DNA from: a virus | Strand: one strand, 5' to 3' | Length of the DNA stretch: 64,000 nt | IMG/VR virus record: IMGVR_UViG_3300010883_008292 | Coordinates: 1-64,000 of that record | Shown here: positions 1 through 64,000 of the stretch, one piece after another | Numbering within the stretch: the stretch's first letter is position 1 | Layout: each line of letters begins with the position of its first letter | Notes under the pieces: model-generated | Database searches by the model: none | Told to the model about the DNA's origin: nothing | What the model saw: only the letters and a program-made list of their open reading frames with translations | Program-made: the position numbers and the translations under genes

Positions 1-10
1 TAAAGCCGTA

Positions 11-715
11 ATGGAAGAGTTTGGAGAAGCGGTTGTTGATGCTAATACCGCAGAAGGTGTACAAAGAAGAGACGATCATATAAAAAGGCGCATGCAACGT
101 AAAGAGTCTGAAGCAGTTAGACGCAAACAGGAGATGTTGTTCGGGGCCAAACTAGAGGCATACGAAATTCCTTTAATTAAAGGTTCTAAAAACAACGCAA
201 TGAAAAAGTTGATTCGTAAGGCCAAGTCTCCATTAGAGGTACATACATTAGCATCTATACTATTAAAAGAAGAATTGGTGCGCTCCGGAGCAATACCGAT
301 TTATAAACCTTCTGATCTAGATGAAATGTTATTAGATAAAAGTATCAACGAGGTCTTTGATTCTCACTTTTCTAACTTGTTAACCTATTCAAGATTCTAC
401 CATGAATTTGAAGGAGTCCATGTAGATATATGGTATGATAAATTATCACATAGAATAGGCCAACATGTTTGGAGAGAAAATACTGTTTATAAACTGCTCA
501 AAGATCAAAAGAAAGATACAAAATTTAAGAAGTCAAATGTAGAGGTTGTTGTTGAAGATGTCGTCTTATATAAAGATAAAAACATGACAGATGCTAATTT
601 AGTTTATGCAAAAGAATTAAAGGTTGGAGATATGTTCCTTTACGATAATCAGATATTGTCTCTACATGAAGATGAAGCAGGCTTGAAGACGGCGCCCAAT
701 GCCAGAAGTAAATAG
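11..715 (+). CDS. Unknown protein sharing a duplicated domain with the next gene
   Basis: I do not recognise this 234-residue protein. The reading frame is still open at the left edge, so the true start may lie upstream of this ATG. Residues 1-60 are highly charged and probably helical. From residue 132 (EFEGVHVDIWYD) to about 225 (KVGDMFLYDN) it matches residues 42-125 of the next gene almost without gaps, so the two share a duplicated domain. Here that domain ends the protein; in the neighbour it precedes a glycosyltransferase domain. It overlaps the next gene by 17 nt, which suggests co-translation. A structural or sugar-related role is only a guess from the neighbour. Confidence 0.6.
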   Translation: MEEFGEAVVDANTAEGVQRRDDHIKRRMQRKESEAVRRKQEMLFGAKLEAYEIPLIKGSKNNAMKKLIRKAKSPLEVHTLASILLKEELVRSGAIPIYKPSDLDEMLLDKSINEVFDSHFSNLLTYSRFYHEFEGVHVDIWYDKLSHRIGQHVWRENTVYKLLKDQKKDTKFKKSNVEVVVEDVVLYKDKNMTDANLVYAKELKVGDMFLYDNQILSLHEDEAGLKTAPNARSK

Positions 716-1895
716 AAAACAAGCAGTTTTTGGCCAGTTCGGTCAACAGCAAATACTTAAAGATAAAGAGTTTAAGAAAAGATTAGACTCTTTACACACT
801 ACCCCAGGCACACCTGTCCAGGAATTTGAAGGAGTCCATGTAGATATATGGTATGACAACCTATCACATCTAACTGGACAACATGTTTGGATAGATAATA
901 AAGTCTATAGTCTATTAAAAGATCAAGACGAAAACACAAACTTTGATTTAGAAAATGCAAAGCTAATTGTGGAAAATGTTTTGTTATATGAAGACAGAAA
1001 CATGACAGATGCTAAGTTAGAGTATGCAAAAGAATTAAAAGTAGGTGATTTATTTCTTTACAATAATAGTTTATTCTCTTTACCATTAGAGTTTGAAGGC
1101 AGACCAGATGTTAAAAAGGTTTATGTAGTAGAAGAACTTAATAATTTATGGCTCCGTCCAGCGATGGAGATAGTTGGCACAGATAATTTTCCAGATAATG
1201 GTTTTGTTATTGCAGCATCATGCCACGAAAGATTTTATACAGCAGCAATAGATCTTGCAGAGTCTATTAAACTCTTCTGGCCAGAGGCACACATAACTAT
1301 TTTTGTATCACACAAAGAATGGATTAAAGAAGAACACTATCAACATGCAGATTGGATAGAGTCTTGGGGAGTACCTAATCATATTAGAGCTAAACTTTGG
1401 GCTTTATCATGTACACCATATAGAGGAAAGACTTGTTATTTAGATGCCGATATGGTTTGTGAACACGAAGATATAGAAAATGTATTTGATCAACTACCAG
1501 ATGATTTAGATTTACTGTTTACAAAAATAAGACCATACAACGCAAAACTAACTAAGTTATCTAACACAGAAGAAATGACAGCCCATTGTGGAATGTTTAT
1601 ATACAGAAACAATCCGCAGACAATTAAATTAATGGACTCTTGGTATGGCCATTACTTATGGCAACAAGATCAAAGGAATGATATAGGATCTTATCCTATT
1701 GAGGCTAGGAAGTGGGACACCTTTACAATGTGGAACCTATTAACGTATAGTGATCACGGTGTTAAATGGGAAGAAGACCTACATGTCAAATGGAATTTTG
1801 TAAACGGCCATCACCCAGACGAACTGGAAGGTGAAGAGATAGTTTTATATCATTACACTATTCCTGAACATGAGTTATATTTAAAATATAAATGA
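699..1895 (+). CDS. Glycosyltransferase-like protein, GT-A fold, with N-terminal duplicated domain
   Basis: This 398-residue protein has two parts. Residues 42-125 repeat the domain at the end of the preceding gene. From about residue 165 it resembles GT-A (GT8-like) nucleotide-sugar transferases: an N-terminal beta-alpha start (FVIAASCHERFYTAA) and a DxD motif in LDADM (residues 248-252) that would bind the metal and nucleotide sugar, followed by a HCGMFIYRN segment. It may sugar-modify a virion protein, DNA or host surface component; the acceptor cannot be read from sequence. The stop overlaps the next gene by 4 nt. The fold is fairly sure, the substrate unknown. Confidence 0.65.
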   Translation: MPEVNRKQAVFGQFGQQQILKDKEFKKRLDSLHTTPGTPVQEFEGVHVDIWYDNLSHLTGQHVWIDNKVYSLLKDQDENTNFDLENAKLIVENVLLYEDRNMTDAKLEYAKELKVGDLFLYNNSLFSLPLEFEGRPDVKKVYVVEELNNLWLRPAMEIVGTDNFPDNGFVIAASCHERFYTAAIDLAESIKLFWPEAHITIFVSHKEWIKEEHYQHADWIESWGVPNHIRAKLWALSCTPYRGKTCYLDADMVCEHEDIENVFDQLPDDLDLLFTKIRPYNAKLTKLSNTEEMTAHCGMFIYRNNPQTIKLMDSWYGHYLWQQDQRNDIGSYPIEARKWDTFTMWNLLTYSDHGVKWEEDLHVKWNFVNGHHPDELEGEEIVLYHYTIPEHELYLKYK

Positions 1896-2545
1896 TTTTT
1901 ACTAAGGTATCAGATGAATTATTAGAAATGTTGGAGCCATATTCAGATTGGTTTTTCCAACAAGACTTATCTCCTTTAGAAGAATTGGCAACAAAGAATC
2001 CAAAAAACGATCCTTTGCATCAAATCGGCTGGGCCACTTCTCAAGAATATTTAAACGATATTGTAGCTAAAGATGGAGCACATGAAGGGTATCCAGAAAT
2101 TTCTTATAGTTATGATTTACAAGCAAGAGAACACTCAAAACATTTTCAGGACAAATACCAAACCTTTTCTACAAACCTATGTAGTTTCTTAGGGGCTAGA
2201 AATGAGGCAGTCCATGTGTTTTATCCTAAACAAGGTTTCATGAGTTGGCACAATAATTGGAACGCTCATGGTTACAACATATTATTATCTTATTCAGAAC
2301 ATGGAAGGGGTTGGTTTAAATATAGAGATCCCAAAACACATGAAGTTATCCATATGCCAGACCCAGGTGGTTGGTCTTGCAAGGTAGGATACTATGGCAG
2401 AGGTAGAGAACCCGATAAAGTTTACTATCATTGCGCAGGAACTGAAGAACCCAGGCTTACTTTAGGGTATGTCATACCCCATTTAGGACTCTGGCAGTCC
2501 ATGATCTCCGATATATCTGGCGAATCCGCCGAACACTTCTCCTAA
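1892..2545 (+). CDS. Putative 2-oxoglutarate/Fe(II) oxygenase-like protein
   Basis: At 217 residues this resembles small jelly-roll oxygenases of marine myophages. The core runs from about residue 105 to 196: a first metal position in MSWHNNWNAHG (H120), a distal histidine in VYYHCAG (H180) and an arginine in RLTLGYV (R188) that would bind 2-oxoglutarate. The usual HxD is HxN here (H120, N122), so metal binding may be weakened or use another acid. It overlaps the glycosyltransferase gene by 4 nt (ATGA) and ends the first operon before a strong promoter. The substrate is unknown. Confidence 0.5.
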   Translation: MIFTKVSDELLEMLEPYSDWFFQQDLSPLEELATKNPKNDPLHQIGWATSQEYLNDIVAKDGAHEGYPEISYSYDLQAREHSKHFQDKYQTFSTNLCSFLGARNEAVHVFYPKQGFMSWHNNWNAHGYNILLSYSEHGRGWFKYRDPKTHEVIHMPDPGGWSCKVGYYGRGREPDKVYYHCAGTEEPRLTLGYVIPHLGLWQSMISDISGESAEHFS

Positions 2546-2575
2546 GTCCTTGATCTTACAAAAAGAGTGATCGTT

Positions 2576-2593
2576 CAAGCGAGAAATCGCTTG
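2576..2593 (+). other. GNRA-type hairpin overlapping the -35 region
   Basis: A perfect 7-bp stem (CAAGCGA / TCGCTTG) closed by a GAAA tetraloop ends inside the -35 hexamer of the following promoter. No T-run follows, so it is not a classical terminator. In RNA read through from the upstream operon it would fold stably. A role in 3'-end protection or attenuation is inference. Confidence 0.4.
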
Positions 2594-2619
2594 ATTTATG
2601 GTTCTAGAAATCGTATAAT
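2591..2619 (+). promoter_or_regulatory. Sigma70-like promoter P1
   Basis: TTGATT (2591-2596), a 17-bp spacer and TATAAT (2614-2619) form a near-consensus host-type promoter directly upstream of the gene at 2653. GGTT lies three bases after the -35 box, as in most promoters of this genome. About 110 bp from 2543 to 2652 resemble the region before the gene at 46454. Confidence 0.85.
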
Positions 2620-2652
2620 AGTAGTATAAACAATAAGAAGTGAGGACTTTAA
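2615..2652 (+). repeat. Conserved 38-nt leader, copy 1
   Basis: This stretch from the -10 box to the start codon is identical to 46416-46453 and 48942-48979. It contains the ribosome binding site GTGAGGACT. Identity across non-coding DNA in front of three unrelated genes points to a shared regulatory leader or recent duplication of an expression cassette. Confidence 0.85.
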
Positions 2653-2976
2653 ATGAAATACACAGACTATATAGCACAAGAGATTAAACAAATCCTTGTG
2701 GCTTGTACCAAACAAGCACAATTAGCACACAGCTTTTACAGAACACCAGACGGACCAATCCTAAAGGATGTAGGTAAAGTCAATTTTGGTGAATCAAACT
2801 ACGCTGTAGGACCATTAACAAAGACAATATATGTTTCAGATACTTTTGGAAACAGATACAAAGTGTCAGTAGAAGATTTAAAGAATGTTAAAGGCTTTGG
2901 CTGGATAACACACAAAGAAGCAGACAAGTATGATCTTGTTTATGATAGAGAAGAAGGTAGATATAATGTTAAATAA
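2653..2976 (+). CDS. Hypothetical protein, early gene
   Basis: I do not recognise this 107-residue soluble protein. It has a helical N-terminal third and a likely small beta domain around TIYVSDTFGNRYKVSVEDL, with no cysteine pairs or membrane segment. It is the first gene behind the strong promoter at 2591-2619 and the conserved leader, so it should be expressed early and strongly. It overlaps the downstream phosphatase gene by 11 nt. Confidence 0.7.
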   Translation: MKYTDYIAQEIKQILVACTKQAQLAHSFYRTPDGPILKDVGKVNFGESNYAVGPLTKTIYVSDTFGNRYKVSVEDLKNVKGFGWITHKEADKYDLVYDREEGRYNVK

Positions 2977-3391
2977 CAAGGCAATCATCGTTGATGTAGA
3001 CGGAACAATTGCACACAGGGTGGGAGACAATCCTAGAGACCCTTACGATATGACTAGAGTAGTAGAAGACGAATACGATCCAATCATTGGAGGTATTACT
3101 CAAATTTATAGAGAAGCAGGATTTGATATTATTGTTGTTTCAGCTAGGACTGAAGAAGCAAGAGAAGGAACTGTTGAATTTTTACATAACAATAACTTTA
3201 AATATGATGCCTTGTTTATGAGGAAAAACAAAGATAACAGACAGGACGCTATAGTTAAAACAGAAATATTTCAAAATGATATTGAATTCAGATGGGACGT
3301 TGAATTTGTTTTAGATGACAGAGATCAAACTGTAGAGGCATGGAGAGCTTTAGGATTAAAAACGTTGCAAGTAGCAACAGGAGACTTTTAA
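2966..3391 (+). CDS. Polynucleotide 3'-phosphatase-like HAD protein
   Basis: These 141 residues match the phosphatase half of T4 polynucleotide kinase/phosphatase (PseT). The HAD nucleophile motif is DVDGT (D10, D12), followed by a YDMTRV segment, VVSAR as motif II, and FVLDDRDQTVEAWR near the C-terminus, ending in QVATGDF as in the T4 enzyme. There is no kinase P-loop, so this is the phosphatase domain alone. It would remove 3'-phosphates from nicked RNA or DNA during repair. I chose the ATG at 2966 because an AAGG-type ribosome site precedes it and the family starts just before the DxDGT strand. Confidence 0.8.
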   Translation: MLNNKAIIVDVDGTIAHRVGDNPRDPYDMTRVVEDEYDPIIGGITQIYREAGFDIIVVSARTEEAREGTVEFLHNNNFKYDALFMRKNKDNRQDAIVKTEIFQNDIEFRWDVEFVLDDRDQTVEAWRALGLKTLQVATGDF

Positions 3392-3622
3392 ATGACACAA
3401 AGAAGAATGACATACGACGGATTAGCACAAGCAATAGCTGATGAAGTCAATGAGGACATTAGATTTAGTAACAACTTATCTGATGGTGATACTTACAATG
3501 ATCAAATCATAGAACAAATGGTAATGGATAAAGCTAGTGAGGAAACTCCTGATTATCTAGATCATTATGATGTAGCTTCTAAAGCTTTAGAAATGATTGA
3601 TTACGACGCGGTGGTATCATAA
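3392..3622 (+). CDS. Hypothetical acidic protein
   Basis: This is a 76-residue acidic, probably helical protein that I do not recognise. It starts immediately after the phosphatase stop codon and ends just before the HNH nuclease, so all three are likely on one transcript. No motif, signal peptide or membrane segment is visible. Confidence 0.6.
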   Translation: MTQRRMTYDGLAQAIADEVNEDIRFSNNLSDGDTYNDQIIEQMVMDKASEETPDYLDHYDVASKALEMIDYDAVVS

Positions 3623-3623
3623 T

Positions 3624-4106
3624 ATGTGTAAAATAAGAAATAATAAACCTTTAGTAGGAGCTTTATCAAGCGTTGGATTTGAAATAGCCTTAGAGAATGG
3701 CAAATCGATAAGAGAGGAGAATCCTATCTTTGTAAATAAAGCTGGTGATTTTTTTAAAATAGAAAAAATAACACCTTCTAAACCTAAGAAACAGAAATAT
3801 CACAATCTATCTGTTTCTGAATATGGAAAAGTTAAAACTATAAAAGCACATAAAATAATGATGCATACTTTTGTTGGAACTCCTAATGAATGGCTACAAA
3901 ACAAGACACCTGAAGGTGTGCCTGAGAAGGAGTGGAAAAACGCATCTAAAGAAATGAAAAAGAGTATTTTAAAATTGTTAGCTCAAAATGCTATTGACAT
4001 AGATCATATAAATCCAGTATCTAATGACAGTAGTGATAAAGCTTATAGGTTAGACAACTTACAATACATGTTATCTTCGAAGAATAATAAGAAAGGTGGT
4101 AACTAA
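3624..4106 (+). CDS. HNH endonuclease-like protein
   Basis: The 160-residue protein ends with a typical HNH signature: DIDHINPVSND, then YRLDNLQYM and SSKNNKK, in which the histidine of DIDH and the RLDNL segment match homing or restriction-type HNH nucleases. The N-terminal part contains a basic stretch (KPKKQKYHNL) that could contact DNA. The ATG at 3624 was chosen because the upstream in-frame ATG lies inside the preceding gene. It is probably a free-standing mobile or homing nuclease. Its stop codon touches the stop codon of the convergent methyltransferase gene at 4107. Confidence 0.7.
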   Translation: MCKIRNNKPLVGALSSVGFEIALENGKSIREENPIFVNKAGDFFKIEKITPSKPKKQKYHNLSVSEYGKVKTIKAHKIMMHTFVGTPNEWLQNKTPEGVPEKEWKNASKEMKKSILKLLAQNAIDIDHINPVSNDSSDKAYRLDNLQYMLSSKNNKKGGN

Positions 4107-4775
4107 CTACTTAGTACCGATAGCCATAAACCTATCGTAATAAACCTTTCCATTCCAATCATAATAAAACTGTTTGACTTTACCCGTGTAGGTCGTATCT
4201 TTTAGGCCTACATTTTCAATCAATTTCTTTTCACTATCCACACAATTAATTCCATACATCTCTTCTATAACGTTAGAAGATTGGCAAGCAAATATTGCAT
4301 GTTTGTTTGCTGTCCTCAGATCGTTTAGTGGATACATCTGTTCAGCACCCATAGTAATTACTATATCTACTTTCAGTTGATTTAACTCATCAAAAGCGAA
4401 AGGAATATCTAAGTTCCAATGATTTATTTTGATGTATTCTTCTGCGATATAATGCTTATTAAACACCTTAGAGAGCTCTAAAGCTTCTTTATCTATGTCA
4501 ACTAGGTGCAATTCTCCCACGGACAAGTTCTCACATAGTAACGGAACTAAAGGCACTCCTAACCAGCTGTTTAATACAAGAATATTAAATTGCTCGTCTT
4601 TTAAATAGTTATCTAAACTCTTCTTAAGCTCTTCAACTAACCAAATAGCTCCTTCCATAGTATTAGGACTAAGAGCTTGCCTAAAGTCGTCGTGCTTGTG
4701 TTTCATTTCGTGCTCAACTTTGGCGAGACCTTCTCCCCAATATTGCATACTGTTTAAAAAATTAAAATTTAACAT
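4107..4775 (-). CDS. Class I SAM-dependent methyltransferase-like protein
   Basis: This 222-residue protein has a Rossmann methyltransferase pattern: FNILVLNSWLGVPLVPLL as motif I, with the usual glycine-rich loop replaced by NSWLG, then LHLVDIDKEA with the acidic ribose-binding residue and VDIVITMGAEQM as motif IV. The ATG at 4775 is preceded on the minus strand by GGAAGGAAAGAAG, an excellent ribosome site, whereas an ATG at 4799 has none. It is the last gene of the minus-strand glycosyltransferase island and could methylate a sugar or nucleotide. The substrate is not evident. Confidence 0.65.
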   Translation of the reverse strand: MLNFNFLNSMQYWGEGLAKVEHEMKHKHDDFRQALSPNTMEGAIWLVEELKKSLDNYLKDEQFNILVLNSWLGVPLVPLLCENLSVGELHLVDIDKEALELSKVFNKHYIAEEYIKINHWNLDIPFAFDELNQLKVDIVITMGAEQMYPLNDLRTANKHAIFACQSSNVIEEMYGINCVDSEKKLIENVGLKDTTYTGKVKQFYYDWNGKVYYDRFMAIGTK

Positions 4776-5451
4776 CTTCTTTCCTTCCCATTGAATCAAA
4801 TAAACAGACGTATGGTATTTGCCTGTAAACTTGTGTTTCTACATCATGAGGAAATATGTACCCATGATTGTAACTATAAAACCATCCTATAGGAAAGTAT
4901 TTAATTCTTGCCACGCCTTTGTGGCTAAAGAAATTATCTATTCCCCGATAGTACCATAAGATTTTATCTATATGTGTTTTAAAATAAAGAGTTATATTCT
5001 CTTTATCTAAGTTATCATTCCATCTTAATATACTAGAATTAAGTTCTGTATATCTATGTGGAATGTGTTCTGTTTCTATCTTCATTGTATCTAAATCGTG
5101 CCAATGTGTTTGGCCAAAGCATAAACAATCCTCTGGATCAAAGTTGACAAGATCATCTATATTCTTTTGGATAATAATATCTAAGTCAAAGAATAAATTA
5201 TCTCCTTTCTTCCTCACGACATTATCATCAAACAAGTACATCTTATTCCACCACTTTTCTAACTTGTTATTTTTTGGTAGCGGTATAACAGTAATTCCTT
5301 TATCAAGTCCTTTAGGACTTTCTGTTAAGCAATGGAACGTAAATTTATAACTTAAATGTTCTTTACACGATTCCAATATTTTATTGACATGGTGTGAAGA
5401 GTATTTCGTACCCCATTTAACAGTATAGATATTTAAATGTTCTATGTGCAT
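4762..5451 (-). CDS. GT-A-like glycosyltransferase, paralogue 1
   Basis: One of four paralogues in this island, 229 residues. The family marks are a start strand with KWGTKYSSHHVNK (residues 12-24), FHCLTESPKGL, a WWNK segment and the DxD-like motif in FFDLDIIIQKNIDDL expected to hold metal and nucleotide sugar. The C-terminal part carries a YYRGIDNFF motif shared with the others. It lies 4 nt downstream of the next paralogue and overlaps the methyltransferase gene by 14 nt, so it is in one operon. It probably glycosylates a virion or cell-surface component. Confidence 0.65.
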   Translation of the reverse strand: MHIEHLNIYTVKWGTKYSSHHVNKILESCKEHLSYKFTFHCLTESPKGLDKGITVIPLPKNNKLEKWWNKMYLFDDNVVRKKGDNLFFDLDIIIQKNIDDLVNFDPEDCLCFGQTHWHDLDTMKIETEHIPHRYTELNSSILRWNDNLDKENITLYFKTHIDKILWYYRGIDNFFSHKGVARIKYFPIGWFYSYNHGYIFPHDVETQVYRQIPYVCLFDSMGRKEDVKF

Positions 5452-5455
5452 ATAT

Positions 5456-6268
5456 TTATTGCCAATGCTTCAGTAAGTTAGGATCAACTAACTCATTCTG
5501 TTTAACTTTTCCTCTGTCAGGTGTAGGTTGTGGTAGTAGGTCTATATTAAAGACACAAAGGATAGGCGTTTCCCTATAAATTTTTGTTTCTAAATCGTCA
5601 TCGTCCCAACTACGGCCTCGGTTATACGAGTAAGCATAGTCTGCTGGGAAGTGATCCCATAATTTTTTACCCCAATCACCCCACCGCCAGGAATGATAAT
5701 TGTCTGTTCCGTCTGTAAATGTAAACCAAATCTTTTCTTGGTTTTCTAATACATCATGCCATATACATTCTGCTTGATCGTCGCTCCACACTTGGCAACT
5801 GCCATTAGTGTATGCTCCATGTGATAGTTTAAATTTTCTAGTCTTCATTGGGCGGGGATCTTGCCACCAAGACCTTAGCTTGGTAGGCCTTTCCATATTG
5901 TAAGTAATCAAAGGCTCTATATCATTCTGTATTATAACATCTAAATCGAAGAATATAAAACGCCCTGTAGGTTTGTCCTCAGCAAAGTTATGAGTATTGA
6001 ATACCATTGTCTTAGGCCTGTCCCAACATCTAGCCATGCCATACTTAAAGTCGTCTTTCTGAAACCAATACTTGGGGTGTATGTTTGGAATGTCTGGAAA
6101 AGGAATTACCTTTATATCATCATCAAATCCTTCGGCATCATCTGTATAACAATAGAAATGGAAATCGTGTTTAGGATCTGTATTCCTTCTTGCCATATTT
6201 TTTAATCTGTTTACAAAATGAGGACCATATTTTGTACCCCATTTTGAACATACAATATTAACTCTCAT
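5456..6268 (-). CDS. GT-A-like glycosyltransferase, paralogue 2
   Basis: A 270-residue member of the same family, with CSKWGTKYGPHFVNRL near the N-terminus, FHFYCYTDDAEG, IHPKYWFQKDDF, the DxD-like FFDLDVIIQNDIEPL and a C-terminal YSYNRGRSW block. It is most similar to the paralogue at 8110-8877: both have HPKYWF, WQDPR and TDNYH(S/Y)WR segments. The start at 6268 follows GGAGAGAAAA on the minus strand; an upstream ATG at 6316 lies inside the zinc-ribbon gene, which overlaps it by 11 nt. Confidence 0.65.
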   Translation of the reverse strand: MRVNIVCSKWGTKYGPHFVNRLKNMARRNTDPKHDFHFYCYTDDAEGFDDDIKVIPFPDIPNIHPKYWFQKDDFKYGMARCWDRPKTMVFNTHNFAEDKPTGRFIFFDLDVIIQNDIEPLITYNMERPTKLRSWWQDPRPMKTRKFKLSHGAYTNGSCQVWSDDQAECIWHDVLENQEKIWFTFTDGTDNYHSWRWGDWGKKLWDHFPADYAYSYNRGRSWDDDDLETKIYRETPILCVFNIDLLPQPTPDRGKVKQNELVDPNLLKHWQ

Positions 6269-6392
6269 TTTTCTCTCCACAGTGGGGGCAATATAATTTT
6301 TTAGGAACCCACTCATCCATAACTGCTATACTCCAAAACCCATTACAAGCGTTACAAGTAAAATGCCAGATGATTTCTTTACTAACTTTCAT
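6258..6392 (-). CDS. Small zinc-ribbon protein (44 residues)
   Basis: A short gene hidden between larger ones. The 44-residue product has two CxxC knuckles, CNAC (residues 13-16) and CPHC (35-38), separated by 18 residues that include WSIAVMDEWVPKK, the layout of a treble-clef or rubredoxin-like zinc ribbon. Its ends overlap the stop of the upstream gene and the start of the downstream glycosyltransferase, as expected of a co-translated gene. It could be a small nucleic-acid or protein-binding adaptor. Confidence 0.65.
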   Translation of the reverse strand: MKVSKEIIWHFTCNACNGFWSIAVMDEWVPKKLYCPHCGEKNES

Positions 6393-6597
6393 TGGCAGCC
6401 CTTGCTATTACATAGTCAGTAGCATATTGTATTCCTTCATCTGCCAAAGCAGACACTACTTCCATGCACTTAACATCAAATTGTTTTATGTCGATGTGTA
6501 TTATTAGTGTTGAAAAATCTGAGTTTTTAACTATCTTAATATATTGGTTATCACTAAATATTCCTTCTATCACAGTTCCATTTTTTACTTTTAACAT
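6382..6597 (-). CDS. Hypothetical protein
   Basis: An unrecognised 71-residue protein. The N-terminal half (MLKVKNGTVIEGIFSDNQYI) reads like a small beta-barrel with weak resemblance to LSm or SH3 folds; the rest is helical. It overlaps the upstream fusion gene by 7 nt and the zinc-ribbon gene by 11 nt, so it is tightly embedded in the minus-strand operon. No function is assigned. Confidence 0.55.
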   Translation of the reverse strand: MLKVKNGTVIEGIFSDNQYIKIVKNSDFSTLIIHIDIKQFDVKCMEVVSALADEGIQYATDYVIARAANES

Positions 6598-8129
6598 ATT
6601 CCTTCCTGTTCATTCCATATTACTGTTGGATTCAATTTTAATAAATTATTAAAGTACCCTTTATAAAAATCATTAGTAAATATAGTTTCTAAATTATTAT
6701 TATTAATATTATTCTTATCCCAATCATATAACAAATCTGTTTTATGTTCGGGAGAGGCGTGTGCTGTTGCAACGTTTAACGCTACATGTTTACACGGGAA
6801 AACATTTCCTTTAGCATCTAAGTAAAATTGGTTTTTAACTTTACCTTCGCATTCAACGTGTGGACTAAAAACTATTTTTCTTTCTTTATATATGTCGTCC
6901 TGTTGAACTGTTTTTAGTGTGTGAAAATCTATAAGACTATAGTCAGGCATTTCTTTTTTAATCTTCTTCTTCTTAGTTTTAACTTCTTCTTTCATTTCAT
7001 TTTTATATATGAAGCCAGTGAAGTTATATTTTTTAGATAGGACTTTAGCTTTCTTTAAATCATCTACTTGAGATAGATGTGTTTGAGTATAGTGCCAAAA
7101 TACTCTACAGCCTTGCTTTATTAATTGATCAGCCCTCTTTATAACATTTTCGTCTGGGTTTGCTGTGTTTATATGAATGGTTATGTTGCCTATATTTTTA
7201 GATCCTTCATCAAACTTATCGTTCCATTGTGAAACAAAATTATTATAGAACAATACGCCTAAATTATTCCACCATATAAGATCATTTTCTTTTGCTTCTG
7301 TTTCTAAATCTATAGCTATGCCCCAGTCAGCCATTAAGTATTGACATATTTCAATTAATTCTGGGTTGGTGGTGGGTTCACCTATAAGTTTAATCCTTTT
7401 AAATTTAGATCTTGTTATAAAGTCAAAGTCAAAGTTTTGTTCTATTAATCTTCTAGTTAAGTGAGTGGTACCATTACTTAATTCCACTTCAACCCTTTCA
7501 GGCAAGTAAGGATATAGATCTGTTTCTCTATTGTAACTTAATTCTAATTGTTCTGGTGTAAAATCTTCATACCAATAAGGCAATACTACAATATCTCCTA
7601 ATGTTTTTTCAGGATAATTGTGGTTAGTATTTTGTATAAAAGAGAAGTCAGGAACTTCATTACTATAAAAGGCATCAGTAAACGAATGGTTTTGAAATGT
7701 CATATCGTCTTCCATGTCATCCCATTTTGTTAATATTTTTTCTACTTGTTCATTACGATTACAGACATAACAGAAGTTACCATCTTCTAATATTAATTTA
7801 TCTATACCTTTAGTCTTATAGTTAAAGAATTCTTTAGGGTTGTTCAGTATAACATTGGGTGTTACAAATAAGGATACATCTCCTGGTTGTGTGTGTTGCA
7901 TTATGTCTATCTCTAACCAGTCTTTTCCATACTTAGGAACATGAAAAGTTATGCCTTGTATATAACCATCTTTCTTTTTAGTGGTTTCTAACAATTTCAT
8001 TTCATCATCGTTGGTAAAGACAATGAAGTCAAAGGGATCTACAATAAGTTTCTTCGCTTGTGTATAAAAAGCGTTTATATGTCGTTGACTATAATTGCTG
8101 TCTAGCTGATTAGCTATTAGTGTTACCAT
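6591..8129 (-). CDS. GT-like domain fused to a degenerate radical-SAM/SPASM-like domain
   Basis: At 512 residues this is twice the length of its neighbours. Residues 1-200 follow the island's glycosyltransferase pattern (start strand, FDFIVFTNDDE, VPKYGKDW), but the DxD site is VTPNVIL, so transferase activity is doubtful. From about residue 235 it follows a radical-SAM layout: FKRIKLIGEPTTNPELIEI matches the strand and GEP loop, and HVECEGK...GNVFPCKHV near 430-455 looks like a SPASM iron-sulphur region. However, no CxxxCxxC cluster motif precedes the GEP loop. Both halves thus look catalytically degenerate or repurposed. It overlaps the upstream gene by 20 nt. Confidence 0.55.
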   Translation of the reverse strand: MVTLIANQLDSNYSQRHINAFYTQAKKLIVDPFDFIVFTNDDEMKLLETTKKKDGYIQGITFHVPKYGKDWLEIDIMQHTQPGDVSLFVTPNVILNNPKEFFNYKTKGIDKLILEDGNFCYVCNRNEQVEKILTKWDDMEDDMTFQNHSFTDAFYSNEVPDFSFIQNTNHNYPEKTLGDIVVLPYWYEDFTPEQLELSYNRETDLYPYLPERVEVELSNGTTHLTRRLIEQNFDFDFITRSKFKRIKLIGEPTTNPELIEICQYLMADWGIAIDLETEAKENDLIWWNNLGVLFYNNFVSQWNDKFDEGSKNIGNITIHINTANPDENVIKRADQLIKQGCRVFWHYTQTHLSQVDDLKKAKVLSKKYNFTGFIYKNEMKEEVKTKKKKIKKEMPDYSLIDFHTLKTVQQDDIYKERKIVFSPHVECEGKVKNQFYLDAKGNVFPCKHVALNVATAHASPEHKTDLLYDWDKNNINNNNLETIFTNDFYKGYFNNLLKLNPTVIWNEQEGIC

Positions 8130-8877
8130 GCCAAAGTCTCAAAAGTTTATCATCTTGTAATTCATCTATTTTAATCTGTCCCTTTGCTATCGGATGCGGA
8201 GTTAAATCCGTATTAAATAAACAAAGTTTACAGCTTTCTCTATATTTATGTCGTTCTAAATCGTCGGGAAAACGCATTCCTCTATTGTATGAGTAAGCCC
8301 AATCATAAGGTATGTTGGTCCAGAACTCTCTTTGCCTCCAATAGTGATAGTTATCTGTCCCTTTAAAGAATGTTCTAAAAATTTGTTGCTCTTCTTGTAA
8401 AGCATCCATAAATATATGCTCGCATTGATCCATGTTCCAACACATCATACTAGAATTAAAGTATGTACCACGAATTTCTATAAATTTCCTATCATGTTTA
8501 TGCCTAGGATCTTGCCAAGTGCTATGTATAATTCTAGGTTTTAAAGCTAACTCGTCTAGGTCAGTTATATCATTTTGTATAATAACATCTAGATCGAAGT
8601 AGGTCCATTTCCCTACATAACCAAGCCATTCGTGAGAGTTAAACAAAAGAAACTTAGCTCTATCCCAACAATAGTTTTCTTTTCCGAACCAATACTTAGG
8701 GTGTAGTGGTTCTATGTCTGGTATTTTTTCCGTGGAACACTTTAAACCTTTCGGCTCATCGGTAAAACATGTAAACGTAAAGTCCTTGTGGTAGTTTTCC
8801 TGTACCATACGATACAGGTTATTTACATATTCGGGCGAATATTTAGTGCCCCATTTGATGCAAACAAAGTTCATCAT
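8110..8877 (-). CDS. GT-A-like glycosyltransferase, paralogue 3
   Basis: A 255-residue paralogue beginning MMNFVCIKWGTKYSPEYVNN. It has FTCFTDEPKGL, HPKYWFGKENYCWDRAK, the DxD-like TYFDLDVIIQNDI, WQDPRHKHDRKF and YSYNRGMRFPDDLERHKYRE. I chose the double ATG at 8877/8874, preceded by GGAGATTGAAGAAG on the minus strand, over an upstream ATG at 8913 inside the previous gene. It overlaps the upstream paralogue by 35 nt and the downstream fusion gene by 20 nt. Confidence 0.65.
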   Translation of the reverse strand: MMNFVCIKWGTKYSPEYVNNLYRMVQENYHKDFTFTCFTDEPKGLKCSTEKIPDIEPLHPKYWFGKENYCWDRAKFLLFNSHEWLGYVGKWTYFDLDVIIQNDITDLDELALKPRIIHSTWQDPRHKHDRKFIEIRGTYFNSSMMCWNMDQCEHIFMDALQEEQQIFRTFFKGTDNYHYWRQREFWTNIPYDWAYSYNRGMRFPDDLERHKYRESCKLCLFNTDLTPHPIAKGQIKIDELQDDKLLRLWHGNTNS

Positions 8878-9508
8878 ATTCTTCTTCAATCTCCGGCCAG
8901 TGTGATAGCCCATTTAATATACATATCGAGTATTCAGGTCTGTATTTTCTACCTGAAAACAAATATGAATATACTTCTTTTTCAGGTAAGTGTTCAAAAG
9001 TAAATCCTTCATGATACAAAAATGTATCATCTCCATTAGGATACTTTACTATAAATTCATCTTTTTTCTTATTATAATATTTGTAAATATGTGTGAGGTC
9101 TTCCCAAATCAATACACTTGAGTTAAAATTACTCAATGGAAAGTCTGATCTATAAGGAAAATCGTGGATGTTCATTTGTTTATACCCTTTATCTTTCCAC
9201 CAAGTCCATATTATTAAAGGGGTTCCTTTGTATAGATCAAACAAATGATCAATTGGCTTCTGAATTCTAACGTCTAAGTCTAAATATAGTATGGTTCCTA
9301 AATTATTATGTTTAAATAAATTTAATTTTTCCATACAACCCGGATCGGGTTCGTCTTCCATATAAATAACTTGTATATTAGGATCCAAATCCTTTGGATC
9401 ATCTGTTACACATACATAATTATACTTGCCTTCGGTATGCTCATAGATAGAGTTGACGGCATTCGCATCATATTTGTCACCATACTTTAATGTTAAAATA
9501 GTTTTCAT
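8843..9508 (-). CDS. GT-A-like glycosyltransferase, paralogue 4
   Basis: The first gene of the minus-strand island, about 221 residues. It begins MKTILTLKYGDKYDANAVNS, where KYGDKY replaces the KWGTKY of the others, and has YVCVTDDPKDL and the DxD-like LYLDLDVRIQKPIDHL. Two starts are possible: ATG at 9517 and ATG at 9508. The minus-strand late promoter at 9521-9528 would start RNA near 9515, so 9508 is favoured and gives a family-like N-terminus; the leader would be only a few bases. The operon runs from here to 4107. Confidence 0.6.
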   Translation of the reverse strand: MKTILTLKYGDKYDANAVNSIYEHTEGKYNYVCVTDDPKDLDPNIQVIYMEDEPDPGCMEKLNLFKHNNLGTILYLDLDVRIQKPIDHLFDLYKGTPLIIWTWWKDKGYKQMNIHDFPYRSDFPLSNFNSSVLIWEDLTHIYKYYNKKKDEFIVKYPNGDDTFLYHEGFTFEHLPEKEVYSYLFSGRKYRPEYSICILNGLSHWPEIEEEYDELCLHQMGH

Positions 9509-9520
9509 TGTAATCATTAA

Positions 9521-9528
9521 TATTTATA
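9521..9528 (-). promoter_or_regulatory. Late promoter, minus strand
   Basis: The plus-strand sequence TATTTATA reads TATAAATA on the minus strand, the T4-type late promoter octamer recognised by a gp55-bearing RNA polymerase. It faces the minus-strand glycosyltransferase operon and shares four bases with the plus-strand octamer at 9525-9532. Confidence 0.75.
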
Positions 9529-9532
9529 AATA
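9525..9532 (+). promoter_or_regulatory. Late promoter, plus strand
   Basis: TATAAATA, 30 bp before the first gene of the structural block at 9562. Together with the minus-strand octamer it forms the perfect 12-bp palindrome TATTTATAAATA (9521-9532), so the same DNA can fire in both directions. Confidence 0.8.
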
Positions 9533-9561
9533 AGATAAACAACAGTTTTAGAGATTGCGAG

Positions 9562-9900
9562 ATGGCTACAGTACAGAATATAACTATTGACCAAGGTACG
9601 ACGTTTAGTCTGACGATTAATCTCACGAATGATGATAATTCTGCTAAAGATTTAGCGAATTATACAATAGCATCACAAATGAGAAAATCATACGAGGGGA
9701 CGACAAAGACGGACTTTACTACGGCAAAAGTAGATGCGACAGGCGAAGTAACAATCTCATTAACGGCAGCTCAGACTACATTAGTTAAGCAAGGCCGTTA
9801 TGTATATGATGTAGAGATCACAGGAACATCTCCTGTGGAAACTCTAAGGGTTTTAGAAGGCCTCGTAACAGTAACCCCACAAGTAACCAAAGCAGCTTAG
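9562..9900 (+). CDS. Tail/baseplate accessory protein with beta-sandwich (BppU-like) domain
   Basis: A 112-residue protein that is almost entirely beta strand. It resembles BppU N-terminal or Ig-like modules of phage baseplates: an opening ITIDQGTTFSLTINLTND, a central ASQMRKSY and a closing LEGLVTVTPQV. It is the first gene behind a late promoter and precedes the fibre genes, so a virion adsorption role is likely. Family-level assignment is weak, virion location fairly likely. Confidence 0.55.
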   Translation: MATVQNITIDQGTTFSLTINLTNDDNSAKDLANYTIASQMRKSYEGTTKTDFTTAKVDATGEVTISLTAAQTTLVKQGRYVYDVEITGTSPVETLRVLEGLVTVTPQVTKAA

Positions 9901-9908
9901 GAGGATAG

Positions 9909-10151
9909 ATGGCAGTAACAGTTACCCCGCAGTCCGGACTGAAAGTAAATGTAGGTTTAGGATCCGCGCGTGTTGTTACAACACAGACGACTTCTGCGTT
10001 GGTGGGAACATCATTAGACGATTTATCAAGTGTAAATACGTCTGGTGTACAGGATGGTTACACATTAGTATATGATTCTTCGACTAGTAAATGGGTAGCG
10101 CAGGTATTAACTGCATCTGCTCCAACTACTATAGACGGTGGAACATTTTAA
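9909..10151 (+). CDS. Small fibre-associated structural protein
   Basis: 80 residues, rich in Ser, Thr and Val, with GYTLVYDSSTSKWVAQVL, a segment common in tail fibre shafts. It ends TTIDGGTF, a C-terminal motif that recurs with small changes at the ends of the genes at 10208 and 12215. It follows a GGAGGATAG ribosome site. It is probably a short fibre or collar subunit. Confidence 0.5.
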   Translation: MAVTVTPQSGLKVNVGLGSARVVTTQTTSALVGTSLDDLSSVNTSGVQDGYTLVYDSSTSKWVAQVLTASAPTTIDGGTF

Positions 10152-10207
10152 AATGAATTATATAATGCGATTATTAAACAACAAAACATTTAACTAGGAG
10201 ATATTAA

Positions 10208-11518
10208 ATGGCAACAACAATACAAATTAAACGAAGCACGGGCTCAGCAGCCCCAGGTGTTGGAGATTTGGTTGAGGCAGAATTAGCGTACTCTGAAGAC
10301 CGTTCAGGTAGTGGTGCAGCAGCAAAACTTTATATTTCATCTATAGATTCCGGTGGTAACGAGGTTATCCAGGAACTAGGTGGTAAGTATTACACTGACA
10401 TTATCGACACGGCCACATCAGCGAATACAGCTAGCAAACTCGTAGCACGAGACGCTAGTGGTAACTTTTCCGCAGGTACAATTACCTGGGGATCGCTAAG
10501 TGATGGAAGTATAACAGCGACAGCATTCGTAGACGAAGACAATATGGCTTCGAACAGTGCAACGCTAATTCCAACACAGCAATCTGTAAAAGCTTATGTT
10601 GATGCTCAAGTAACAGCACAGGATATGGACGTAGCGTCTGACTCCGGTTCTATTGATGTAGATCTAGATTCAGAATCTTTAACTATTGCAGGGGGCACAG
10701 GTATTAGTACAAGTGCATCCGGTTCAACAGTTACAGCTACTCTAGATAATACAGCAGTTACAGCAGCATCTTATGGATCAAGTGCAGCAATTCCAGTAAT
10801 AACAGTTGATGCTCAAGGACGTATAACAGCGGCCACTACAGCAGCAACCAGTTCAACACTGACAATTGGAGCGGATTCAGGATCTGATGACACCTTAACG
10901 GTGGGAACAGATACATTTAACTTTGCAGGCACAGCCAATGAAGTTGAAACAACAGTTTCAAACAATACAATAACTATTGGTTTACCAAACAATGTAACAA
11001 TTGGTGGTAACCTAACAGTATCAGGAACAACTACAACAGTTGATTCTACAACATTAAGTGTTGCAGATCCACTTATTATATTAGCCTCCGGCAACAACTC
11101 ATCTGATGCAGTTGATGTTGGTTTATACGGCTTGTATGATACTTCGGGTTCACAAGACTTATATGGTGGTTTCTATAGAGACGCTTCCGATTCAGGTAAG
11201 TGGAAACTCTTTAAAGACAATCAAGCAGCCCCAACTACAACAGTTAATACTGGTGGAACAGGTTATGCAGTAGCGACACTTGTTGCTCACTTGGAAGATT
11301 CAAGTGTAGCAATTACAGGTGGTAGTATTACAGGCATTACTGATCTAGTAGTAGCAGACGGTGGTACGGGCGCTAGCACTCTTACAAGCAATGGTGTACT
11401 ATATGGTAACGGAACAGGAGCTATACAAGCAACTGCAGCCGGTACTGATGGTTATATCATGTATTCTAATAGTGGGACACCAGCATGGACCAACACAATT
11501 AGTGGTGGAACATACTAA
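10208..11518 (+). CDS. Tail fibre-like protein
   Basis: This 436-residue protein begins IQIKRSTGSAAPGVGDL..ELAY, the N-terminal module found in many phage fibre and receptor-binding proteins. A long Thr/Ser/Gly/Ala-rich beta region follows, with TIGGNLTVSGTTTTVDSTTL (near 263-282) and a peptide-like YRDASDSGKWKLF. This organisation is usual for fibres of marine T4-like phages. It ends TISGGTY. There is no recognisable chaperone or collagen repeat. It probably contributes to host binding. Confidence 0.7.
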   Translation: MATTIQIKRSTGSAAPGVGDLVEAELAYSEDRSGSGAAAKLYISSIDSGGNEVIQELGGKYYTDIIDTATSANTASKLVARDASGNFSAGTITWGSLSDGSITATAFVDEDNMASNSATLIPTQQSVKAYVDAQVTAQDMDVASDSGSIDVDLDSESLTIAGGTGISTSASGSTVTATLDNTAVTAASYGSSAAIPVITVDAQGRITAATTAATSSTLTIGADSGSDDTLTVGTDTFNFAGTANEVETTVSNNTITIGLPNNVTIGGNLTVSGTTTTVDSTTLSVADPLIILASGNNSSDAVDVGLYGLYDTSGSQDLYGGFYRDASDSGKWKLFKDNQAAPTTTVNTGGTGYAVATLVAHLEDSSVAITGGSITGITDLVVADGGTGASTLTSNGVLYGNGTGAIQATAAGTDGYIMYSNSGTPAWTNTISGGTY

Positions 11519-11533
11519 TTTAAATTATAAGGT

Positions 11534-11845
11534 ATGACAATGACACAACAAAATGATCAAAGTGAATTGATTAATGAATATATTAAAAACTTAGCGGCGA
11601 AAGTTAACGAGTTACAAGCGGAAAACATTTTATTAAAAACTAGATTAAGTCTTTTGGAAAACGTGAAAGTGGCAAAAGCACAGGAACAGCAGGTGACAGA
11701 TGGAGGAGGCTTTGGACAAGCTGAACCAGCACCCAAGGTAGAAAAACCAACACCTAAACCTGCTCCTGAACCTTCAATGAAGGTTAATGCAAGGCCAGGA
11801 TCCAAGAAAACAAGAGACTCTTCTGGACAATTTATAGAAAAATAG
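11534..11845 (+). CDS. Small protein with coiled coil and Pro-rich tail
   Basis: 103 residues. Residues 8-50 form a likely coiled coil (heptads in YIKNLAAKVNELQAENILLK), followed by a low-complexity Pro/Lys/Glu region (APKVEKPTPKPAPEPS) and a basic C-terminus. It sits between fibre genes and could be a trimerising linker or fibre assembly factor. A second ATG lies 6 nt downstream of the first. I do not recognise the family. Confidence 0.5.
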   Translation: MTMTQQNDQSELINEYIKNLAAKVNELQAENILLKTRLSLLENVKVAKAQEQQVTDGGGFGQAEPAPKVEKPTPKPAPEPSMKVNARPGSKKTRDSSGQFIEK

Positions 11846-11854
11846 GAGAAAAAC

Positions 11855-12190
11855 ATGGCAGTAATAATTAAGATCAAAAAATCTGAAACAGCATCTGATG
11901 CTCCAACAACCTCAGATCTCGCGGTCGGAGAAATAGCATTAAATACAGCAGATAAAAAGATCTACGTAAGGGATAGCGCAGACGCTATCATTAACGTTGC
12001 TAACTATGTTGAAGCAGATCTATCATTAGTATTCCCAACAGGAGACTATGGTAGTGTTGCAAACACATTGAGCGAAGATGCCTTTGGACAGTTAATAGAT
12101 AAAATCTATGATCTGAAAGGAGATTACACTTCGGTTAATCCTACTATTAAAATGAGAGTCGCTACTGAAGACTTAGGCGCTTTTTCATAA
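11855..12190 (+). CDS. Fibre-type N-terminal module protein
   Basis: 111 residues starting IIKIKKSETASDAPTTSDLAVGEIALNTADKKIYVRD, the same module that opens the fibre proteins at 10208 and 12451. It then has a unique helical C-terminus. It is therefore a short stand-alone receptor-binding or fibre-attachment protein. A GGAG ribosome site lies 7 nt before the ATG. Confidence 0.55.
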   Translation: MAVIIKIKKSETASDAPTTSDLAVGEIALNTADKKIYVRDSADAIINVANYVEADLSLVFPTGDYGSVANTLSEDAFGQLIDKIYDLKGDYTSVNPTIKMRVATEDLGAFS

Positions 12191-12214
12191 CCAATTAAAT
12201 TAGGGGAAAATCAT

Positions 12215-12436
12215 ATGGCAGTTACAGTACAATTTAGGAGAGGCACAGCTACACAGAACAATTCGTTCACAGGTGCAGCAGGTGAAGTTTCTATTAATAC
12301 AACTAACAACGCTATTCGAGTCCATGATGGAAGCACAGCAGGCGGAACAGAGTTAATGCTCGCTTCGGCTGCAAATATTTCCGGTAACATTCCTGGCGGG
12401 AATGTTGACGGGACAATAGATGGCGGAACATATTAA
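12215..12436 (+). CDS. Short stand-alone fibre N-terminal module
   Basis: 73 residues, nearly a copy of the first 50 residues of the following long fibre: VTVQFRRGTATQNNSFTGAAGEVS here versus VQFRRGTTVQNDAFTGAVGEIS there. It ends GTIDGGTY. It looks like a duplicated fibre head without a shaft, and could cap, compete with or replace the long fibre in assembly. Confidence 0.6.
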   Translation: MAVTVQFRRGTATQNNSFTGAAGEVSINTTNNAIRVHDGSTAGGTELMLASAANISGNIPGGNVDGTIDGGTY

Positions 12437-12450
12437 AATAGGAGAAAACA

Positions 12451-14919
12451 ATGCCAACACAAGTACAATTTAGAAGGGGAACGACTGTCCAAAATGACGC
12501 GTTCACCGGTGCTGTAGGTGAAATTTCCGTCGACACTACTTTAGACACCGTACGACTACATGACGGCTCAACACAAGGCGGGTTTAGACTTGCCAGATAT
12601 TCGGAAATACAAGCCGGAGATATCACAGCAGTAGTAGCAGGAACGGGGTTAGCAGGTGGTGCGACAAGTGGAAGTGCAACAGTTAGTTTATCTCACTTAG
12701 GAATTGAAAGTTTATCAGATCCAAACGCAGACAGAATTGTATTCTGGGACGATTCAGCAGGCGCCTCACAGTGGCTATCAGCAGGAACGGGTTTAACAAT
12801 TACAGCGACATCAATAGATGTAGGTACATTAAATCAGGATACAACAGGCAACGCAGCAACAGCAACAGCATTAGCAACAGCTAGAACTATTGGCGGAACA
12901 TCATTTGATGGAACAGCTAATATAGCAGTTGCCCTAGCTGGTACGGCCACAGCATTAGCAACAGCACGAACAATCCATGGTGTATCATTTGATGGTACAG
13001 CAAACATAGATTTAAGTGAGGTTATAGCTGATACTGTAGGAGCGATGGTAACCTCTAATACAGAGAGTGGCATCACGGTTGCGTATGTAGACGCTGATAA
13101 CACAATAGATTTCACAGTAGGTACACTAAACCAATCAACGACAGGAAATGCAGCAACGGCAACGTTAGCAGCAACAGCAACAGCATTAGCAACAGCTAGA
13201 ACTATTGGCGGAACATCATTTGATGGAACAGCTAATATAGCAGTTGGCCTAGCAGGCACAGCAACAGCACTAGCAACAGCTAGAACTATTCAAGGGGTTT
13301 CCTTTGATGGTTCAGCAAACATAACAACAACCACAGCGGGTACAGGAGTATCAGTATCTGGAACAGCAGTCTCAATCGGACAGGCAGTTGCAACTACAGA
13401 TAAACCTTCATTCGCAGGTATTACATTAACAGCAGATTCAACGGTGACGGGTAATATTTTACCTTCAGCAGATGATACTTATGGACTAGGTAGTGCGGCG
13501 AAACAATGGTCAGATGTATATATAGGCCCAGGCTCATTATATGTTAACGGTCAGAAAGTGGTTGAAGATGATTCAGGAACAATTACAATTTCCGCAGACA
13601 CTAACCAAAACGTAAAAGTATCAACTTCAGGTTCGGGTGACGTAGAGTTAGACCCAACTGGAAGCGGACAAATTGAGTTGAAAGGCCCAGTACAAGTTAC
13701 AGCAGGTTCTAACGTATCATCATCAGATGGGAATGCAATTTCATTCTCAAACGCAATTGATGTAGATGCAATTGAATCAAGAAGTACAGACACCAACTTA
13801 ACATTAAGTGCAAATGGAACTGGTATTGTAACAGTTAACGATGCCTTAACAGTTACCGGTGACTTGATCGTATCAGGAACAACAACTACAGTTAACTCTG
13901 CAACAATTAATTTAGCAGATAATATAATAATGCTTAACTCAGACTTTACGTCTGGAACACCTTCAGAAGATACTGGTTTCTCAGTATTGAGAGGTGGAAG
14001 CGCAACTAAGTCTCTATTATGGGACGAAACTAATGACAGATGGACTGTTTCTACAGAAGATTTTGTTGCAACTACTTTTATAGGTGCCTTAACAGGTAAT
14101 GTATCAGGAAATGTAACTGGATCTTCAGGATCGACTACAGGAAATGCAGCAACGGCAACAGCACTAGCAACAGCTAGGACAATTGGCGGAACATCATTTG
14201 ATGGAACAGCTAATATAGCAGTAGGATTAGCAGGCACAGCAACAGCATTAGCAACAGCTAGAACTATTGGTGTTGTATCATTTGATGGTACAGCTATTAT
14301 TAACTTACCAGGAGTTAACGCTTCGGGTACACAAAATACTAGCGGACTAGCAGCAACAGCAACACTGGCAGCAGGAGCAACAGCATTAGCAACGGCAAGA
14401 AATATAGGCGGTGTATCATTTGATGGTACGGCGAACATAGACTTACCGGGAGTTAACTCTGCTGGTAACCAGGCAACGTCTGGATTAGCAGCAACAGCAA
14501 CACTGGCAGCAGGAGCAACAGCATTAGCAACGGCAAGAACAATAGGTGGTGTATCATTTGATGGTACAGCTAATATTAACTTACCAGGAGTTAATTCAGC
14601 AGGTAATCAAGCAACTTCAGGACTAGCAGCAACGGCAACGTTAGCAGCAGCCTCAACAGCTTTGGCTACAGGCAGAACAGTAGGTATGACAGGTGACGTA
14701 GTTTGGACATCAGCATCGTTTGATGGCACAGGAAACGTTACAGGTTCAGCAACTATTCAAGCTAATAGTGTAGATTTGGGAACACATACAACAGGAAATT
14801 ACATGGCGCAAGTAAGTGGAGGAAATGGAGTTACTATTTCTCATTCACAGGGCGAAGGCTCTACTGCTACCATAACAGGAACAGCAATTTACAACGCAGC
14901 CGGTAGTTTACTGAACTAG
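12451..14919 (+). CDS. Long repetitive tail fibre
   Basis: 822 residues. The N-terminal module (residues 1-52, with FRRGTT and VRLHDGS) is followed by a long shaft of repeats of the form GNAATATALATARTIGGxSFDGTANI, in two blocks (nt 12841-13323 and 14139-14716). Between them is a unique region with NLTLSANGTGIVTVNDALTV and a TTTVNSATINLADNIIML segment. The protein ends without a clear globular tip. The repeats are nearly identical in DNA, so copy number could change by recombination. It is likely a host-recognition fibre. Confidence 0.75.
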   Translation: MPTQVQFRRGTTVQNDAFTGAVGEISVDTTLDTVRLHDGSTQGGFRLARYSEIQAGDITAVVAGTGLAGGATSGSATVSLSHLGIESLSDPNADRIVFWDDSAGASQWLSAGTGLTITATSIDVGTLNQDTTGNAATATALATARTIGGTSFDGTANIAVALAGTATALATARTIHGVSFDGTANIDLSEVIADTVGAMVTSNTESGITVAYVDADNTIDFTVGTLNQSTTGNAATATLAATATALATARTIGGTSFDGTANIAVGLAGTATALATARTIQGVSFDGSANITTTTAGTGVSVSGTAVSIGQAVATTDKPSFAGITLTADSTVTGNILPSADDTYGLGSAAKQWSDVYIGPGSLYVNGQKVVEDDSGTITISADTNQNVKVSTSGSGDVELDPTGSGQIELKGPVQVTAGSNVSSSDGNAISFSNAIDVDAIESRSTDTNLTLSANGTGIVTVNDALTVTGDLIVSGTTTTVNSATINLADNIIMLNSDFTSGTPSEDTGFSVLRGGSATKSLLWDETNDRWTVSTEDFVATTFIGALTGNVSGNVTGSSGSTTGNAATATALATARTIGGTSFDGTANIAVGLAGTATALATARTIGVVSFDGTAIINLPGVNASGTQNTSGLAATATLAAGATALATARNIGGVSFDGTANIDLPGVNSAGNQATSGLAATATLAAGATALATARTIGGVSFDGTANINLPGVNSAGNQATSGLAATATLAAASTALATGRTVGMTGDVVWTSASFDGTGNVTGSATIQANSVDLGTHTTGNYMAQVSGGNGVTISHSQGEGSTATITGTAIYNAAGSLLN
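12856..12931 (+). repeat. 76-bp exact direct repeat, copy 1
   Basis: Identical over 76 bp to 13171-13246 inside the same fibre gene and encodes ATATALATARTIGGTSFDG plus the following residues. The copies are 315 bp apart, a whole number of codons, so recombination between them would delete or duplicate 105 residues in frame. Confidence 0.9.
13171..13246 (+). repeat. 76-bp exact direct repeat, copy 2
   Basis: Second exact copy of the repeat at 12856-12931. Partly diverged further units follow around 13252-13323 and 14139-14716. Confidence 0.9.
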
Positions 14920-14928
14920 GAGTAGATA

Positions 14929-15906
14929 ATGGCTTTAGCTAGTAGATCGGATCTACAGGATTATTGTCTAAGGAGACTTGGTGCTCCTGTGATAGAAATA
15001 AATGTGGATGAACAACAAGTATCAGACAGAGTCGATGATGCCATACAATATTGGCAAGAATATCATTTCGACGGTGTTGAGAGAACGTTTGTCAAACATC
15101 AAATCACAGGCTCCATAGTTAAATTAACAACTAATGTAGCAGCAAACTTCCAAAGGAACGAATTGATAACAGGTGGCACCAGTGGTGCCGTCGCGAAGGT
15201 GGTGTCGGGCTCCGGCCAGGATATTACCATAGAAAAGATGAAGACAGGTAGCTCTGCTTTTGTAGCAAGCGAACAAATTACAGGAGATGTAACAGGCTCG
15301 ACAGCTACATTGCACCCTACCACTTTCTATACATCGGGAGATATTGAAAAAGGATATGTCCCTATTAGTAATAATATATTAGGCATCACCAAGGTATTTA
15401 ACTTTGGTGGAGCAGCAACCAACACCTCCAGAGATGGAGAATTATTTGACTTGATGTATCAATTCAGAATGAATGATTTATACAACTTAATGGGCGCAGA
15501 CATGGTCTATTATAGTGTAGTACAAAGTCATTTAACTACATTAGAAATGCTTTTAGCAGGTAGTAGACAAATACGTTGGAACAGAAAAACAGATAGACTT
15601 TATATGGATACAGACTGGGATAAAACATTTAATCCCGGTGACTTTTTAGTAGCAGAAGCGTGGGCTTTACTAGACCCATCATCTTACCCAGAGGTATATG
15701 ATGATATGTTTCTTAAACAATACGCCACTGCTTTAATTAAAAGACAATGGGGTTCTAACATGAGTAAGTTCTCAGGAATTCAAATGCCTGGCGGTGTTAC
15801 CTTGAACGGTGATCAAATATTTCAGGAAGCAACACAGGAGATAACTCTAATAGAAGAGAAAATGCAGAAGAGTTACGAACTGCCCCCACAGTTTATGATA
15901 GGATAG
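14929..15906 (+). CDS. gp13: Neck protein gp13-like
   Basis: 325 residues, beginning with SRSDLQDYCLRRLGAPVIEI and NVDEQQVSDRVDDAIQYW, the conserved start of gp13 in T4-like marine phages. gp13 forms the head-completion (neck) ring to which the tail attaches. An insertion near residues 60-125 with repeated small residues (ITGGTSGAVAKVVSG) looks like an added beta domain. Order 13-14-15-16-17 is as in T4. A ribosome site AGGAGTAG precedes the ATG. Confidence 0.85.
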   Translation: MALASRSDLQDYCLRRLGAPVIEINVDEQQVSDRVDDAIQYWQEYHFDGVERTFVKHQITGSIVKLTTNVAANFQRNELITGGTSGAVAKVVSGSGQDITIEKMKTGSSAFVASEQITGDVTGSTATLHPTTFYTSGDIEKGYVPISNNILGITKVFNFGGAATNTSRDGELFDLMYQFRMNDLYNLMGADMVYYSVVQSHLTTLEMLLAGSRQIRWNRKTDRLYMDTDWDKTFNPGDFLVAEAWALLDPSSYPEVYDDMFLKQYATALIKRQWGSNMSKFSGIQMPGGVTLNGDQIFQEATQEITLIEEKMQKSYELPPQFMIG

Positions 15907-15913
15907 TGAAACC

Positions 15914-16660
15914 ATGCCAACAAACTTTTATTTCCAATCGGGCCAAGGACAAGGACAAACAAACGAACAAAGATTAGTCGAAGACTTAGTAATAGAAAGT
16001 CTTAAAATCTATGGCCATGATACTTATTACCTACCTAGGACACTAGTCAATAAAGATACGATCTTTGATGAAGACGAGCTGTCGAAATTTACACAAGCAT
16101 ATCCTTTGGAAATGTATTTGGATAATGTAAATGGCTACGAAGGACAAGGAGATATATTTACAAGGTTTGGACTTGAAGTAAGAGATCAAGCAACCTTTGT
16201 AATGGCAAAAAGACGTTGGGAAGACATGGTAATGACTTCTGGAGGAGCGTTTACACAAACAGCAAGGCCTTCTGAAGGCGATTTAATATACTTTGAAAAA
16301 ACTAAATCACTATTTGAAATCAAATACGTTGATTTCCAAAATCCATTCTATCAGTTAAACCAACTTTATGTATTTAGAATAACTTGTGAACTGTTTGAGT
16401 ACAGCTCAGAAGATTTGGATACAGGTATTACATTAATAGATGGAATAGAAACTAAATATTCAAACGATATGTTAGAGTATCAGATGAAATTAGAAGATGG
16501 AAGCTTATGGCTTAAAGAAGATACTGGATCTATAATTAATGAATCATATCAAACAACTGCATCAGAGCCAATAGACAATTTAGACTTTGAGAATATTAAT
16601 TTCCTTGAGGGTATATTAGACTTTAGTGAAAAGAATCCATTTGGAGAAATAGGTGTTTAA
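15914..16660 (+). CDS. gp14: Neck protein gp14-like
   Basis: 248 residues with the gp14 start (TNFYFQSGQGQGQTNEQRLV) and the core YLPRTLVNKDTIFDEDEL, YLDNVNGYEGQGDIFTRFG and AKRRWEDMV. gp14 is the second neck protein, which completes the head and connects it to the tail. It follows gp13 by 7 nt and overlaps gp15 by 8 nt. Confidence 0.85.
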   Translation: MPTNFYFQSGQGQGQTNEQRLVEDLVIESLKIYGHDTYYLPRTLVNKDTIFDEDELSKFTQAYPLEMYLDNVNGYEGQGDIFTRFGLEVRDQATFVMAKRRWEDMVMTSGGAFTQTARPSEGDLIYFEKTKSLFEIKYVDFQNPFYQLNQLYVFRITCELFEYSSEDLDTGITLIDGIETKYSNDMLEYQMKLEDGSLWLKEDTGSIINESYQTTASEPIDNLDFENINFLEGILDFSEKNPFGEIGV

Positions 16661-17435
16661 AGATCAAACATTTTATCATCAGCATATACGAAAAGCTATT
16701 ATTGCCTTTGGTACTATATTCAACAACATAAATATTGAACGTAAAAATAGTGCAGGAGCAGTAGCACAAGCTCTTAGGGTACCATTATCTTATTCAACTA
16801 AGCAAAAATTTATGACAAGGATTGCTAGAGTTACTGACGCTACTACAAGAGGCGAAGTAGCTATAACATTACCACGTATAGGATTTGAAATACAAGGATT
16901 AAACTATGACCCTAGTAGAAAAACAACCGTAATACAAAAGAATAAAGCTGTTGGTGTTGGAGATGCTGCAAGCACAGTAAGAGTAGCATTTAACTCAGCG
17001 CCATTTAACATGAATTTATCCTTATATATATTTGCGAAGAACCAAGATGATGGGTTACAAATTGTGGAACAAATACTTCCATACTTTAATCCAGATTTTA
17101 ATGTTACAATAAACGATTTACCCGAACTAAATATAAAACGGGATATAAAGATTACATTAGATAATGTTAGTTATGAAGACGAATATGAAGGAGACTTTGC
17201 TAATAGGTTAAGTGTTGTATGGACTTTAAATTTTACAATGAGACTTAATTTTTATAGCAACGTAGAAAATGTTGGAATTATTAAGAAAGTTATAGCAGAT
17301 ATCTATGACGATCCAACATTGTCATTGAACTTAGGTAACTTAAAAAGCACACTAACTGCTTATGTTAACCCGGCAGACGCCAGTCCAATTGACGCATATT
17401 CATTTGTGGAGGAATTTGATGACAACTTCGAATAA
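16653..17435 (+). CDS. gp15: Tail terminator / sheath stabiliser gp15-like
   Basis: 260 residues; FYHQHIRKAIIAFGTIFNNI and PLSYSTKQKFMTRI are characteristic of gp15, which caps the tail tube and sheath before head attachment. The start is a GTG at 16653 that overlaps the end of gp14. The C-terminus (SFVEEFDDNFE) is acidic. The downstream small terminase gene begins inside it. Confidence 0.85.
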   Translation: MFKDQTFYHQHIRKAIIAFGTIFNNINIERKNSAGAVAQALRVPLSYSTKQKFMTRIARVTDATTRGEVAITLPRIGFEIQGLNYDPSRKTTVIQKNKAVGVGDAASTVRVAFNSAPFNMNLSLYIFAKNQDDGLQIVEQILPYFNPDFNVTINDLPELNIKRDIKITLDNVSYEDEYEGDFANRLSVVWTLNFTMRLNFYSNVENVGIIKKVIADIYDDPTLSLNLGNLKSTLTAYVNPADASPIDAYSFVEEFDDNFE

Positions 17436-17940
17436 AAAGAATCCTTTTAACGAATTAGATAAGAAATTTAATACTAAAGAAGTTACAAAGGCACTAGAAA
17501 AAAACCTAAAAGAAAGAGAAGACGAGAGGAAGAAGCAACTTCCTGCTGTAGCTATCTCTGATGAGGACAAACAAAAGCTTCTTGCTAAACAACAAGAAGA
17601 AGACTTCCAATATGCTAGGTCAATATTAAAACAGGCAGAAGCATATAACGACGAAGCCATACAAGGCATACTACATATTGCCAGAAACAGTGACCAACCA
17701 CGTGCTTATGAAGTGGCTGGTGGATTGATTAAGAATTTACAAGACACCGCTAAAGACATAATAGATGTACAAGAAAGACAAAAGCGTGTAACAGCAGACG
17801 ATCCTTCAGTTAAAGGAAACGTTAAGACGCAGAACAATCTATTTGTAGGCAGCACTAAAGAACTATTAAATGCCATCAAAGGCGAAATGGATCCTAAAGT
17901 AATAGACGTAGAACAAGATGACACAAGCAGAAGGGAATAG
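17419..17940 (+). CDS. gp16: Small terminase subunit gp16-like
   Basis: 173 residues starting MTTSNKKNPFNELDKKFN. I chose this ATG because GGAGGAA lies just upstream, rather than an earlier one in frame at 17362 inside gp15. The body is helical and charged, with a DNA-recognition-like region around QARSILKQAEAYNDEAI and a C-terminal segment VKGNVKTQNNLFVGSTKEL as in gp16 of marine phages. It recognises viral DNA and stimulates gp17 in packaging. It overlaps gp17 by 23 nt. Confidence 0.8.
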   Translation: MTTSNKKNPFNELDKKFNTKEVTKALEKNLKEREDERKKQLPAVAISDEDKQKLLAKQQEEDFQYARSILKQAEAYNDEAIQGILHIARNSDQPRAYEVAGGLIKNLQDTAKDIIDVQERQKRVTADDPSVKGNVKTQNNLFVGSTKELLNAIKGEMDPKVIDVEQDDTSRRE

Positions 17941-19612
17941 TTACCACGGTAATCCTAACCTTAAACCGTTAGCTTATCAGCATGACTTTACCAAAAAAGA
18001 AGTCGCAGAGTATATCAAATGCAAAGGCGACCCTAAGTATTTTATAGAAAACTATGTAAAAATTATTACTTTGGATAAGGGCTTACAACCATTCAAATTA
18101 TACGATTGTCAAAAAGACAAAGTAGATGTTATAATGAATAACAGACGTGTAGTATTAATGGAAGGACGCCAACAAGGTAAAACAGTTACAGCAGCAGCGT
18201 GTATATTACACTATACTATCTTTGAAGAAGATAAAACAGTAGCTATAATGGCTAACAAGAGTGCAGCTGCAAGAGAAGTATTAAACAGATACCAAATTAT
18301 GTATGAAAACTTACCTTTGTGGATGCAACAAGGTGTTAAGACATGGAACAAGGGTGACGTAGAACTAGAAAACAATAGTAAAGTATTAACAGCAGCAACA
18401 ACAGCAGCAGCGATACGTGGTAAGTCTGTTAACTGGTTGTACATTGATGAGGCAGCAATCATACCTAACAACATAGCAGATGAATTTTTTACATCTGTTT
18501 ATCCAACAATTTCAGCGGGAGAGACAACTAAAATACTATTAACATCTACTCCGTTAGGCTATAATCACTTCTGGAAGTTCTGGAATGAGGCAGAGAAAGG
18601 AGAGAATGGCTTCGAGCACATGTTCATTCCTTACTATGAGATACCAGGACGTGATGAGAAGTGGCTAGCCGAACAAAAACAATTACTTGGTCCTGTTAAA
18701 TTTAATCAAGAGGTCTTATGTGAGTTCTTAGGTTCAACTAACACGCTGATTAACTCACAAACTATAGGGGCCATGAGTACAAAAGATCCTATATTTCAAA
18801 ACAATTATTTAGATATTTACGAAGAGCCACAAGACGATCATTACTATGCTATAACAGTCGATACAGCCAGGGGAATTGGCGGAGACTTCTCCGCTTTTGT
18901 TGTTGCAGATGTTACAGAAATGCCTTATCAAATAGTAGCAAAGTATAGATGTAATGATATTTCACCTATGCTATTCCCAGATGTTATTGGGAAAGTAGGA
19001 AAAGATTATAATGATGCCTTTGTATTAGTAGAAGTTAATGATATAGGATCACAAGTAGTAGAAATATTACATCAAGAAATAGAATATGAGAATATTTGTA
19101 GCACAGTTACAGAGCAACAGAGACAATATGTAAGTCCAGGGTTTGGTAAATCAAGCAAACATGGTGTTACAACATCCAAACAAGTAAAGAGGCAAGGGTG
19201 TTTTGCCTTTAAGTCTTTAGTAGAAGAACAAAAATTGTTAATATTTGATGAGCATTTGATACATGAAATATCAACATTTATAGAAAAGGGTAGTACATAT
19301 CAAGCAGACGTAGGATATCATGACGATCTAGTTATGTGTTGTGTACTGTTTGGTTGGCTAACAACACAAAACTTCTTTAAAGACATGACAGATGTTAATA
19401 CTAGAGAAGGATTATACAAACAACAAATGGGAGAAATAGAACACAACCTAACTCCTTATATAAAAGACGATGGCCAAGCGCCAGAGTTTGAAGTTATACA
19501 CAATGATGTGTGGTTATTAGAAGACGATCACCATAAGAATATACAAGATAAAATGAGAAAGTTATCAGAAAACTATGCTAGAACATTGCCAGAAAGACGT
19601 ACACACAAGTAA
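17918..19612 (+). CDS. gp17: Large terminase subunit gp17-like (packaging ATPase and nuclease)
   Basis: 564 residues. The ATPase domain has a Walker A motif GRQQGKT (83-89) and Walker B WLYIDEA (173-179), followed by the coupling motif LLTSTP. The C-terminal nuclease domain has YAITVDTARGIGGD, with the first catalytic aspartate, and later acids including the YHDDLVM segment. It drives DNA into the prohead and cuts concatemers. The length is typical of T4-like gp17 (about 550-610). Confidence 0.95.
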   Translation: MTQAEGNSYHGNPNLKPLAYQHDFTKKEVAEYIKCKGDPKYFIENYVKIITLDKGLQPFKLYDCQKDKVDVIMNNRRVVLMEGRQQGKTVTAAACILHYTIFEEDKTVAIMANKSAAAREVLNRYQIMYENLPLWMQQGVKTWNKGDVELENNSKVLTAATTAAAIRGKSVNWLYIDEAAIIPNNIADEFFTSVYPTISAGETTKILLTSTPLGYNHFWKFWNEAEKGENGFEHMFIPYYEIPGRDEKWLAEQKQLLGPVKFNQEVLCEFLGSTNTLINSQTIGAMSTKDPIFQNNYLDIYEEPQDDHYYAITVDTARGIGGDFSAFVVADVTEMPYQIVAKYRCNDISPMLFPDVIGKVGKDYNDAFVLVEVNDIGSQVVEILHQEIEYENICSTVTEQQRQYVSPGFGKSSKHGVTTSKQVKRQGCFAFKSLVEEQKLLIFDEHLIHEISTFIEKGSTYQADVGYHDDLVMCCVLFGWLTTQNFFKDMTDVNTREGLYKQQMGEIEHNLTPYIKDDGQAPEFEVIHNDVWLLEDDHHKNIQDKMRKLSENYARTLPERRTHK

Positions 19613-19655
19613 AAAGAGCTGTACATATAGAAAATGGGTTCTAAATAAAACAATT

Positions 19656-19663
19656 TATAAATA
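19656..19663 (+). promoter_or_regulatory. Late promoter before gene 18
   Basis: TATAAATA in the 114-bp gap between genes 17 and 18. It leaves a leader of about 60 nt before the gp18 ATG and its GAGGAG ribosome site. Nothing else is recognisable in the gap. Confidence 0.85.
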
Positions 19664-19726
19664 GTTGCGATGATAATAATTAAACTTGTGTCATTACATA
19701 AGATAATATAAACCGAGGAGAAAAAC

Positions 19727-21637
19727 ATGGCATTTCAGCTATCACCAGGTGTTCTCGTAACAGAGAGGGACTTAACCAGTGTTGTTCCAGCAGTCGCTAC
19801 TACAGTAGGCGCGATTGTTATAGACGCACAATGGGGTCCTGTTAACGAGATCACAACAATTAGTTCAGAGAACAAATTAGTTGATACCTTCTTAAAACCT
19901 GATTCAACAAATTATGAATCATGGTTAACAGCAGCTAGCTTTTTGGCTTATGGTAGTAATCTTAAAGTAGTTAGAAGTATAGACGATACAACAGCATTGA
20001 ACGCAGGTTCAACAGCAGGCGTCTTAATTACTAACGAAGAAGACTACGACAATAACCATTCTAGTGGCGAAGGTTCTAATGGTATATGGGCAGCAAAACA
20101 TCCAGGAGTCATAGGCAATTCGCTTAAGGTTTCATTTGCAGACTCAAGTAACTACGATACTAACTCAGTAGCATCCGCTACAGTTAGTGCAGGAGGATCT
20201 AGTTATACTAGCTCTCCAACAGTTGCTTTTGCAGCACCAGGTTCGGGAATTACAGCAACAGGTACAGCTACAGTTAGTGGCGGTGCAGTTACTGCAATTA
20301 CTATAACGAACCCTGGTAACGGATATTCCAGCGCACCAGCTATTACATTCAGTGGAGGAGGCGGATCTGGAGCAACAGCTACAGCCGTACTCGCAACTGA
20401 TTGGACTTACAAAGCAAACTTTTCCCGTGCACCTTTAACATCTACGAATGTAGCATTAGTGGCAGGCTCAAATGATGAGTTCCACATAATTGTTATAGAC
20501 GAAGATGGATTATTTTCAGGTGTAGCAGGTACAGTTTTAGAAAAATTCGAAGCAGTATCCAAAGCTTCCGATGCGAAAAGTCTACAAGGCGGATCAAATT
20601 ACTATAAAGACGTGATTAATAATCAGTCTGATTTAATTCGTTTCACAGACCAACCAGCAGGGGACAGCACTTGGGGCACAGCTTCAGCAGGAACAGCATA
20701 CACATCAGTCTTTACAGCAGCAGAGTCTACTGTAAGCCTGACAGGTGGCGTTTCCGACGCACCAGACAGTGGAGATATTCAAACATCTTACGCATTATTT
20801 GGAGACGCAGAAACTACTGACGTCAACCTAGTAATGACAGCAGGCTGGTCAAACGTGGATAAAAAGTGGGTACAAGATAACGTAGGCAAAGTCAGAAAAG
20901 ACTGTATTGTTTTCGTATCACCACAATCTACATCAGTAGTAAACAATTCCGGTTCAGAAGTTACACAAATAAAAAGTGATAAGGCAGCAATGTCAGCCAC
21001 ATCTTATAGTGTAATGGATGGCAACTGGAAATATCAATACGACAGATACAACGACGTATATAGATGGGTTCCATTAAATGGAGATATAGCAGGTCTATGT
21101 GTAAACACAGACAACGTTAGAGATCCTTGGTACTCACCAGCAGGCTTCAACAGAGGTCAACTCAGAAACGCAGTAAAATTGGCATTCAATCCAACTAAGG
21201 CGAATAGAGATGACTTATACCAAGACGGTGTAAACCCTGTTATAAATAGTCCAGGAAACGGTATCGTATTATTTGGGGACAAGACATTACTTGCAGCACC
21301 TAGTTCGTTTAATAGAATTAACGTTCGAAGATTGTTTATTGTTTTAGAAAAAGCAGTAGCAACAGCAGCTAAGTATCAATTGTTTGAATTTAACGACGCA
21401 TTTACAAGAGCACAATTTACAAGTTTGCTTACACCTTTCTTAAGAGACGTCCAAGGACGTAGAGGAATATATGACTTTAAAGTTATATGTAACCAAAGTA
21501 ATAATACAGGCGAAGTAGTTGATAGAAACGAATTTGTAGCAGACATATTTATTAAGCCTGCCAAAACTATTAACTTCATACAGCTTAACTTTATTGCCAC
21601 AAGAACTGGTGTTGCATTCGAAGAAATTGGCGGGTAA
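19727..21637 (+). CDS. gp18: Contractile tail sheath gp18-like
   Basis: 636 residues, close to T4 gp18 (659). The N-terminus ([21 protein letters not shown]) and the C-terminal part ([30 protein letters not shown]) are typical of myovirus sheath. Residues about 142-222 are an inserted beta domain with two related units, [17 protein letters not shown] and [18 protein letters not shown], joined by [13 protein letters not shown]; such modules usually lie on the outer surface. It forms the contractile sheath that drives the tube through the envelope. Confidence 0.9.
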
Positions 21638-21639
21638 CG

Positions 21640-21647
21640 TATAAATA
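21640..21647 (+). promoter_or_regulatory. Late promoter before gene 19
   Basis: TATAAATA in the 29-bp gap, followed by a GGAGAA ribosome site. It gives the very abundant tube protein its own transcript. Confidence 0.8.
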
Positions 21648-21666
21648 GTACAAAAGGAGAATATCA

Positions 21667-22182
21667 ATGGATATTACAGAATTTAAAGGTAAATTAGGAG
21701 CAGGAGGCGCTAGGCCTAATCAGTTTTTAGTGACCCTAAACTTTCCATCATCATCCCCCGCCGAGACGAACTATAGCATATTGGTAACAGGAGCAGCCTT
21801 ACCGGCTTCAACTGTTAACCCTGCTATCATACAGTATCGCGGAAGGGAGGTCAAATTAGCTGGCGAAAGGATCTTTGATCCCTGGACCATCACTATTGCT
21901 AACGACACTGAACAGAGTCTTAGACGACCTTTTGAGAATTGGATGAATGCTATGAACGATAGGGAATATAATACGGCTGAGTCATTACACCCAGCTGATT
22001 ATCAAACGCTTATGCACGTTGAACACAAAGATCGTAACGATAACACCTTACCAGGTGGAAGCTACACATTACACGATGCGTTTCCAATAAATATGTCAGA
22101 GATTGCATTACAATATGCACAGAACGACGTTATTGAGGAATATACAGTTACGTTTCAGTATCAATGGTACAGCGTTATTTAA
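21667..22182 (+). CDS. gp19: Tail tube gp19-like
   Basis: 171 residues, against 163 in T4. Conserved tube features are GGARPNQFLVTLNFP at the N-terminus, VTGAALPASTVNPAIIQYRGREVKLAGER, and a C-terminal EEYTVTFQYQWYSV. It polymerises into the inner tail tube. A dedicated late promoter lies just upstream. Confidence 0.92.
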   Translation: MDITEFKGKLGAGGARPNQFLVTLNFPSSSPAETNYSILVTGAALPASTVNPAIIQYRGREVKLAGERIFDPWTITIANDTEQSLRRPFENWMNAMNDREYNTAESLHPADYQTLMHVEHKDRNDNTLPGGSYTLHDAFPINMSEIALQYAQNDVIEEYTVTFQYQWYSVI

Positions 22183-22211
22183 TCCCTTAGGGAGTAGTAA
22201 CAAGGAAAATT

Positions 22212-23807
22212 ATGGATTTATTTGGGTTTGAAATAAAACGGAAGGAGACGCCACAGAGTGAAAAGTCATTCGTGGCGCCTTCAGATGACGGTGCAGTAGA
22301 GTCAATTAGAGCGGGTGGGTACTATGGTACCTACATGGACCTGGAAGGGATCGCACAAACCGAAGCTGAATTGATTAAACGGTATCGAGACATTGCCTTA
22401 ATGGCAGACGTCGATACGGCCGTTGAAGATATAATCAACGAGTCGGTTGCACAGTTGGAGAATGAATCTCCAGTTGAAATCAACCTTGATGATGTAAAAC
22501 TTTCATCAAGTGTTAGAAAAAGCATGGCCGTTGAATTTGAGAACATAAAGAACATCCTGGACTTTAAGGATAGAGCCCAGGACTACTTTAGAAGATGGTA
22601 TGTAGATGGACGGATTTATTTCCATAAGGTAATAGATCTTGAGAAACCTAAACAGGGTATAGTAGATATTAGATACATTGACCCTAGAAAGATTAGGAAA
22701 GTACGTGAAGTTAAGAAGGAGAAAAATCCTTCTGGTATATTGTTTGTAACAGAGGTTAAAGAGTTTTTTATATATAATGATAAAGGCGTAACTCAGAAAC
22801 CTGGAGCGTATGTAGCACCTGAGAATCAGCAAGGGCTGAAAATAACAAAGGATGCTATAGCTTTTGCTCCAAGTGGTTTAATAGATCACGATAAACAAAT
22901 ACCTTTATCGTATTTGCATAAGGCCATCAGGCCAGCAAACCAACTTCGTATGATGGAGAACGCAGTAGTAATTTATAGAATTACAAGGGCTCCTGAAAGA
23001 CGAATATTTTATGTAGATGTTGGTAACTTGCCGAAGATGAAGGCAGAACAATATCTAAAAGACATTATGGATCGTTATCGTAACAAGTTAGTTTACGATG
23101 CTAATACAGGCGAGATCCGTGATGACAAGAAGTTTATGTCAATGTTGGAAGACTTCTGGTTACCCAGAAGAGAAGGCGGGACAGGAACACAGATTGATAC
23201 TTTGCCAGCAGGTCAAAACCTAGGGCAAATAGAAGACGTAGAATACTTTCAACGTAAACTATATCAATCGTTGAACATTCCTATCTCTCGTTTGGAACAA
23301 CAAGCTGGTATGAACTTTGGTAGAGCAGCTGAGATTAATAGAGACGAGATGAAGTTTACAAAATTCATCATCAAGTTAAGAAGAAAATTCTCAGTTATGT
23401 TAAGCGATCTTTTAAAGACGCAATGTTTACTAAAAGGTATTCTAACCGAAGACGATTGGAATCAGATTAAAGATGATATAATGTTTGAGTTTGCTACGGA
23501 TGCTTACTACACAGAGTCTAAAGAGCAAGAGATTTTAAGAAGTAGAGTAGAAGTATTAAACGGATTAGCAGCATACATAGGAACATTTTTTAGTAAAAGT
23601 TACATACAAAAGAACGTTTTAATGTTGACAGATGAACAGATTGAACAGATTGAAACTGAATTATTGGGTGAACCTCAATACCAGAGACAATATCAATGGA
23701 GTCCATTGTCAGCAGTAGATCAAGCAGCCCCTAACGGTGCTGGTAATATAGAAGATGAGGTTCCAGGGGAAGGAAATCCCGAAGGACCCCCTAATGGAGG
23801 AATGTAA
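22212..23807 (+). CDS. gp20: Portal protein gp20-like
   Basis: 531 residues, near the T4 length (524). Diagnostic stretches include RYRDIALMADVDTAVEDIINE, VDIRYIDPRKIRKVREV, RAPERRIFYVDVGNLPK, a QNLGQIEDVEYFQRKLYQ segment and MNFGRAAEINRDEMKF. It forms the dodecameric vertex through which DNA enters and leaves. The C-terminus is Pro/Gly-rich. Confidence 0.95.
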   Translation: MDLFGFEIKRKETPQSEKSFVAPSDDGAVESIRAGGYYGTYMDLEGIAQTEAELIKRYRDIALMADVDTAVEDIINESVAQLENESPVEINLDDVKLSSSVRKSMAVEFENIKNILDFKDRAQDYFRRWYVDGRIYFHKVIDLEKPKQGIVDIRYIDPRKIRKVREVKKEKNPSGILFVTEVKEFFIYNDKGVTQKPGAYVAPENQQGLKITKDAIAFAPSGLIDHDKQIPLSYLHKAIRPANQLRMMENAVVIYRITRAPERRIFYVDVGNLPKMKAEQYLKDIMDRYRNKLVYDANTGEIRDDKKFMSMLEDFWLPRREGGTGTQIDTLPAGQNLGQIEDVEYFQRKLYQSLNIPISRLEQQAGMNFGRAAEINRDEMKFTKFIIKLRRKFSVMLSDLLKTQCLLKGILTEDDWNQIKDDIMFEFATDAYYTESKEQEILRSRVEVLNGLAAYIGTFFSKSYIQKNVLMLTDEQIEQIETELLGEPQYQRQYQWSPLSAVDQAAPNGAGNIEDEVPGEGNPEGPPNGGM

Positions 23808-23809
23808 AA

Positions 23810-24082
23810 ATGGCAGAAGATTTAGATCAAAGTAAAGAAATTAATGATATGTTAGACAACATGATAGCTGGTAAAGCATCAGATGTCCAAACAGACTTTA
23901 ATAGCTTAATGCAAGATAGGACAAACCATGCAATGGATGTACAAAGAGTTGAAACAGCAAAACAGATGTTTCATCCTCAGAGTGTAGCACCAGAGGGTAT
24001 TCCTATAGAAGGTGAACCATTAGAATTAGTGGATATTGATCCAACAACAGGTATACCTGTTGGAAACGAGACAACAGATTGA
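23810..24082 (+). CDS. Prohead core-like small protein (position of gp67)
   Basis: 90 acidic residues between genes 20 and 21, the place of T4 genes 67 and 68. The N-terminal half is helical (EINDMLDNMIAGKASDVQTD), and the tail is Pro-rich (PEGIPIEGEPLELVDIDP). I infer a prohead core role from position and composition only. It overlaps the next gene by 4 nt. Confidence 0.5.
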   Translation: MAEDLDQSKEINDMLDNMIAGKASDVQTDFNSLMQDRTNHAMDVQRVETAKQMFHPQSVAPEGIPIEGEPLELVDIDPTTGIPVGNETTD

Positions 24083-24387
24083 GAACGTTTAACGATTTTA
24101 GAGCAGGAGTTATTACCGAAGCTCCTACCGATGGTGTTGCAAAAGGCTCACTAGAAGGCGATAAGCACATGTGCGCTAGTAAAATCTTTCACAAAGAGTG
24201 GAAGGAAGGCAAAACTATTATAGGTGAACATGCAGAACCAGATGCATATGGAAAAATTAGCTGGTATAAAGTTATGTTTGAACACGGTATAGAAAAAGTT
24301 GAAGTGGATGATGAGGACGTAAAGGTTCTTGAAGAGAATAAACATATTAACCACAGTAATAAAAAGAAATATAACTTACCAACATAG
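24079..24387 (+). CDS. Conserved small head-region protein
   Basis: 102 residues, using a TTG start at 24079 that overlaps the previous stop. The N-terminus MRTFNDFRAGVITEAP resembles the first residues of the prohead protease (MRLIKEFNES), as if both carry a core-targeting peptide. The middle (CASKIFHKEWKEGKTIIGEHAEPD) forms a compact domain I recognise as recurrent in this position of marine T4-like phages without a known function. It may be a gp68-like core protein. Confidence 0.5.
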   Translation: MRTFNDFRAGVITEAPTDGVAKGSLEGDKHMCASKIFHKEWKEGKTIIGEHAEPDAYGKISWYKVMFEHGIEKVEVDDEDVKVLEENKHINHSNKKKYNLPT

Positions 24388-24395
24388 GAAAACAA

Positions 24396-24821
24396 ATGGC
24401 AGTCACAGTAAACAACTTAAAATTAACTCAAGTCCAGGGCGTGGTTAGTGTTAGGGGGACTGCAGCGACAGGAACAATAGCTTTAGCAACAACACTAAAG
24501 AAGTCTTCTGAAACGCAAAGCTCCCCAGCAGTAAACATTAAAGGGCTTCATTGGACATTGTCTAGCGGAGCAAGTGCTAAAGTGCAAAGAAACTCCGTTG
24601 TTCTATACGAACTATATGAAAACGGTCAACAAGACTTTTACGGTTTTAGCGACAATTCAGAAAATACAAGCGATATACTGGTTGTAATAGCAGGAGGCGA
24701 TGGCGGAACAGTCATAGTTGATTGTGCTAAAGTATCTGGATATGGTTCACAACAACATCAAGACGCACCACTAGACACTGACGATGCAGGAAGTGTGTAT
24801 GATGGTGGTACATTAGGATAG
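24396..24821 (+). CDS. Putative head or virion structural protein
   Basis: 141 residues, predicted all-beta with repeated GTIALATTL and DILVVIAGGDGGTVIVDCA segments and a Gly-rich end SVYDGGTLG. It lies between the core-like protein and the protease inside the head gene block, so a decoration or vertex role is plausible. I do not recognise the family. Confidence 0.5.
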   Translation: MAVTVNNLKLTQVQGVVSVRGTAATGTIALATTLKKSSETQSSPAVNIKGLHWTLSSGASAKVQRNSVVLYELYENGQQDFYGFSDNSENTSDILVVIAGGDGGTVIVDCAKVSGYGSQQHQDAPLDTDDAGSVYDGGTLG

Positions 24822-24825
24822 AACA

Positions 24826-25485
24826 ATGAGACTAATTAAAGAATTTAACGAAAGTATTAATTACATTACAGAAGAGAGTAAGGATCCTAAGAAACCTAAC
24901 ATATTCATCGAAGGTGTATTTTTACAAGCAGATATAAAGAACAAAAACGGCCGTGTATATCCGAGATATACTATGCAGCGAGAAGTAGCGCGTTATGTTA
25001 AAGAAAACATTTTAACAAAACGAGCTTATGGAGAGTTAGGACATCCTGACGGACCAACGGTTAATTTAGACCGTGTATCGCACATGATTACATCTCTAAA
25101 AGAAGACGGCAACAATTTTATCGGGAGGGCGAAGATAATGGACACGCCTATGGGTAAGATTGTAAAAGAACTCATAAGCGAAGGTGCTCAACTAGGTGTT
25201 AGTTCACGTGGTTTAGGATCTTTGAAAGAGAGAAACGGCATTAACGAAGTACAAGATGACTTTATGTTAGCAACAGCAGCAGATATTGTTGCTGATCCTA
25301 GCGCCCCAGACGCTTTTGTTAGCGGCATAATGGAAGGAAAGGAATGGGTTTTTGTTAATGGTAAATGGACAGAACAAGATATTGAAGAAGCTAGAGCCAC
25401 TATTTCTGGTGCTAATTCAGCACATTTAGAAGAAGAAAAGCTCCAAGTCTTTAACAATTTCTTAAATAAACTGTCCAAAATCTAA
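24826..25485 (+). CDS. gp21: Prohead protease gp21-like
   Basis: 219 residues (T4 gp21 is 212). The U35/S78-type herpesvirus-like serine protease signature is visible: histidine in YGELGHPDGPTVNLDRVSH and serine in GVSSRGLGS. It processes the scaffold and capsid precursors during maturation. It sits 5 nt after the previous gene, and a late promoter follows it. Confidence 0.92.
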   Translation: MRLIKEFNESINYITEESKDPKKPNIFIEGVFLQADIKNKNGRVYPRYTMQREVARYVKENILTKRAYGELGHPDGPTVNLDRVSHMITSLKEDGNNFIGRAKIMDTPMGKIVKELISEGAQLGVSSRGLGSLKERNGINEVQDDFMLATAADIVADPSAPDAFVSGIMEGKEWVFVNGKWTEQDIEEARATISGANSAHLEEEKLQVFNNFLNKLSKI

Positions 25486-25501
25486 TAGAAGTCTTAATAA
25501 C

Positions 25502-25509
25502 TATAAATA
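25502..25509 (+). promoter_or_regulatory. Late promoter before gene 22
   Basis: TATAAATA, 53 bp before the scaffold gene, in a 76-bp AT-rich gap. A GGAGAG ribosome site precedes the ATG. Confidence 0.8.
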
Positions 25510-25561
25510 GTTTATTAGATTATATTAAAACTAGATAATCCGAAAAATAAGGAGAGAAGAA

Positions 25562-26866
25562 ATGGGAGTAGAATCCAAAATCAGAGAACTGCTTGAAGGA
25601 AAGCTTCAGGACGCTACCGTAGCAGTGATAGATGAACAGGAAGCAGGAGACAGAATCTCGCCTATGCAAGGTTCCAGCTCTAAAGCTAACTTACCAACAT
25701 CTACAGCGGACCCACACCGTCCGTTGGACAAAACAGCTGGTGACAAAACTAATCCTTTACAAGGTAATTCCAATCCAAACCCTGAACAGCAAGACCTTAG
25801 CGGTACTAGCAATCCAGAAGGCGGATTAACAAGCCCAGTAGGCAAAGCAGCTTCCGATAAAGCTTCTAAGGCTCCTGGACTAGAAGGCGCAGGCGCTGGT
25901 AAAGCCCCTAACTTTAATGACCAAGAAGATGCTCGTTCAGTCGTAAACCAACCTAGCTCAGCAGGCAACAGAGGACCTGTTGGCGAGAGCGAAGAAGGCA
26001 ACGATGAAGCAACTTTAGAGGAAGAAGAAGTAGCAGAGGAAGAAACTGTAGAGGAAGAAGAAGTAACAGCAGAGGCAGAAGAAGTCATAGCAGAAGAAGA
26101 AGAAACTGAAGAAGAAGCTGAAGCTTCCGAAACACTTTTTGAAGAAGACATTGCTAACTTGTTTGCCGACGAAGAGCATCTTTCAGAAGAATTCAAAACA
26201 AAAGCAGCCTCATTGTTTGAGACTGTCGTTGTAGCTAGAGTCAATCAACAAATAGATTCCATAGAGGATTCACTTGTTGAGGAAGCCAATAAGGCTTTTG
26301 AAGAAGCTAAAGAAAAGCTAGTAGAAAACATTGACAAATATCTCAGTTATGTAACTGAGCAATGGATGTCAGAGAATGAACTAGCTGTTGAGAATGGCCT
26401 GAGGAATGAAATAACTGAGAGCTTTATTAAAGATCTTAAAGAAACGTTCCAAAACCATTACATCGATGTCCCTGAAGACAAATTCGATGTACTAACAACT
26501 CAACAAAAGGAAATAGACGAATTAAAATCTAAGTTAGACGAAGAGATTAATAAGTCTGTGGAAATCAGCGAAGACAGAGAACAACTACAAAAGGAACGGG
26601 TATTCCATTCCGTGGTTAACGATCTAGCTGAAACAGAAGTGGAAAAGTTTGCAACTTTAGTGGCTGACGTAAGTTATGACACCGAAGATTTGTATACTCA
26701 GAAACTAAATGTTATCAAGGAAAACTATTTTCCTAAGGCGAAAGTTGATGATAGCGATAAGCTAGAAGATAGCGTTGATCAGGGAGCATTAGACGACGGA
26801 ACAGTGATGAGCAAATATGTACAAGGTATTACTCAAGCTACTAAGTTTTCTGATGTTAAAGGTTAA
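25562..26866 (+). CDS. gp22: Prohead scaffold gp22-like, enlarged
   Basis: 434 residues, far longer than T4 gp22 (269). The C-terminal half (about 200-434) is the usual helical scaffold with coiled-coil stretches (EIDELKSKLDEEINKSVEIS), ending in YVQGITQATKFSDV. The N-terminal half is a low-complexity Gly/Pro/Ser/Asn region followed by a very acidic Glu-rich block at residues 150-185. It forms the core around which gp23 assembles and is degraded by gp21. The acidic block may compensate charge inside the prohead. Confidence 0.88.
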   Translation: MGVESKIRELLEGKLQDATVAVIDEQEAGDRISPMQGSSSKANLPTSTADPHRPLDKTAGDKTNPLQGNSNPNPEQQDLSGTSNPEGGLTSPVGKAASDKASKAPGLEGAGAGKAPNFNDQEDARSVVNQPSSAGNRGPVGESEEGNDEATLEEEEVAEEETVEEEEVTAEAEEVIAEEEETEEEAEASETLFEEDIANLFADEEHLSEEFKTKAASLFETVVVARVNQQIDSIEDSLVEEANKAFEEAKEKLVENIDKYLSYVTEQWMSENELAVENGLRNEITESFIKDLKETFQNHYIDVPEDKFDVLTTQQKEIDELKSKLDEEINKSVEISEDREQLQKERVFHSVVNDLAETEVEKFATLVADVSYDTEDLYTQKLNVIKENYFPKAKVDDSDKLEDSVDQGALDDGTVMSKYVQGITQATKFSDVKG

Positions 26867-26879
26867 AAATTAAATTTTT

Positions 26880-26887
26880 TATAAATA
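26880..26887 (+). promoter_or_regulatory. Late promoter before gene 23
   Basis: TATAAATA, 45 bp before the capsid gene, followed by an AAGGAGAAA ribosome site. It allows high, independent capsid expression. Confidence 0.85.
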
Positions 26888-26931
26888 ATTAGGTTATAAA
26901 ATATAACAAACGTAAAAACAAGGAGAAACTG

Positions 26932-28197
26932 ATGTATCTTTCAGAAGAACTACAGAAAAAGTGGCAGCCCGTATTAGAGCATCCAGATCTACAAGAGATC
27001 TCGGATCCTTATAAGCGTGCGGTTACGACAGTGGTCCTTGAAAATCAGGAGAAAGCTCTCCGTGAGGAGAAGGAATCCCTTTTCGAGGCAACCCACACAA
27101 ACCAAACAGGCGCAGGCGTAAACAACTACGATCCGATATTAATATCGTTAGTACGACGTGCACTGCCCAACCTTATGGCTTATGACGTTTGTGGTGTACA
27201 ACCAATGTCAGGTCCGACAGGTCTTATCTTCGCAATGAAGTCACACTATGCTACTATGAGTGGCACAGAGGCTTTATTTAACGAAGCAGACACAGACTTT
27301 TCGGGTGCAGGAACACACGCTGGAGCGAATCCAGTAGACGGTTCTTACACAACTGGCACACCAGTATCCACAAGCACTGCAGAAGGCTTCGGAGACTCAA
27401 CTACCCTAAATGAAATGGCGTTTTCAATCGAGAAGACAACTGTTACTGCTAAATCAAGAGCATTGAAAGCAGAATATACAGTTGAACTTGCACAAGATTT
27501 GAAAGCTGTTCATGGGTTAGATGCAGAATCTGAACTAAGTAATATTCTTTCACAAGAAATACTTGCAGAAATTAACCGTGAGGTTATTAGAACTATCTAC
27601 AAAGTAGCAAAAACAGGCTCAGCCTCTACTGCTACAGCTGGTACTTTCGACTTAGATGTCGACAGTAACGGAAGATGGTCCGTAGAAAGATTTAAAGGTC
27701 TATTGTTTAACATTGAACGCGATGCTAACGTAATTGCACAAGACACAAGACGTGGAAAAGGTAATTTTATTATCTGTTCTTCAGACGTGGCGAGTGCGCT
27801 TGCAATGGCTGGTGTTTTAGACTATGCTCCGGCATTATCAACAAACTTAAACGTTGATGACACAGGTAATACATTTGCCGGCGTTCTAAACGGTCGTTAC
27901 AGAGTTTACATAGATCCTTACTCAGCAAACACAGGAGCTGCTAGCCAGTTCTATGTTGCTGGTTATAAAGGCACAAGCCCTTATGACGCAGGTCTTTTCT
28001 ACTGTCCATATGTCCCACTTCAAATGGTTAGGGCGATAGACCCTAGCACATTCCAACCTAAGATTGGTTTCAAGACTAGGTATGGCATGATTGCTAACCC
28101 ATTTGTAATGCAGGCAGACGGAACGACTGACGGTGATACTTTCACTGCAGACCGTAACCAGTATTATAGATCAGTAAAAGTTACAAACTTAATGTAA
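26932..28197 (+). CDS. gp23: Major capsid protein gp23-like
   Basis: 421 residues, somewhat shorter than T4 gp23 (521). Hallmarks are LVRRALPNLMAYDVCGVQPM with SGPTGLIFAMKSHYA, a YTVELAQDLKAVHGLDAESEL helix, RGKGNFIICSSDVASALAM and PYVPLQMVRAIDP. It forms the hexamers of the head. The likely gp21 cleavage site lies near residue 50. A strong terminator follows. Confidence 0.95.
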   Translation: MYLSEELQKKWQPVLEHPDLQEISDPYKRAVTTVVLENQEKALREEKESLFEATHTNQTGAGVNNYDPILISLVRRALPNLMAYDVCGVQPMSGPTGLIFAMKSHYATMSGTEALFNEADTDFSGAGTHAGANPVDGSYTTGTPVSTSTAEGFGDSTTLNEMAFSIEKTTVTAKSRALKAEYTVELAQDLKAVHGLDAESELSNILSQEILAEINREVIRTIYKVAKTGSASTATAGTFDLDVDSNGRWSVERFKGLLFNIERDANVIAQDTRRGKGNFIICSSDVASALAMAGVLDYAPALSTNLNVDDTGNTFAGVLNGRYRVYIDPYSANTGAASQFYVAGYKGTSPYDAGLFYCPYVPLQMVRAIDPSTFQPKIGFKTRYGMIANPFVMQADGTTDGDTFTADRNQYYRSVKVTNLM

Positions 28198-28230
28198 ATT
28201 AAGTAGTAACCTTTAAGGTTCAACATTAAA

Positions 28231-28256
28231 ACACCCGCTTTCGCGGGTGTTTTTTT
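28231..28256 (+). terminator. Rho-independent terminator after gene 23
   Basis: An 8-bp GC-rich stem (ACACCCGC / GCGGGTGT) with a TTTC loop followed by a run of eight T. This ends the structural transcript before the convergent small gene. Confidence 0.95.
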
Positions 28257-28267
28257 GTCTAAAATAT

Positions 28268-28483
28268 CTATTTTAGGTTAACGAACTCGTTAAATTGTTT
28301 TGCAACTTCAATAACATCTTGTGCAGTGATAGATCTAACTGGTAGATCTTTTTTACTCTCTGGATGATTGTCGTTGAATAGGTGTGTAGCATCTGTCTCT
28401 TTATTGATATTACTCTCTAAAAGGCCTTCTGCTAAACTAAGTAGGTCGGCTCGGATCTCGAACCCTGATTTATTATCTGACAT
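28268..28483 (-). CDS. Conserved small protein, minus strand
   Basis: 71 residues beginning MSDNKSGFEIRADLLSLAEG and ending QDVIEVAKQFNEFVNLK. The start at 28483 has an AGGAGAAT ribosome site; upstream in-frame ATGs do not. Similar proteins with SGFEIRADLL occur beside capsid genes of other marine T4-like phages as far as I recall, without known function. It is an isolated minus-strand gene with its own late promoter at 28527-28534. Confidence 0.65.
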   Translation of the reverse strand: MSDNKSGFEIRADLLSLAEGLLESNINKETDATHLFNDNHPESKKDLPVRSITAQDVIEVAKQFNEFVNLK

Positions 28484-28526
28484 TATATTCTCCTGTGTGT
28501 GTGTCATGTCCAACATTGGACAAAAC

Positions 28527-28534
28527 TATTTATA
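28527..28534 (-). promoter_or_regulatory. Late promoter, minus strand
   Basis: Plus-strand TATTTATA reads TATAAATA on the minus strand, 44 bp upstream of the gene ending at 28268. The divergent plus-strand octamer at 28580 lies 46 bp away. Confidence 0.7.
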
Positions 28535-28579
28535 CAAAAGGTATTCAACCTTCTTTACATATGGTTACAAAGAAAGTAT

Positions 28580-28587
28580 TATAAATA
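28580..28587 (+). promoter_or_regulatory. Late promoter before iscU
   Basis: TATAAATA 22 bp before the IscU ATG, with a strong GGAGG ribosome site between. It indicates that the iron-sulphur genes are expressed late with virion genes. Confidence 0.8.
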
Positions 28588-28608
28588 CTATTATATAACG
28601 GAGGCCGT

Positions 28609-29037
28609 ATGGCGTATAGTAAGAAAGTAATAGATAGATTCGAATCGGTATTAAACAACCCACACAAACACGCAGTTGGCAGATTTGATCCTAATGATCC
28701 AGATGTAGCTACAGGAATGACAGGAGCCCCAGCATGTGGTGATGTCATGAAGTTAGATCTTAAATTAGATCCCGAAACGGATACAATTTTAGATGTGAAA
28801 TTTAAGACTTATGGTTGTGGCTCAGCAATAGCGAGCTCAACATTGTTTGTGGAGATGCTTAAGGGTAGGACTATTGAACAAGCTAAACTTATTAAAGATA
28901 AGGATATAGCTAAAGCACTAGAATTACCAGCCATTAAGTTACATTGTTCTGTATTAGCAGAAGCTAGTATTAATCAAGCAATCACACATTGGGAACAGAA
29001 GAAAGAGGCTCGTAACCATAACGGAGGACCTGAGTGA
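28609..29037 (+). CDS. iscU: IscU-type iron-sulphur cluster scaffold
   Basis: 142 residues with the full IscU ligand set: C43 and D45 in PACGDVM, C70 in YGCGSAIASS, and H112/C113 in KLHCSVLAE. Bacterial IscU builds [2Fe-2S] clusters from cysteine desulphurase sulphur and passes them on. The chaperone-binding LPPVK of bacterial IscU is LPAIK here, so HscA dependence may differ. Its stop overlaps the A-type carrier gene. It could supply clusters to phage radical SAM enzymes or restore host clusters late in infection. Confidence 0.92.
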   Translation: MAYSKKVIDRFESVLNNPHKHAVGRFDPNDPDVATGMTGAPACGDVMKLDLKLDPETDTILDVKFKTYGCGSAIASSTLFVEMLKGRTIEQAKLIKDKDIAKALELPAIKLHCSVLAEASINQAITHWEQKKEARNHNGGPE

Positions 29038-29354
29038 ATATAGATTTTACTGATGATGCTCTGGTGAAAGCTATAGAAAAGATAGAAACAAATAATAAAG
29101 CAGGCATACGCTTTGCTTTAGACGGTGGCGGGTGTGCAGGATATCAATATGATTTTAATTATGCTGATGGGCCTGAAGAGAGTGATGTTGAACTTGATTT
29201 TGGAAAATTTAAGATGTGGATAGATGCAATGTCAGAAAATTATTTAGATGGTACAGTTATCAGTTGGAAAAAAGAAGGATTAAACGAAGGGTTTCATTTT
29301 AATAACCCATCAGAAGTATCATCATGTGGGTGTGGAGTATCAGTACAATTTTAA
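29034..29354 (+). CDS. A-type iron-sulphur carrier (IscA/ErpA-like)
   Basis: 106 residues, GTG start overlapping the IscU stop with an upstream GGAGG site. The three conserved cysteines are present: C34 in GGGCAGYQY and C98/C100 in SSCGCGVSV. These proteins receive and deliver clusters to apo-enzymes. Together with IscU it forms a minimal assembly pair; no cysteine desulphurase is seen in the window, so the host must supply sulphur. Confidence 0.88.
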   Translation: MNIDFTDDALVKAIEKIETNNKAGIRFALDGGGCAGYQYDFNYADGPEESDVELDFGKFKMWIDAMSENYLDGTVISWKKEGLNEGFHFNNPSEVSSCGCGVSVQF

Positions 29355-29357
29355 ATC

Positions 29358-29513
29358 ATGGCATACATAGGAAAGTTTAAAGCAAACACACCAACAAGGA
29401 AGTGTTCGAGTCAAGGCCAAGGAGGCAGAGGAAGAAGAACAAAAATTTCTACAAGTACAATGAACAAGAATAGAAGACGAAGCTATAAAAAATATAAAGG
29501 ACAAGGTAAATGA
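29358..29513 (+). CDS. Small basic protein (51 residues)
   Basis: A very basic 51-residue product with GQGGRGRRTKISTSTMNKNRRR and a C-terminal SYKKYKGQGK; about a third of the residues are Lys or Arg. It overlaps the next ATG by 4 nt (ATGA). The TSTMNK...YKGQG pattern recurs, to my recollection, in small proteins at this place in marine T4-like phages. It is likely a nucleic-acid-binding peptide of unknown role. Confidence 0.65.
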   Translation: MAYIGKFKANTPTRKCSSQGQGGRGRRTKISTSTMNKNRRRSYKKYKGQGK

Positions 29514-30406
29514 CAACAACGAACATTAGCAATGTATCAGAGGCAAGTTGGAGTAGTAATAATCCTAATGAACTGGATTATTTAAGACCCAATGCCTTTA
29601 AATTTCAGATACACAACATTCCTAACGTGTCTTACTTTTGTCAAGCAGCAAACATTCCAGAAATGAATCTACCACCTGCTGTTATGTCAACGCCACTTGT
29701 TGATATACCTTTTGCAGGAGACAAATTAGACTTTGGTACGTTAATGATACGATTCTTAATACAAGAAGACATGAAAAACTTTAAAGAGCTATATGACTGG
29801 CTTGTTGGATTAGGATTTCCAGAATCACATGCACAATATTCAACTTTTGGAAAGAGTCAGGAGTATAGGTTCCCTGATATAAGTCCTACTAAACAAAAGG
29901 CACTAGGCCAACACTCAGACGCAAGTTTATTTCTATTAGACTCAAACAACAATCCACTTTCTCAAATTATATTTAGAGACGCCTTCCCTATTAGTTTACA
30001 GGGGTTAGACTTTGAAATTTCAACAGGACAAACAGACTATATGGTAGGTGTTGCCATGTTTAGATACAAAGACTATGTAATTGAAACATCAACACAACCG
30101 GTTTCGTTTGTGGCTAGTAATATAGGACCAACCATTACATCATCAGCTTACTGGTGGGCAGCAGAGAACCAAACAGCTATTGGTACCATCGTGGCTACTG
30201 ATCCTGAAAATAATACACTAGCATATACCGTAACAGGTACAGACGCAGGCGCTTTAACACTCAACTCAACGACAGGAGTATTAACGTTTACTACTGCACC
30301 AAATTTTGAAGTGAAGAGTAGCTATAAAGCAACAATCAACGTTACCGACGGCTCATTTACAGCAAAACAGAACATCATTATTACAGTTACTGACGTCGCC
30401 GAATAA
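29510..30406 (+). CDS. Tail-tube-fold protein with C-terminal cadherin-like domain
   Basis: 298 residues. Residues 1-200 resemble gp19/gp54-type tube or tube-initiator proteins: LRPNAFKFQIHNIPNVSYFC, ANIPEMNLPPAVMSTPLVD and MKNFKELYDWLVGLGFP. Residues 210-298 are a separate cadherin-like beta domain (ENQTAIGTIVATDPENNTLA then TFTTAPNFE), a type that often decorates virions and binds sugars. It may be a tail completion or baseplate tube protein. The domain boundary is clear, the exact T4 equivalent is not. Confidence 0.6.
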   Translation: MTTTNISNVSEASWSSNNPNELDYLRPNAFKFQIHNIPNVSYFCQAANIPEMNLPPAVMSTPLVDIPFAGDKLDFGTLMIRFLIQEDMKNFKELYDWLVGLGFPESHAQYSTFGKSQEYRFPDISPTKQKALGQHSDASLFLLDSNNNPLSQIIFRDAFPISLQGLDFEISTGQTDYMVGVAMFRYKDYVIETSTQPVSFVASNIGPTITSSAYWWAAENQTAIGTIVATDPENNTLAYTVTGTDAGALTLNSTTGVLTFTTAPNFEVKSSYKATINVTDGSFTAKQNIIITVTDVAE

Positions 30407-30422
30407 ACGGTACTCTTGCCAC

Positions 30423-30451
30423 TTGATTCTTAGTTAGTAACCAACTATACT
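30423..30451 (+). promoter_or_regulatory. Sigma70-like promoter P2 (uvsY)
   Basis: TTGATT (30423-30428), 17-bp spacer, TATACT (30446-30451), directly before uvsY at 30458. AGTT replaces the GGTT usually found after the -35 box. The -10 box ends only 6 bp before the ATG, so RNA may start at or next to the ATG and the leader is extremely short. Confidence 0.7.
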
Positions 30452-30457
30452 ATACAT

Positions 30458-30901
30458 ATGATTACATTAAATGAACTGCAGGACATGTGGGTTGAGGATT
30501 GTAAAATTGATGATCTCAATTTAGGTCCGGAGTCTACGAAAACACCTGAACTACATGCTAAATACCTAAACATGTTATCCACGTTCAAATTAACATCACG
30601 CAAAAACAAATCCAATTTACTATCTTTACGACGCGTCAAGTGGCAGTATTATCGAGGTGAATTGACACAACCAGAACTTAACAACTTAGGGTGGGATCAG
30701 TACCTAGGCAACGCTCCTTTGAATAATCAAATGAATGACTTCTTAGACACTGACCCTGATGTTATTAAACTAACTGATAAAGTCGAGTATATAGACACTT
30801 GTATAACCCTCTGTGAGGGTGTTATGAGGTCCTTAAATAGCCGTTCCTTTGATATTAAAAACGCTATTGAGTGGACCAAGTTTACGAACGGCCTTTTATA
30901 G
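30458..30901 (+). CDS. uvsY: Recombination mediator UvsY-like
   Basis: 147 residues (T4 UvsY 137). It matches the UvsY layout: NELQDMWVEDCKIDD at the start, HAKYLNMLSTFKL, the basic RKNKSNLLSLRRVKWQYYRG, and a helical C-terminus with SFDIKNAIEWTKFTNG. UvsY loads UvsX recombinase onto gp32-coated single strands. It precedes uvsW as in T4. No ribosome site is visible, fitting a near-leaderless start from P2. Confidence 0.85.
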   Translation: MITLNELQDMWVEDCKIDDLNLGPESTKTPELHAKYLNMLSTFKLTSRKNKSNLLSLRRVKWQYYRGELTQPELNNLGWDQYLGNAPLNNQMNDFLDTDPDVIKLTDKVEYIDTCITLCEGVMRSLNSRSFDIKNAIEWTKFTNGLL

Positions 30902-30921
30902 TGGTAAAAAAATGACGACCT

Positions 30922-30937
30922 TTTTGGAGCAAAAAAA
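30922..30937 (+). promoter_or_regulatory. Shared translation leader motif of uvsW
   Basis: The 16-nt string TTTTGGAGCAAAAAAA is identical to 54171-54186 before gene 44. It holds the ribosome binding site GGAG inside a T/A-tract context. It may be a target of the translational repressor RegA, which is encoded here. Confidence 0.55.
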
Positions 30938-30940
30938 GTT

Positions 30941-32398
30941 TTGATAAAAGTAAAACAAAAAGATTCAGTATATCTTAGAATAGATACAGACTTGAGTACT
31001 GATCAAGAGATATCAGACTTTTTTACCTTCGATGTTCCTGGTGCTAAGTTCATGCCACTATACAGAAATAGAATGTGGGACGGAAAGGCTAGACTATATA
31101 GCATGTACACGAAAGAATTATATGTAGGGTTACTACCTTACTTAAAGGACTTTGCTAATACATTAGAATATGAAATGGAAGTAGACGTAGATGATATTAG
31201 TGAACAAACAGATGTAAAACTATTAACAGACTCATTAAGGTTACAAGCAAATGGCAAAAGAATTCAAATTAGGGACTATCAGAGGCACGCGGTTGATCAT
31301 TGTATTAGAGAAGGTAGATCTTTACTTCTATCTCCCACTGCTAGTGGTAAGTCTCTCATTATATATTCTCTTATAAGGTATCACCAAGCAAGAGGACGCA
31401 AGCAACTTATTGTAGTACCAACAACATCATTAGTAGAACAGATGTATGGTGACTTCGAGGATTATGCTAGTGCAGATCCGTGGAAGGTATCAGAAAACTG
31501 TCATAGAATATATGGAGGCAAGGAAAAGAGTAATGAATGGCCAATAACTATTAGTACATGGCAATCAATATACAAGTATCCAAAAGCATGGTTCAAAGAC
31601 TTTGATGTATTCTATGGTGACGAGGCTCATTTATTTAAGGCTAAATCACTTACAACTTTAATGAATAAATGTACTAACACACCCTATAGGATCGGGACTA
31701 CGGGTACATTAGACGGTACTAAGACTCATAAGTTAGTATTAGAAGGCACGTTTGGACCTGTACATAAGGTAACAACTACTAAAAAACTAATGGACGACAA
31801 ACAGCTAGCCACTTTAAAAATAATATGTTGTACATTAAATTATAAAGATGCTGAAAAGAAAGATATGAAAAAGAAAACATATCAAGAAGAGATAGATTGG
31901 CTTGTTACTAATCCTCAGCGAAATGAGATCATTAGAAACTTAACGATAGCACAAGACGGCAATACATTATTACTATTTCAGTTCGTAGAAAAGCATGGAA
32001 GGGTATTATATGATATGCTTAAAGGTGAAGATCGTTCTGTGTTCTTTGTACATGGCGGAACAGATACACAAACAAGGGAAGAAATAAGAGCATTAACAGA
32101 AAAAGAAGAGGACGCAATCATTGTCGCTTCGTACGGTACATTTTCTACGGGTATAAATATAAGGAACCTACATAATATTGTCTTTGCCTCTCCTAGTAAG
32201 AGTAGAATTAGAAATTTACAATCAATTGGAAGAGGACTTCGTAGAGGAGACAAAAAGGTTGTATGTAACTTGTTTGATATTGGTGATGACTTATCGTGGA
32301 AATCACACAAGAATTATACATTGAATCATTTAATAGAACGTATTAAACTCTATAACGAAGAAGGGTTTAATTATAAATTGGTGAAAATAAATGTCTAA
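30941..32398 (+). CDS. uvsW: Superfamily 2 helicase UvsW-like
   Basis: 485 residues (T4 UvsW 503). Motif I is in LLLSPTASGKSLI, motif II is DEAH in FYGDEAHLF, motif III GTTGTLDGT, and motif VI SIGRGLRRGDK. It remodels recombination and replication intermediates. The start is a TTG at 30941 giving MIKVKQKDSVYLRI; no in-frame ATG nearby suits better. The ribosome site lies in the T/A-tract motif shared with gene 44. Confidence 0.9.
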   Translation: MIKVKQKDSVYLRIDTDLSTDQEISDFFTFDVPGAKFMPLYRNRMWDGKARLYSMYTKELYVGLLPYLKDFANTLEYEMEVDVDDISEQTDVKLLTDSLRLQANGKRIQIRDYQRHAVDHCIREGRSLLLSPTASGKSLIIYSLIRYHQARGRKQLIVVPTTSLVEQMYGDFEDYASADPWKVSENCHRIYGGKEKSNEWPITISTWQSIYKYPKAWFKDFDVFYGDEAHLFKAKSLTTLMNKCTNTPYRIGTTGTLDGTKTHKLVLEGTFGPVHKVTTTKKLMDDKQLATLKIICCTLNYKDAEKKDMKKKTYQEEIDWLVTNPQRNEIIRNLTIAQDGNTLLLFQFVEKHGRVLYDMLKGEDRSVFFVHGGTDTQTREEIRALTEKEEDAIIVASYGTFSTGINIRNLHNIVFASPSKSRIRNLQSIGRGLRRGDKKVVCNLFDIGDDLSWKSHKNYTLNHLIERIKLYNEEGFNYKLVKINV

Positions 32399-32810
32399 AC
32401 AAGAAATAAGCATCATTAAATTGATGGACGGCTCAACGTTAGTCGGTAAAATTAGTTATGGAGAAGACGTGGTAAATATAGAACACCCTATTGAGTTAGT
32501 ACCCCAAGTGGTACCTACACCAGGTGGTTTTATCGGCGAAGCAATTAATTTAAGGCCTTGGATAGCAGTGGCAGAAGAGCAGGCGTTTCAAATAGAACGT
32601 AGTAATGTTATTACAGTAGCAAATTTACAAGCAAACTTTATCCCTGGCTATCATAGAATGGTTAAGTCAATATATTTTGGCAGGCCTGAGTGGCGTGGAG
32701 ACTTCATAGAAGATAACAACGATTTTGAAATTGAAGAGCAACTACAAGAATTAGATTTAGAAACATTAGAAGAACTAGCAATTGCGGTTATAGAAAAGAA
32801 AATACATTAG
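32391..32810 (+). CDS. LSm-like small protein, first copy
   Basis: 139 residues. The N-terminus ISIIKLMDGSTLVGKISYGED resembles the Sm1 motif of LSm/Hfq-fold proteins, and FQIERSNVITVANL could be Sm2. The C-terminus is acidic and helical (EEQLQELDLETLEELAIAVI). It is related in layout to the protein at 60448. It overlaps uvsW by 8 nt and directly precedes gene 55. It may bind RNA or polymerase. Confidence 0.5.
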   Translation: MSKQEISIIKLMDGSTLVGKISYGEDVVNIEHPIELVPQVVPTPGGFIGEAINLRPWIAVAEEQAFQIERSNVITVANLQANFIPGYHRMVKSIYFGRPEWRGDFIEDNNDFEIEEQLQELDLETLEELAIAVIEKKIH

Positions 32811-32819
32811 GAGTATATT

Positions 32820-33443
32820 ATGGCAAAAAGGAGAGACCCAAACTCAGCACACTACATTGACAACAAGGAAATGCTTGTCAAGATAAGTGAGTACAGAGTT
32901 AAAAGATTAGAAGCAGAAGAATGTGGCGAACCCAAACCACGAGTTACAAATTATTTAGGTGAATGTTTTGTTAAAATAGCAAACCACTTAGCGTTTAAAT
33001 CAAATTTTGTAAACTACACATTTAGAGATGAAATGATTCTAGATGGTATTGAAAATTGTCTTACATATATGGACAACTTTGATCCAGCAAAATCTAAAAA
33101 TCCTTTTGCGTACTTTACACAAATCACATACTACGCTTTCATTAGACGTATCCAAAAAGAGAAACGTCAAATGGAAACGAAATTTAAATACATTAAGAGT
33201 CTAGATATAGAACAAATTTTAGCACATGGTTCTGATGGCGACAGTCACAACAATGAGTACCTTAGTTATATGAGAAATATCATTGAACAGGCTGAAGCAG
33301 ATAATGCAAAAGCAGACAAAGCCAATGAAGGTAAGAAAGTAGTTAAGCGTAGACCAATATATTTAGACAAGAAAATTAAAGCAAAAGAAGCAGCAGAAGC
33401 GGCAGCAGCAGCAGAAGCAGAAAAAGGACAAGTAGGTACTTGA
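32820..33443 (+). CDS. gp55: Late-transcription sigma factor gp55-like
   Basis: 207 residues (T4 gp55 185). Typical blocks are YLGECFVKIANHLAFKSNF, the region-2-like FRDEMILDGIENCLTYMDNFDP and NPFAYFTQITYYAFIRRIQKEK, which recognises the -10-type octamer TATAAATA. An Ala/Glu-rich extension (about 175-207) replaces the usual tail that binds the sliding clamp. It redirects host RNA polymerase to late promoters. Confidence 0.9.
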   Translation: MAKRRDPNSAHYIDNKEMLVKISEYRVKRLEAEECGEPKPRVTNYLGECFVKIANHLAFKSNFVNYTFRDEMILDGIENCLTYMDNFDPAKSKNPFAYFTQITYYAFIRRIQKEKRQMETKFKYIKSLDIEQILAHGSDGDSHNNEYLSYMRNIIEQAEADNAKADKANEGKKVVKRRPIYLDKKIKAKEAAEAAAAAEAEKGQVGT

Positions 33444-33469
33444 CTCGAGGTTAGTAGACCATATATAAT
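33440..33469 (+). promoter_or_regulatory. Sigma70-like promoter P3 (queE cluster)
   Basis: TTGACT (33440-33445), 18-bp spacer with GGTT three bases after the -35 box, TATAAT (33464-33469). The ATG of queE lies only 8 bp beyond, so the leader would be a few nucleotides at most. The -35 box overlaps the end of gene 55. Confidence 0.8.
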
Positions 33470-33477
33470 GTTACATA

Positions 33478-34356
33478 ATGAAGATAAGATATAGCGAAGT
33501 ATTTTATAGCGTACAAGGTGAAGGAAGATTTGTAGGAGTTCCGAGTATATTCCTACGAGTTTTTGGTTGCAACTTTGAATGTAGAGGTTTCGGACAGGAG
33601 AGAGATAATTTAATCCCTGTCGAGGAAATGCCTTACTTTACAGATCCCAAAGCAGATAAAAACCATCCCGAAGCATACAAATCAATAACAGAATTACCTG
33701 TTACACCGGTAGGGTGTGATAGCTCTGCCAGTTGGGCTATGAAATATAAACATTTACAATTAACAGAGACATTAGAAGAAGTGTTTGATCGTATTGTTAA
33801 ACTATTACCCAATGGTAGGTTTGACGAGAAGAACGATATCCATTTAGTCATTACAGGTGGTGAACCTCTACTGGGTTGGCAACGGTGTTGGCCAGCCCTT
33901 TTAGAGATGTGTAAGGAAGTAGGTTTACAGAATGTTACTTACGAAACTAATGGCACACAAGATTTACAAAAACAATTGATAGACTATTTTAATGGTGACG
34001 GTAAAGACATACATGTAACTTGGAGCACCTCACCTAAATTAAGTTTATCGGGTGAAGAAGTGTTTGATGCATTAATCCCAGAAGTATTATTGGGTATGCA
34101 AGAGGTAAGTAACAGTCATTTATATAACAAATTTGTTGTTCGAGACATAAATGATTTTGAAGAAGTAGATATATTTGTAGAAGCATACAAAGATGCTGGA
34201 GTTAAATTGGACGCAGTTTACTGTATGCCTGAAGGCGCCACGTTAGAACAACAAACATTAACAGAAAAAGATGTAGCAGAGGCTTGTATGCAGACAGGAT
34301 ATAAATTCAGTCCTAGGCTACACATAACATTATTTGGCAACGCATGGGGGACATAA
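33478..34356 (+). CDS. queE: 7-carboxy-7-deazaguanine synthase QueE-like (radical SAM)
   Basis: 292 residues starting MKIRYSEVFYSVQGEGRFVG, the diagnostic QueE opening. It converts 6-carboxy-tetrahydropterin to 7-carboxy-7-deazaguanine. The cluster cysteines appear as C31 and C35 in FGCNFECRGFG, with the third probably in VGCDSS after an insertion of about 45 residues; ITGGEPLLGW is the SAM-binding loop. It is the first gene of an early operon with folE, dpdA and queD. The split cysteine motif is unlike bacterial enzymes but usual for phage versions as far as I know. Confidence 0.88.
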   Translation: MKIRYSEVFYSVQGEGRFVGVPSIFLRVFGCNFECRGFGQERDNLIPVEEMPYFTDPKADKNHPEAYKSITELPVTPVGCDSSASWAMKYKHLQLTETLEEVFDRIVKLLPNGRFDEKNDIHLVITGGEPLLGWQRCWPALLEMCKEVGLQNVTYETNGTQDLQKQLIDYFNGDGKDIHVTWSTSPKLSLSGEEVFDALIPEVLLGMQEVSNSHLYNKFVVRDINDFEEVDIFVEAYKDAGVKLDAVYCMPEGATLEQQTLTEKDVAEACMQTGYKFSPRLHITLFGNAWGT

Positions 34357-34524
34357 ATGAAAAATAGATTATTAGATTGGATGGATAAAAAAGCAGGTGG
34401 GGTAACGGAGAGTGAAATTTATCAAAGTAGATGGGTATGGTACCATACTATATTAGCTTTTGAAATATTTTTTACTAACATTCTATTACTTGCAATACTA
34501 TTACTTCTCGCAATTAAATTATGA
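34357..34524 (+). CDS. Small membrane protein (55 residues)
   Basis: 55 residues: an amphipathic, charged N-terminus with MDKKAGGVTESEIYQSRWVW, then one long hydrophobic segment (residues 31-55, ILAFEIFFTNILLLAILLLL). It starts directly after the queE stop and overlaps the next membrane gene by 4 nt (ATGA). Its function is unknown; with the next gene it forms a membrane pair inside the modification operon. Confidence 0.65.
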   Translation: MKNRLLDWMDKKAGGVTESEIYQSRWVWYHTILAFEIFFTNILLLAILLLLAIKL

Positions 34525-34733
34525 ACCAGAAACAGAAGCAAGCACTTAAAGAATCTCTAGTTACAGTTGGATCTGGCTTTGTTGTCAACTTTCCAATTAG
34601 TGTTGTGCTTTTATATATCTTTATTGATGTACTAGCATTATCAACCTTTACAGTATCAGCATTATTAACAGGCTGCTTTACTTTTATAGCCCTCATTAGA
34701 GTTTATACTATTAGAATGTGGTTTTCAAAATGA
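34521..34733 (+). CDS. Small two-helix membrane protein
   Basis: 70 residues with two hydrophobic helices, about 16-38 (GSGFVVNFPISVVLLYIFI) and 43-62 (FTVSALLTGCFTFIALI), and a positively charged loop and ends. It resembles small DUF7220-type phage membrane proteins. It overlaps the phosphoribosyltransferase gene by 4 nt. A role in the inner membrane is inferred, mechanism unknown. Confidence 0.6.
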   Translation: MNQKQKQALKESLVTVGSGFVVNFPISVVLLYIFIDVLALSTFTVSALLTGCFTFIALIRVYTIRMWFSK

Positions 34734-35167
34734 TTAAAATTAAGGAAGCAGACAAACTTTATGTGGGCTGGCAGGAAATGCACCAACTGTGTATTCTTAT
34801 GGCTCTAGTAATTAGCGAAAAAAAGTATAAAAGAATTGTAGGTATCAGCAGGGGCGGCCTTATTCCAGGAGTATGCCTGTCCCAATCATTAGACATTCCT
34901 TTTGAACCTTTACAATGGCAAACTAGAGATGGTGACCTTAGGGACACACTTTCAGTAGCATTAATGGCACTAGAAGATCCAAACGATATATTATTCGTAG
35001 ACGATGTATGTGATAGCGGCCAAACAATAGAACAAATTAGAGATATCTTCCCTGAGAGTCACTGGGCTGTACTTTACTCCAAAAAGGGTAACATGGCTAT
35101 TGACTTTGAAGGCTGTAGGCTTTATAATAACAAACAATGGATAGTATTTCCTTGGGAGAAAAAATGA
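34730..35167 (+). CDS. Phosphoribosyltransferase-like protein
   Basis: 145 residues. The PRPP-binding signature is VDDVCDSGQT (90-99), and an upstream GISRGGLIPG (38-47) supplies the pyrophosphate loop, both typical of type I (HGPRT-like) enzymes. It would attach a base to PRPP or hydrolyse such bonds. In this operon a purine or 7-deazapurine salvage function is attractive but unproven. I prefer the ATG at 34730 (ATGA overlap) to a GTG at 34718. It overlaps folE by 4 nt. Confidence 0.8.
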   Translation: MIKIKEADKLYVGWQEMHQLCILMALVISEKKYKRIVGISRGGLIPGVCLSQSLDIPFEPLQWQTRDGDLRDTLSVALMALEDPNDILFVDDVCDSGQTIEQIRDIFPESHWAVLYSKKGNMAIDFEGCRLYNNKQWIVFPWEKK

Positions 35168-35847
35168 GTACGAGTGAGAGAATAAGAACACGGTTAGAAG
35201 TAGACGGTAAACGTTACTACGCAGCCGATAACATATCACAATATATTAAACCCTTAGAGAAGGCAGAGTTAATAGAAGAACTTACGGAAAAGTTTGAAGG
35301 TGTTTTAGATGCTTTAATAATAGATAGGAAGAATGATCCTAACAGTATGGACACACCTAGGCGCTTAGCTAAGATGTATATATTAGAAATAATGGGTGGT
35401 AGGTATGATGACGACCCTAGAATAACAGCATTTCCTAATGATGGAAAGTATGACCAACTGATTACTGTTAGAATGGATTTAAAAAGCATGTGTTCACATC
35501 ATCACCAACCAGTGAATGGTGTTTGTTATGTATCATGTATGCCAGGAGAAGAAGTTATTGGACTGTCTAAATATACTAGAGTGGCACAGCATTTAGCATC
35601 ACGTGGACACTTACAAGAAGAGCTTTGTGAAATGATTGCAGAAAGAATTGAGAAACTTACAAAGTCTAAGGCAGTAGGCGTTTATATTAAAGCAAGACAT
35701 GGGTGTTGTGAGAACAGAGGCATTAGAGCTAGTAACAGTAGCACACAGACAACGGTTCTAAAAGGAGAACTAAAGACGAACCCTTCATTAAAAGAAGAGT
35801 TTATGGACAATATAAAATTACAGGAGATGAATGGTGGACACGCTTAG
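35164..35847 (+). CDS. folE: GTP cyclohydrolase I FolE-like
   Basis: 227 residues starting MSTSERIRTRLEVDG; the ATG at 35164 overlaps the previous stop and follows TTGGGAG. Zinc ligands are C110 and H113 (CSHHHQPVNG) with C181 in HGCCENRGIRA, and VIGLSKYTR is conserved. It makes dihydroneopterin triphosphate from GTP, the first step to 7-deazaguanines, and here feeds queD and queE. Confidence 0.92.
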   Translation: MSTSERIRTRLEVDGKRYYAADNISQYIKPLEKAELIEELTEKFEGVLDALIIDRKNDPNSMDTPRRLAKMYILEIMGGRYDDDPRITAFPNDGKYDQLITVRMDLKSMCSHHHQPVNGVCYVSCMPGEEVIGLSKYTRVAQHLASRGHLQEELCEMIAERIEKLTKSKAVGVYIKARHGCCENRGIRASNSSTQTTVLKGELKTNPSLKEEFMDNIKLQEMNGGHA

Positions 35848-36361
35848 TAGACAAATAGTATTAGATTTAGAAACACTTTCAACCAGATCTAATGCAGCCA
35901 TTGTATCAATTGGTGCAGTAGCAATTGAGAATTTAGAAATAGTAGATGAATTCTATGTGAATGTAGACCCTAAAACTTGTAAAGAGGCAGGACTACACAT
36001 AGATCCTTTAACAATAGAGTGGTGGGCCCAACAAGACTTGGAAGCAAGGAGTGCATTAACAGTCAATCCTGTTCCATTAGATGAAGCATTAGATAAATTT
36101 GCTACATTTTTTGGCGAAGGTAAAATATGGGGCATGGGTGCTAATTTTGATGTTGTTATAATGGAAAGCGCTATGACACTATCAGGTTGGAATACTAATA
36201 GAGATGCAAGAGATAAATTCCCTTGGAAGTTTTGGGACATTTTTTGTTTAAGAACTTTAATGAATGTTTTAGGTAAACGTTTACCCAAAGCAAATAACCA
36301 CAACGCATTAGATGATGCAAAAGCTGAGGCAGAAATGCTAATTCAAATTTTAAAAACATGA
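35831..36361 (+). CDS. DEDDh 3'-5' exonuclease
   Basis: 176 residues of the DnaQ-like fold. Exo I is VLDLET (D12, E14), Exo II lies around GANFDVVIMES, and Exo III has the histidine and aspartate in NNHNALDDAKAEAEML. It may correspond to T4 DexA (exonuclease A) in degrading single-stranded ends, although it is shorter. It overlaps folE by 17 nt and dpdA by 4 nt. Confidence 0.85.
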   Translation: MVDTLSRQIVLDLETLSTRSNAAIVSIGAVAIENLEIVDEFYVNVDPKTCKEAGLHIDPLTIEWWAQQDLEARSALTVNPVPLDEALDKFATFFGEGKIWGMGANFDVVIMESAMTLSGWNTNRDARDKFPWKFWDIFCLRTLMNVLGKRLPKANNHNALDDAKAEAEMLIQILKT

Positions 36362-37626
36362 AACATACTTTAGACTATGTAGTATCAGGAACCTCATACA
36401 TGCGTTTGAGTAATCCTAACATTGCTTTTGATAAAACGAATACAAGCATTGTGTCTATGCTAATAAAGAAATTAGTACAAGATCAATTCAGCCATAAGTT
36501 TTCATTACTTTATAATGCACATACAGAACATTCTTTTGGTGATAGATTTAAACCATATCATGATGCTGCACATAGCATACATGCAGACTCAGGTGGACTT
36601 CAAATTATCACTCAAGGAATGACAATTACAGATGAATTAAAAGAAAAAGTATATAGGAACCAGGCTAAAGGAGCTGATGTTGGCATGTGTTTTGATGAGA
36701 TACCTGTTATACTTACAGGGGAACGCTCAGATAGGAACGATGTTAAACAAAGGTTCTTTGACCACGAAAATTATGAGGAGTTAGCTAGAAAGACTGGACG
36801 CAATGTTAAAAAACAGTTAGAAATTTTTGAAGAAGAAGGTAGTAGCTGTGAACCATATATTATTCTACAAGGTAACGATGTAGATACTTATTTAAGATGG
36901 TATGAATGTTTAATGGAGGAGATACCTAGTGAATGGCATAGCAGGATCGGTGGTGTGGCAATGGGAGCAGCTGCTCTCGGAACAGGACCATTAGAAGATG
37001 TAAAAAGAGCCTTCATAGCATCAGAAATAGCGAAGACATGGCCACGAGATAAGATGCACTTACATATATTAGGCGTAGGTTCTATAAGACGTATAGTTCC
37101 TTACCTAGTCTTTTGTCAGAACGGTTTGTATGACAATGTAGAGATATCATATGACTCTACTACACACAGCAGGGCGGTTGAGACAGGGTTATTCTACATG
37201 GGACAAGGCACAACTAAGTTTAATAGACAGATGTCTAATTTGTATCGCGAAATGTATCAAAACTGTATGAAAACGATCGATTTGGGAGTAGATTTAGACG
37301 AATTTCATCACTTATTAAACACCCCGAGTATGAAAGCTAAAGATGAATACGGCAATTTAAATACATGGTTGTATGTTAGAACAGCTTTTATACTAATGTC
37401 TATTAGAAACTTTATGCAACACTTAGAACAGATGTTGTTAGATAAGGACGCCCTTTTAAAGTTTACGAAGAAGATGAAACTTGATGGACAGTTTAGGAAC
37501 CTATATAATGTAAAAAATAAAGATGATTATATAGCGTGGGAATCAAATCAATATTTAGGTGGGTCAATGAAGTCAATGGCAGTAGCCAGAGAGATGCCTG
37601 CTAGCCTGGAGGAATTATTTGGATGA
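36358..37626 (+). CDS. dpdA: DNA-guanine transglycosylase DpdA-like
   Basis: 422 residues related to tRNA-guanine transglycosylases. The base-binding loop is HADSGGLQ (D77), and a GGVAMGAA segment and YDSTTHSRAVETG follow; the latter could hold the nucleophilic aspartate. No CxCxxC zinc motif of tRNA enzymes is visible, which fits phage DpdA, the enzyme that swaps guanine in DNA for a 7-deazaguanine. Location beside folE, queD and queE supports a DNA rather than tRNA substrate. Confidence 0.8.
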   Translation: MKHTLDYVVSGTSYMRLSNPNIAFDKTNTSIVSMLIKKLVQDQFSHKFSLLYNAHTEHSFGDRFKPYHDAAHSIHADSGGLQIITQGMTITDELKEKVYRNQAKGADVGMCFDEIPVILTGERSDRNDVKQRFFDHENYEELARKTGRNVKKQLEIFEEEGSSCEPYIILQGNDVDTYLRWYECLMEEIPSEWHSRIGGVAMGAAALGTGPLEDVKRAFIASEIAKTWPRDKMHLHILGVGSIRRIVPYLVFCQNGLYDNVEISYDSTTHSRAVETGLFYMGQGTTKFNRQMSNLYREMYQNCMKTIDLGVDLDEFHHLLNTPSMKAKDEYGNLNTWLYVRTAFILMSIRNFMQHLEQMLLDKDALLKFTKKMKLDGQFRNLYNVKNKDDYIAWESNQYLGGSMKSMAVAREMPASLEELFG

Positions 37627-37976
37627 AAAAGTTTATTAAAGTTAGTTTCCAGAAAGAAGGTATACACAAATACCCTGGAGCAAAAGATCTACCAGGTGTA
37701 GAGTTTTTACAGTATCCACACAGACATATCTTTCACTTCTATGTTACGTTAGAAGTTATGCACGACAATAGAGAAGTAGAATTCATCTTATTTAAAAGAG
37801 AGTTAGAGGAACAGTATGCAACAGGAATCCTCGAACTAGACTACCAGTCATGTGAAATGATGGCTGAAAGTCTTATAAATTATATAGAAGTACATTATCC
37901 TAATCGAGCAATACAAGTAGAAGTGTATGAGGATAATGAAAACGGGGCAATAGTACAGAATGATTTATTTAATTGA
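37623..37976 (+). CDS. Small T-fold-like protein of the deazaguanine cluster
   Basis: 117 residues. The segment YPHRHIFHFYVTLEVMHDNREVEFILFKREL resembles the HGHxY..V strand region of pterin synthase (T-fold) proteins, with an HRH in place of HGH and no catalytic cysteine motif. It overlaps dpdA by 4 nt and the glycosyltransferase by 17 nt. It may be a non-catalytic pterin-synthase relative or partner. Similar proteins seem to travel with phage dpdA clusters. Confidence 0.5.
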   Translation: MKKFIKVSFQKEGIHKYPGAKDLPGVEFLQYPHRHIFHFYVTLEVMHDNREVEFILFKRELEEQYATGILELDYQSCEMMAESLINYIEVHYPNRAIQVEVYEDNENGAIVQNDLFN

Positions 37977-39027
37977 TCTAGAGTATGTCGAAACAAGATA
38001 TACTGCACAGTGGAAAACAGAATTTCCACAGTCAATAGCGGACAAGACAGGACAAGACATTACAGTTATTGAAGGCCCTATCATAGAGTCTGATGTTTCT
38101 TCAGGATCATTTTTAGATTTTGCCGCCACTAACATATACAAGTCAGAACAAACAAAAATATTAGCACAGTTCTTTGCAGAAGGTAAAATAAAAGATGGAG
38201 ATCATTTTGTATTTGCTGATGCCTGGCACCCAGGTGTTTTAAATTTAAAATATATGGTAAGCCTATTGGGGTATGATGTTACAATACATGGCCTCTGGCA
38301 TGCAGGAAGTTATGATACAAATGATTTCTTAGGTAGAGATATAGGACCTGTACCTTGGGTAAGGTATACAGAGTTAGCAATGTTCGATGCGTTTGATAAA
38401 AATTATTTCGCTAGCCAATTCCATATAGGTATGTTTGCTAGTGTTATGGCACCCGATCCTAGTCAACAAGAATATTTACAGAGTAAAATGGTTAGGACAG
38501 GCTGGCCAATGGAATATTTAGGACCCACTCTTGACAGAGATACTATAGGTGTAGAGAAACAAAACTTAATATTATTCCCACACAGAAACGCACCAGAAAA
38601 ACAGTTAGAAATATTTAAAGACTTAGAAGCTCAACTACCTGAGTATGATTTTATTAACTGTGCAGAGTTTGATCTAAAGAAACCAGACTATCACTTGTTA
38701 TTAGGGCAAGCAAAGATGGTGTTCAGTGCAAACTTGCAAGAGACATTAGGCATATCTTGTTACGAAATTATGAGGACAGGAGGTGTACCTTTTGTACCAA
38801 ACAGACTTTCATATATGGAAATGTATGATGATGTGTTCAAATACCCTTCAATCTGGACAGAGAGTTGGGAAAACTATCAAAACAATCAAGAGAATTTAAA
38901 AAATAGAATTAGATATTTAATGGAGAACCAGAACAATAATGATATTCGTGGTGCATTAAATACTAATAAAGAAAAACTTGAGAAGCATTATTTCTCAGCA
39001 GAAAACTTATATCAGGAGTTAAGATGA
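37960..39027 (+). CDS. GT-B-like glycosyltransferase within the DNA-modification cluster
   Basis: 355 residues. The C-terminal half has the GT4-type nucleotide-sugar-binding layout: LILFPHRNAPEKQLEIFKDL, then ANLQETLGISCYEIMRTGG, where the E-x7-E-like pattern sits. The N-terminal half (DHFVFADAWHPGVLNLKYMV) would bind the acceptor. It lies between dpdA and queD in one overlapping operon, so DNA or modified base is a candidate acceptor, as in T4 glucosylation of hydroxymethylcytosine. Direct evidence is lacking. Confidence 0.65.
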   Translation: MIYLIDLEYVETRYTAQWKTEFPQSIADKTGQDITVIEGPIIESDVSSGSFLDFAATNIYKSEQTKILAQFFAEGKIKDGDHFVFADAWHPGVLNLKYMVSLLGYDVTIHGLWHAGSYDTNDFLGRDIGPVPWVRYTELAMFDAFDKNYFASQFHIGMFASVMAPDPSQQEYLQSKMVRTGWPMEYLGPTLDRDTIGVEKQNLILFPHRNAPEKQLEIFKDLEAQLPEYDFINCAEFDLKKPDYHLLLGQAKMVFSANLQETLGISCYEIMRTGGVPFVPNRLSYMEMYDDVFKYPSIWTESWENYQNNQENLKNRIRYLMENQNNNDIRGALNTNKEKLEKHYFSAENLYQELR

Positions 39028-39494
39028 ACGGACAAGATCCATATATGGACTACAATTATTTTTCAACAAAAACATATGGACATGAACAAGGATTGTCAGC
39101 AGTCTTTAGACAACCAGGTGCAGTAAGTCATTGCAATTTACTACATGGCTACGCATTATCTTTTATGTTTAAGTTTGGCTGTGAACATTTAGATGATAAA
39201 GATTGGGTAATAGATTTTGGAGGACTAGGAGAGCTAAAAGAATGGTTAAAAGAAAACTTTGATCACAAACTTGTTGTATCCAAATCAGATCCACAGATAG
39301 ATAAGTTTTTAGGCTTAGAAGAACTAGGTTTAGCTGAGGTAGTAGTAATGAATGGTGTTGGTTGTGAGAAGTTTGCAGAACATGCATTTCATTTTGCTAA
39401 TGACTTGGTAAATAATATGACAGGCGGGCGATGCTATTGCGTTGCTTGTGAAGTAAAGGAACATGGGGCCAATTCAGCGATATACGAGGGCTAA
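39024..39494 (+). CDS. queD: 6-carboxy-tetrahydropterin synthase QueD-like
   Basis: 156 residues of the pterin-synthase fold. Catalytic C37 and zinc ligand H41 occur in CNLLHGY, an earlier histidine H20 in YGHEQG, then VIDFGGLGELKEWL and FDHKLVV. The usual third zinc histidine (HGH) is tyrosine (Y43). It turns dihydroneopterin triphosphate into 6-carboxy-tetrahydropterin. It overlaps the glycosyltransferase by 4 nt. Confidence 0.82.
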   Translation: MNGQDPYMDYNYFSTKTYGHEQGLSAVFRQPGAVSHCNLLHGYALSFMFKFGCEHLDDKDWVIDFGGLGELKEWLKENFDHKLVVSKSDPQIDKFLGLEELGLAEVVVMNGVGCEKFAEHAFHFANDLVNNMTGGRCYCVACEVKEHGANSAIYEG

Positions 39495-39496
39495 CT

Positions 39497-40558
39497 ATGA
39501 AAGTAGCTCTTGTTACAGACACTCATTTTGGTGCCAGGTCAGACAATTTAGCCTTTGATAAGTTCTTTGCTAGATTTTATGATGAAGTTTTCTTTCCTTA
39601 CTTAGAAAAAGAAGGCATAAAAACCATATGTCATTTAGGTGATGTATTTGATAGACGGAAATATATTAATTATAATATACTCCAGTCTTGCAAGAAGTAT
39701 TTTTTCGATAAGGCTCGTGACTTAGGTATTGAGATACATTTAATACCAGGCAATCATGATACTTATTTTAAAAATACAAATGAAGTAAACTCTCCTAGCC
39801 TATTGTTAGGAGAATATAATAACATCACAATATACGAAGAACCCACAGTCGTACAACTCGACAGGGAGAAGGTATTGATGTTACCATGGATATGCACGGA
39901 TAATTATGAACAAACAATGGAAACAATTGATACAACAGACGCAAAGACTTGCTTCTCGCACTTGGAACTCACAGGGTTTCTCCTGGTTCCTGGAATGCCT
40001 AACTTACATGGTATGGACGCTGCTATTTTTAGCGAATTTGATCTTGTTGTTAGTGGGCACTTTCATCATCGCCATAGTAGAGGCAACGTTACTTATATGG
40101 GAAACCCTTATGAAATTACTTGGAGTGACTACAACGACCCCAGAGGTTTCGCTATTTACGACACGAGTAAAAGAGCTTTGGCATACCATAATAACCCATT
40201 TAGACTTTTCTATAAAATCTATTACGACGACTCCCACTTCGAAGGTGTTAATGACATCGCTAATTTTGATTTCGATAGTGTTGTTGGCGGTGCTGTAAAA
40301 CTTATTGTAAGTAAGAAGACAGACTTCAAAAAGTTTGACCACTTTGTAGACAAACTATATCAATGTGAGTTAATTGACTTAAAAATTATAGAAGACTTCT
40401 CAGAGTTTGAGGACGAAGCTATAGGTGAAGATGTAAACTTAGAAGATACAATGACACTACTAAAAGAATACGTTGATGTTGTTGAAACAGACCTATCCAA
40501 ACAAAGAATAAAAAATCTATTGCAGAGCCTTTATATTGAGGCTCAAGACTCTCCATGA
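39497..40558 (+). CDS. gp47: Recombination nuclease gp47-like (SbcD/Mre11)
   Basis: 353 residues (T4 gp47 339). Metallophosphoesterase motifs are in order: DTHFG, GDVFDRR, PGNHD and GHFHHRH. With gp46 it resects DNA ends for recombination-dependent replication and host DNA breakdown. It overlaps gp46 by 4 nt. Confidence 0.93.
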   Translation: MKVALVTDTHFGARSDNLAFDKFFARFYDEVFFPYLEKEGIKTICHLGDVFDRRKYINYNILQSCKKYFFDKARDLGIEIHLIPGNHDTYFKNTNEVNSPSLLLGEYNNITIYEEPTVVQLDREKVLMLPWICTDNYEQTMETIDTTDAKTCFSHLELTGFLLVPGMPNLHGMDAAIFSEFDLVVSGHFHHRHSRGNVTYMGNPYEITWSDYNDPRGFAIYDTSKRALAYHNNPFRLFYKIYYDDSHFEGVNDIANFDFDSVVGGAVKLIVSKKTDFKKFDHFVDKLYQCELIDLKIIEDFSEFEDEAIGEDVNLEDTMTLLKEYVDVVETDLSKQRIKNLLQSLYIEAQDSP

Positions 40559-42225
40559 TAACATTTAAAACTATACGATGGAAAAACTTTCTGTCGACAG
40601 GTAACGCATGGACAGAAATACAACTTGATAAATCTCCCAGCACATTAATTGTTGGAGATAATGGTAGCGGTAAATCTACAATGTTAGATGCTTTAACCTT
40701 TGCCTTATTCAACAAGCCATTCAGAAATGTATCTAAACCACAGTTAGTTAATTCAATCAACGGAAAAAAATTAATGGTTGAAATTGATTTTTCTATTGGT
40801 AAACGAGAGTATTTAATACGTCGTGGTGAATTGCCTAAGGTCTTTGAGATAGAAGTAAATGGTATTAAGTTAGATAAAGATGCCAACATAAGAGACTTTC
40901 AGAAGTATTTAGAAGAGAACATATTAAAACTTAATTACAAATCATTTACACAAATAGTCATGTTAGGGAGTGCCTCATTCACTCCCTTCATGCAATTACA
41001 TTTAGGAGCTAGACGAGAGATCATAGAAGACATATTAGATATTACTATATTTACTTCTATGAATAAAGTTCTCAAAGACAAGATCACAATTTTAGAAAAT
41101 CAAATCAAAACATTAGAAGGTGAGATCCAGATAGCCAAACAAAAGGCGACTCTTCAGGATTCATATATAAAGACGTTAGAGGATGATAAAAAGTCTAAAG
41201 TAGAGTCAATAGCAACAGCAATTAAGGAGGCGGAAGATGCGATCGAGACAGCGAGGACACTTGCGAAGGAGACAGCAAGCGAGAAGACGAGTCTGGGTGA
41301 TGTCCATGAAAAGAAAGGAAGACTTGAAGACTACAAACGAAAATTTACCCTCCAAATCAACACCCATAGAAAAGACTTAGACTTCTTCCACAACAACGAC
41401 GAATGTCCTACATGTCAGCAAGGGATAGCACATGACCACAAGGAAGTGATGACAGCCAGGGATAAAGAAAAGATAGATGAATTACAAATAGCCTTAGATG
41501 AATTGGAAGAAAAGTATGTTGAAGTAGAATCTCTTGTTGAAAAGGTACTTGAACTAGATCAACAAATAATGGACCATAACAATGAAAGTATTGCACAGCA
41601 AAGAATATTACAACGATTCCAATTAGAGTTATCGGATACACAAGATAAAGTAGGCGACATAACTAAAGAGAGAACAAAATTAAAAACCTTAGCTAAGAAT
41701 GCTATAGGAAAACAACAAGAGAAAATAAAATTAACAGAAACAGGACACTATTATGAAGTAGCACAGTCCCTTTTAAAAGATTCTGGTATTAAAACTAAGA
41801 TTATTAAAGCCTATTTGCCAATTATAAACAAATTAGTTAATAAATACCTAGCAGCCATGGACTTTTTTGTTCAGTTTGATTTAGATCAGACGTTCAAAGA
41901 AACAATTAAATCCAGGTTCAGAGATAAATTTAGTTACGCATCGTTTAGTGAAGGAGAGAAACAAAGAATAGACTTAGCGTTAGTATTTACTTGGAGGACA
42001 ATAGCCAAGATGAAAAACAGCGCTAGTACAAATATCTTATTATTAGATGAGGTATTTGATAGTTCGTTAGATACAGATGGAACCCAATATGTTATGCAGT
42101 TATTAGAAACTATTGGCAACGATACTAATGTGTTCGTAATATCTCACAAGGGAGACCAACTATTTGATAAATTTAGATCAGTAGTTAAGTTTGAAAAGAA
42201 ACAAAATTATAGTGTAATAGTATGA
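40555..42225 (+). CDS. gp46: Recombination ATPase gp46-like (SbcC/Rad50)
   Basis: 556 residues (T4 gp46 560). Walker A GDNGSGKST (34-42), a long coiled coil, the zinc hook CPTC (284-287), the signature SFSEGEKQR and Walker B LLLDEVFD followed by SSLD. It partners gp47. Around 41226-41300 the DNA is clearly more GC-rich than its surroundings within the coiled coil. Confidence 0.95.
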   Translation: MITFKTIRWKNFLSTGNAWTEIQLDKSPSTLIVGDNGSGKSTMLDALTFALFNKPFRNVSKPQLVNSINGKKLMVEIDFSIGKREYLIRRGELPKVFEIEVNGIKLDKDANIRDFQKYLEENILKLNYKSFTQIVMLGSASFTPFMQLHLGARREIIEDILDITIFTSMNKVLKDKITILENQIKTLEGEIQIAKQKATLQDSYIKTLEDDKKSKVESIATAIKEAEDAIETARTLAKETASEKTSLGDVHEKKGRLEDYKRKFTLQINTHRKDLDFFHNNDECPTCQQGIAHDHKEVMTARDKEKIDELQIALDELEEKYVEVESLVEKVLELDQQIMDHNNESIAQQRILQRFQLELSDTQDKVGDITKERTKLKTLAKNAIGKQQEKIKLTETGHYYEVAQSLLKDSGIKTKIIKAYLPIINKLVNKYLAAMDFFVQFDLDQTFKETIKSRFRDKFSYASFSEGEKQRIDLALVFTWRTIAKMKNSASTNILLLDEVFDSSLDTDGTQYVMQLLETIGNDTNVFVISHKGDQLFDKFRSVVKFEKKQNYSVIV

Positions 42226-42452
42226 TAGTAATATATGGAAAGCCAAGATGTAGTTTTTGTACAAGAGCAAAAGCTTTATGTGAAAAAGAAAATTTAGATT
42301 ATGAATATAAGTTATTGGATGCAGATTATACCGCTGAAGAATTATTTAAATTAGTACCAGAGGCAAAATCTTTTCCTCAGGTATTCATAAATAACAAACC
42401 CATAGGTGGGTTTACTGAACTACAAAAATTGATACAACAGGGAGCAGGGTAA
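42222..42452 (+). CDS. Glutaredoxin
   Basis: 76 residues with the dithiol active site CSFC (10-13) in YGKPRCSFCTRA, the cis-proline region SFPQVFIN and the glutathione-site GGFTEL. It reduces ribonucleotide reductase or mixed disulphides. It overlaps neighbours on both sides by 1-4 nt. Confidence 0.92.
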   Translation: MIVIYGKPRCSFCTRAKALCEKENLDYEYKLLDADYTAEELFKLVPEAKSFPQVFINNKPIGGFTELQKLIQQGAG

Positions 42453-42829
42453 TGGAAGACATGGTTGGTACCGAGGTGGCAAAAGTAACATTTGATGAGA
42501 ATAGTTACATGCCTTTACCATCTAGCCTACGGATAGGGGAGAGTAATATACATGGACAAGGATTATTCTCAAAAGAAGACATACCACAGGGTACAGACTT
42601 AGGTTTGTCTCATGTGTTTGTAATGCACGATTGGGATGGCAAAGTTTGGGGCACTAAGTATTGGCAACGAACTCCACTAGGAGGATTTATAAATCATAGT
42701 GAAAGCCCAAACATAATCGCGGAAGTAGAGGGGCCTAACATAAACTTCTTTACTAAAAAGAAAATTAAAACTGGAGAGGAATTACTCATAAGATATGAAC
42801 ACGAAAAAATTACAGGACTCACAGCCTAA
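42452..42829 (+). CDS. SET-domain lysine-methyltransferase-like protein
   Basis: 125 residues, essentially a bare SET domain: IHGQGLFSKEDIPQGT at the N-terminus, GGFINHSESPN (NHS at 81-83), and GEELLIRYEHE with the catalytic tyrosine Y115. SET enzymes methylate protein lysines using SAM. No pre- or post-SET cysteines are seen. The target could be a host protein, such as a ribosomal or histone-like one, or a phage protein. It starts on the last base of the glutaredoxin stop. Confidence 0.8.
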   Translation: MEDMVGTEVAKVTFDENSYMPLPSSLRIGESNIHGQGLFSKEDIPQGTDLGLSHVFVMHDWDGKVWGTKYWQRTPLGGFINHSESPNIIAEVEGPNINFFTKKKIKTGEELLIRYEHEKITGLTA

Positions 42830-43496
42830 GTCTCATTCAGAGATTATGCAGGAACAGTTGGAACCTATAATACATCCAACAGAGTTTGATGAGTCTGACG
42901 ACTTAGAAATGGCCAAGGCCATCGAAGCAAACATACCTAAGTATAAGTCGCCTGAAATCAGAACAGCAGATGAATTAGAACTTCTAAGATTTGATGATAA
43001 ATTCTTATCCAGAGTGCCAGCACCGTTTCGTTTTGAAGATATGAATGAACACGGTGGGTTAGATCCTAAAGAAATAAAAGAAAGGTTACTCAAAGTTATG
43101 CAGCGAGACGGTGGTGTAGGTTTGTCTGCTAATCAAGTAGGTATAAACGCAGCTTGCTTTGTAATAGGAGACGGCAAAGACTTTGAGAAAATTTTTATTA
43201 ACCCTAAGATAGTGGGCGTAGGAGAAGAGCAAGACTCTATTAAAGAAGGTTGTTTATCTTTCCCTGGCCTATTCTTAATGGTTAAAAGGCCTACTAAATG
43301 TGCCATACAATATTGGGACGAAGAAGGCGAGGAGATAATGGAAGAGTATCAAGGCGTCTCTGCTCGTGTAATATTACATGAGTACGATCACATGCTAGGA
43401 CAAAATTTTACTATGAGGGTGTCCAGGGTTAAGTTAGAGAGAGCCTTAAAAGCCTTGCACAAGAAGACTAAGAAACACCAAAGGCAAAATACTTAG
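42795..43496 (+). CDS. def: Peptide deformylase with N-terminal extension
   Basis: 233 residues. All three motifs are intact: GVGLSANQ (107-114), EGCLS (151-155) and HEYDH (195-199), the metal being held by C153, H195 and H199. It removes the formyl group from new proteins. Residues 1-75 are an extra acidic, helical region absent from usual deformylases, if the ATG at 42795 is right; a start at 42846 would shorten it by 17. It overlaps the SET gene by 35 nt. Confidence 0.92.
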   Translation: MNTKKLQDSQPKSHSEIMQEQLEPIIHPTEFDESDDLEMAKAIEANIPKYKSPEIRTADELELLRFDDKFLSRVPAPFRFEDMNEHGGLDPKEIKERLLKVMQRDGGVGLSANQVGINAACFVIGDGKDFEKIFINPKIVGVGEEQDSIKEGCLSFPGLFLMVKRPTKCAIQYWDEEGEEIMEEYQGVSARVILHEYDHMLGQNFTMRVSRVKLERALKALHKKTKKHQRQNT

Positions 43497-43506
43497 TCTT
43501 TATCTA

Positions 43507-43514
43507 CATAAATA
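43507..43514 (+). promoter_or_regulatory. Possible weak late promoter
   Basis: CATAAATA, one mismatch from the late octamer, 19 bp before the ATG at 43533 with a ribosome site AAGGAGAG between. It could drive the ClpP to TonB-receptor genes late. Confidence 0.4.
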
Positions 43515-43532
43515 AGATTAAAGGAGAGAACA

Positions 43533-43889
43533 ATGGCAGATGAATTTGATTTTGGTTTTACAGCTGTAGATGAGGTACCTTCCGAGGCACCTGTACAGCA
43601 GCCTGTCACTCCTTCTATTGATGAAGATAAGATACTTGATAAGTTACAAGAACTAGAATTAAAAATCTTAAATTCAGATAACAGCGGCATGGTTAACGAG
43701 CATAGATCGTTAATTGAAGCTGATGTTTCAACAAAACTTCGTGATGTAGAAGACCTTGTACTTCCTCTACTTTACAATTTGCAGAAGAACCCTGAAAAGG
43801 AATACATACATTGGCCAAATAGAACGGCTATCATTGATAAACAAATTGAAAGAATAAAGGCAGTAACCAGATATTATGAGCGAATCTAA
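43533..43889 (+). CDS. Conserved hypothetical protein upstream of clpP
   Basis: 118 acidic residues. The N-terminus is disordered and Pro-rich (VPSEAPVQQPVTPS), then helical with DKLQELELKILN and a distinctive EYIHWPNRTAIIDKQIERI near the end. That last motif recurs in marine T4-like phages, to my recollection, without function. It overlaps clpP by 14 nt. Confidence 0.65.
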   Translation: MADEFDFGFTAVDEVPSEAPVQQPVTPSIDEDKILDKLQELELKILNSDNSGMVNEHRSLIEADVSTKLRDVEDLVLPLLYNLQKNPEKEYIHWPNRTAIIDKQIERIKAVTRYYERI

Positions 43890-44478
43890 ACCAATTCAAA
43901 ACCAAGCGCCAAACACAAGCAATGCGTATGAAAAACCAGTAGCCCGAATCTTTGATTTTTATATCTCAGGAGACATAAAAGAATCAAAAGAGTATCAAGA
44001 CTGGAATCAGATGATGAGAAACTCAACTGAAAATGATGCAGTTATAATCCATATAAACTCTAACGGGGGAGATATATTTGCAGCAATACAGCTAATGAAA
44101 ACAATGTCTGAAAGCCCATCAACTATTATAGCATCCGTAGAAGGTATGTGTATGTCAGCAGCAACACTTATATTCTTATGTGCAGATGTGTGTGAAGTCT
44201 CAGAACATAGTCACTTCATGTTCCATACTTACAGTTCAGGCAACTGGGGTAAAGGAAACGAACAATTAGCCTCAGTTATTGCAGACGATAAGTGGGCTAG
44301 ACATTTATTTAATTCAGCTTACAAAGGATTTTTAGATCCAAAAGAGATAAATGAGATGATCGATGGGAAAGACTTTTGGATGGACCCAACAGAAGTTAAG
44401 AAGAGATTAGAAAAAAGAAATAAAGTAGCTAAAAGAAAGCAAAATAAGAAAGCAAAAGCGATCAGAGGTATTAAATGA
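43876..44478 (+). CDS. clpP: ClpP-like serine protease
   Basis: 200 residues of the ClpP/crotonase fold. HINSNGGDIFAAI precedes the nucleophile S94 in GMCMSAATLI, and the histidine is H117 in SHFMFHTYS. The C-terminus is a basic tail (KKRLEKRNKVAKRKQNKKAK) not found in housekeeping ClpP. It may join host Clp ATPases to degrade host or phage proteins, or process virion precursors. It overlaps the exported-protein gene by 4 nt. Confidence 0.85.
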   Translation: MSESKPIQNQAPNTSNAYEKPVARIFDFYISGDIKESKEYQDWNQMMRNSTENDAVIIHINSNGGDIFAAIQLMKTMSESPSTIIASVEGMCMSAATLIFLCADVCEVSEHSHFMFHTYSSGNWGKGNEQLASVIADDKWARHLFNSAYKGFLDPKEINEMIDGKDFWMDPTEVKKRLEKRNKVAKRKQNKKAKAIRGIK

Positions 44479-44777
44479 TTAAACAATATTGGAAAATTAC
44501 ATTCATAAGTTTATTTGTATTGGCATTGATGGTATATTCATCAACAGCAAATGCTAATAAGACAACAGATGATATTTTAAAGGCATTTGTAGTTTATAAA
44601 ATCGCTACAGAAATTGATAAGAAACAACCCTTTAAAGGAAAAGAACCTCCCTGTGCAAGAGCAGGCGCTAAGTGGGTACCAGGTGTACTCCCTGGAGAAC
44701 GAGGTAGAGTTATAAGATATCCAGTATGTCCTAACTTAATGATGCCATACGGAGGGTTAATTAAGGTTAAGAAATAA
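44475..44777 (+). CDS. Small exported (periplasmic) protein
   Basis: 100 residues with a clear Sec signal: basic start MIKQYWK, hydrophobic core ITFISLFVLALMVY and a likely cut after TANA (residue 27). The mature part is about 73 residues, with two cysteines (PPCARAG and YPVCPNL) able to form a disulphide and a basic end. I do not recognise it. It overlaps clpP and touches the TonB-dependent receptor gene by one base, so it may be a partner of that receptor. Confidence 0.7.
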   Translation: MIKQYWKITFISLFVLALMVYSSTANANKTTDDILKAFVVYKIATEIDKKQPFKGKEPPCARAGAKWVPGVLPGERGRVIRYPVCPNLMMPYGGLIKVKK

Positions 44778-46345
44778 TGAGAGCGTTTATAATGATGTTG
44801 GTGGTATTACTTCCCACCATAGGACTAGCAGAAGTAGAAGAAATAATAGTAGTAGGATCAAAAGTTTCAACTGGATATTCAGATCCAGCACACGACAACT
44901 CTGCAATAGAAGGAGTTGAATCAACAAAAGTTTATACTCCAGGCGGCCCTGGAGGGTTTACAGCAGTAGGCTTAAACGGCACAGACTCAAAACACACAGC
45001 AGTATATAGAAATGGAGTACCTGTTAACGATCCATCAGCAGGTTGGTATGATTTTGGAATAGACTTACCTGCGTGGCAAGACTATAAGAAAATTACAGGA
45101 CCTAATAGTGTATTGTTTGGAAGCTCCTCAATGGCAGGAACGATTCTTATAGAAGATACATTTGAAAAACATGTTTTTTATAAGGGAGGAGACTCATCAC
45201 AGTTCATAACAGGTGGCAATGAATGGTTTCAAATAGCAAGGTACAAAGGATCAATAGGATCTGTAAAGACAACAAACACAGAGGAAGATTGGTATGATAA
45301 TACAACACTTAAAACCAAAGCAAATTATGCTGGCTTCGATGTTGTTATGGTGTCTCAAGATTATTCTTACGACTATGATGATTGTTTACCTAGTTCTATT
45401 GAATATAATGATTGTAATCAGTCTGGATATAAAACCGATATATCTATTAGGAATGATTGGTTAACATTAGGATACAATTTAAATGCCGCTGAACATAATA
45501 CAGGCTGGGGCACTAAAAGTTCTAGACTATTTGCAGATGCGAAGTACAAATATAAGAATTTCTTAACAGGTGTAACAGCACAACAAGAAGATTATGATTT
45601 CTATTTTAGATCACCCGTCCCTTTAAGATATAATGATTGGAGAGCAGGTGTTTATTTTAATTGGTCTACAGAACAAACAGCACCCGAAAGATCATCTGTA
45701 ATTCCATACAAACTTGGAATAGGTTATCGTTATGAAGACGATGTTCAAACAGGTAGAGTGGGTGTAGAAGTAAATGACTTTAGAGTCTCATTAGGAAATA
45801 GCTATAGGGTTCCAAACTTATACGAACGCTATGGAGACGAGTTAGTAAAACCCAATCCACTTTTAGATGCTGAGAAGGGAGTAGGATTAGAAGTTGGTTG
45901 GAAAGACTTAACGGTTTGGCATTATGATTTTAGCAATGGAATAGATTTCAATTTTGCTGATTACCAATACATAAACACAGGCAAGTATCAATCTTCAGGG
46001 ATTACTTTCAGTACGTCAATTAAAAACATTGATGTGATGTTAAAGTACACAGACACAGACAAACTTCAAGCAGCCAAGTATAAGACTAAGCTGTCATACT
46101 CAGACATGTTTGGCAAAATAGATTGGGCCGTATCTTATGTGGGTGAGTTTGATAAAGGTTTGGACTGGGCAGGCCGTCCCATAGATGATGTATCAACCTT
46201 AGACCTAACTCTAGGCTACTACCTGGGCTCAAGATACAGGGTCGGCCTCCAGATTAGGGACGTTTTCAACAAAAAGTTTGAAATCTTACCAGAATATGCA
46301 GCAGGTGGGCGACAATTCCTCATATCTTTTGACTTAACCTTGTAA
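44777..46345 (+). CDS. TonB-dependent outer-membrane receptor, BtuB-like
   Basis: 522 residues, shorter than most such receptors (600-750). A signal peptide (residues 1-18, MRAFIMMLVVLLPTIGLA) is followed by a TonB-box-like EEIIVVGSK. A plug domain has YRNGVPVNDPSAGWYDFGID and KKITGPNSVLFGSSSMAGTI, very like the BtuB plug. From about residue 130 the chain alternates like a beta barrel, with SYRVPNLYERYG and a C-terminal strand QFLISFDLTL that ends in Leu rather than the usual Phe. Homology suggests uptake of a scarce metal complex, cobalamin or similar. The neighbouring cobT/cobS-like genes make cobalamin tempting but do not prove it. Confidence 0.85.
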   Translation: MRAFIMMLVVLLPTIGLAEVEEIIVVGSKVSTGYSDPAHDNSAIEGVESTKVYTPGGPGGFTAVGLNGTDSKHTAVYRNGVPVNDPSAGWYDFGIDLPAWQDYKKITGPNSVLFGSSSMAGTILIEDTFEKHVFYKGGDSSQFITGGNEWFQIARYKGSIGSVKTTNTEEDWYDNTTLKTKANYAGFDVVMVSQDYSYDYDDCLPSSIEYNDCNQSGYKTDISIRNDWLTLGYNLNAAEHNTGWGTKSSRLFADAKYKYKNFLTGVTAQQEDYDFYFRSPVPLRYNDWRAGVYFNWSTEQTAPERSSVIPYKLGIGYRYEDDVQTGRVGVEVNDFRVSLGNSYRVPNLYERYGDELVKPNPLLDAEKGVGLEVGWKDLTVWHYDFSNGIDFNFADYQYINTGKYQSSGITFSTSIKNIDVMLKYTDTDKLQAAKYKTKLSYSDMFGKIDWAVSYVGEFDKGLDWAGRPIDDVSTLDLTLGYYLGSRYRVGLQIRDVFNKKFEILPEYAAGGRQFLISFDLTL

Positions 46346-46361
46346 GTCCTTGATTTTAGCC

Positions 46362-46381
46362 AAAAGAGTGATCACTCTTTT
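46362..46381 (+). other. 20-bp perfect palindrome after the receptor gene
   Basis: AAAAGAGTGATCACTCTTTT reads the same on both strands. As RNA it could form a hairpin ending in four U, a possible weak bidirectional terminator for the receptor transcript; as DNA it could be an operator for the promoter 11 bp downstream. Confidence 0.5.
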
Positions 46382-46391
46382 GAAATACCGC

Positions 46392-46420
46392 TTGATTTAT
46401 GGTTCGAAAGAGTGCATAAT
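46392..46420 (+). promoter_or_regulatory. Sigma70-like promoter P4 (cobT-like gene)
   Basis: TTGATT (46392-46397), 17-bp spacer with GGTT after the -35 box, CATAAT (46415-46420). The region from 46343 to 46453 resembles 2543-2652. Confidence 0.8.
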
Positions 46421-46453
46421 AGTAGTATAAACAATAAGAAGTGAGGACTTTAA
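46416..46453 (+). repeat. Conserved 38-nt leader, copy 2
   Basis: Identical to 2615-2652 and 48942-48979. It runs straight into a TTG start codon here, where copy 1 has ATG. Confidence 0.85.
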
Positions 46454-48910
46454 TTGAACCAAATACAATCCAAATCAATACTAGCCAAATGTTTAGCAAC
46501 AGAAGACATTTCAATAGTACATGATGCTAAAATGCCAACAGCGGCATTTGATGTCAAAGCAAGAACTTTATACCTCCCACAGTGGAAGGACATGTCTCCT
46601 GAACTCTATGACTTATTCATAGGACATGAGGTTGGACATGCTCATGAAACACCTGCAGAAGGATGGCATGACGCAGTATGTGATGACGTAAAAAAGAAAA
46701 ACTTCCTTAATGTAGTTGAAGACGTAAGGATTGAACGTAAGATTAAAGGTAGATATCCTGGCCTAGTTAGTAGGTTCTATAAAGGCTACAAAGAATTAGT
46801 TGATGGAGACTTTTTTGGAATAAAAGGTATAGACATTAACAAACTCCCATTAATTGATAGAGTGAACTTACATTATAAAGTAGGCCACATGATGGGAGTC
46901 AACTTTACTACTGAAGAACAAGATTTAGTTTCAAGGATAGGCAAAGCTGAAACTTGGAAGGACGTTGAAAGATTAGCTGATGAATTATTTGCAGCCAATA
47001 AGAAAGACGTTGAAGATAAAAAAGATGAATTAGAAAGCATGATTGATAAGATGATGCCTCAAAGATTCAAACAAGATCCTAACGGTGAAGAGCAACAAGA
47101 AGGTGAAGGCCAAGAATCCTCATCAGGTGATGAAGAAGAAGGCGACGAAGAAGAAACAGATTCATTTGGCGGCTCCGCTTCAGATGATGATGAAACTGAA
47201 GAAGAACAAGAAGCCAGAGAGGAAGCAGAACAACAGGCAAAACAAGATCAACGTGATAAGGATTACGAAGAATGGTTGAACAAGACTCCTGAAGAACGTA
47301 AAGCAGACGAAGAAGCCAAAGAGAAAGCTCAAGAACAATTTAAAAAAGATCAAGAGCTTAAAAAGCAATTGGATAAACTTCAAGAAGCTTTAGACAATGA
47401 AGGGTCAGTTACTGACAATGCTTTCAGAGAAAATGAGCAGTCATTAGTAGATCAAAATGCACATGACGTAATATATGTTACGGCTCCAGATATTAATCCC
47501 GAAGAGTTTATTGTTCCAATGAACAAACTGTATAACTGGGACAAATCTATTAGCCTACAAACAGCCGCCAAGATTGGTGATCATTTTGAAAACGTGACCC
47601 TGGCAAATGATAAAGTCTATGAAGTAGCTACTAAGCTGTATGACAAGTGGAACAGAACACAGACACCTATCATTAATAGTATGGCACAACAATTTGAACT
47701 TAAAAAAGCAGCAACTGCTTATAAGAAAGCTTCAATAGCCAAGATGGGCAAGTTAAATGAGGATAAGCTTTGGGCTTATAAATTAACAGACGATCTATTT
47801 CAAAGAGCTATGATAGTACCCAACGGTAAAAACCATGGCATCCTAATGTTCGTAGACTTATCAGGAAGCATGTACAGACACATGTCAGGAACAGTAGATC
47901 AACTAATGAACGTGGCAGCATTTTGTAGAAAGGTCAACATACCATTTGATGCTTATGGTTTTAGCACTGCATCTAGATCAGATCGTGATGGAGAACAAAA
48001 CTGGTACGCAAAACATAAAGAAGAATTAAAAACTTTGGCTGAAGGCACTATGTCTATAGATGATCCTTCCTTTAGTTTAGTTCATATGTTGTCTTCAAAA
48101 TGTTCAAAGAACGAACACATTAACGCAATGAAATATTTAAGTGTCATGAAATGTGGTTGGGACGATAGAAGATACTATGATGATTATGAATCAGGTGAGA
48201 CTTGGGGCTATATTGAGAACCCATACTTTTGTTTGTCCAGTACACCACTTAACTCAACGATCATTGTAGGACAAAAGATAGCAAAAATATTTAGAAAGAA
48301 ATATAACGTTGAAATATTAAGCACAATATTTTTAACAGATGGTGGAGCAACAGACAGCTTAAATTATGTTACTCACTTAGACTATCATAAAGAACAAAGA
48401 GAAGAACCTTGTGTAAGAGGACTTTATAATGAAACACCAGCCATCAAAGACGGTAGCTCAACAACCGTCCTAGATCAAAGCCCGGACCGTTATAACAGAA
48501 GAGAAATGGCTACTCCAGCATTATTAGAGTGGTACAAGCTCAGCACAGGTTCCAGGATGATTAACTTCCACATTGTCGATGGTAAAAAGAATCAATTCTG
48601 GGAAGAGTTTAATAAAAACAACTGGATGGAGAAAGGTGATGAACCACACACTAGCTACCGTCCATCATATGAATGGAACGACAGTGAATGGAAAGATTGT
48701 AATAAGAATAAGTTTATGGTTGTTGAAGACAGATATGGATTTGAACAACGGTTCCTGATCAAAGGAAAGGACGCTCTTAAAATTCAGGACCAAGAATTGA
48801 ACGTTAGATCATCCAACAAGGGCGATTTGATGAGAGGATTTAGAGCTTTTAATAAAGGAAAGACAAATCAAAGGTTATTCTTAAACAAAATCATTGAGTT
48901 AGTAGCATAG
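46454..48910 (+). CDS. CobT-like von Willebrand factor A protein with HExxH motif
   Basis: 818 residues with a TTG start fixed by the conserved leader. Near the N-terminus IGHEVGHAHETP (H58, E59, H62) is a zinc-protease-type HExxH, followed by NVVEDVRIERKIKG. Residues about 210-310 are a Glu/Asp/Gln-rich low-complexity linker. The vWA domain has MIDAS VDLSGSMY (467-473) and IFLTDGGATD. Such proteins pair with MoxR-type AAA+ ATPases, here the next gene. In cobalt chelatase this is CobT, but no chelatase catalytic subunit is seen; a remodelling or proteolytic role is more likely. Confidence 0.8.
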   Translation: MNQIQSKSILAKCLATEDISIVHDAKMPTAAFDVKARTLYLPQWKDMSPELYDLFIGHEVGHAHETPAEGWHDAVCDDVKKKNFLNVVEDVRIERKIKGRYPGLVSRFYKGYKELVDGDFFGIKGIDINKLPLIDRVNLHYKVGHMMGVNFTTEEQDLVSRIGKAETWKDVERLADELFAANKKDVEDKKDELESMIDKMMPQRFKQDPNGEEQQEGEGQESSSGDEEEGDEEETDSFGGSASDDDETEEEQEAREEAEQQAKQDQRDKDYEEWLNKTPEERKADEEAKEKAQEQFKKDQELKKQLDKLQEALDNEGSVTDNAFRENEQSLVDQNAHDVIYVTAPDINPEEFIVPMNKLYNWDKSISLQTAAKIGDHFENVTLANDKVYEVATKLYDKWNRTQTPIINSMAQQFELKKAATAYKKASIAKMGKLNEDKLWAYKLTDDLFQRAMIVPNGKNHGILMFVDLSGSMYRHMSGTVDQLMNVAAFCRKVNIPFDAYGFSTASRSDRDGEQNWYAKHKEELKTLAEGTMSIDDPSFSLVHMLSSKCSKNEHINAMKYLSVMKCGWDDRRYYDDYESGETWGYIENPYFCLSSTPLNSTIIVGQKIAKIFRKKYNVEILSTIFLTDGGATDSLNYVTHLDYHKEQREEPCVRGLYNETPAIKDGSSTTVLDQSPDRYNRREMATPALLEWYKLSTGSRMINFHIVDGKKNQFWEEFNKNNWMEKGDEPHTSYRPSYEWNDSEWKDCNKNKFMVVEDRYGFEQRFLIKGKDALKIQDQELNVRSSNKGDLMRGFRAFNKGKTNQRLFLNKIIELVA

Positions 48911-48917
48911 ATAATGC

Positions 48918-48946
48918 TTGACTTATGGTTCTAAAGAGTGCATAAT
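48918..48946 (+). promoter_or_regulatory. Sigma70-like promoter P5 (cobS-like gene)
   Basis: TTGACT (48918-48923), 17-bp spacer with GGTT, CATAAT (48941-48946). It starts 8 bp after the upstream stop codon. Confidence 0.8.
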
Positions 48947-48979
48947 AGTAGTATAAACAATAAGAAGTGAGGACTTTAA
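48942..48979 (+). repeat. Conserved 38-nt leader, copy 3
   Basis: Third identical copy, followed by T and the ATG at 48981. The partner pair of vWA and AAA+ genes thus share the same leader. Confidence 0.85.
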
Positions 48980-48980
48980 T

Positions 48981-50165
48981 ATGAAACAGATAGATCGAGA
49001 ACGTTTACAGGAAAAATTACAAGCCGAGGATAATGGTACAAGTGTTTTTACTCGTAAACAAATTATAGAAATAGCCACTGGACTAGGAATTGGATTCCCA
49101 GCCTGGCTTCTTAATAAACCAACCTTTAAAGTAGACAGAGGCGTGTACAATTTGGCACCCATGTTTCAAGGTTCAGGTTTGAATGTTGCAACAGCTCCAG
49201 TGGCAGCTCCTAGAGTTCCACTTGAAGTAGTTCAAACACAGCTTCCAGCAGAGCTTGTCCAAGCTAAGCTTAGGGTTGATGTCGAAGATCTTATCCCACC
49301 AAAGGATAAAACATTCGTACCCTTTGGTTTTTACAAAGATTTGAAAAAGGTGTTACAAGGTAACATGTTTTATCCAATATTCATTAGTGGCTTATCAGGC
49401 AATGGTAAAACCACAATGGCAGAACAAGTATGTGCAGCTCTTAAAAGAGAAGCCATACGAGTAAACGTTAGTATTGAAACCGACGAGGACGATTTGATCG
49501 GTGGTAATACTTTAATTGATGGTAACGTTGTCTATAGGGAAGGGCCCGTCCTCACCGCGATGAAGCGGGGTGCTGTTCTCATACTTGATGAAATTGATAG
49601 GGGTTCAAACAAGTTGATGTGCTTACAAGCCATCCTTGAGGGGAAGCCTTATTTCAACAAGAAGACAGGCGAAACCATAACTCCTGTTCCCGGCTTCAAC
49701 ATAGTGGCAACCGCCAATACGAAGGGTCGAGGATCAGATGATGGCAAATTCATAAGTGCCAATATACTCGACGAGGCATTCCTGGAAAGGTTTGCGATCA
49801 CCGTGGAGCAGGAGTACCCTACAATGTCTACGGAGAAGAAAATAGTTATCAAGAAAATGGAAAAAGTGAATAACGTAGACGAAGGTTTTGCTACTCACTT
49901 AGTTACATGGTCCGACGTAATAAGAAAAACTTACTACGAAGGAGCTATTGATGAGCTAATTTCAACACGTAGATTGGAGCACATCGTGAACGCTTATGCA
50001 GTTTTTGGAGACAAAAAGAAAGCAGTTCAACTATGTGTTAATAGATTTGATGATGATACTAAAACAGCATTCATCGACTTGTACACTAAGGTGGATCCAA
50101 CAGTAGAGCTTGAAGAGAAAGAGGAAACTGAACAGGAAATACATGAGGACTACAATGACGAATAG
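48981..50165 (+). CDS. CobS/MoxR-like AAA+ ATPase
   Basis: 394 residues. Walker A GLSGNGKTT (137-145), Walker B LILDEID (200-206), a sensor-1-like IVATANTKG and an ILDEAFLERFAI arginine-finger region. The N-terminus has a helix-rich IATGLGIGFPAWLL domain typical of CobS-like phage proteins. It is likely the motor partner of the vWA protein. A local GC-rich patch covers about 49540-49810. Confidence 0.85.
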   Translation: MKQIDRERLQEKLQAEDNGTSVFTRKQIIEIATGLGIGFPAWLLNKPTFKVDRGVYNLAPMFQGSGLNVATAPVAAPRVPLEVVQTQLPAELVQAKLRVDVEDLIPPKDKTFVPFGFYKDLKKVLQGNMFYPIFISGLSGNGKTTMAEQVCAALKREAIRVNVSIETDEDDLIGGNTLIDGNVVYREGPVLTAMKRGAVLILDEIDRGSNKLMCLQAILEGKPYFNKKTGETITPVPGFNIVATANTKGRGSDDGKFISANILDEAFLERFAITVEQEYPTMSTEKKIVIKKMEKVNNVDEGFATHLVTWSDVIRKTYYEGAIDELISTRRLEHIVNAYAVFGDKKKAVQLCVNRFDDDTKTAFIDLYTKVDPTVELEEKEETEQEIHEDYNDE

Positions 50166-50457
50166 TGCTGAGACTTCCTTTAAAAAGGTACCAGAGTATA
50201 AGTTTGACGAAGGGGAGCTCATAGACGAGCTCCGTCGTTACATCGACGCAACATACGGCAACGGACATTACTCCTCAGATAAGTTTCAGGCAACTGAATT
50301 TATTATTGATGGAGGACATGGAACCGGATTTTGTATAGGAAATATCCTAAAGTATGCACAAAGGTATGGTAAGAAAGGAACCCATGAAGATGCCAGAGCA
50401 GACTTACTTAAGGTCTTACACTACGCATTGATTGCTTTATATGTTCACGACAATTAG
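50155..50457 (+). CDS. DUF3310-like (nucleotide-kinase-associated) protein
   Basis: 100 residues. The C-terminal GFCIGNILKYAQRYGKKG followed by DARADLLKVLHYALIAL is the hallmark of the DUF3310/SaV-like phage family, whose biochemical role is unclear but linked to nucleotide metabolism. The ATG at 50155 follows GAGGACT and overlaps the ATPase stop by 11 nt; earlier ATGs lie inside that gene. Confidence 0.75.
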   Translation: MTNSAETSFKKVPEYKFDEGELIDELRRYIDATYGNGHYSSDKFQATEFIIDGGHGTGFCIGNILKYAQRYGKKGTHEDARADLLKVLHYALIALYVHDN

Positions 50458-50475
50458 GCATTTAAACAACCAAAC

Positions 50476-50497
50476 AGGCCTGTTTAGCAGGCCTTTT
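50476..50497 (+). terminator. Rho-independent terminator
   Basis: A 7-bp stem AGGCCTG / CAGGCCT with a TTTAG loop followed by TTTT closes the cobT/cobS region transcripts just before a late promoter. Confidence 0.85.
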
Positions 50498-50500
50498 CCT

Positions 50501-50508
50501 TATAAATA
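50501..50508 (+). promoter_or_regulatory. Late promoter before the crotonase operon
   Basis: TATAAATA four bases after the terminator and 40 bp before the ATG at 50549. It places the next three genes under late control. Confidence 0.8.
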
Positions 50509-50548
50509 AGAGTAATAATAAGTATAAACTATAATTTTGGAGTAAGAA

Positions 50549-50881
50549 ATGGCATACACACGAACAGTTACAATGACTAGACCTAATACAGGTGTAGAAC
50601 TGCCAAAGATATCTGACACACATGCAGATCATGATGCGATATGTAGAACAAAGTTTGCAGAAGCAGGTGTAACTAAGTCTTACACTTGGGATTCTAACGA
50701 GTTAGTTCTCTCGGTAGTATCAGAGGCAGCAGACAAAGCAACAATGCTCGCTGTACTTGATGACTTGAATACATTACCAGCTGAAGCAGCCTCAATGGCA
50801 GCAGTTAAGGCATCATGTATAGCAGTAGGTATATCAGTACGAATAGCGGACAGCGACGGCGAAGAATACACGAACTTTTAA
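50549..50881 (+). CDS. Hypothetical late protein
   Basis: 110 residues I do not recognise. It has a beta N-terminus (TVTMTRPNTGVELP) and an Ala-rich helical middle (TLPAEAASMAAVKASCIAVG), with an acidic end DSDGEEYTNF. As the first gene behind a late promoter it could be a minor virion protein. It precedes the crotonase by 16 nt. Confidence 0.6.
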   Translation: MAYTRTVTMTRPNTGVELPKISDTHADHDAICRTKFAEAGVTKSYTWDSNELVLSVVSEAADKATMLAVLDDLNTLPAEAASMAAVKASCIAVGISVRIADSDGEEYTNF

Positions 50882-50897
50882 GTAGGAAATTTATATT

Positions 50898-51656
50898 ATG
50901 AGCGAAAGTGTAACTTACAATGTAGATGGCCACGTCGCAGTTTTAACTATACACGGCGAAGGTCCTGTAAATATTTTACAAAAACCCTTTTACCAAGGAT
51001 ACAATGACGCCCTAGTTCAATTCAGAGATGATGATACTAGGGTTCTTGTTATACAATCAGGCAATCCCAATCATTTCACAGCAGGCTTTGATGTCGCAGG
51101 TTTACTGCCAGGCATGAGAGATGGAAGTGTTGGTACCACAATAACAGATGGCGACATGGTAACACCAAAGCCTATTGTGGTATCTATTAAAGGTGTCTGT
51201 GTAGGAGAGGGTTTTGGAATAATGTTAGCGGGTGATTTTGTTTTTGCAGATGAGGGTAGCATATTTAAATGTCCTGAAGTTACACTAGGATTTAATGCAG
51301 TCACCATGCAAGTAAAATTAGCTCAAAGAATAGGACATGCTAGAGCCATGGAGTTTATGACTCTAGGTGAGGCACATGATGTAGAATGGTTAGACAAAGT
51401 AGGCCTTTGTACTCAAAGATGTTCAGGCGACTCCGATGAGAGAGCTTTAGCATACGCACATCGTATAGCCACAGAGTGTGGACCAATTGCTGTAAGGGGT
51501 ACTAAGGGAGCAGTATGGCATACATTAAACTCTAATATGGATGAGGCTGTTGACTTTGCTCTTTGGGCTAAGGACCTTTGTTTAGAATCAAAGGATGCTG
51601 AAGAAGGCATAGCAGCATTTTATGAAAAGAGGCCACCGGTTTTTAATAATGAATAG
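50898..51656 (+). CDS. Enoyl-CoA hydratase/isomerase-family (crotonase) protein
   Basis: 252 residues with a full crotonase fold. The first oxyanion-hole segment is HFTAGFDV (59-66), the second KGVCVGEGFGIMLAGD (98-113). Aligning on D113, the first catalytic glutamate of enoyl-CoA hydratase (rat E144) is Gly107, while the second (E164) is kept as E127 in KCPEVTLGF. One-acid members usually act as isomerases or on other CoA thioesters. It could alter host fatty-acid breakdown or membrane lipids late in infection. A phage-borne crotonase is unusual. Confidence 0.88.
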   Translation: MSESVTYNVDGHVAVLTIHGEGPVNILQKPFYQGYNDALVQFRDDDTRVLVIQSGNPNHFTAGFDVAGLLPGMRDGSVGTTITDGDMVTPKPIVVSIKGVCVGEGFGIMLAGDFVFADEGSIFKCPEVTLGFNAVTMQVKLAQRIGHARAMEFMTLGEAHDVEWLDKVGLCTQRCSGDSDERALAYAHRIATECGPIAVRGTKGAVWHTLNSNMDEAVDFALWAKDLCLESKDAEEGIAAFYEKRPPVFNNE

Positions 51657-52617
51657 CAACAAACGTTGCAGCAAAATAACACTAGGCGAACACGGCTTGA
51701 TATCATATCAGGCAACCCCTGGCGAGGAATATAAGTGGCTGCTACATGAATCATTTGAATGGTTTAGTAAAGCAAAAGAAAAACACGGACCAACGTGGAA
51801 ATATTATGACAACGATACTGATCCCATCAGTTACAAATTTGACTCTTTAGGTTTCAGATCTGATTATGAATTAGCAGACGTGGAAGGTGATTGGGTATTG
51901 TGTATGGCAGAATGTATTGGTGTAGGTCCTGGTTTACATGACAGAGACTTAGCCTTTAGAATCCTAGAAGAAAGAATGGGCATTCCTTTTTATAATGCAT
52001 CTACTTATGGTGGAAGGCTAGAGAATATTCCTTTTAATCTTTTACAGTTAAGCAAGTATTGGAAAACACCACCCAAACAAATGATATTCCTTGGGTCACA
52101 AAACTCAACAGGTATATCAGTAGGCACACCAGGGGTGCCGGTTAACATAAAGAATATAGATTACATGCCAGCATCAATTCATCTCGATACCAAACAGCTA
52201 CTCTTTGCATATCAATCTATGGGTGTAGCAAAGTGGCAGCACATGCTCATGATGAAGACTATAATTAGGCTTGCTGAGCATTGGAATATACCTGCCCTGT
52301 GGATAGATCTAACATCAAACACATTAGAAGACATGTCTGAAGAGTCGACGTACAATCTAATAGATGATAGTGAGCTATCTATTGTTCATGAGGACATGTC
52401 CCACAGTATTGGAATCAAGTTATCAGGAGACCCTGAAACGGATATACAAATAATGAGTGATATGTTCTTAAAACCAGTAACAAATCATGAACCACCAGCA
52501 GGGACTACTTTGGATGATGTTGCCAGAGATCTTTTGCATCCTTCAGCAGCAGTCCACTTATCTCTTGCAGACAAAATTGAATTTGAATTAGATTGTTCTG
52601 GTACTCTTAACAGTTGA
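51649..52617 (+). CDS. SGNH-hydrolase-like protein lacking the catalytic serine
   Basis: 322 residues. KFDSLGFRSDYELAD and the following LCMAECIGVGPGLHDRDLAFRILEERMG resemble a phage family with LGFR..., GCSHTxG and an SGNH fold, but the nucleophile position in the GCSxT motif is ECIG here. A later YMPASIHLDTKQ and DISEE-like acidic end follow. The chosen ATG overlaps the crotonase stop; an earlier one at 51622 lies within that gene. Function uncertain; possibly a non-catalytic carbohydrate-binding relative. Confidence 0.45.
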   Translation: MNSNKRCSKITLGEHGLISYQATPGEEYKWLLHESFEWFSKAKEKHGPTWKYYDNDTDPISYKFDSLGFRSDYELADVEGDWVLCMAECIGVGPGLHDRDLAFRILEERMGIPFYNASTYGGRLENIPFNLLQLSKYWKTPPKQMIFLGSQNSTGISVGTPGVPVNIKNIDYMPASIHLDTKQLLFAYQSMGVAKWQHMLMMKTIIRLAEHWNIPALWIDLTSNTLEDMSEESTYNLIDDSELSIVHEDMSHSIGIKLSGDPETDIQIMSDMFLKPVTNHEPPAGTTLDDVARDLLHPSAAVHLSLADKIEFELDCSGTLNS

Positions 52618-52642
52618 TTCCAGGTTACAGATAGTCTATAAT
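52614..52642 (+). promoter_or_regulatory. Sigma70-like promoter P6 (gene 45)
   Basis: TTGATT (52614-52619), 17-bp spacer with GGTT after the -35 box, TATAAT (52637-52642). It starts inside the stop codon region of the preceding gene and leaves a leader of about 28 nt. Confidence 0.9.
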
Positions 52643-52677
52643 ATACATAATAAAGAATAAATCTTTGGAGTAATATA

Positions 52678-53334
52678 ATGAAAATAAGCACAGGCACTCT
52701 TGATATCCTCAAGAACTTTGCAACAATTAATACGAACATTCTCGTTCGTGAAGGGAACACATTATCCACAATAAGCACAGGCAAAAATATATTTGCTAGG
52801 GCAGAGCTTGGTGATAGTTTTCCAAAAGAATTTGCAATCTATGATTTAAATAGTTTGCTTTCACTACTAACCCTAATGGAAGATACTGATGTTGACTTTC
52901 AAGACGAAAGTTTAAAAGTTAGTAAAGGTACATCTGTTTTTGAATACTTCTATGCAGACCCTAACATAATAGTTAGTGCACCTGATAAGAGTATTGAAGT
53001 AGATAACTTCTTCCAGTTTGACTTTACAAAAGACGATATTGATATGATATTAAAAGCAGCAGCTATTACAGCAGCTCCTATGTTAAGCATCGTTGGTAAA
53101 GATAAGGAAGTAGTAGTAACAGTTAGTGATCCTAGCACACCTAAGTCTAACAGCTTTAGGCAAGTAATAGGCACAACTGATAAAGAATTTGATGCTAGAC
53201 TAGCAATAGAAAACTTTAAGGTAGTACCTGGAAGTTATAGCGTTACACTTTCAACTAAGAAATTTATGTTCTTAGAAAGCAGTAATGGCGAATTAAAATA
53301 TTGGTTAGCATTAGAACGTTCATCTCAAATATAG
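52678..53334 (+). CDS. gp45: Sliding clamp gp45-like
   Basis: 218 residues (T4 gp45 228). Recognisable by MKISTGTLDILKNFATINTN, the VSKGTSVFEYFYADPN strand and a C-terminal KYWLALERS. It forms the trimeric ring that tethers polymerase and also activates late transcription with gp55. Strong early promoter and GGAG ribosome site. Confidence 0.93.
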   Translation: MKISTGTLDILKNFATINTNILVREGNTLSTISTGKNIFARAELGDSFPKEFAIYDLNSLLSLLTLMEDTDVDFQDESLKVSKGTSVFEYFYADPNIIVSAPDKSIEVDNFFQFDFTKDDIDMILKAAAITAAPMLSIVGKDKEVVVTVSDPSTPKSNSFRQVIGTTDKEFDARLAIENFKVVPGSYSVTLSTKKFMFLESSNGELKYWLALERSSQI

Positions 53335-53343
53335 GAGTAGTTT

Positions 53344-53526
53344 ATGAATGAAGATAATTTAGAGGTAACTCTAAGAGAAGCCACCAACGGATGGATCGTT
53401 GAGTTTAATAGGTTTGGAGAAACCATAGAGTACATCTTTACTCGTCCCAACCCAGCAATATCGCTTGTCAGAAAAGTAATGAAGGGTGAGTTAGATATTT
53501 TTAATAGAGACGAAGCAGATGAGTAG
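53344..53526 (+). CDS. Hypothetical small protein between gp45 and peroxiredoxin
   Basis: 60 residues, an antiparallel beta start (NLEVTLREATNGWIVEFNRFG) and an acidic helical end. It overlaps the peroxiredoxin gene by 8 nt. I do not recognise it; T4 has RpbA near this position, but there is no visible similarity. Confidence 0.55.
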   Translation: MNEDNLEVTLREATNGWIVEFNRFGETIEYIFTRPNPAISLVRKVMKGELDIFNRDEADE

Positions 53527-54139
53527 GTTACCAGAACAAATACCACAAGCAACCTTTCATAAAAGGCTGATGCTGACATCAGGTGAAGAAAAATGGGTTA
53601 CATTAACAACGGATGATCTTTTTAAAGATAAGACCGTAATAGTTTTTGCCTTACCTGGAGCATTTACACCTACATGTTCAGGACAACAGCTTCCTGGATT
53701 TGAAAATTTGTATAGTGAGTTTAGAGAACTAGGCATAGATGACATCTATTGCATTAGTGTTAATGACACATTCGTTATGGAAGAGTGGAGAGATAAACAA
53801 GGAATTGTAAACGTTAAGCTGATACCAGATGGTAGTGGCGAGTTTACAATTAAAATGGGCATGGATGTTCGTAAAGACAACCTAGGTTTCGGAATGAGGT
53901 CCTGGAGATATGCTGCAGTAGTAACTGACGGCACAATAGTCAAGTCCTTTATTGAAGAAGGCTTCCAAGACAATGCAGAAGCAGATCCTTATGACGTTAG
54001 TACACCTGAAAATGTATTACAGTCCGTACAAGAAGCGGTAAAAGAAGTAACTTTTATAGACGACGTGTATGATAGTGTCGGTACTAATATAGAACTGAAC
54101 TTTACAGATACGACTTCTGTTAAGGAGAAATTTGGATAG
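53519..54139 (+). CDS. Peroxiredoxin (Prx5-like)
   Basis: 206 residues. The peroxidatic cysteine is C53 in LPGAFTPTCSGQQLPG, the Prx5/AhpC-like motif PxxxTxxC, and the usual arginine is in FGMRSWRYA. It reduces hydrogen peroxide or alkyl peroxides using thiol partners such as the phage glutaredoxin. The C-terminal 40 residues extend beyond the core. It lies within the early replication operon. Confidence 0.9.
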   Translation: MSRLPEQIPQATFHKRLMLTSGEEKWVTLTTDDLFKDKTVIVFALPGAFTPTCSGQQLPGFENLYSEFRELGIDDIYCISVNDTFVMEEWRDKQGIVNVKLIPDGSGEFTIKMGMDVRKDNLGFGMRSWRYAAVVTDGTIVKSFIEEGFQDNAEADPYDVSTPENVLQSVQEAVKEVTFIDDVYDSVGTNIELNFTDTTSVKEKFG

Positions 54140-54142
54140 ACC

Positions 54143-54160
54143 TTTTTTCGACGGAAAAAA
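54143..54160 (+). other. A/T-rich hairpin in the gene 44 leader
   Basis: TTTTTTC, loop GACG, GAAAAAA. It sits between peroxiredoxin and gene 44 without a trailing T-run, so it is not a clean terminator. It may structure the leader that contains the shared motif at 54171. Confidence 0.35.
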
Positions 54161-54170
54161 ATCAAAGATA

Positions 54171-54186
54171 TTTTGGAGCAAAAAAA
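54171..54186 (+). promoter_or_regulatory. Shared translation leader motif of gene 44
   Basis: The same 16-nt string as at 30922-30937. GGAG is 15 nt from the ATG at 54194, an unusually long spacing, so initiation may be inefficient or regulated. Confidence 0.55.
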
Positions 54187-54193
54187 CTAAATC

Positions 54194-55132
54194 ATGAAAC
54201 CAGAACAATTTTTATGGGTTGAAAAATACCGTCCACATAATATACAAGACTGTATATTGCCCGATGATGTAAAAACAACTTTTCAGCAGTTTATTGCTAA
54301 AAAGGAAATCCCTAACTTACTATTAAGTGGTTCAGCAGGAACCGGTAAAACAACCCTAGCGCGTGCATTGTGCGAAGAACTTGGTTGTGACTATATAGTT
54401 ATTAATGGTAGTGATGAGGGTAGGCAGATAGATACCTTAAGAACTAAGATCCGAGGATTTGCATCAGCAGTATCTTTTGAGGGTAAGACTAAGGTAGTTA
54501 TACTCGACGAGGCTGACTATTTGAACAGAGAAAGTGTTCAACCAGCACTACGGGCGTTCATAGAGAACTTTTCGTCGAATTGTAGGTTTATCTTTACTTG
54601 TAACTATATAAATAGACTTATTACACCGTTGCACAGTAGAACGACTGTAGTGGACTTCAAAATAACCCCTGCAGACCGCCCTCAGCTCGCTGCTAAGTTC
54701 CTTCAAAGGATGCAGTATATCCTTACTAATGAAGGAGTTGAGTACTCTGAGAAAGTGTTAGCGGAGCTCTTAATGAAGTATTTTCCTGATTATCGTAGGG
54801 TCATAAATGAACTACAAAGGTACTCAGTAGCAGGAAAAATAGATGAGGGTGTACTAAGTAACTTCCAGGAAATCAACGCTAAGCAGCTCATAGAGAGCCT
54901 TAGGGACAAAGATTGGAAGAAGATGAGACAGTGGGTAGCCAATAATGTGGATACTGACCCTCAGGGTATATTTAGACAGATATACGATACACTAATACCC
55001 GAAGTTAAGTTTGTTTCACAGCTAGTAGTCTTAATTGCCGAATATCAGTATAAAGCGGCCTTTGTAGCAGATCAAGAAATTAACCTAACTGCGTGTTTGA
55101 CAGAAATCATGGCAAATGTGGATTTTGAATGA
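54194..55132 (+). CDS. gp44: Clamp loader large subunit gp44-like
   Basis: 312 residues (T4 gp44 319). FLWVEKYRPHNIQDCILPDD at the N-terminus, Walker A GSAGTGKTT (46-54), DEAD box (105-108) and an SRC-like PLHSRTTVVDF. It opens and loads gp45 with gp62. In T4 gene 62 follows directly; here about 1.8 kb of inserted genes separate them. Confidence 0.95.
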   Translation: MKPEQFLWVEKYRPHNIQDCILPDDVKTTFQQFIAKKEIPNLLLSGSAGTGKTTLARALCEELGCDYIVINGSDEGRQIDTLRTKIRGFASAVSFEGKTKVVILDEADYLNRESVQPALRAFIENFSSNCRFIFTCNYINRLITPLHSRTTVVDFKITPADRPQLAAKFLQRMQYILTNEGVEYSEKVLAELLMKYFPDYRRVINELQRYSVAGKIDEGVLSNFQEINAKQLIESLRDKDWKKMRQWVANNVDTDPQGIFRQIYDTLIPEVKFVSQLVVLIAEYQYKAAFVADQEINLTACLTEIMANVDFE

Positions 55133-55302
55133 CAAAAGATTATAATGAAGCAGGCAAGGCAACTGCAAGAATTGATATTCGCGTTCCCAAAGAATTAAAA
55201 GCGGAATTAAAGGCAGAAGCGAAAAAACGTAAAATCTCTATAACTGAGCTTTTGCTCGAGAGTTACAGAGAATCAAAAGAGAAAGATTTTGGTTTTAACT
55301 AG
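55129..55302 (+). CDS. Ribbon-helix-helix-like small protein (57 residues)
   Basis: 57 residues with the Arc/CopG pattern: a beta strand ATARIDIRVPKELKAELKAEA followed by two helices (KKRKISITELLLESYRES). It overlaps the gp44 stop by 4 nt and is 11 nt before the cytochrome gene. It could be the DNA-binding regulator of the inserted cytochrome cluster. Confidence 0.7.
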   Translation: MTKDYNEAGKATARIDIRVPKELKAELKAEAKKRKISITELLLESYRESKEKDFGFN

Positions 55303-55313
55303 AGGATCCAAAA

Positions 55314-56594
55314 ATGAAAACCTTAATAGGCGTAATAGCAGTTACACTATTACTGGTATTTGCCAGTAAAGTTTATTCTGATGAAGTAACCTACGTTGAT
55401 GAAATCTCATCAATAATTAATAATAATTGTGTTGTATGTCACCGTCAAGGTGGTATAGGTCCAATGAGTTTTGAGTCTTATGATCAAATAAGGCCATGGG
55501 CACCACTGATTTCATACAAAGTAATGACAAGAGAAATGCCACCATATGCGTATGATCACGGCATTGGCATTCAAGACTTACAAGGCGACTGGAGATTATC
55601 TCAAAAGGATATAGACACAGTAGTTGAGTGGGTAGACCAAGGAGCAACATATGGCAATAGAGACATTGTAATACAGCGCCCTGAATTAAGAGATTTAGAT
55701 GCATGGAGTTTTGAGGCTGACTTTGGCCGTCCAAACTTAGTAATCCCATCAATACCTATAGACATTCCAGCCAGTGGAAATGATATGTGGCATAAACATC
55801 TTGTACCTTCTGGACTTACAGAGGATAGATGTATTAAAGCAATACAAGTTAAACCACGAGGGGAAGCTAAAGCTGTAGTCCATCACGCTAATTCTAATAT
55901 TATATTAGATGGTGAACGGCAAGGTGGAATGCTTACTGAATATGCAATGGGTAAGTGGGGCGAAGTAGTCCCTGATGGAGTTTGTAGAACATTTCCAGCG
56001 AACTCACAAGTGCGTTGGGATATTCATATGTTTCCAGGTGGAGTAGGAGCTACTGCACAAGGAGAAATGGTTAAGGATAATGTTGTTGAAATTGGCCTAT
56101 GGTTTCATGAGCCAGGATTTGAGCCAAAGTATAAGCAAGATTTAAGTTTATATAGGCTAGGAGATCAGGCTGATATAGTTATTCCGCCTAATGGATATTA
56201 CATGACACAAGGGTTTCAATCTTTTGATCACCCTGTAAGAATAGACAGTTGGCAACCACATGGACATTTAAGAATGAACGCTGCTAGTTTGGAAATTTTC
56301 CATCCTGAAACAGGACGTACTGAAGAAATAAGCCAAGTATCAAATTGGAGCGCCACCTGGCATCACAGTCATATATTTGCTCCAGGGGCTGCACCATTAT
56401 TGCCTACAGGATCAGTTTTAATAATGAAACAATGGTACGACAACACAAGCGACAATCCTAATAATCCAGACCCAGATATGTGGGTAGTTGGTGGTAGTAG
56501 AACAGGCGATGAGATGACTCATAACTGGATGGCTATTACCCATTTGGACGACGAGGGTTACAATAAACTAAAGGAAAAACGAGATAATATTTAA
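55314..56594 (+). CDS. Secreted cytochrome c fused to a copper type II monooxygenase-like domain
   Basis: 426 residues. A signal peptide (about 1-22) is followed by a monohaem cytochrome c domain with CVVCH (39-43) and a likely axial methionine in REMPPY (M75). Residues 150-410 match copper type II, ascorbate-dependent monooxygenases such as peptidylglycine hydroxylating monooxygenase. Candidate ligands are all present: H190/H191 in VVHHAN, H238 in DIHM, H316/H318 in QPHGHLR and M371 in LIMKQW. DNTSDNPNNPDPD is also conserved in bacterial relatives. It should act in the periplasm, with haem passing electrons to copper. The substrate is unknown. An AGAGGA ribosome site precedes the ATG. Confidence 0.85.
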   Translation: MKTLIGVIAVTLLLVFASKVYSDEVTYVDEISSIINNNCVVCHRQGGIGPMSFESYDQIRPWAPLISYKVMTREMPPYAYDHGIGIQDLQGDWRLSQKDIDTVVEWVDQGATYGNRDIVIQRPELRDLDAWSFEADFGRPNLVIPSIPIDIPASGNDMWHKHLVPSGLTEDRCIKAIQVKPRGEAKAVVHHANSNIILDGERQGGMLTEYAMGKWGEVVPDGVCRTFPANSQVRWDIHMFPGGVGATAQGEMVKDNVVEIGLWFHEPGFEPKYKQDLSLYRLGDQADIVIPPNGYYMTQGFQSFDHPVRIDSWQPHGHLRMNAASLEIFHPETGRTEEISQVSNWSATWHHSHIFAPGAAPLLPTGSVLIMKQWYDNTSDNPNNPDPDMWVVGGSRTGDEMTHNWMAITHLDDEGYNKLKEKRDNI

Positions 56595-56707
56595 TGAAAG
56601 AAAATTTAAAACACTATGCACATATTGTTGTGGCAGTTGGGTGGTCAATGACAGTAGCATATATTGCCATAACATTACCGTTATGGATTATAGCCTTTGC
56701 TATATAG
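56594..56707 (+). CDS. Single-pass membrane micropeptide (37 residues)
   Basis: 37 residues: a charged N-terminus MKENLKHYAH and a hydrophobic segment IVVAVGWSMTVAYIAI continuing to the C-terminus. Its ATG overlaps the last base of the cytochrome-monooxygenase stop codon, so it is translationally coupled. It could anchor or help export the upstream protein. Confidence 0.55.
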   Translation: MKENLKHYAHIVVAVGWSMTVAYIAITLPLWIIAFAI

Positions 56708-56716
56708 GAAAAGAAA

Positions 56717-56908
56717 ATGAAAGCTAAATACTTATTAATGGTTACACTAACAGTCGTAGGATGCTCAGGCACAGTAAACGACCTTCCATATCATTGGGAA
56801 GATGGCATGCCACGTTTTGAATGGGTAGAGCCTGTTGTATTCCAAATGAATTTGGAAAGATGTAGACGCGCTACGGTTTGTAAAGCTGAAACATTATTTG
56901 ATAAATGA
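56717..56908 (+). CDS. Small lipoprotein
   Basis: 63 residues with a lipoprotein signal: MKAKYLLMVTLTVVGC, lipobox VVGC with C16 as the acylated residue. The mature part is about 48 residues with two further cysteines (RCRRATVC). It would be anchored in an envelope membrane. It overlaps gene 62 by 4 nt and forms an envelope module with the two genes before it. Confidence 0.7.
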   Translation: MKAKYLLMVTLTVVGCSGTVNDLPYHWEDGMPRFEWVEPVVFQMNLERCRRATVCKAETLFDK

Positions 56909-57369
56909 CTGACAAAGCAATATTAGAAGGATTCGGTGACCCTGTAGAAGAGGTCGTCGAAGATCAATTCCAGGAGAAATTGAAGAAAATCTCTCCGTTT
57001 GATTTTGTGAATTCCATTAACTTTACAAAAGAAGATTTAATGGTTGATGAGAGAACTGAGAATGAGTATAATGCTTTTATTGTAAATAGAGCAATGGGCA
57101 TGGGTCCTGATACAGTTATAGCAGGAAACGAAATGAACAGGTTTTCTCATATTGATAAAAAATTACAATATGATTTTTTGAGAGGAGTAGTAAGAAAGGC
57201 AAAACGATATAATAAATGGCTAAAATCTGAAGAGGAGAATATTGACGCGATACAACGATTTTTTGGCTACAGTTTTAATAAAGCAAAAGAGGCTTTAAGA
57301 CTTTTATCTGAAACAGATATAGACGTTATAAAACTGTACCTTAATACGTCAAAAGGTGGTAAAATATAA
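56905..57369 (+). CDS. gp62: Clamp loader small subunit gp62-like
   Basis: 154 residues (T4 gp62 187). Conserved segments are SPFDFVNSINFTKEDLM, YNAFIVNRAMGMGPDTVIAG, FSHIDKKLQYDFLRG and AKRYNKWLK. It completes the gp44/62 loader. It lies before regA as in T4. Confidence 0.85.
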   Translation: MTDKAILEGFGDPVEEVVEDQFQEKLKKISPFDFVNSINFTKEDLMVDERTENEYNAFIVNRAMGMGPDTVIAGNEMNRFSHIDKKLQYDFLRGVVRKAKRYNKWLKSEEENIDAIQRFFGYSFNKAKEALRLLSETDIDVIKLYLNTSKGGKI

Positions 57370-57372
57370 ATA
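57365..57372 (+). promoter_or_regulatory. Possible late promoter before regA
   Basis: TATAAATA overlapping the gp62 stop codon, 47 bp before the regA ATG. It matches the late consensus exactly, although regA is an early gene in T4, so it may be fortuitous or give late readthrough into the radical SAM and oxygenase genes. Confidence 0.5.
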
Positions 57373-57418
57373 AAACATAACCTAATAATTTATATGATAC
57401 AAACAAGGCGTATTGAGA

Positions 57419-57841
57419 ATGAGTGATCAAGATAATTACTTCAACATTGACTATCCAGGGTATTCACCCTTAGAAATCACATTGAAGGATCCAGAAGATT
57501 TCCTGAAAGTCAGGGAAACCCTATCGCGAATAGGTGTTGCTTCAAAAAAAGAAAAAGTTCTATATCAGTCGTGCCACATCTTACATAAAAAAGGCAGATA
57601 CTTTATAACACATTTTAAAGAATTATTTGCACTTGATGGCAAAGAGGCAGACTTCCAAGATAACGACATAGAGAGGCGAAATACAATAGCCAAGCTATTA
57701 TCAGATTGGGGATTAGTATTATTAGTAGATCCAGAACCAGAAGAGTTTGCCCCTTTAAGTCAGATAAAAATTATATCATTTAAAGAAAAAGGTGAATGGG
57801 AATTAGTCCCTAAATACAACATTGGTAAAAAAATCAAATAG
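57419..57841 (+). CDS. regA: Translational repressor RegA-like
   Basis: 140 residues (T4 RegA 122). YQSCHILHKKGRYFITHFKELF, DIERRNTIAKLLSDWGL and the LEITLKDPEDFLKVRETL start are diagnostic. RegA binds early mRNAs at their start codons and blocks translation, including gene 44 in T4. The ATG at 57419 is preferred to a TTG six bases earlier. It overlaps the radical SAM gene by 20 nt. Confidence 0.9.
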   Translation: MSDQDNYFNIDYPGYSPLEITLKDPEDFLKVRETLSRIGVASKKEKVLYQSCHILHKKGRYFITHFKELFALDGKEADFQDNDIERRNTIAKLLSDWGLVLLVDPEPEEFAPLSQIKIISFKEKGEWELVPKYNIGKKIK

Positions 57842-59135
57842 TCAGGAATACTGGTTAACAAAAATTAAAAAAGACTTGGACGACGTAGGTCCAGGATTCT
57901 GTTTATTAAAGTGGTACTATCTAGAACTTAGTTTAGCAGAAGGACTAAAACATTCCTGCTACCACTGTCCTCAGCATAAAATTCCAACTGATAGCGATTT
58001 ACACAACACACCCTATACCAAAGCAGTAAGACAAGAAATGTTAGATGGCGGTAAACCTGCCGAAGATGCTTATTGCTATAATATAGAAGAAACAGGAAAC
58101 TTTAGCGACAGACAAATGCTCGCGGTACAGTTCCTAAAAGACGATCCAGACTTAATAGCAAAAACTAGAGCAATACCTGCCAACGAAGATGTATGGCCAA
58201 GATATTTAACAGTCAGTTTTACTAACAAATGCCAAATGTCATGTAGTTATTGTGGAGCAGGTAAAAGCTCAACTTGGCAAAAGGAGTTAGACAAACATGG
58301 ACCTTACAAATTAAGAAATAAACCTAATCACGATAAGTATATACCAAGAAATGACATTCTAATACCCTCACAGAACCCCGATGTTAAGAAATTTTGGGAG
58401 TGGCTACCCGAGGCTTATACACATTTAAATACTATACGCTTGACTGGTGGAGAACCCTTACTAGACGCGAATACGTTTAAATTACTACAGTATGTCAAAG
58501 ATCATCCTAAAGAGAACTTATCTTTTGAAATAAGCACAAACCTAATGGTGACTGAACGTAGAGTTAAGGAGTACATCAGCCTAGTTAAAGATTTACCAGG
58601 ACAAAAATGTTATGTCAGTATAGACAGCTGGGGTAAGCAAGCAGAGTATATAAGAAACGGATTAAAGATGGAAAGGTTTGAAGAGAACCTCCACAAGGTT
58701 TTAGGATCAGGAATTCCTGTAGGAATTATGTGCACATTTTGTTTCTTATCTATTCCTAACTTTGAACAGTTCATATATAAAATGGCAGAATTGAAAATTA
58801 CTTATGGTGACTTAGTTACAATAGATATGCCAAACATGGTTGAACCATTACACCTTACTGCTAGAATTGCTGATGATAATATTATAAGTATATTAGAAGA
58901 TAGTTTAAAAAGTATGAAGACCTTTGATAACATATTTCAACCATATGAAATAATGAAGTTACAAAGAACAGTTGATTGGATAAAAACAAATAGATTTAAA
59001 GGATTAGAATTAAAAGTACAAAGAGAAGATTTCGTAGCTTTTGTAGACGAACATGATAAGAGACGGGGAACAAATTTTATAGAAACCTTCCCAGAACTAG
59101 GTGAATTTTATGGCAGAATTAAAGCAGGTAATTAG
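57822..59135 (+). CDS. Twitch-domain radical SAM protein
   Basis: 437 residues, TTG start at 57822 inside regA. The cluster motif is CQMSCSYC (C137, C141, C144), the SAM loop is RLTGGEPLLDA, and CYVSIDSWGKQAEYIRNG marks a later strand. An extra CYHCPQHK near the N-terminus may bind metal. Twitch radical SAM proteins are common in marine T4-like phages, but the substrate is unknown. It overlaps the prolyl-hydroxylase-like gene by 26 nt, so the two may modify the same target. Confidence 0.85.
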   Translation: MVKKSNSQEYWLTKIKKDLDDVGPGFCLLKWYYLELSLAEGLKHSCYHCPQHKIPTDSDLHNTPYTKAVRQEMLDGGKPAEDAYCYNIEETGNFSDRQMLAVQFLKDDPDLIAKTRAIPANEDVWPRYLTVSFTNKCQMSCSYCGAGKSSTWQKELDKHGPYKLRNKPNHDKYIPRNDILIPSQNPDVKKFWEWLPEAYTHLNTIRLTGGEPLLDANTFKLLQYVKDHPKENLSFEISTNLMVTERRVKEYISLVKDLPGQKCYVSIDSWGKQAEYIRNGLKMERFEENLHKVLGSGIPVGIMCTFCFLSIPNFEQFIYKMAELKITYGDLVTIDMPNMVEPLHLTARIADDNIISILEDSLKSMKTFDNIFQPYEIMKLQRTVDWIKTNRFKGLELKVQREDFVAFVDEHDKRRGTNFIETFPELGEFYGRIKAGN

Positions 59136-59781
59136 TTTATTCAACCCAACGATTATGGTATGGGATAATTTTATGAGCGGCCCTGAATGTAAGCAGTTGA
59201 TAAAAGATATGGATGATCACGTTCAATGGACTCGAGGCAAAGTTACGCAGGGAGAAGAAGGTGATGATGAAAATCACTATGCAAGAACAAATCAAATGGG
59301 CTGGTTAAATTATAAACATAGTCCAACGGCTGTTCATTTTTTAATGAGAGCATCGCAAGTAACACAATTACATTATTCACAAGCAGAAAGCTGTCAAGCA
59401 TTACATTATGAACTAGGCGAGGAATATGAGGCTCACATGGACGCCTTCCCTGTAGGTACAGCCAGAGCAAACGGAATTGAAGGGAAAGGAACCCAAGGAA
59501 ACAGAGTAGCAACACTTCTTCTATATTTGAATGAAGTAGCAGATGGTGGCTCCACAGTATTTACAGAATTAAATAAAGGCATAGAACCCAAAGCGGGAAG
59601 GTGTGTTTTATTTAGTAATACAATTATAGGAACACAAGTTCCAGACCCCAAAACAATGCATCAAGCCCAGCCAGTATTAGCTGGAGAGAAGTATGCTATA
59701 AACTTATGGTTTAGAAATGTGCCTATAGAGGACCAAATAAGGGATAAAATGGTAGATAAAAATTCCGCGGAGTATAAATAA
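59110..59781 (+). CDS. 2-oxoglutarate/Fe(II) oxygenase, prolyl-4-hydroxylase-like
   Basis: 223 residues. Iron ligands H109 and D111 in YEAHMDAFP, H184 in KTMHQAQPV and the 2-oxoglutarate lysine K194 in AGEKYAINLWFR give a complete P4H active site; GGSTVF is also typical. It would hydroxylate a protein side chain or other substrate with 2-oxoglutarate and oxygen. The ATG at 59110 is chosen over a GTG nine bases upstream. It is the second, intact oxygenase of the window (compare 1892-2545). Confidence 0.88.
   Translation: MAELKQVISLFNPTIMVWDNFMSGPECKQLIKDMDDHVQWTRGKVTQGEEGDDENHYARTNQMGWLNYKHSPTAVHFLMRASQVTQLHYSQAESCQALHYELGEEYEAHMDAFPVGTARANGIEGKGTQGNRVATLLLYLNEVADGGSTVFTELNKGIEPKAGRCVLFSNTIIGTQVPDPKTMHQAQPVLAGEKYAINLWFRNVPIEDQIRDKMVDKNSAEYK
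59773..59780 (+). promoter_or_regulatory. Late promoter before the hsp20 leader
   Basis: TATAAATA ending at the last sense codons and stop of the oxygenase gene. It would produce a leader of about 185 nt before the Hsp20 ATG. Confidence 0.7.
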
Positions 59782-59789
59782 ATATGCAA

Positions 59790-59960
59790 CGTGTTCTTAT
59801 GAAGGAGGAATGCCTAATAAAATAGGCGCTACTAAGGAATAAGAATACTAGCAATTTGTGATGGGGGGAAAACTGAAGATGTTTACATTGAAAACAGAAC
59901 CCCCTGATCATCTTTCAGAGGACATGCCGTAAGGGTGTCCATTTTACAACTCGCTTAACT
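59790..59960 (+). ncRNA. Possible structured leader or small RNA upstream of hsp20
   Basis: This is the longest gene-free stretch in the window (59782-59973). It contains inverted repeats: GCCT..AGGC (59812-59827), a GGGGG..CCCCC pair around 59864-59906 enclosing a smaller ATGT..ACAT, and GGACA..TGTCC (59921-59941). A ten-codon frame starts at 59811 right after AAGGAGG. No tRNA-like arms are visible. It may be a regulatory leader, perhaps temperature-sensing given the heat-shock gene behind it; that is inference. Confidence 0.35.
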
Positions 59961-59973
59961 AAGGAGAAAAAAC

Positions 59974-60432
59974 ATGGTAAAACTAACCACAGCGAATTGG
60001 GACAATTTCGTCCACACCTTCCCACAAATAGAAAAACAATTTATCGGATTCAACAGAGTCTTTGATTTACTTCAAAAGGACTTTGAGCCGGCAAATAATA
60101 ATTTTCCACCTTTTAACATTCAAAAGATAGACGACTATAAATTTGAACTTCAACTAGCACTCGCTGGTTTCAAAGAATCAAATTTGGATATCTCAGTAGA
60201 GGATGGAACACTTACTATAACGGGAGATCAAACCCAGGGCGCAATAGACGGCGAACCTGATAACTTTATACACAAAGGAATAGCTGAACGCAAATTCAGA
60301 CGCTCCTGGTCTTTGGCTGATACCGTAGTAGTAAAAGGTGCCAACTTAAAAGACGGGGTCTTAACAGTATCTTTGGAAAATGAAATACCAGAGGCTAAAA
60401 AGCCCAAATCAATTGAAATAAAAACTAAATAA
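59974..60432 (+). CDS. Small heat-shock protein Hsp20/IbpA-like
   Basis: 152 residues. The alpha-crystallin domain spans about 45-140 (PPFNIQKIDDYKFELQLALAGF, then GTLTITGDQ, FRRSWSLADTVVVKGANLKDGVLTV as consecutive strands), and the C-terminus is IEIKTK, without a clear IxI. It holds unfolded proteins in solution, possibly for virion assembly. Ribosome site AAGGAG. Confidence 0.9.
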   Translation: MVKLTTANWDNFVHTFPQIEKQFIGFNRVFDLLQKDFEPANNNFPPFNIQKIDDYKFELQLALAGFKESNLDISVEDGTLTITGDQTQGAIDGEPDNFIHKGIAERKFRRSWSLADTVVVKGANLKDGVLTVSLENEIPEAKKPKSIEIKTK

Positions 60433-60447
60433 TGTAGGAGCAGGAGC

Positions 60448-60798
60448 ATGGCAAACATTCAAATTATAAAATTAACCTCAGGTGAGGATATTATGGGAGA
60501 AGTCTCGGATACAGAAATAGATGGTAAAGCATTTTTACTTATAGAGAATCCGGCAGTAATCTTAATGATGCCTAAACCTGGTAGTGATGATGAGTTCGGC
60601 GTTGGCCTTGCTCCATACGCTCCTTTTGCTAAAGAGCATAAAGTTCCTATATTCCCCAATCATATAATTTCAGTATATGATCCTGATAGAAATTTATTAA
60701 ACGCTTATTCACAGAAGTTTGGCTCTGGCTTAATACAAGTGGGATCTCCAGGTGTTAGTCTTATAAATAAAAAGATACTAAACGAAAATAAGAAGTAA
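60448..60798 (+). CDS. LSm-like small protein, second copy
   Basis: 116 residues with IQIIKLTSGEDIMGEVSDTE at the start, parallel to IIKLMDGSTLVGKIS of the protein at 32391, then PAVILMMPKPG and a second motif-like VPIFPNHIISVYDP. An LSm/Hfq-like barrel is plausible. It lies between hsp20 and the nuclease gene. Confidence 0.5.
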   Translation: MANIQIIKLTSGEDIMGEVSDTEIDGKAFLLIENPAVILMMPKPGSDDEFGVGLAPYAPFAKEHKVPIFPNHIISVYDPDRNLLNAYSQKFGSGLIQVGSPGVSLINKKILNENKK

Positions 60799-60803
60799 GA
60801 TAA

Positions 60804-61238
60804 GTGTACGAATATAGAGCAAAAATTGTCAGGGTAGTTGACGGAGATACAGTAGATGTTGATATCGACTTGGGCTTCGGCGCCTGGTTACATAAGCAAC
60901 GTGTCAGGTTATATGGGATTGACACACCAGAAAGTAGAACCCGTGACCTTGAGGAAAAGAAGTTCGGACTTATGGCAAAAGAATTCCTCAAAAAAGAACT
61001 TAAAGATGGAGCTGTACTCAAAACAAGGCTTGATGGTAAAGGTAAATATGGAAGAATCCTCGGTGAATTTATTACTGTAAAAGAAGATACCCGGCCGGGT
61101 GTCACCTTCGGGGAAAAGTACAGACGTAATGTAAACGAATACCTAATTGAACAACATCATGCAGTTACATACCACGGCCAATCAAAAGAAGACATAGCAG
61201 CAGCCCATTTAGTGAATCGTACCTTTTTCGATAATTAA
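60804..61238 (+). CDS. Thermonuclease-family (SNase) nuclease
   Basis: 144 residues, GTG start at 60804. Catalytic residues of staphylococcal nuclease are all present: R35 and E43 in RVRLYGIDTPES, R84 in GKYGRIL, with calcium-site aspartates in VVDGDTVDVDID and D40. It has no signal peptide, so it acts in the cytoplasm, perhaps on host DNA or RNA. It precedes the DNA polymerase promoter. Confidence 0.9.
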   Translation: MYEYRAKIVRVVDGDTVDVDIDLGFGAWLHKQRVRLYGIDTPESRTRDLEEKKFGLMAKEFLKKELKDGAVLKTRLDGKGKYGRILGEFITVKEDTRPGVTFGEKYRRNVNEYLIEQHHAVTYHGQSKEDIAAAHLVNRTFFDN

Positions 61239-61241
61239 TAG

Positions 61242-61270
61242 TTGACTCTAGGTTCGAAAGAGCCTATAAT
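61242..61270 (+). promoter_or_regulatory. Sigma70-like promoter P7 (gene 43)
   Basis: TTGACT (61242-61247), 17-bp spacer with GGTT after the -35 box, TATAAT (61265-61270). The ATG of the polymerase is at 61298. Confidence 0.9.
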
Positions 61271-61297
61271 GTACTATATGTTGGTGTTGGATATAAT

Positions 61298-63793
61298 ATG
61301 AATTTTTATACTTATGCGCGTCATTACGGCGACAAAATCCTGGTCCGTGGAGTGAAGAACGGAGAACGTTTTACCTCACGACACGACTTCAGACCTACCC
61401 TATTTGTCAAATCAGACAAACCCTCAGAATACAAAAGCATTTTTGGAGAGAAAGTATCTCCTATACAGTTTGATTCTAACAAAGAAGCAACTGACTTTTT
61501 TAGTAGATATAAAGACATTCCTAACTTTCCAGTATTTGGGCAAAACTACTATGCCTACCAATACATAACAGAAAAGTATCCTGGAACAATTGAATGGGAT
61601 GCTAAAAAATTAGCCATTTACTCTATTGACATTGAAACAACGTCAGATGGTGGCTTTCCTAACGTAGACTCTCCGAGTGAGAAAGTTCTAGTTATCACAC
61701 TTCAAAACAACAACACCAAGAAGATAACAACTTTTGGCCTCGGAGAGTTTACACCTAAGGACGATACAAAACATTTAGATATAGATTATCATAATTGTAC
61801 AGACGAATATGCTCTTCTTAAAACCTTTTTAGACTGGTGGGAGTCTAATACTCCAGACGTTATTACGGGCTGGAACTCTAACTTATTTGATATACCCTAC
61901 TTACTTGCTAGAACAGAAAAAATATTAGGCGAGAACGAACATAAAAAATATTCTCCCTTTGGCATAGTACAGAAAAGAAACGTTAGATTCATGGGACAAG
62001 AAAAGACAGCATTTGAAATAGTAGGTGTTGCACAATTAGATTATTTAGACTTATATAAGAAGTTTACTTATGTTACTCGTGAATCCTATAAACTAGACTT
62101 TATTGCAGAAACAGAGCTAGGTAAAAATAAACTTGATAGTGGCTTTGAAACATTTAAAGAGCATTATGAGAAGGATTGGAATGGATTTGTAGAGTATAAT
62201 ATTATTGATACAGTTCTTGTTGATGAGTTAGAAGATAAAATGAAACTTATTGAACTGGCCATTACAATGGCATACGATGCTAAATGTAATTATAATGATG
62301 TATATTCTGCGGTTAGAACGTGGGATAGTTTATTATATAATCACTTATGGGAAAAGAAAATTGTCTTACACCAAGGTGGTGGCAGGAAAGATAGAACAAT
62401 AGAAGGAGCATATGTACAGGAACCAGTACCCGGTAATTATGATTGGGTTGCTAGTTTCGATGCCACAAGTCTATATCCTTCTATTATTATGCAGTACAAT
62501 ATGAGTCCGGAAACTATTATTCCTGATTTTAAATATGATGTGAAAGTAGATGACTTGATAGATAGGTATAAGTTAGACAAGTTAAAAGAAAAGAATTATG
62601 CTATGGCAGCTAATGGAACTTGTTATTCGAGGGAAAAGCAAGGCCTGTTTCCTGAGATAGTACAAAAGTTTTTTAATGATAGATTAAAATATAAAAGACT
62701 TATGCAAGAGTCACAAAAGAAGTTCCAGGAAACTGGTGCCAAAGTTTATGAAAATGAAGTTAGCAAATATAATAACTTCCAAATGGCAAGAAAAATTCAA
62801 TTGAACAGTTTATATGGCGCCTTGGCAAACCAATACTTTAGATTCTATGATGATAGACTTGCTGAAGGTATTACAATGACCGGCCAGTTAGTAATTAGAG
62901 ACACGGCAAAGGCATTAGACAAATATATTAATAAGGTCTGTGGTACGGAAGATCAACAATATTCGTTTTATAGCGATACTGACTCCTGCTATGTTACTTT
63001 GGACAATATGGTTAAAAACTTTTTCCCTGATAAAAGCAAAGATCAGGTAGTAGGTTTAATAGATACGATTGCATCTGAGAAAATAGAACCAGCAATAGAT
63101 CAGGCAATGCAAAAGTTGGCTAACTATACTAATGCTTTTGAAAAGAAAATAGACTTTAAAAGGGAGATTATAGCAGATAAAGGTATATTTGTAGCTAAGA
63201 AGCGATATGCTTTAAATGTATATGATGACGAAGGATTGAGACTTAAAGAACCCAAGTTAAAGGTAATGGGATTAGAGATAGTCAGATCAAGCACTCCTGG
63301 CGTAATTAGAGAGTCTCTAAGGGAGGCCGTACGTCTTATACTTACTAGCGATGAAGAAACATTACACTCCTACGTAGCAGACGCCAAAGAGGACTTCCTC
63401 AGCAAAACAGCTGAAGTAATAGCATTTCCTAGAGGCTGTAACAATATGAAGAAGTATAGAAGTACCGCAGACATATATGGCAAAGGAACTCCTATTCACG
63501 TTAGGGGTGGATTGCTATATAATCATTATTTGAAGGAACATAATTTAAATTTAAAGTATGAGAAAATCCAGGAAGGAGATAAGATTAAGTTCTTATATTT
63601 AAAAGAGCCTAATCCTATAAAAGAAAATACGATAGCATTTATTACCAAACTTCCAAAAGAATTCAATTTACAGAAATATGTAGATTACGAACTAATTTTC
63701 CAAAAGGCATTTGTGGATCCTTTAGAAAATATATTGAATCCACTGGGCTGGCATACCGAACCCCAAGCTTCCTTAGAGGACTTATTTACATGA
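61298..63793 (+). CDS. gp43: Family B DNA polymerase gp43-like
   Basis: 831 residues (T4 gp43 898). Exo I is SIDIETTS (D111, E113); motif A is DATSLYPSI (SLYPS 391-395); motif B is KIQLNSLYGALANQ; motif C is YSDTDS (D560, D562). It is the replicative polymerase with proofreading. It has its own early promoter. The C-terminus ends SLEDLFT, the short hydrophobic tail expected to bind the sliding clamp. Confidence 0.97.
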   Translation: MNFYTYARHYGDKILVRGVKNGERFTSRHDFRPTLFVKSDKPSEYKSIFGEKVSPIQFDSNKEATDFFSRYKDIPNFPVFGQNYYAYQYITEKYPGTIEWDAKKLAIYSIDIETTSDGGFPNVDSPSEKVLVITLQNNNTKKITTFGLGEFTPKDDTKHLDIDYHNCTDEYALLKTFLDWWESNTPDVITGWNSNLFDIPYLLARTEKILGENEHKKYSPFGIVQKRNVRFMGQEKTAFEIVGVAQLDYLDLYKKFTYVTRESYKLDFIAETELGKNKLDSGFETFKEHYEKDWNGFVEYNIIDTVLVDELEDKMKLIELAITMAYDAKCNYNDVYSAVRTWDSLLYNHLWEKKIVLHQGGGRKDRTIEGAYVQEPVPGNYDWVASFDATSLYPSIIMQYNMSPETIIPDFKYDVKVDDLIDRYKLDKLKEKNYAMAANGTCYSREKQGLFPEIVQKFFNDRLKYKRLMQESQKKFQETGAKVYENEVSKYNNFQMARKIQLNSLYGALANQYFRFYDDRLAEGITMTGQLVIRDTAKALDKYINKVCGTEDQQYSFYSDTDSCYVTLDNMVKNFFPDKSKDQVVGLIDTIASEKIEPAIDQAMQKLANYTNAFEKKIDFKREIIADKGIFVAKKRYALNVYDDEGLRLKEPKLKVMGLEIVRSSTPGVIRESLREAVRLILTSDEETLHSYVADAKEDFLSKTAEVIAFPRGCNNMKKYRSTADIYGKGTPIHVRGGLLYNHYLKEHNLNLKYEKIQEGDKIKFLYLKEPNPIKENTIAFITKLPKEFNLQKYVDYELIFQKAFVDPLENILNPLGWHTEPQASLEDLFT

Positions 63794-64000
63794 TAGAATA
63801 TGACAAAGAACTAGTACACAATGCGTTGGGTAGACCATATTGGATATATGCAGACGACACATTTTATCAACAAAGAATTGCAGGTGCAGGACCATACCAA
63901 CAGAAGAATTTAAAATACATTAGAGCATTGGTTCCTAATGCCAGAACAATAATTGATGTTGGTATGAATATAGGAATGAATACTATTGAATATGCCACTT
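63790..64000 (+). CDS. FkbM-like methyltransferase, 3'-truncated by the window edge
   Basis: At least 70 residues are visible, continuing past the window. The frame starts with an ATGA overlap on the gp43 stop. After a helical lead-in (WIYADDTFYQQRIAGAG), ARTIIDVGMNIGMNTIEYA is a class I SAM-binding motif I of the FkbM type (normally DVGANIG). Such enzymes methylate sugars or small molecules. Confidence 0.7.
   Translation, partial: MIEYDKELVHNALGRPYWIYADDTFYQQRIAGAGPYQQKNLKYIRALVPNARTIIDVGMNIGMNTIEYAT

Follow-up and report, generated by a model that had tools for sequence, protein, structure and literature searches.

A predicted secreted fusion of cytochrome c and a PHM-type copper monooxygenase between the clamp-loader genes of an uncultured T4-like phage

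The window analysed here is a 64,000-nucleotide stretch of an uncultured virus record of 76.6 kb (IMGVR_UViG_3300010883_008292), and the record has replication and structural genes like those of T4 (gp45, gp44, gp62, regA and others). The gap between gp44 and gp62 is filled by four open reading frames (Table 1), which encode an RHH protein, a secreted protein that we call C1, a 37-residue peptide and a lipoprotein. An earlier note on this DNA had described the clamp-loader genes as split in this way, and we confirm it. Reading frames overlap at three junctions (gp44/RHH, C1/37-residue peptide and lipoprotein/gp62), as they would in a single operon. An AGAGG Shine-Dalgarno sequence precedes the C1 gene, and the operon also has a peroxiredoxin gene immediately before gp44. 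There is no T4-type late promoter shortly before C1 in the window, where the gene lies inside the clamp-loader operon; sigma-70 sites were no more frequent than by chance, and an Rfam search gave no match. Among isolates, the best match to gp44 is from Pelagibacter phage Mosig (59.9%).

Table 1. Genes and predicted sites at the C1 locus, in window coordinates.
Feature	Position	Strand	Evidence or remark
gp44 clamp-loader ATPase, upstream operon gene	54194..55132	+	PHROG_168 E=1.7e-120; Pfam Gp44_lid
RHH (Arc/CopG-like) protein	55129..55302	+	PF01402 20.2 bits, cut-off 20.5; PHROG_582 5e-5
C1, predicted cytochrome c–PHM-type copper monooxygenase fusion, secreted, 426 aa	55314..56594	+	
C1 signal peptide, residues 1-22, cleavage site estimated	55314..55379	+	sequence; N-terminal helix in model
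Haem c motif CVVCH (C39, C42, H43)	55428..55442	+	invariant 61/61
M75 of REMPPYAYD, candidate distal haem ligand	55536..55538	+	invariant 61/61
H190, H191, predicted CuH ligands	55881..55886	+	invariant 61/61; VHH motif as in PHM TVHHML
H238, predicted third CuH ligand	56025..56027	+	invariant 61/61; C2 LQLHY, PHM VLQVHY
H316, H318 (PHGH), predicted CuM histidines	56259..56267	+	invariant 43/43 short forms, and in C2
M401 (GDEMTH), predicted CuM methionine	56514..56516	+	invariant 61/61; PHM motif SSDEM
37-residue membrane peptide ORF, doubtful part	56594..56707	+	window and identical L001 only
63-aa lipoprotein, phage-only family, C1 partner	56717..56908	+	lipobox ... F-W ... CR....C.AE.LF
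gp62 clamp-loader small subunit, downstream gene	56905..57369	+	PF16790 1.7e-14; PHROG_225 5e-39

The arrangement recurs in six contigs from other metagenomes, one 100% identical (L001) and five at 84-90% (L002-L006). Their upstream junction is that of the window, and the downstream junction also matches in those contigs that are long enough. Because the arrangement recurs in separate metagenomes, an assembly chimera of host and phage DNA, which by the earlier note would have refuted its reading, is excluded for practical purposes.

An AlphaFold model of C1 that was based on 61 aligned relatives from phages and bacteria reached a mean pLDDT of 85.8 and a pTM of 0.82; a first run with phage sequences alone gave a pLDDT of 69, which rose to 86 when the bacterial relatives were added. 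When the model of the 426-residue product was compared with the PDB by Foldseek, the matches at ranks 1-31 were all PHM or DBH (E from 1.7e-11 to 1.5e-8, probability 1.00), and below them the matches fell sharply to unrelated beta-rich proteins. By this comparison C1 has the two-domain beta-sandwich fold of PHM, with moderate TM-scores to PHM of about 0.6 by target length and about 11-16% identity to PHM and DBH in the fold alignments. Searches at the level of sequence gave less. C1 is below the Pfam cut-offs, with PF13442 (cytochrome c) reaching 18.4 bits against a cut-off of 27, and has no match in PHROGs. PF03712 (copper type II monooxygenase, C-terminal) had no match in the virus record, searches of PDB sequences with the single C1 protein and with a phage-only profile returned nothing useful, and a profile comparison by hhalign with the single rat PHM gave no significant alignment. 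All 14 bacterial genomes in which close relatives of C1 are encoded gave PF03712 matches; in 13 of them paralogues score above the curated cut-off, against none of the 14 control genomes, and many of the match sites coincide with further paralogues of the C1 family.

Ligand conservation was counted in 61 relatives, of which 43 are short forms and the others include long forms fused to a redoxin domain. The earlier note had called the haem site intact and had named H190, H191, H238, H316, H318 and M371 as copper ligands. The haem motif and the five histidines stand up to this count (Table 1), with H316 and H318 replaced in the redoxin-fused long forms. M371 does not stand: among 43 sequences its position holds Leu in 27, Ile in 13, Met in two and Thr in one. 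Since the position is nearly always Leu or Ile in relatives, we assign the sixth ligand to M401 instead, which follows a glutamate (E400) that is likewise invariant in all 61. The motifs of C1 were aligned by eye to those of the rat PHM sequence taken from the PDB, which pairs VVHH with TVHHML, DIHM with VLQVHY, PHGH with VHTHH and GDEM with SSDEM. A second oxygenase that accompanies C1 in many phages (C2, below) has LQLHY for the third CuH histidine, PHMH for the CuM histidines and SEDEM for the CuM methionine. C1 carries both CxxCH and an export signal, as a c-type cytochrome should; the sequence of the signal peptide differs among relatives, yet some signal peptide is retained. Four further histidines (H306, H351, H353 and H403) are invariant in C1, are not retained in the long forms, and might perhaps form another metal site.

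Taken together, the predicted fold, the PHM and DBH matches and the invariant motifs strongly support the view, already put forward in the earlier note, that a real phage encodes an exported protein in which a cytochrome c is joined to a PHM-like copper domain whose predicted ligands are conserved.

The earlier note had also placed such a protein outside normal phage gene repertoires. For annotated phages this holds: C1 had no match in 50,697 GenBank phage records, and its fold is not in BFVD, where only generic beta-rich matches were found (TM at most 0.26 by query length). No viral PHM-like protein was found in the literature that we searched, whose coverage leaves out most subscription journals and preprints, and neither a haem-fused viral enzyme of the PHM type nor the phage-only lipoprotein partner was found in the same literature and databases. 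For uncultured marine phages it does not hold. Of 2.9 million viral contigs scanned in IMG/VR, at least 247 encode relatives of C1, and the best 80 of these are 70-100% identical to C1. The neighbours of C1 in these contigs include the gp44/RHH/gp62 gap, gp23 (PF07068, 6.9e-142), gp32 (1e-41), an M15 endolysin and a phage lysozyme; in different contigs C1 lies directly after gp23, after gp32 or after the M15 endolysin. Relatives are also found on contigs of 230-340 kb (jumbo phages), some of which have a terminase match. The T4-type late promoter word TATAAATA, for which the chance expectation is 0.0012 per locus, lies 33-40 nt upstream of the C1 start codon (ATG) in 13 of 77 viral loci, which are not independent of each other and span at least three contexts.

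Which of the neighbouring genes belong with C1? The earlier note had treated the four genes between gp44 and gp62 as one module, but only the oxygenase and the lipoprotein recur together in related phages. The lipoprotein, which belongs to a family with a lipobox and the conserved end CR....C.AE.LF, is present in 34 of the 80 viral loci, which are the top-scoring ones and not a random sample; it is absent from bacterial loci save one, a phage-like contig in a Neomarinimicrobiota bin (L082). Downstream of C1, in the 69 viral loci with enough sequence, we found the lipoprotein in 25, C2 in 32, both in one and neither in 11, counts that are descriptive only, as the loci are related. Most phages that lack the lipoprotein have C2, and in a few there is a separate cytochrome c. 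In C2, CxxCH and the full set of six ligand motifs are present in 33 of 33 loci (the DEM motif in 32); the protein matches PF03712 at E=0.0017, below the cut-off. Its closest bacterial relatives, of 562-595 aa in total, show 48-54% identity to it in the part that both share and have an additional N-terminal stretch. In five phage loci the separate cytochrome c (family f62; PF00034, 3.6e-7, above the cut-off) lies between C1 and C2. The module is thus the C1 oxygenase with either a phage-only lipoprotein or C2, a second haem-copper oxygenase.

The other two genes fare differently. One contig (L062) keeps the RHH gene in the gap between gp44 and gp62 and has C1 elsewhere, after a P4H gene, and RHH is absent at other oxygenase loci. 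Because of the arrangement in L062, we do not regard the RHH gene as tied to the oxygenase; it is probably a gene of the clamp-loader locus and not of the redox module. The 37-residue peptide is confined to this phage population (the window and L001). We also considered the peptide and the lipoprotein as a spanin pair and rejected this, as the peptide is not conserved and the lipoprotein occurs without it in relatives; the conserved end of the lipoprotein also counted against it. A regulator (RHH) and a membrane subunit (the peptide) in a four-gene envelope module would suit the contiguous, partly overlapping frames, and on the distribution of both genes just described we consider such a module very improbable.

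The cellular loci recovered, except for L081 and L082, belong to bins that carry the titles Gammaproteobacteria, Pseudomonadales, Pseudohongiella, OM182, SAR86 or Proteobacteria. The bacterial relatives are about 64-77% identical to C1 over the full length and share its architecture. On the bacterial chromosomes they form tandem arrays, with as many as six copies at one locus and no phage lipoprotein, and the 14 bacterial genomes encode 10-35 members of the C1 family each; the long forms among them carry the added redoxin domain. Near the bacterial copies (73 loci) are genes for a GMC oxidoreductase and Gluconate_2-dh3 (16-17 loci), a cupin (27), an MFS-like transporter (28) and a secreted protein of 317 aa (48). 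Some copies are also close to NHL-propeller proteins, which we considered as possible partners of the PAL (amidating lyase) type; they match PAL at E 9e-20 but other NHL proteins better, so that this pairing is no more than a lead. Published genomes of these bacterial families encode many oxygenases that act on terpenoid-, hydrocarbon- and aromatic-like compounds (PMC8371827).

In a tree of 89 sequences, all 38 sampled viral C1s fall in one clade (support 97/100), which is nested among marine gammaproteobacteria and has a marine gammaproteobacterium as its sister. One bacterial locus (L084) lies inside the viral clade, and three others (L085, L091 and L095) resemble it, at 81-84% identity to viral copies; the position of L084 suggests a return of the C1 gene to bacteria. 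Phage C1 genes have a GC content of 0.40 (third positions, 0.26), and bacterial loci mostly 0.44-0.59. The dN/dS of C1 is 0.12-0.19 at dS 0.35-0.84, indicating purifying selection. As a host-derived metabolic gene that is under purifying selection in a true phage genome, C1 can be classed as an auxiliary metabolic gene. Clues to the host were few: a TonB receptor and an enoyl-CoA hydratase, searched against 16 genomes, showed weak general homology only, and a tRNA search gave none.

We consider it reasonably probable that C1 is a haem-fused, periplasmic member of the PHM/DBH superfamily of copper monooxygenases, taken once from gammaproteobacteria of the Pseudohongiella/OM182 type and used by the phage as a substrate-hydroxylating auxiliary metabolic gene. 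In PHM and DBH, O2 is bound at CuM and the second electron comes from CuH; these enzymes need an external one-electron donor, normally ascorbate. For C1 we infer the following cofactor loading, electron route, reaction and benefit. C1 would be exported, and the host machinery would supply haem c and the two coppers. Electrons would pass from the respiratory pool of c-type cytochromes to the haem of C1 and on to CuH (H190/H191/H238), in place of ascorbate. O2 would then be activated at CuM (H316/H318/M401) and a C-H bond of a small organic substrate hydroxylated, and the product would go to host dehydrogenases, such as the GMC oxidoreductase and the subunit of the gluconate-2-dehydrogenase type encoded in the bacterial clusters. 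The phage copy might in this way sustain oxidation by the host, and hence electron or carbon flow, during infection, with the lipoprotein tethering or maturing C1. The content of the bacterial clusters fits a pathway in which organic compounds are hydroxylated and then dehydrogenated, and so agrees with the earlier note's suggestion that an organic substrate is oxidised. Several observations speak against this reading. C1 falls below the Pfam cut-offs and has no significant profile match to the single rat PHM, its TM-scores to PHM are moderate, and most of the cysteines that form disulphides in PHM are missing from it; the closest isolate by gp44 infects Pelagibacter and not OM182, and the late promoters and lysis-gene neighbours seen in some phages equally fit a late role at the envelope.

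Such a late role, in which the oxygenase would act on the host envelope or the virion (lysis timing or phage exclusion) and not in metabolism, is in our view rather unlikely. C1 does lie immediately after the M15 endolysin in six loci, and elsewhere near lysozyme, a spanin-like combination of coiled-coil protein and lipoprotein, or holin-like frames; the late-type promoter and the phage-only nature of the partner lipoprotein point the same way. However, the window copy is in a replication operon, many loci are without nearby lysis genes, the close relatives lie in oxidation clusters on bacterial chromosomes, and known lysis genes do not need oxygen chemistry. Distinctly unlikely, we think, is a redox protein that consumes O2 or uses another acceptor and performs no hydroxylation, whether as an electron sink, a source of peroxide or a protection against copper or O2. 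The fused haem, the separate cytochrome c of some phages, the peroxiredoxin gene that shares the operon with gp44 and the extra invariant histidines, lost in the long forms, would all suit it; strict retention of all six monooxygenase ligands in both C1 and C2 does not, nor do the dehydrogenases, transporters and multi-paralogue arrays of the bacterial copies, which fit varied substrates.

We give almost no credence to an assembly chimera, or to host DNA misclassified as viral, even though relatives are found in bacteria and none in annotated phages: six contigs from separate samples have identical junctions, frames overlap across the locus, oxygenase-bearing contigs carry gp23, gp32, terminase or gp44/gp62, and the GC content of 0.40 is phage-like. 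A bolder proposal, which we hold to be unlikely, is that phages own this periplasmic oxygenase system, made up of C1 and a phage-invented lipoprotein or of C2 and a small cytochrome c. As an exchangeable cassette, the system would have spread across unrelated phage lineages and, on one or more occasions, gone back to bacteria. C1 would then be a haem-copper monooxygenase of a new kind, perhaps with an additional metal site, and would serve a purpose specific to phages beyond a boost to a host pathway.

How does C1 compare with known systems? It shares with PHM and DBH (PF01082/PF03712) the fold and the ligand motifs HH, H, HxH and M in identical order. Unlike them, it has an N-terminal haem c domain and extra invariant histidines, is bacterial or phage-encoded, and has no ascorbate partner that we could see; it has few cysteines, and most of the PHM disulphide cysteines are missing. 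The Pseudohongiella/OM182-type paralogues resemble C1 in architecture and identity, and differ from it in their tandem arrays, the absence of the phage lipoprotein and the redoxin domain of the long forms. Among phage redox genes, pmoC, for a membrane copper monooxygenase subunit, is reportedly carried by phages. Others are the periplasmic soxC/soxD (PMC8190135) and nirK/norB and amoC, the last for a membrane copper monooxygenase subunit (PMC8115048). Like C1, these are redox genes that marine or aquatic phages took from hosts, and some of the products contain haem c or copper; they belong to families unrelated to C1 and to known inorganic or methane pathways, whereas C1 is predicted to be a single-chain haem-copper monooxygenase.

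If the preferred reading of C1 as a substrate-hydroxylating oxygenase is true, haem-fused copper monooxygenases of the PHM type would join the genes by which ocean viruses alter the oxidation chemistry of their hosts. The analysis also brings to light a large, little-studied and paralogue-rich oxygenase family in marine gammaproteobacteria. As small, soluble and apparently self-wired relatives of PHM and DBH, the members of the C1 family may be useful for the study of electron transfer to and across two copper sites.

Besides C1, the secreted cytochrome c–PHM-type copper monooxygenase fusion, the window holds several other genes of note, as listed in the table. The 522-aa receptor-like product gave only weak matches in a search of 16 genomes; an outer-membrane receptor encoded by a phage would, to our knowledge, be unusual. 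The enoyl-CoA hydratase/isomerase, which is 21-33% identical to proteins of the bacterial genomes searched, is, as far as we know, an unexpected metabolic function in a phage genome. The peroxiredoxin is retained in relatives L001-L006 and L062. By appearance, the 818-aa ORF and its neighbor are a CobT/CobS-like pair, with Pfam matches to the ATPase only.

Side features of the window and of locus L065
Position	Strand	Feature
28609-29354	+	adjoining NifU/IscU-like and IscA-like iron-sulphur assembly genes
44475-44777		100-aa secreted ORF, preceding the next
44777-46345	+	522-aa ORF with a plug domain of TonB-dependent receptors (PF07715, E=1.8e-6)
46454-50165	+	818-aa ORF, then AAA+ ATPase
50898-51656	+	Enoyl-CoA hydratase/isomerase (PF00378, E=7.9e-28)
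53519-54139	+	peroxiredoxin, lying between gp45 and gp44 (PF08534, E=7e-27)
L065, about 6100-6840		putative lysis cassette

An IscA-like gene also lies immediately downstream of C2, the second haem-copper oxygenase paralogue, in loci of the L010/L048 type. In L064 and L065 the putative lysis cassette immediately follows C2, and its overlapping genes for a coiled-coil membrane protein and a lipoprotein resemble an Rz/Rz1 spanin pair.

The 335 kb contig PBPT01000016.1 (L082) is binned as Neomarinimicrobiota and looks like a large phage: it encodes a clamp-loader homologue and a C1 that shares 90% identity with a viral copy, and the gene for the phage-only lipoprotein is present twice in tandem.

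Bacterial genomes G001-G012, G015 and G016 encode 10-35 haem-PHM paralogues each. Among these, redoxin-fused long forms retain the predicted CuH ligands and the Met, but have lost the CuM HxH pair. Four bacterial C1 proteins (L084, L085, L091, L095) are 81-84% identical to phage copies, and that of L084, which sits in the usual bacterial gene cluster, is nested within the viral clade. A passage of the gene back from phage to host is likely.
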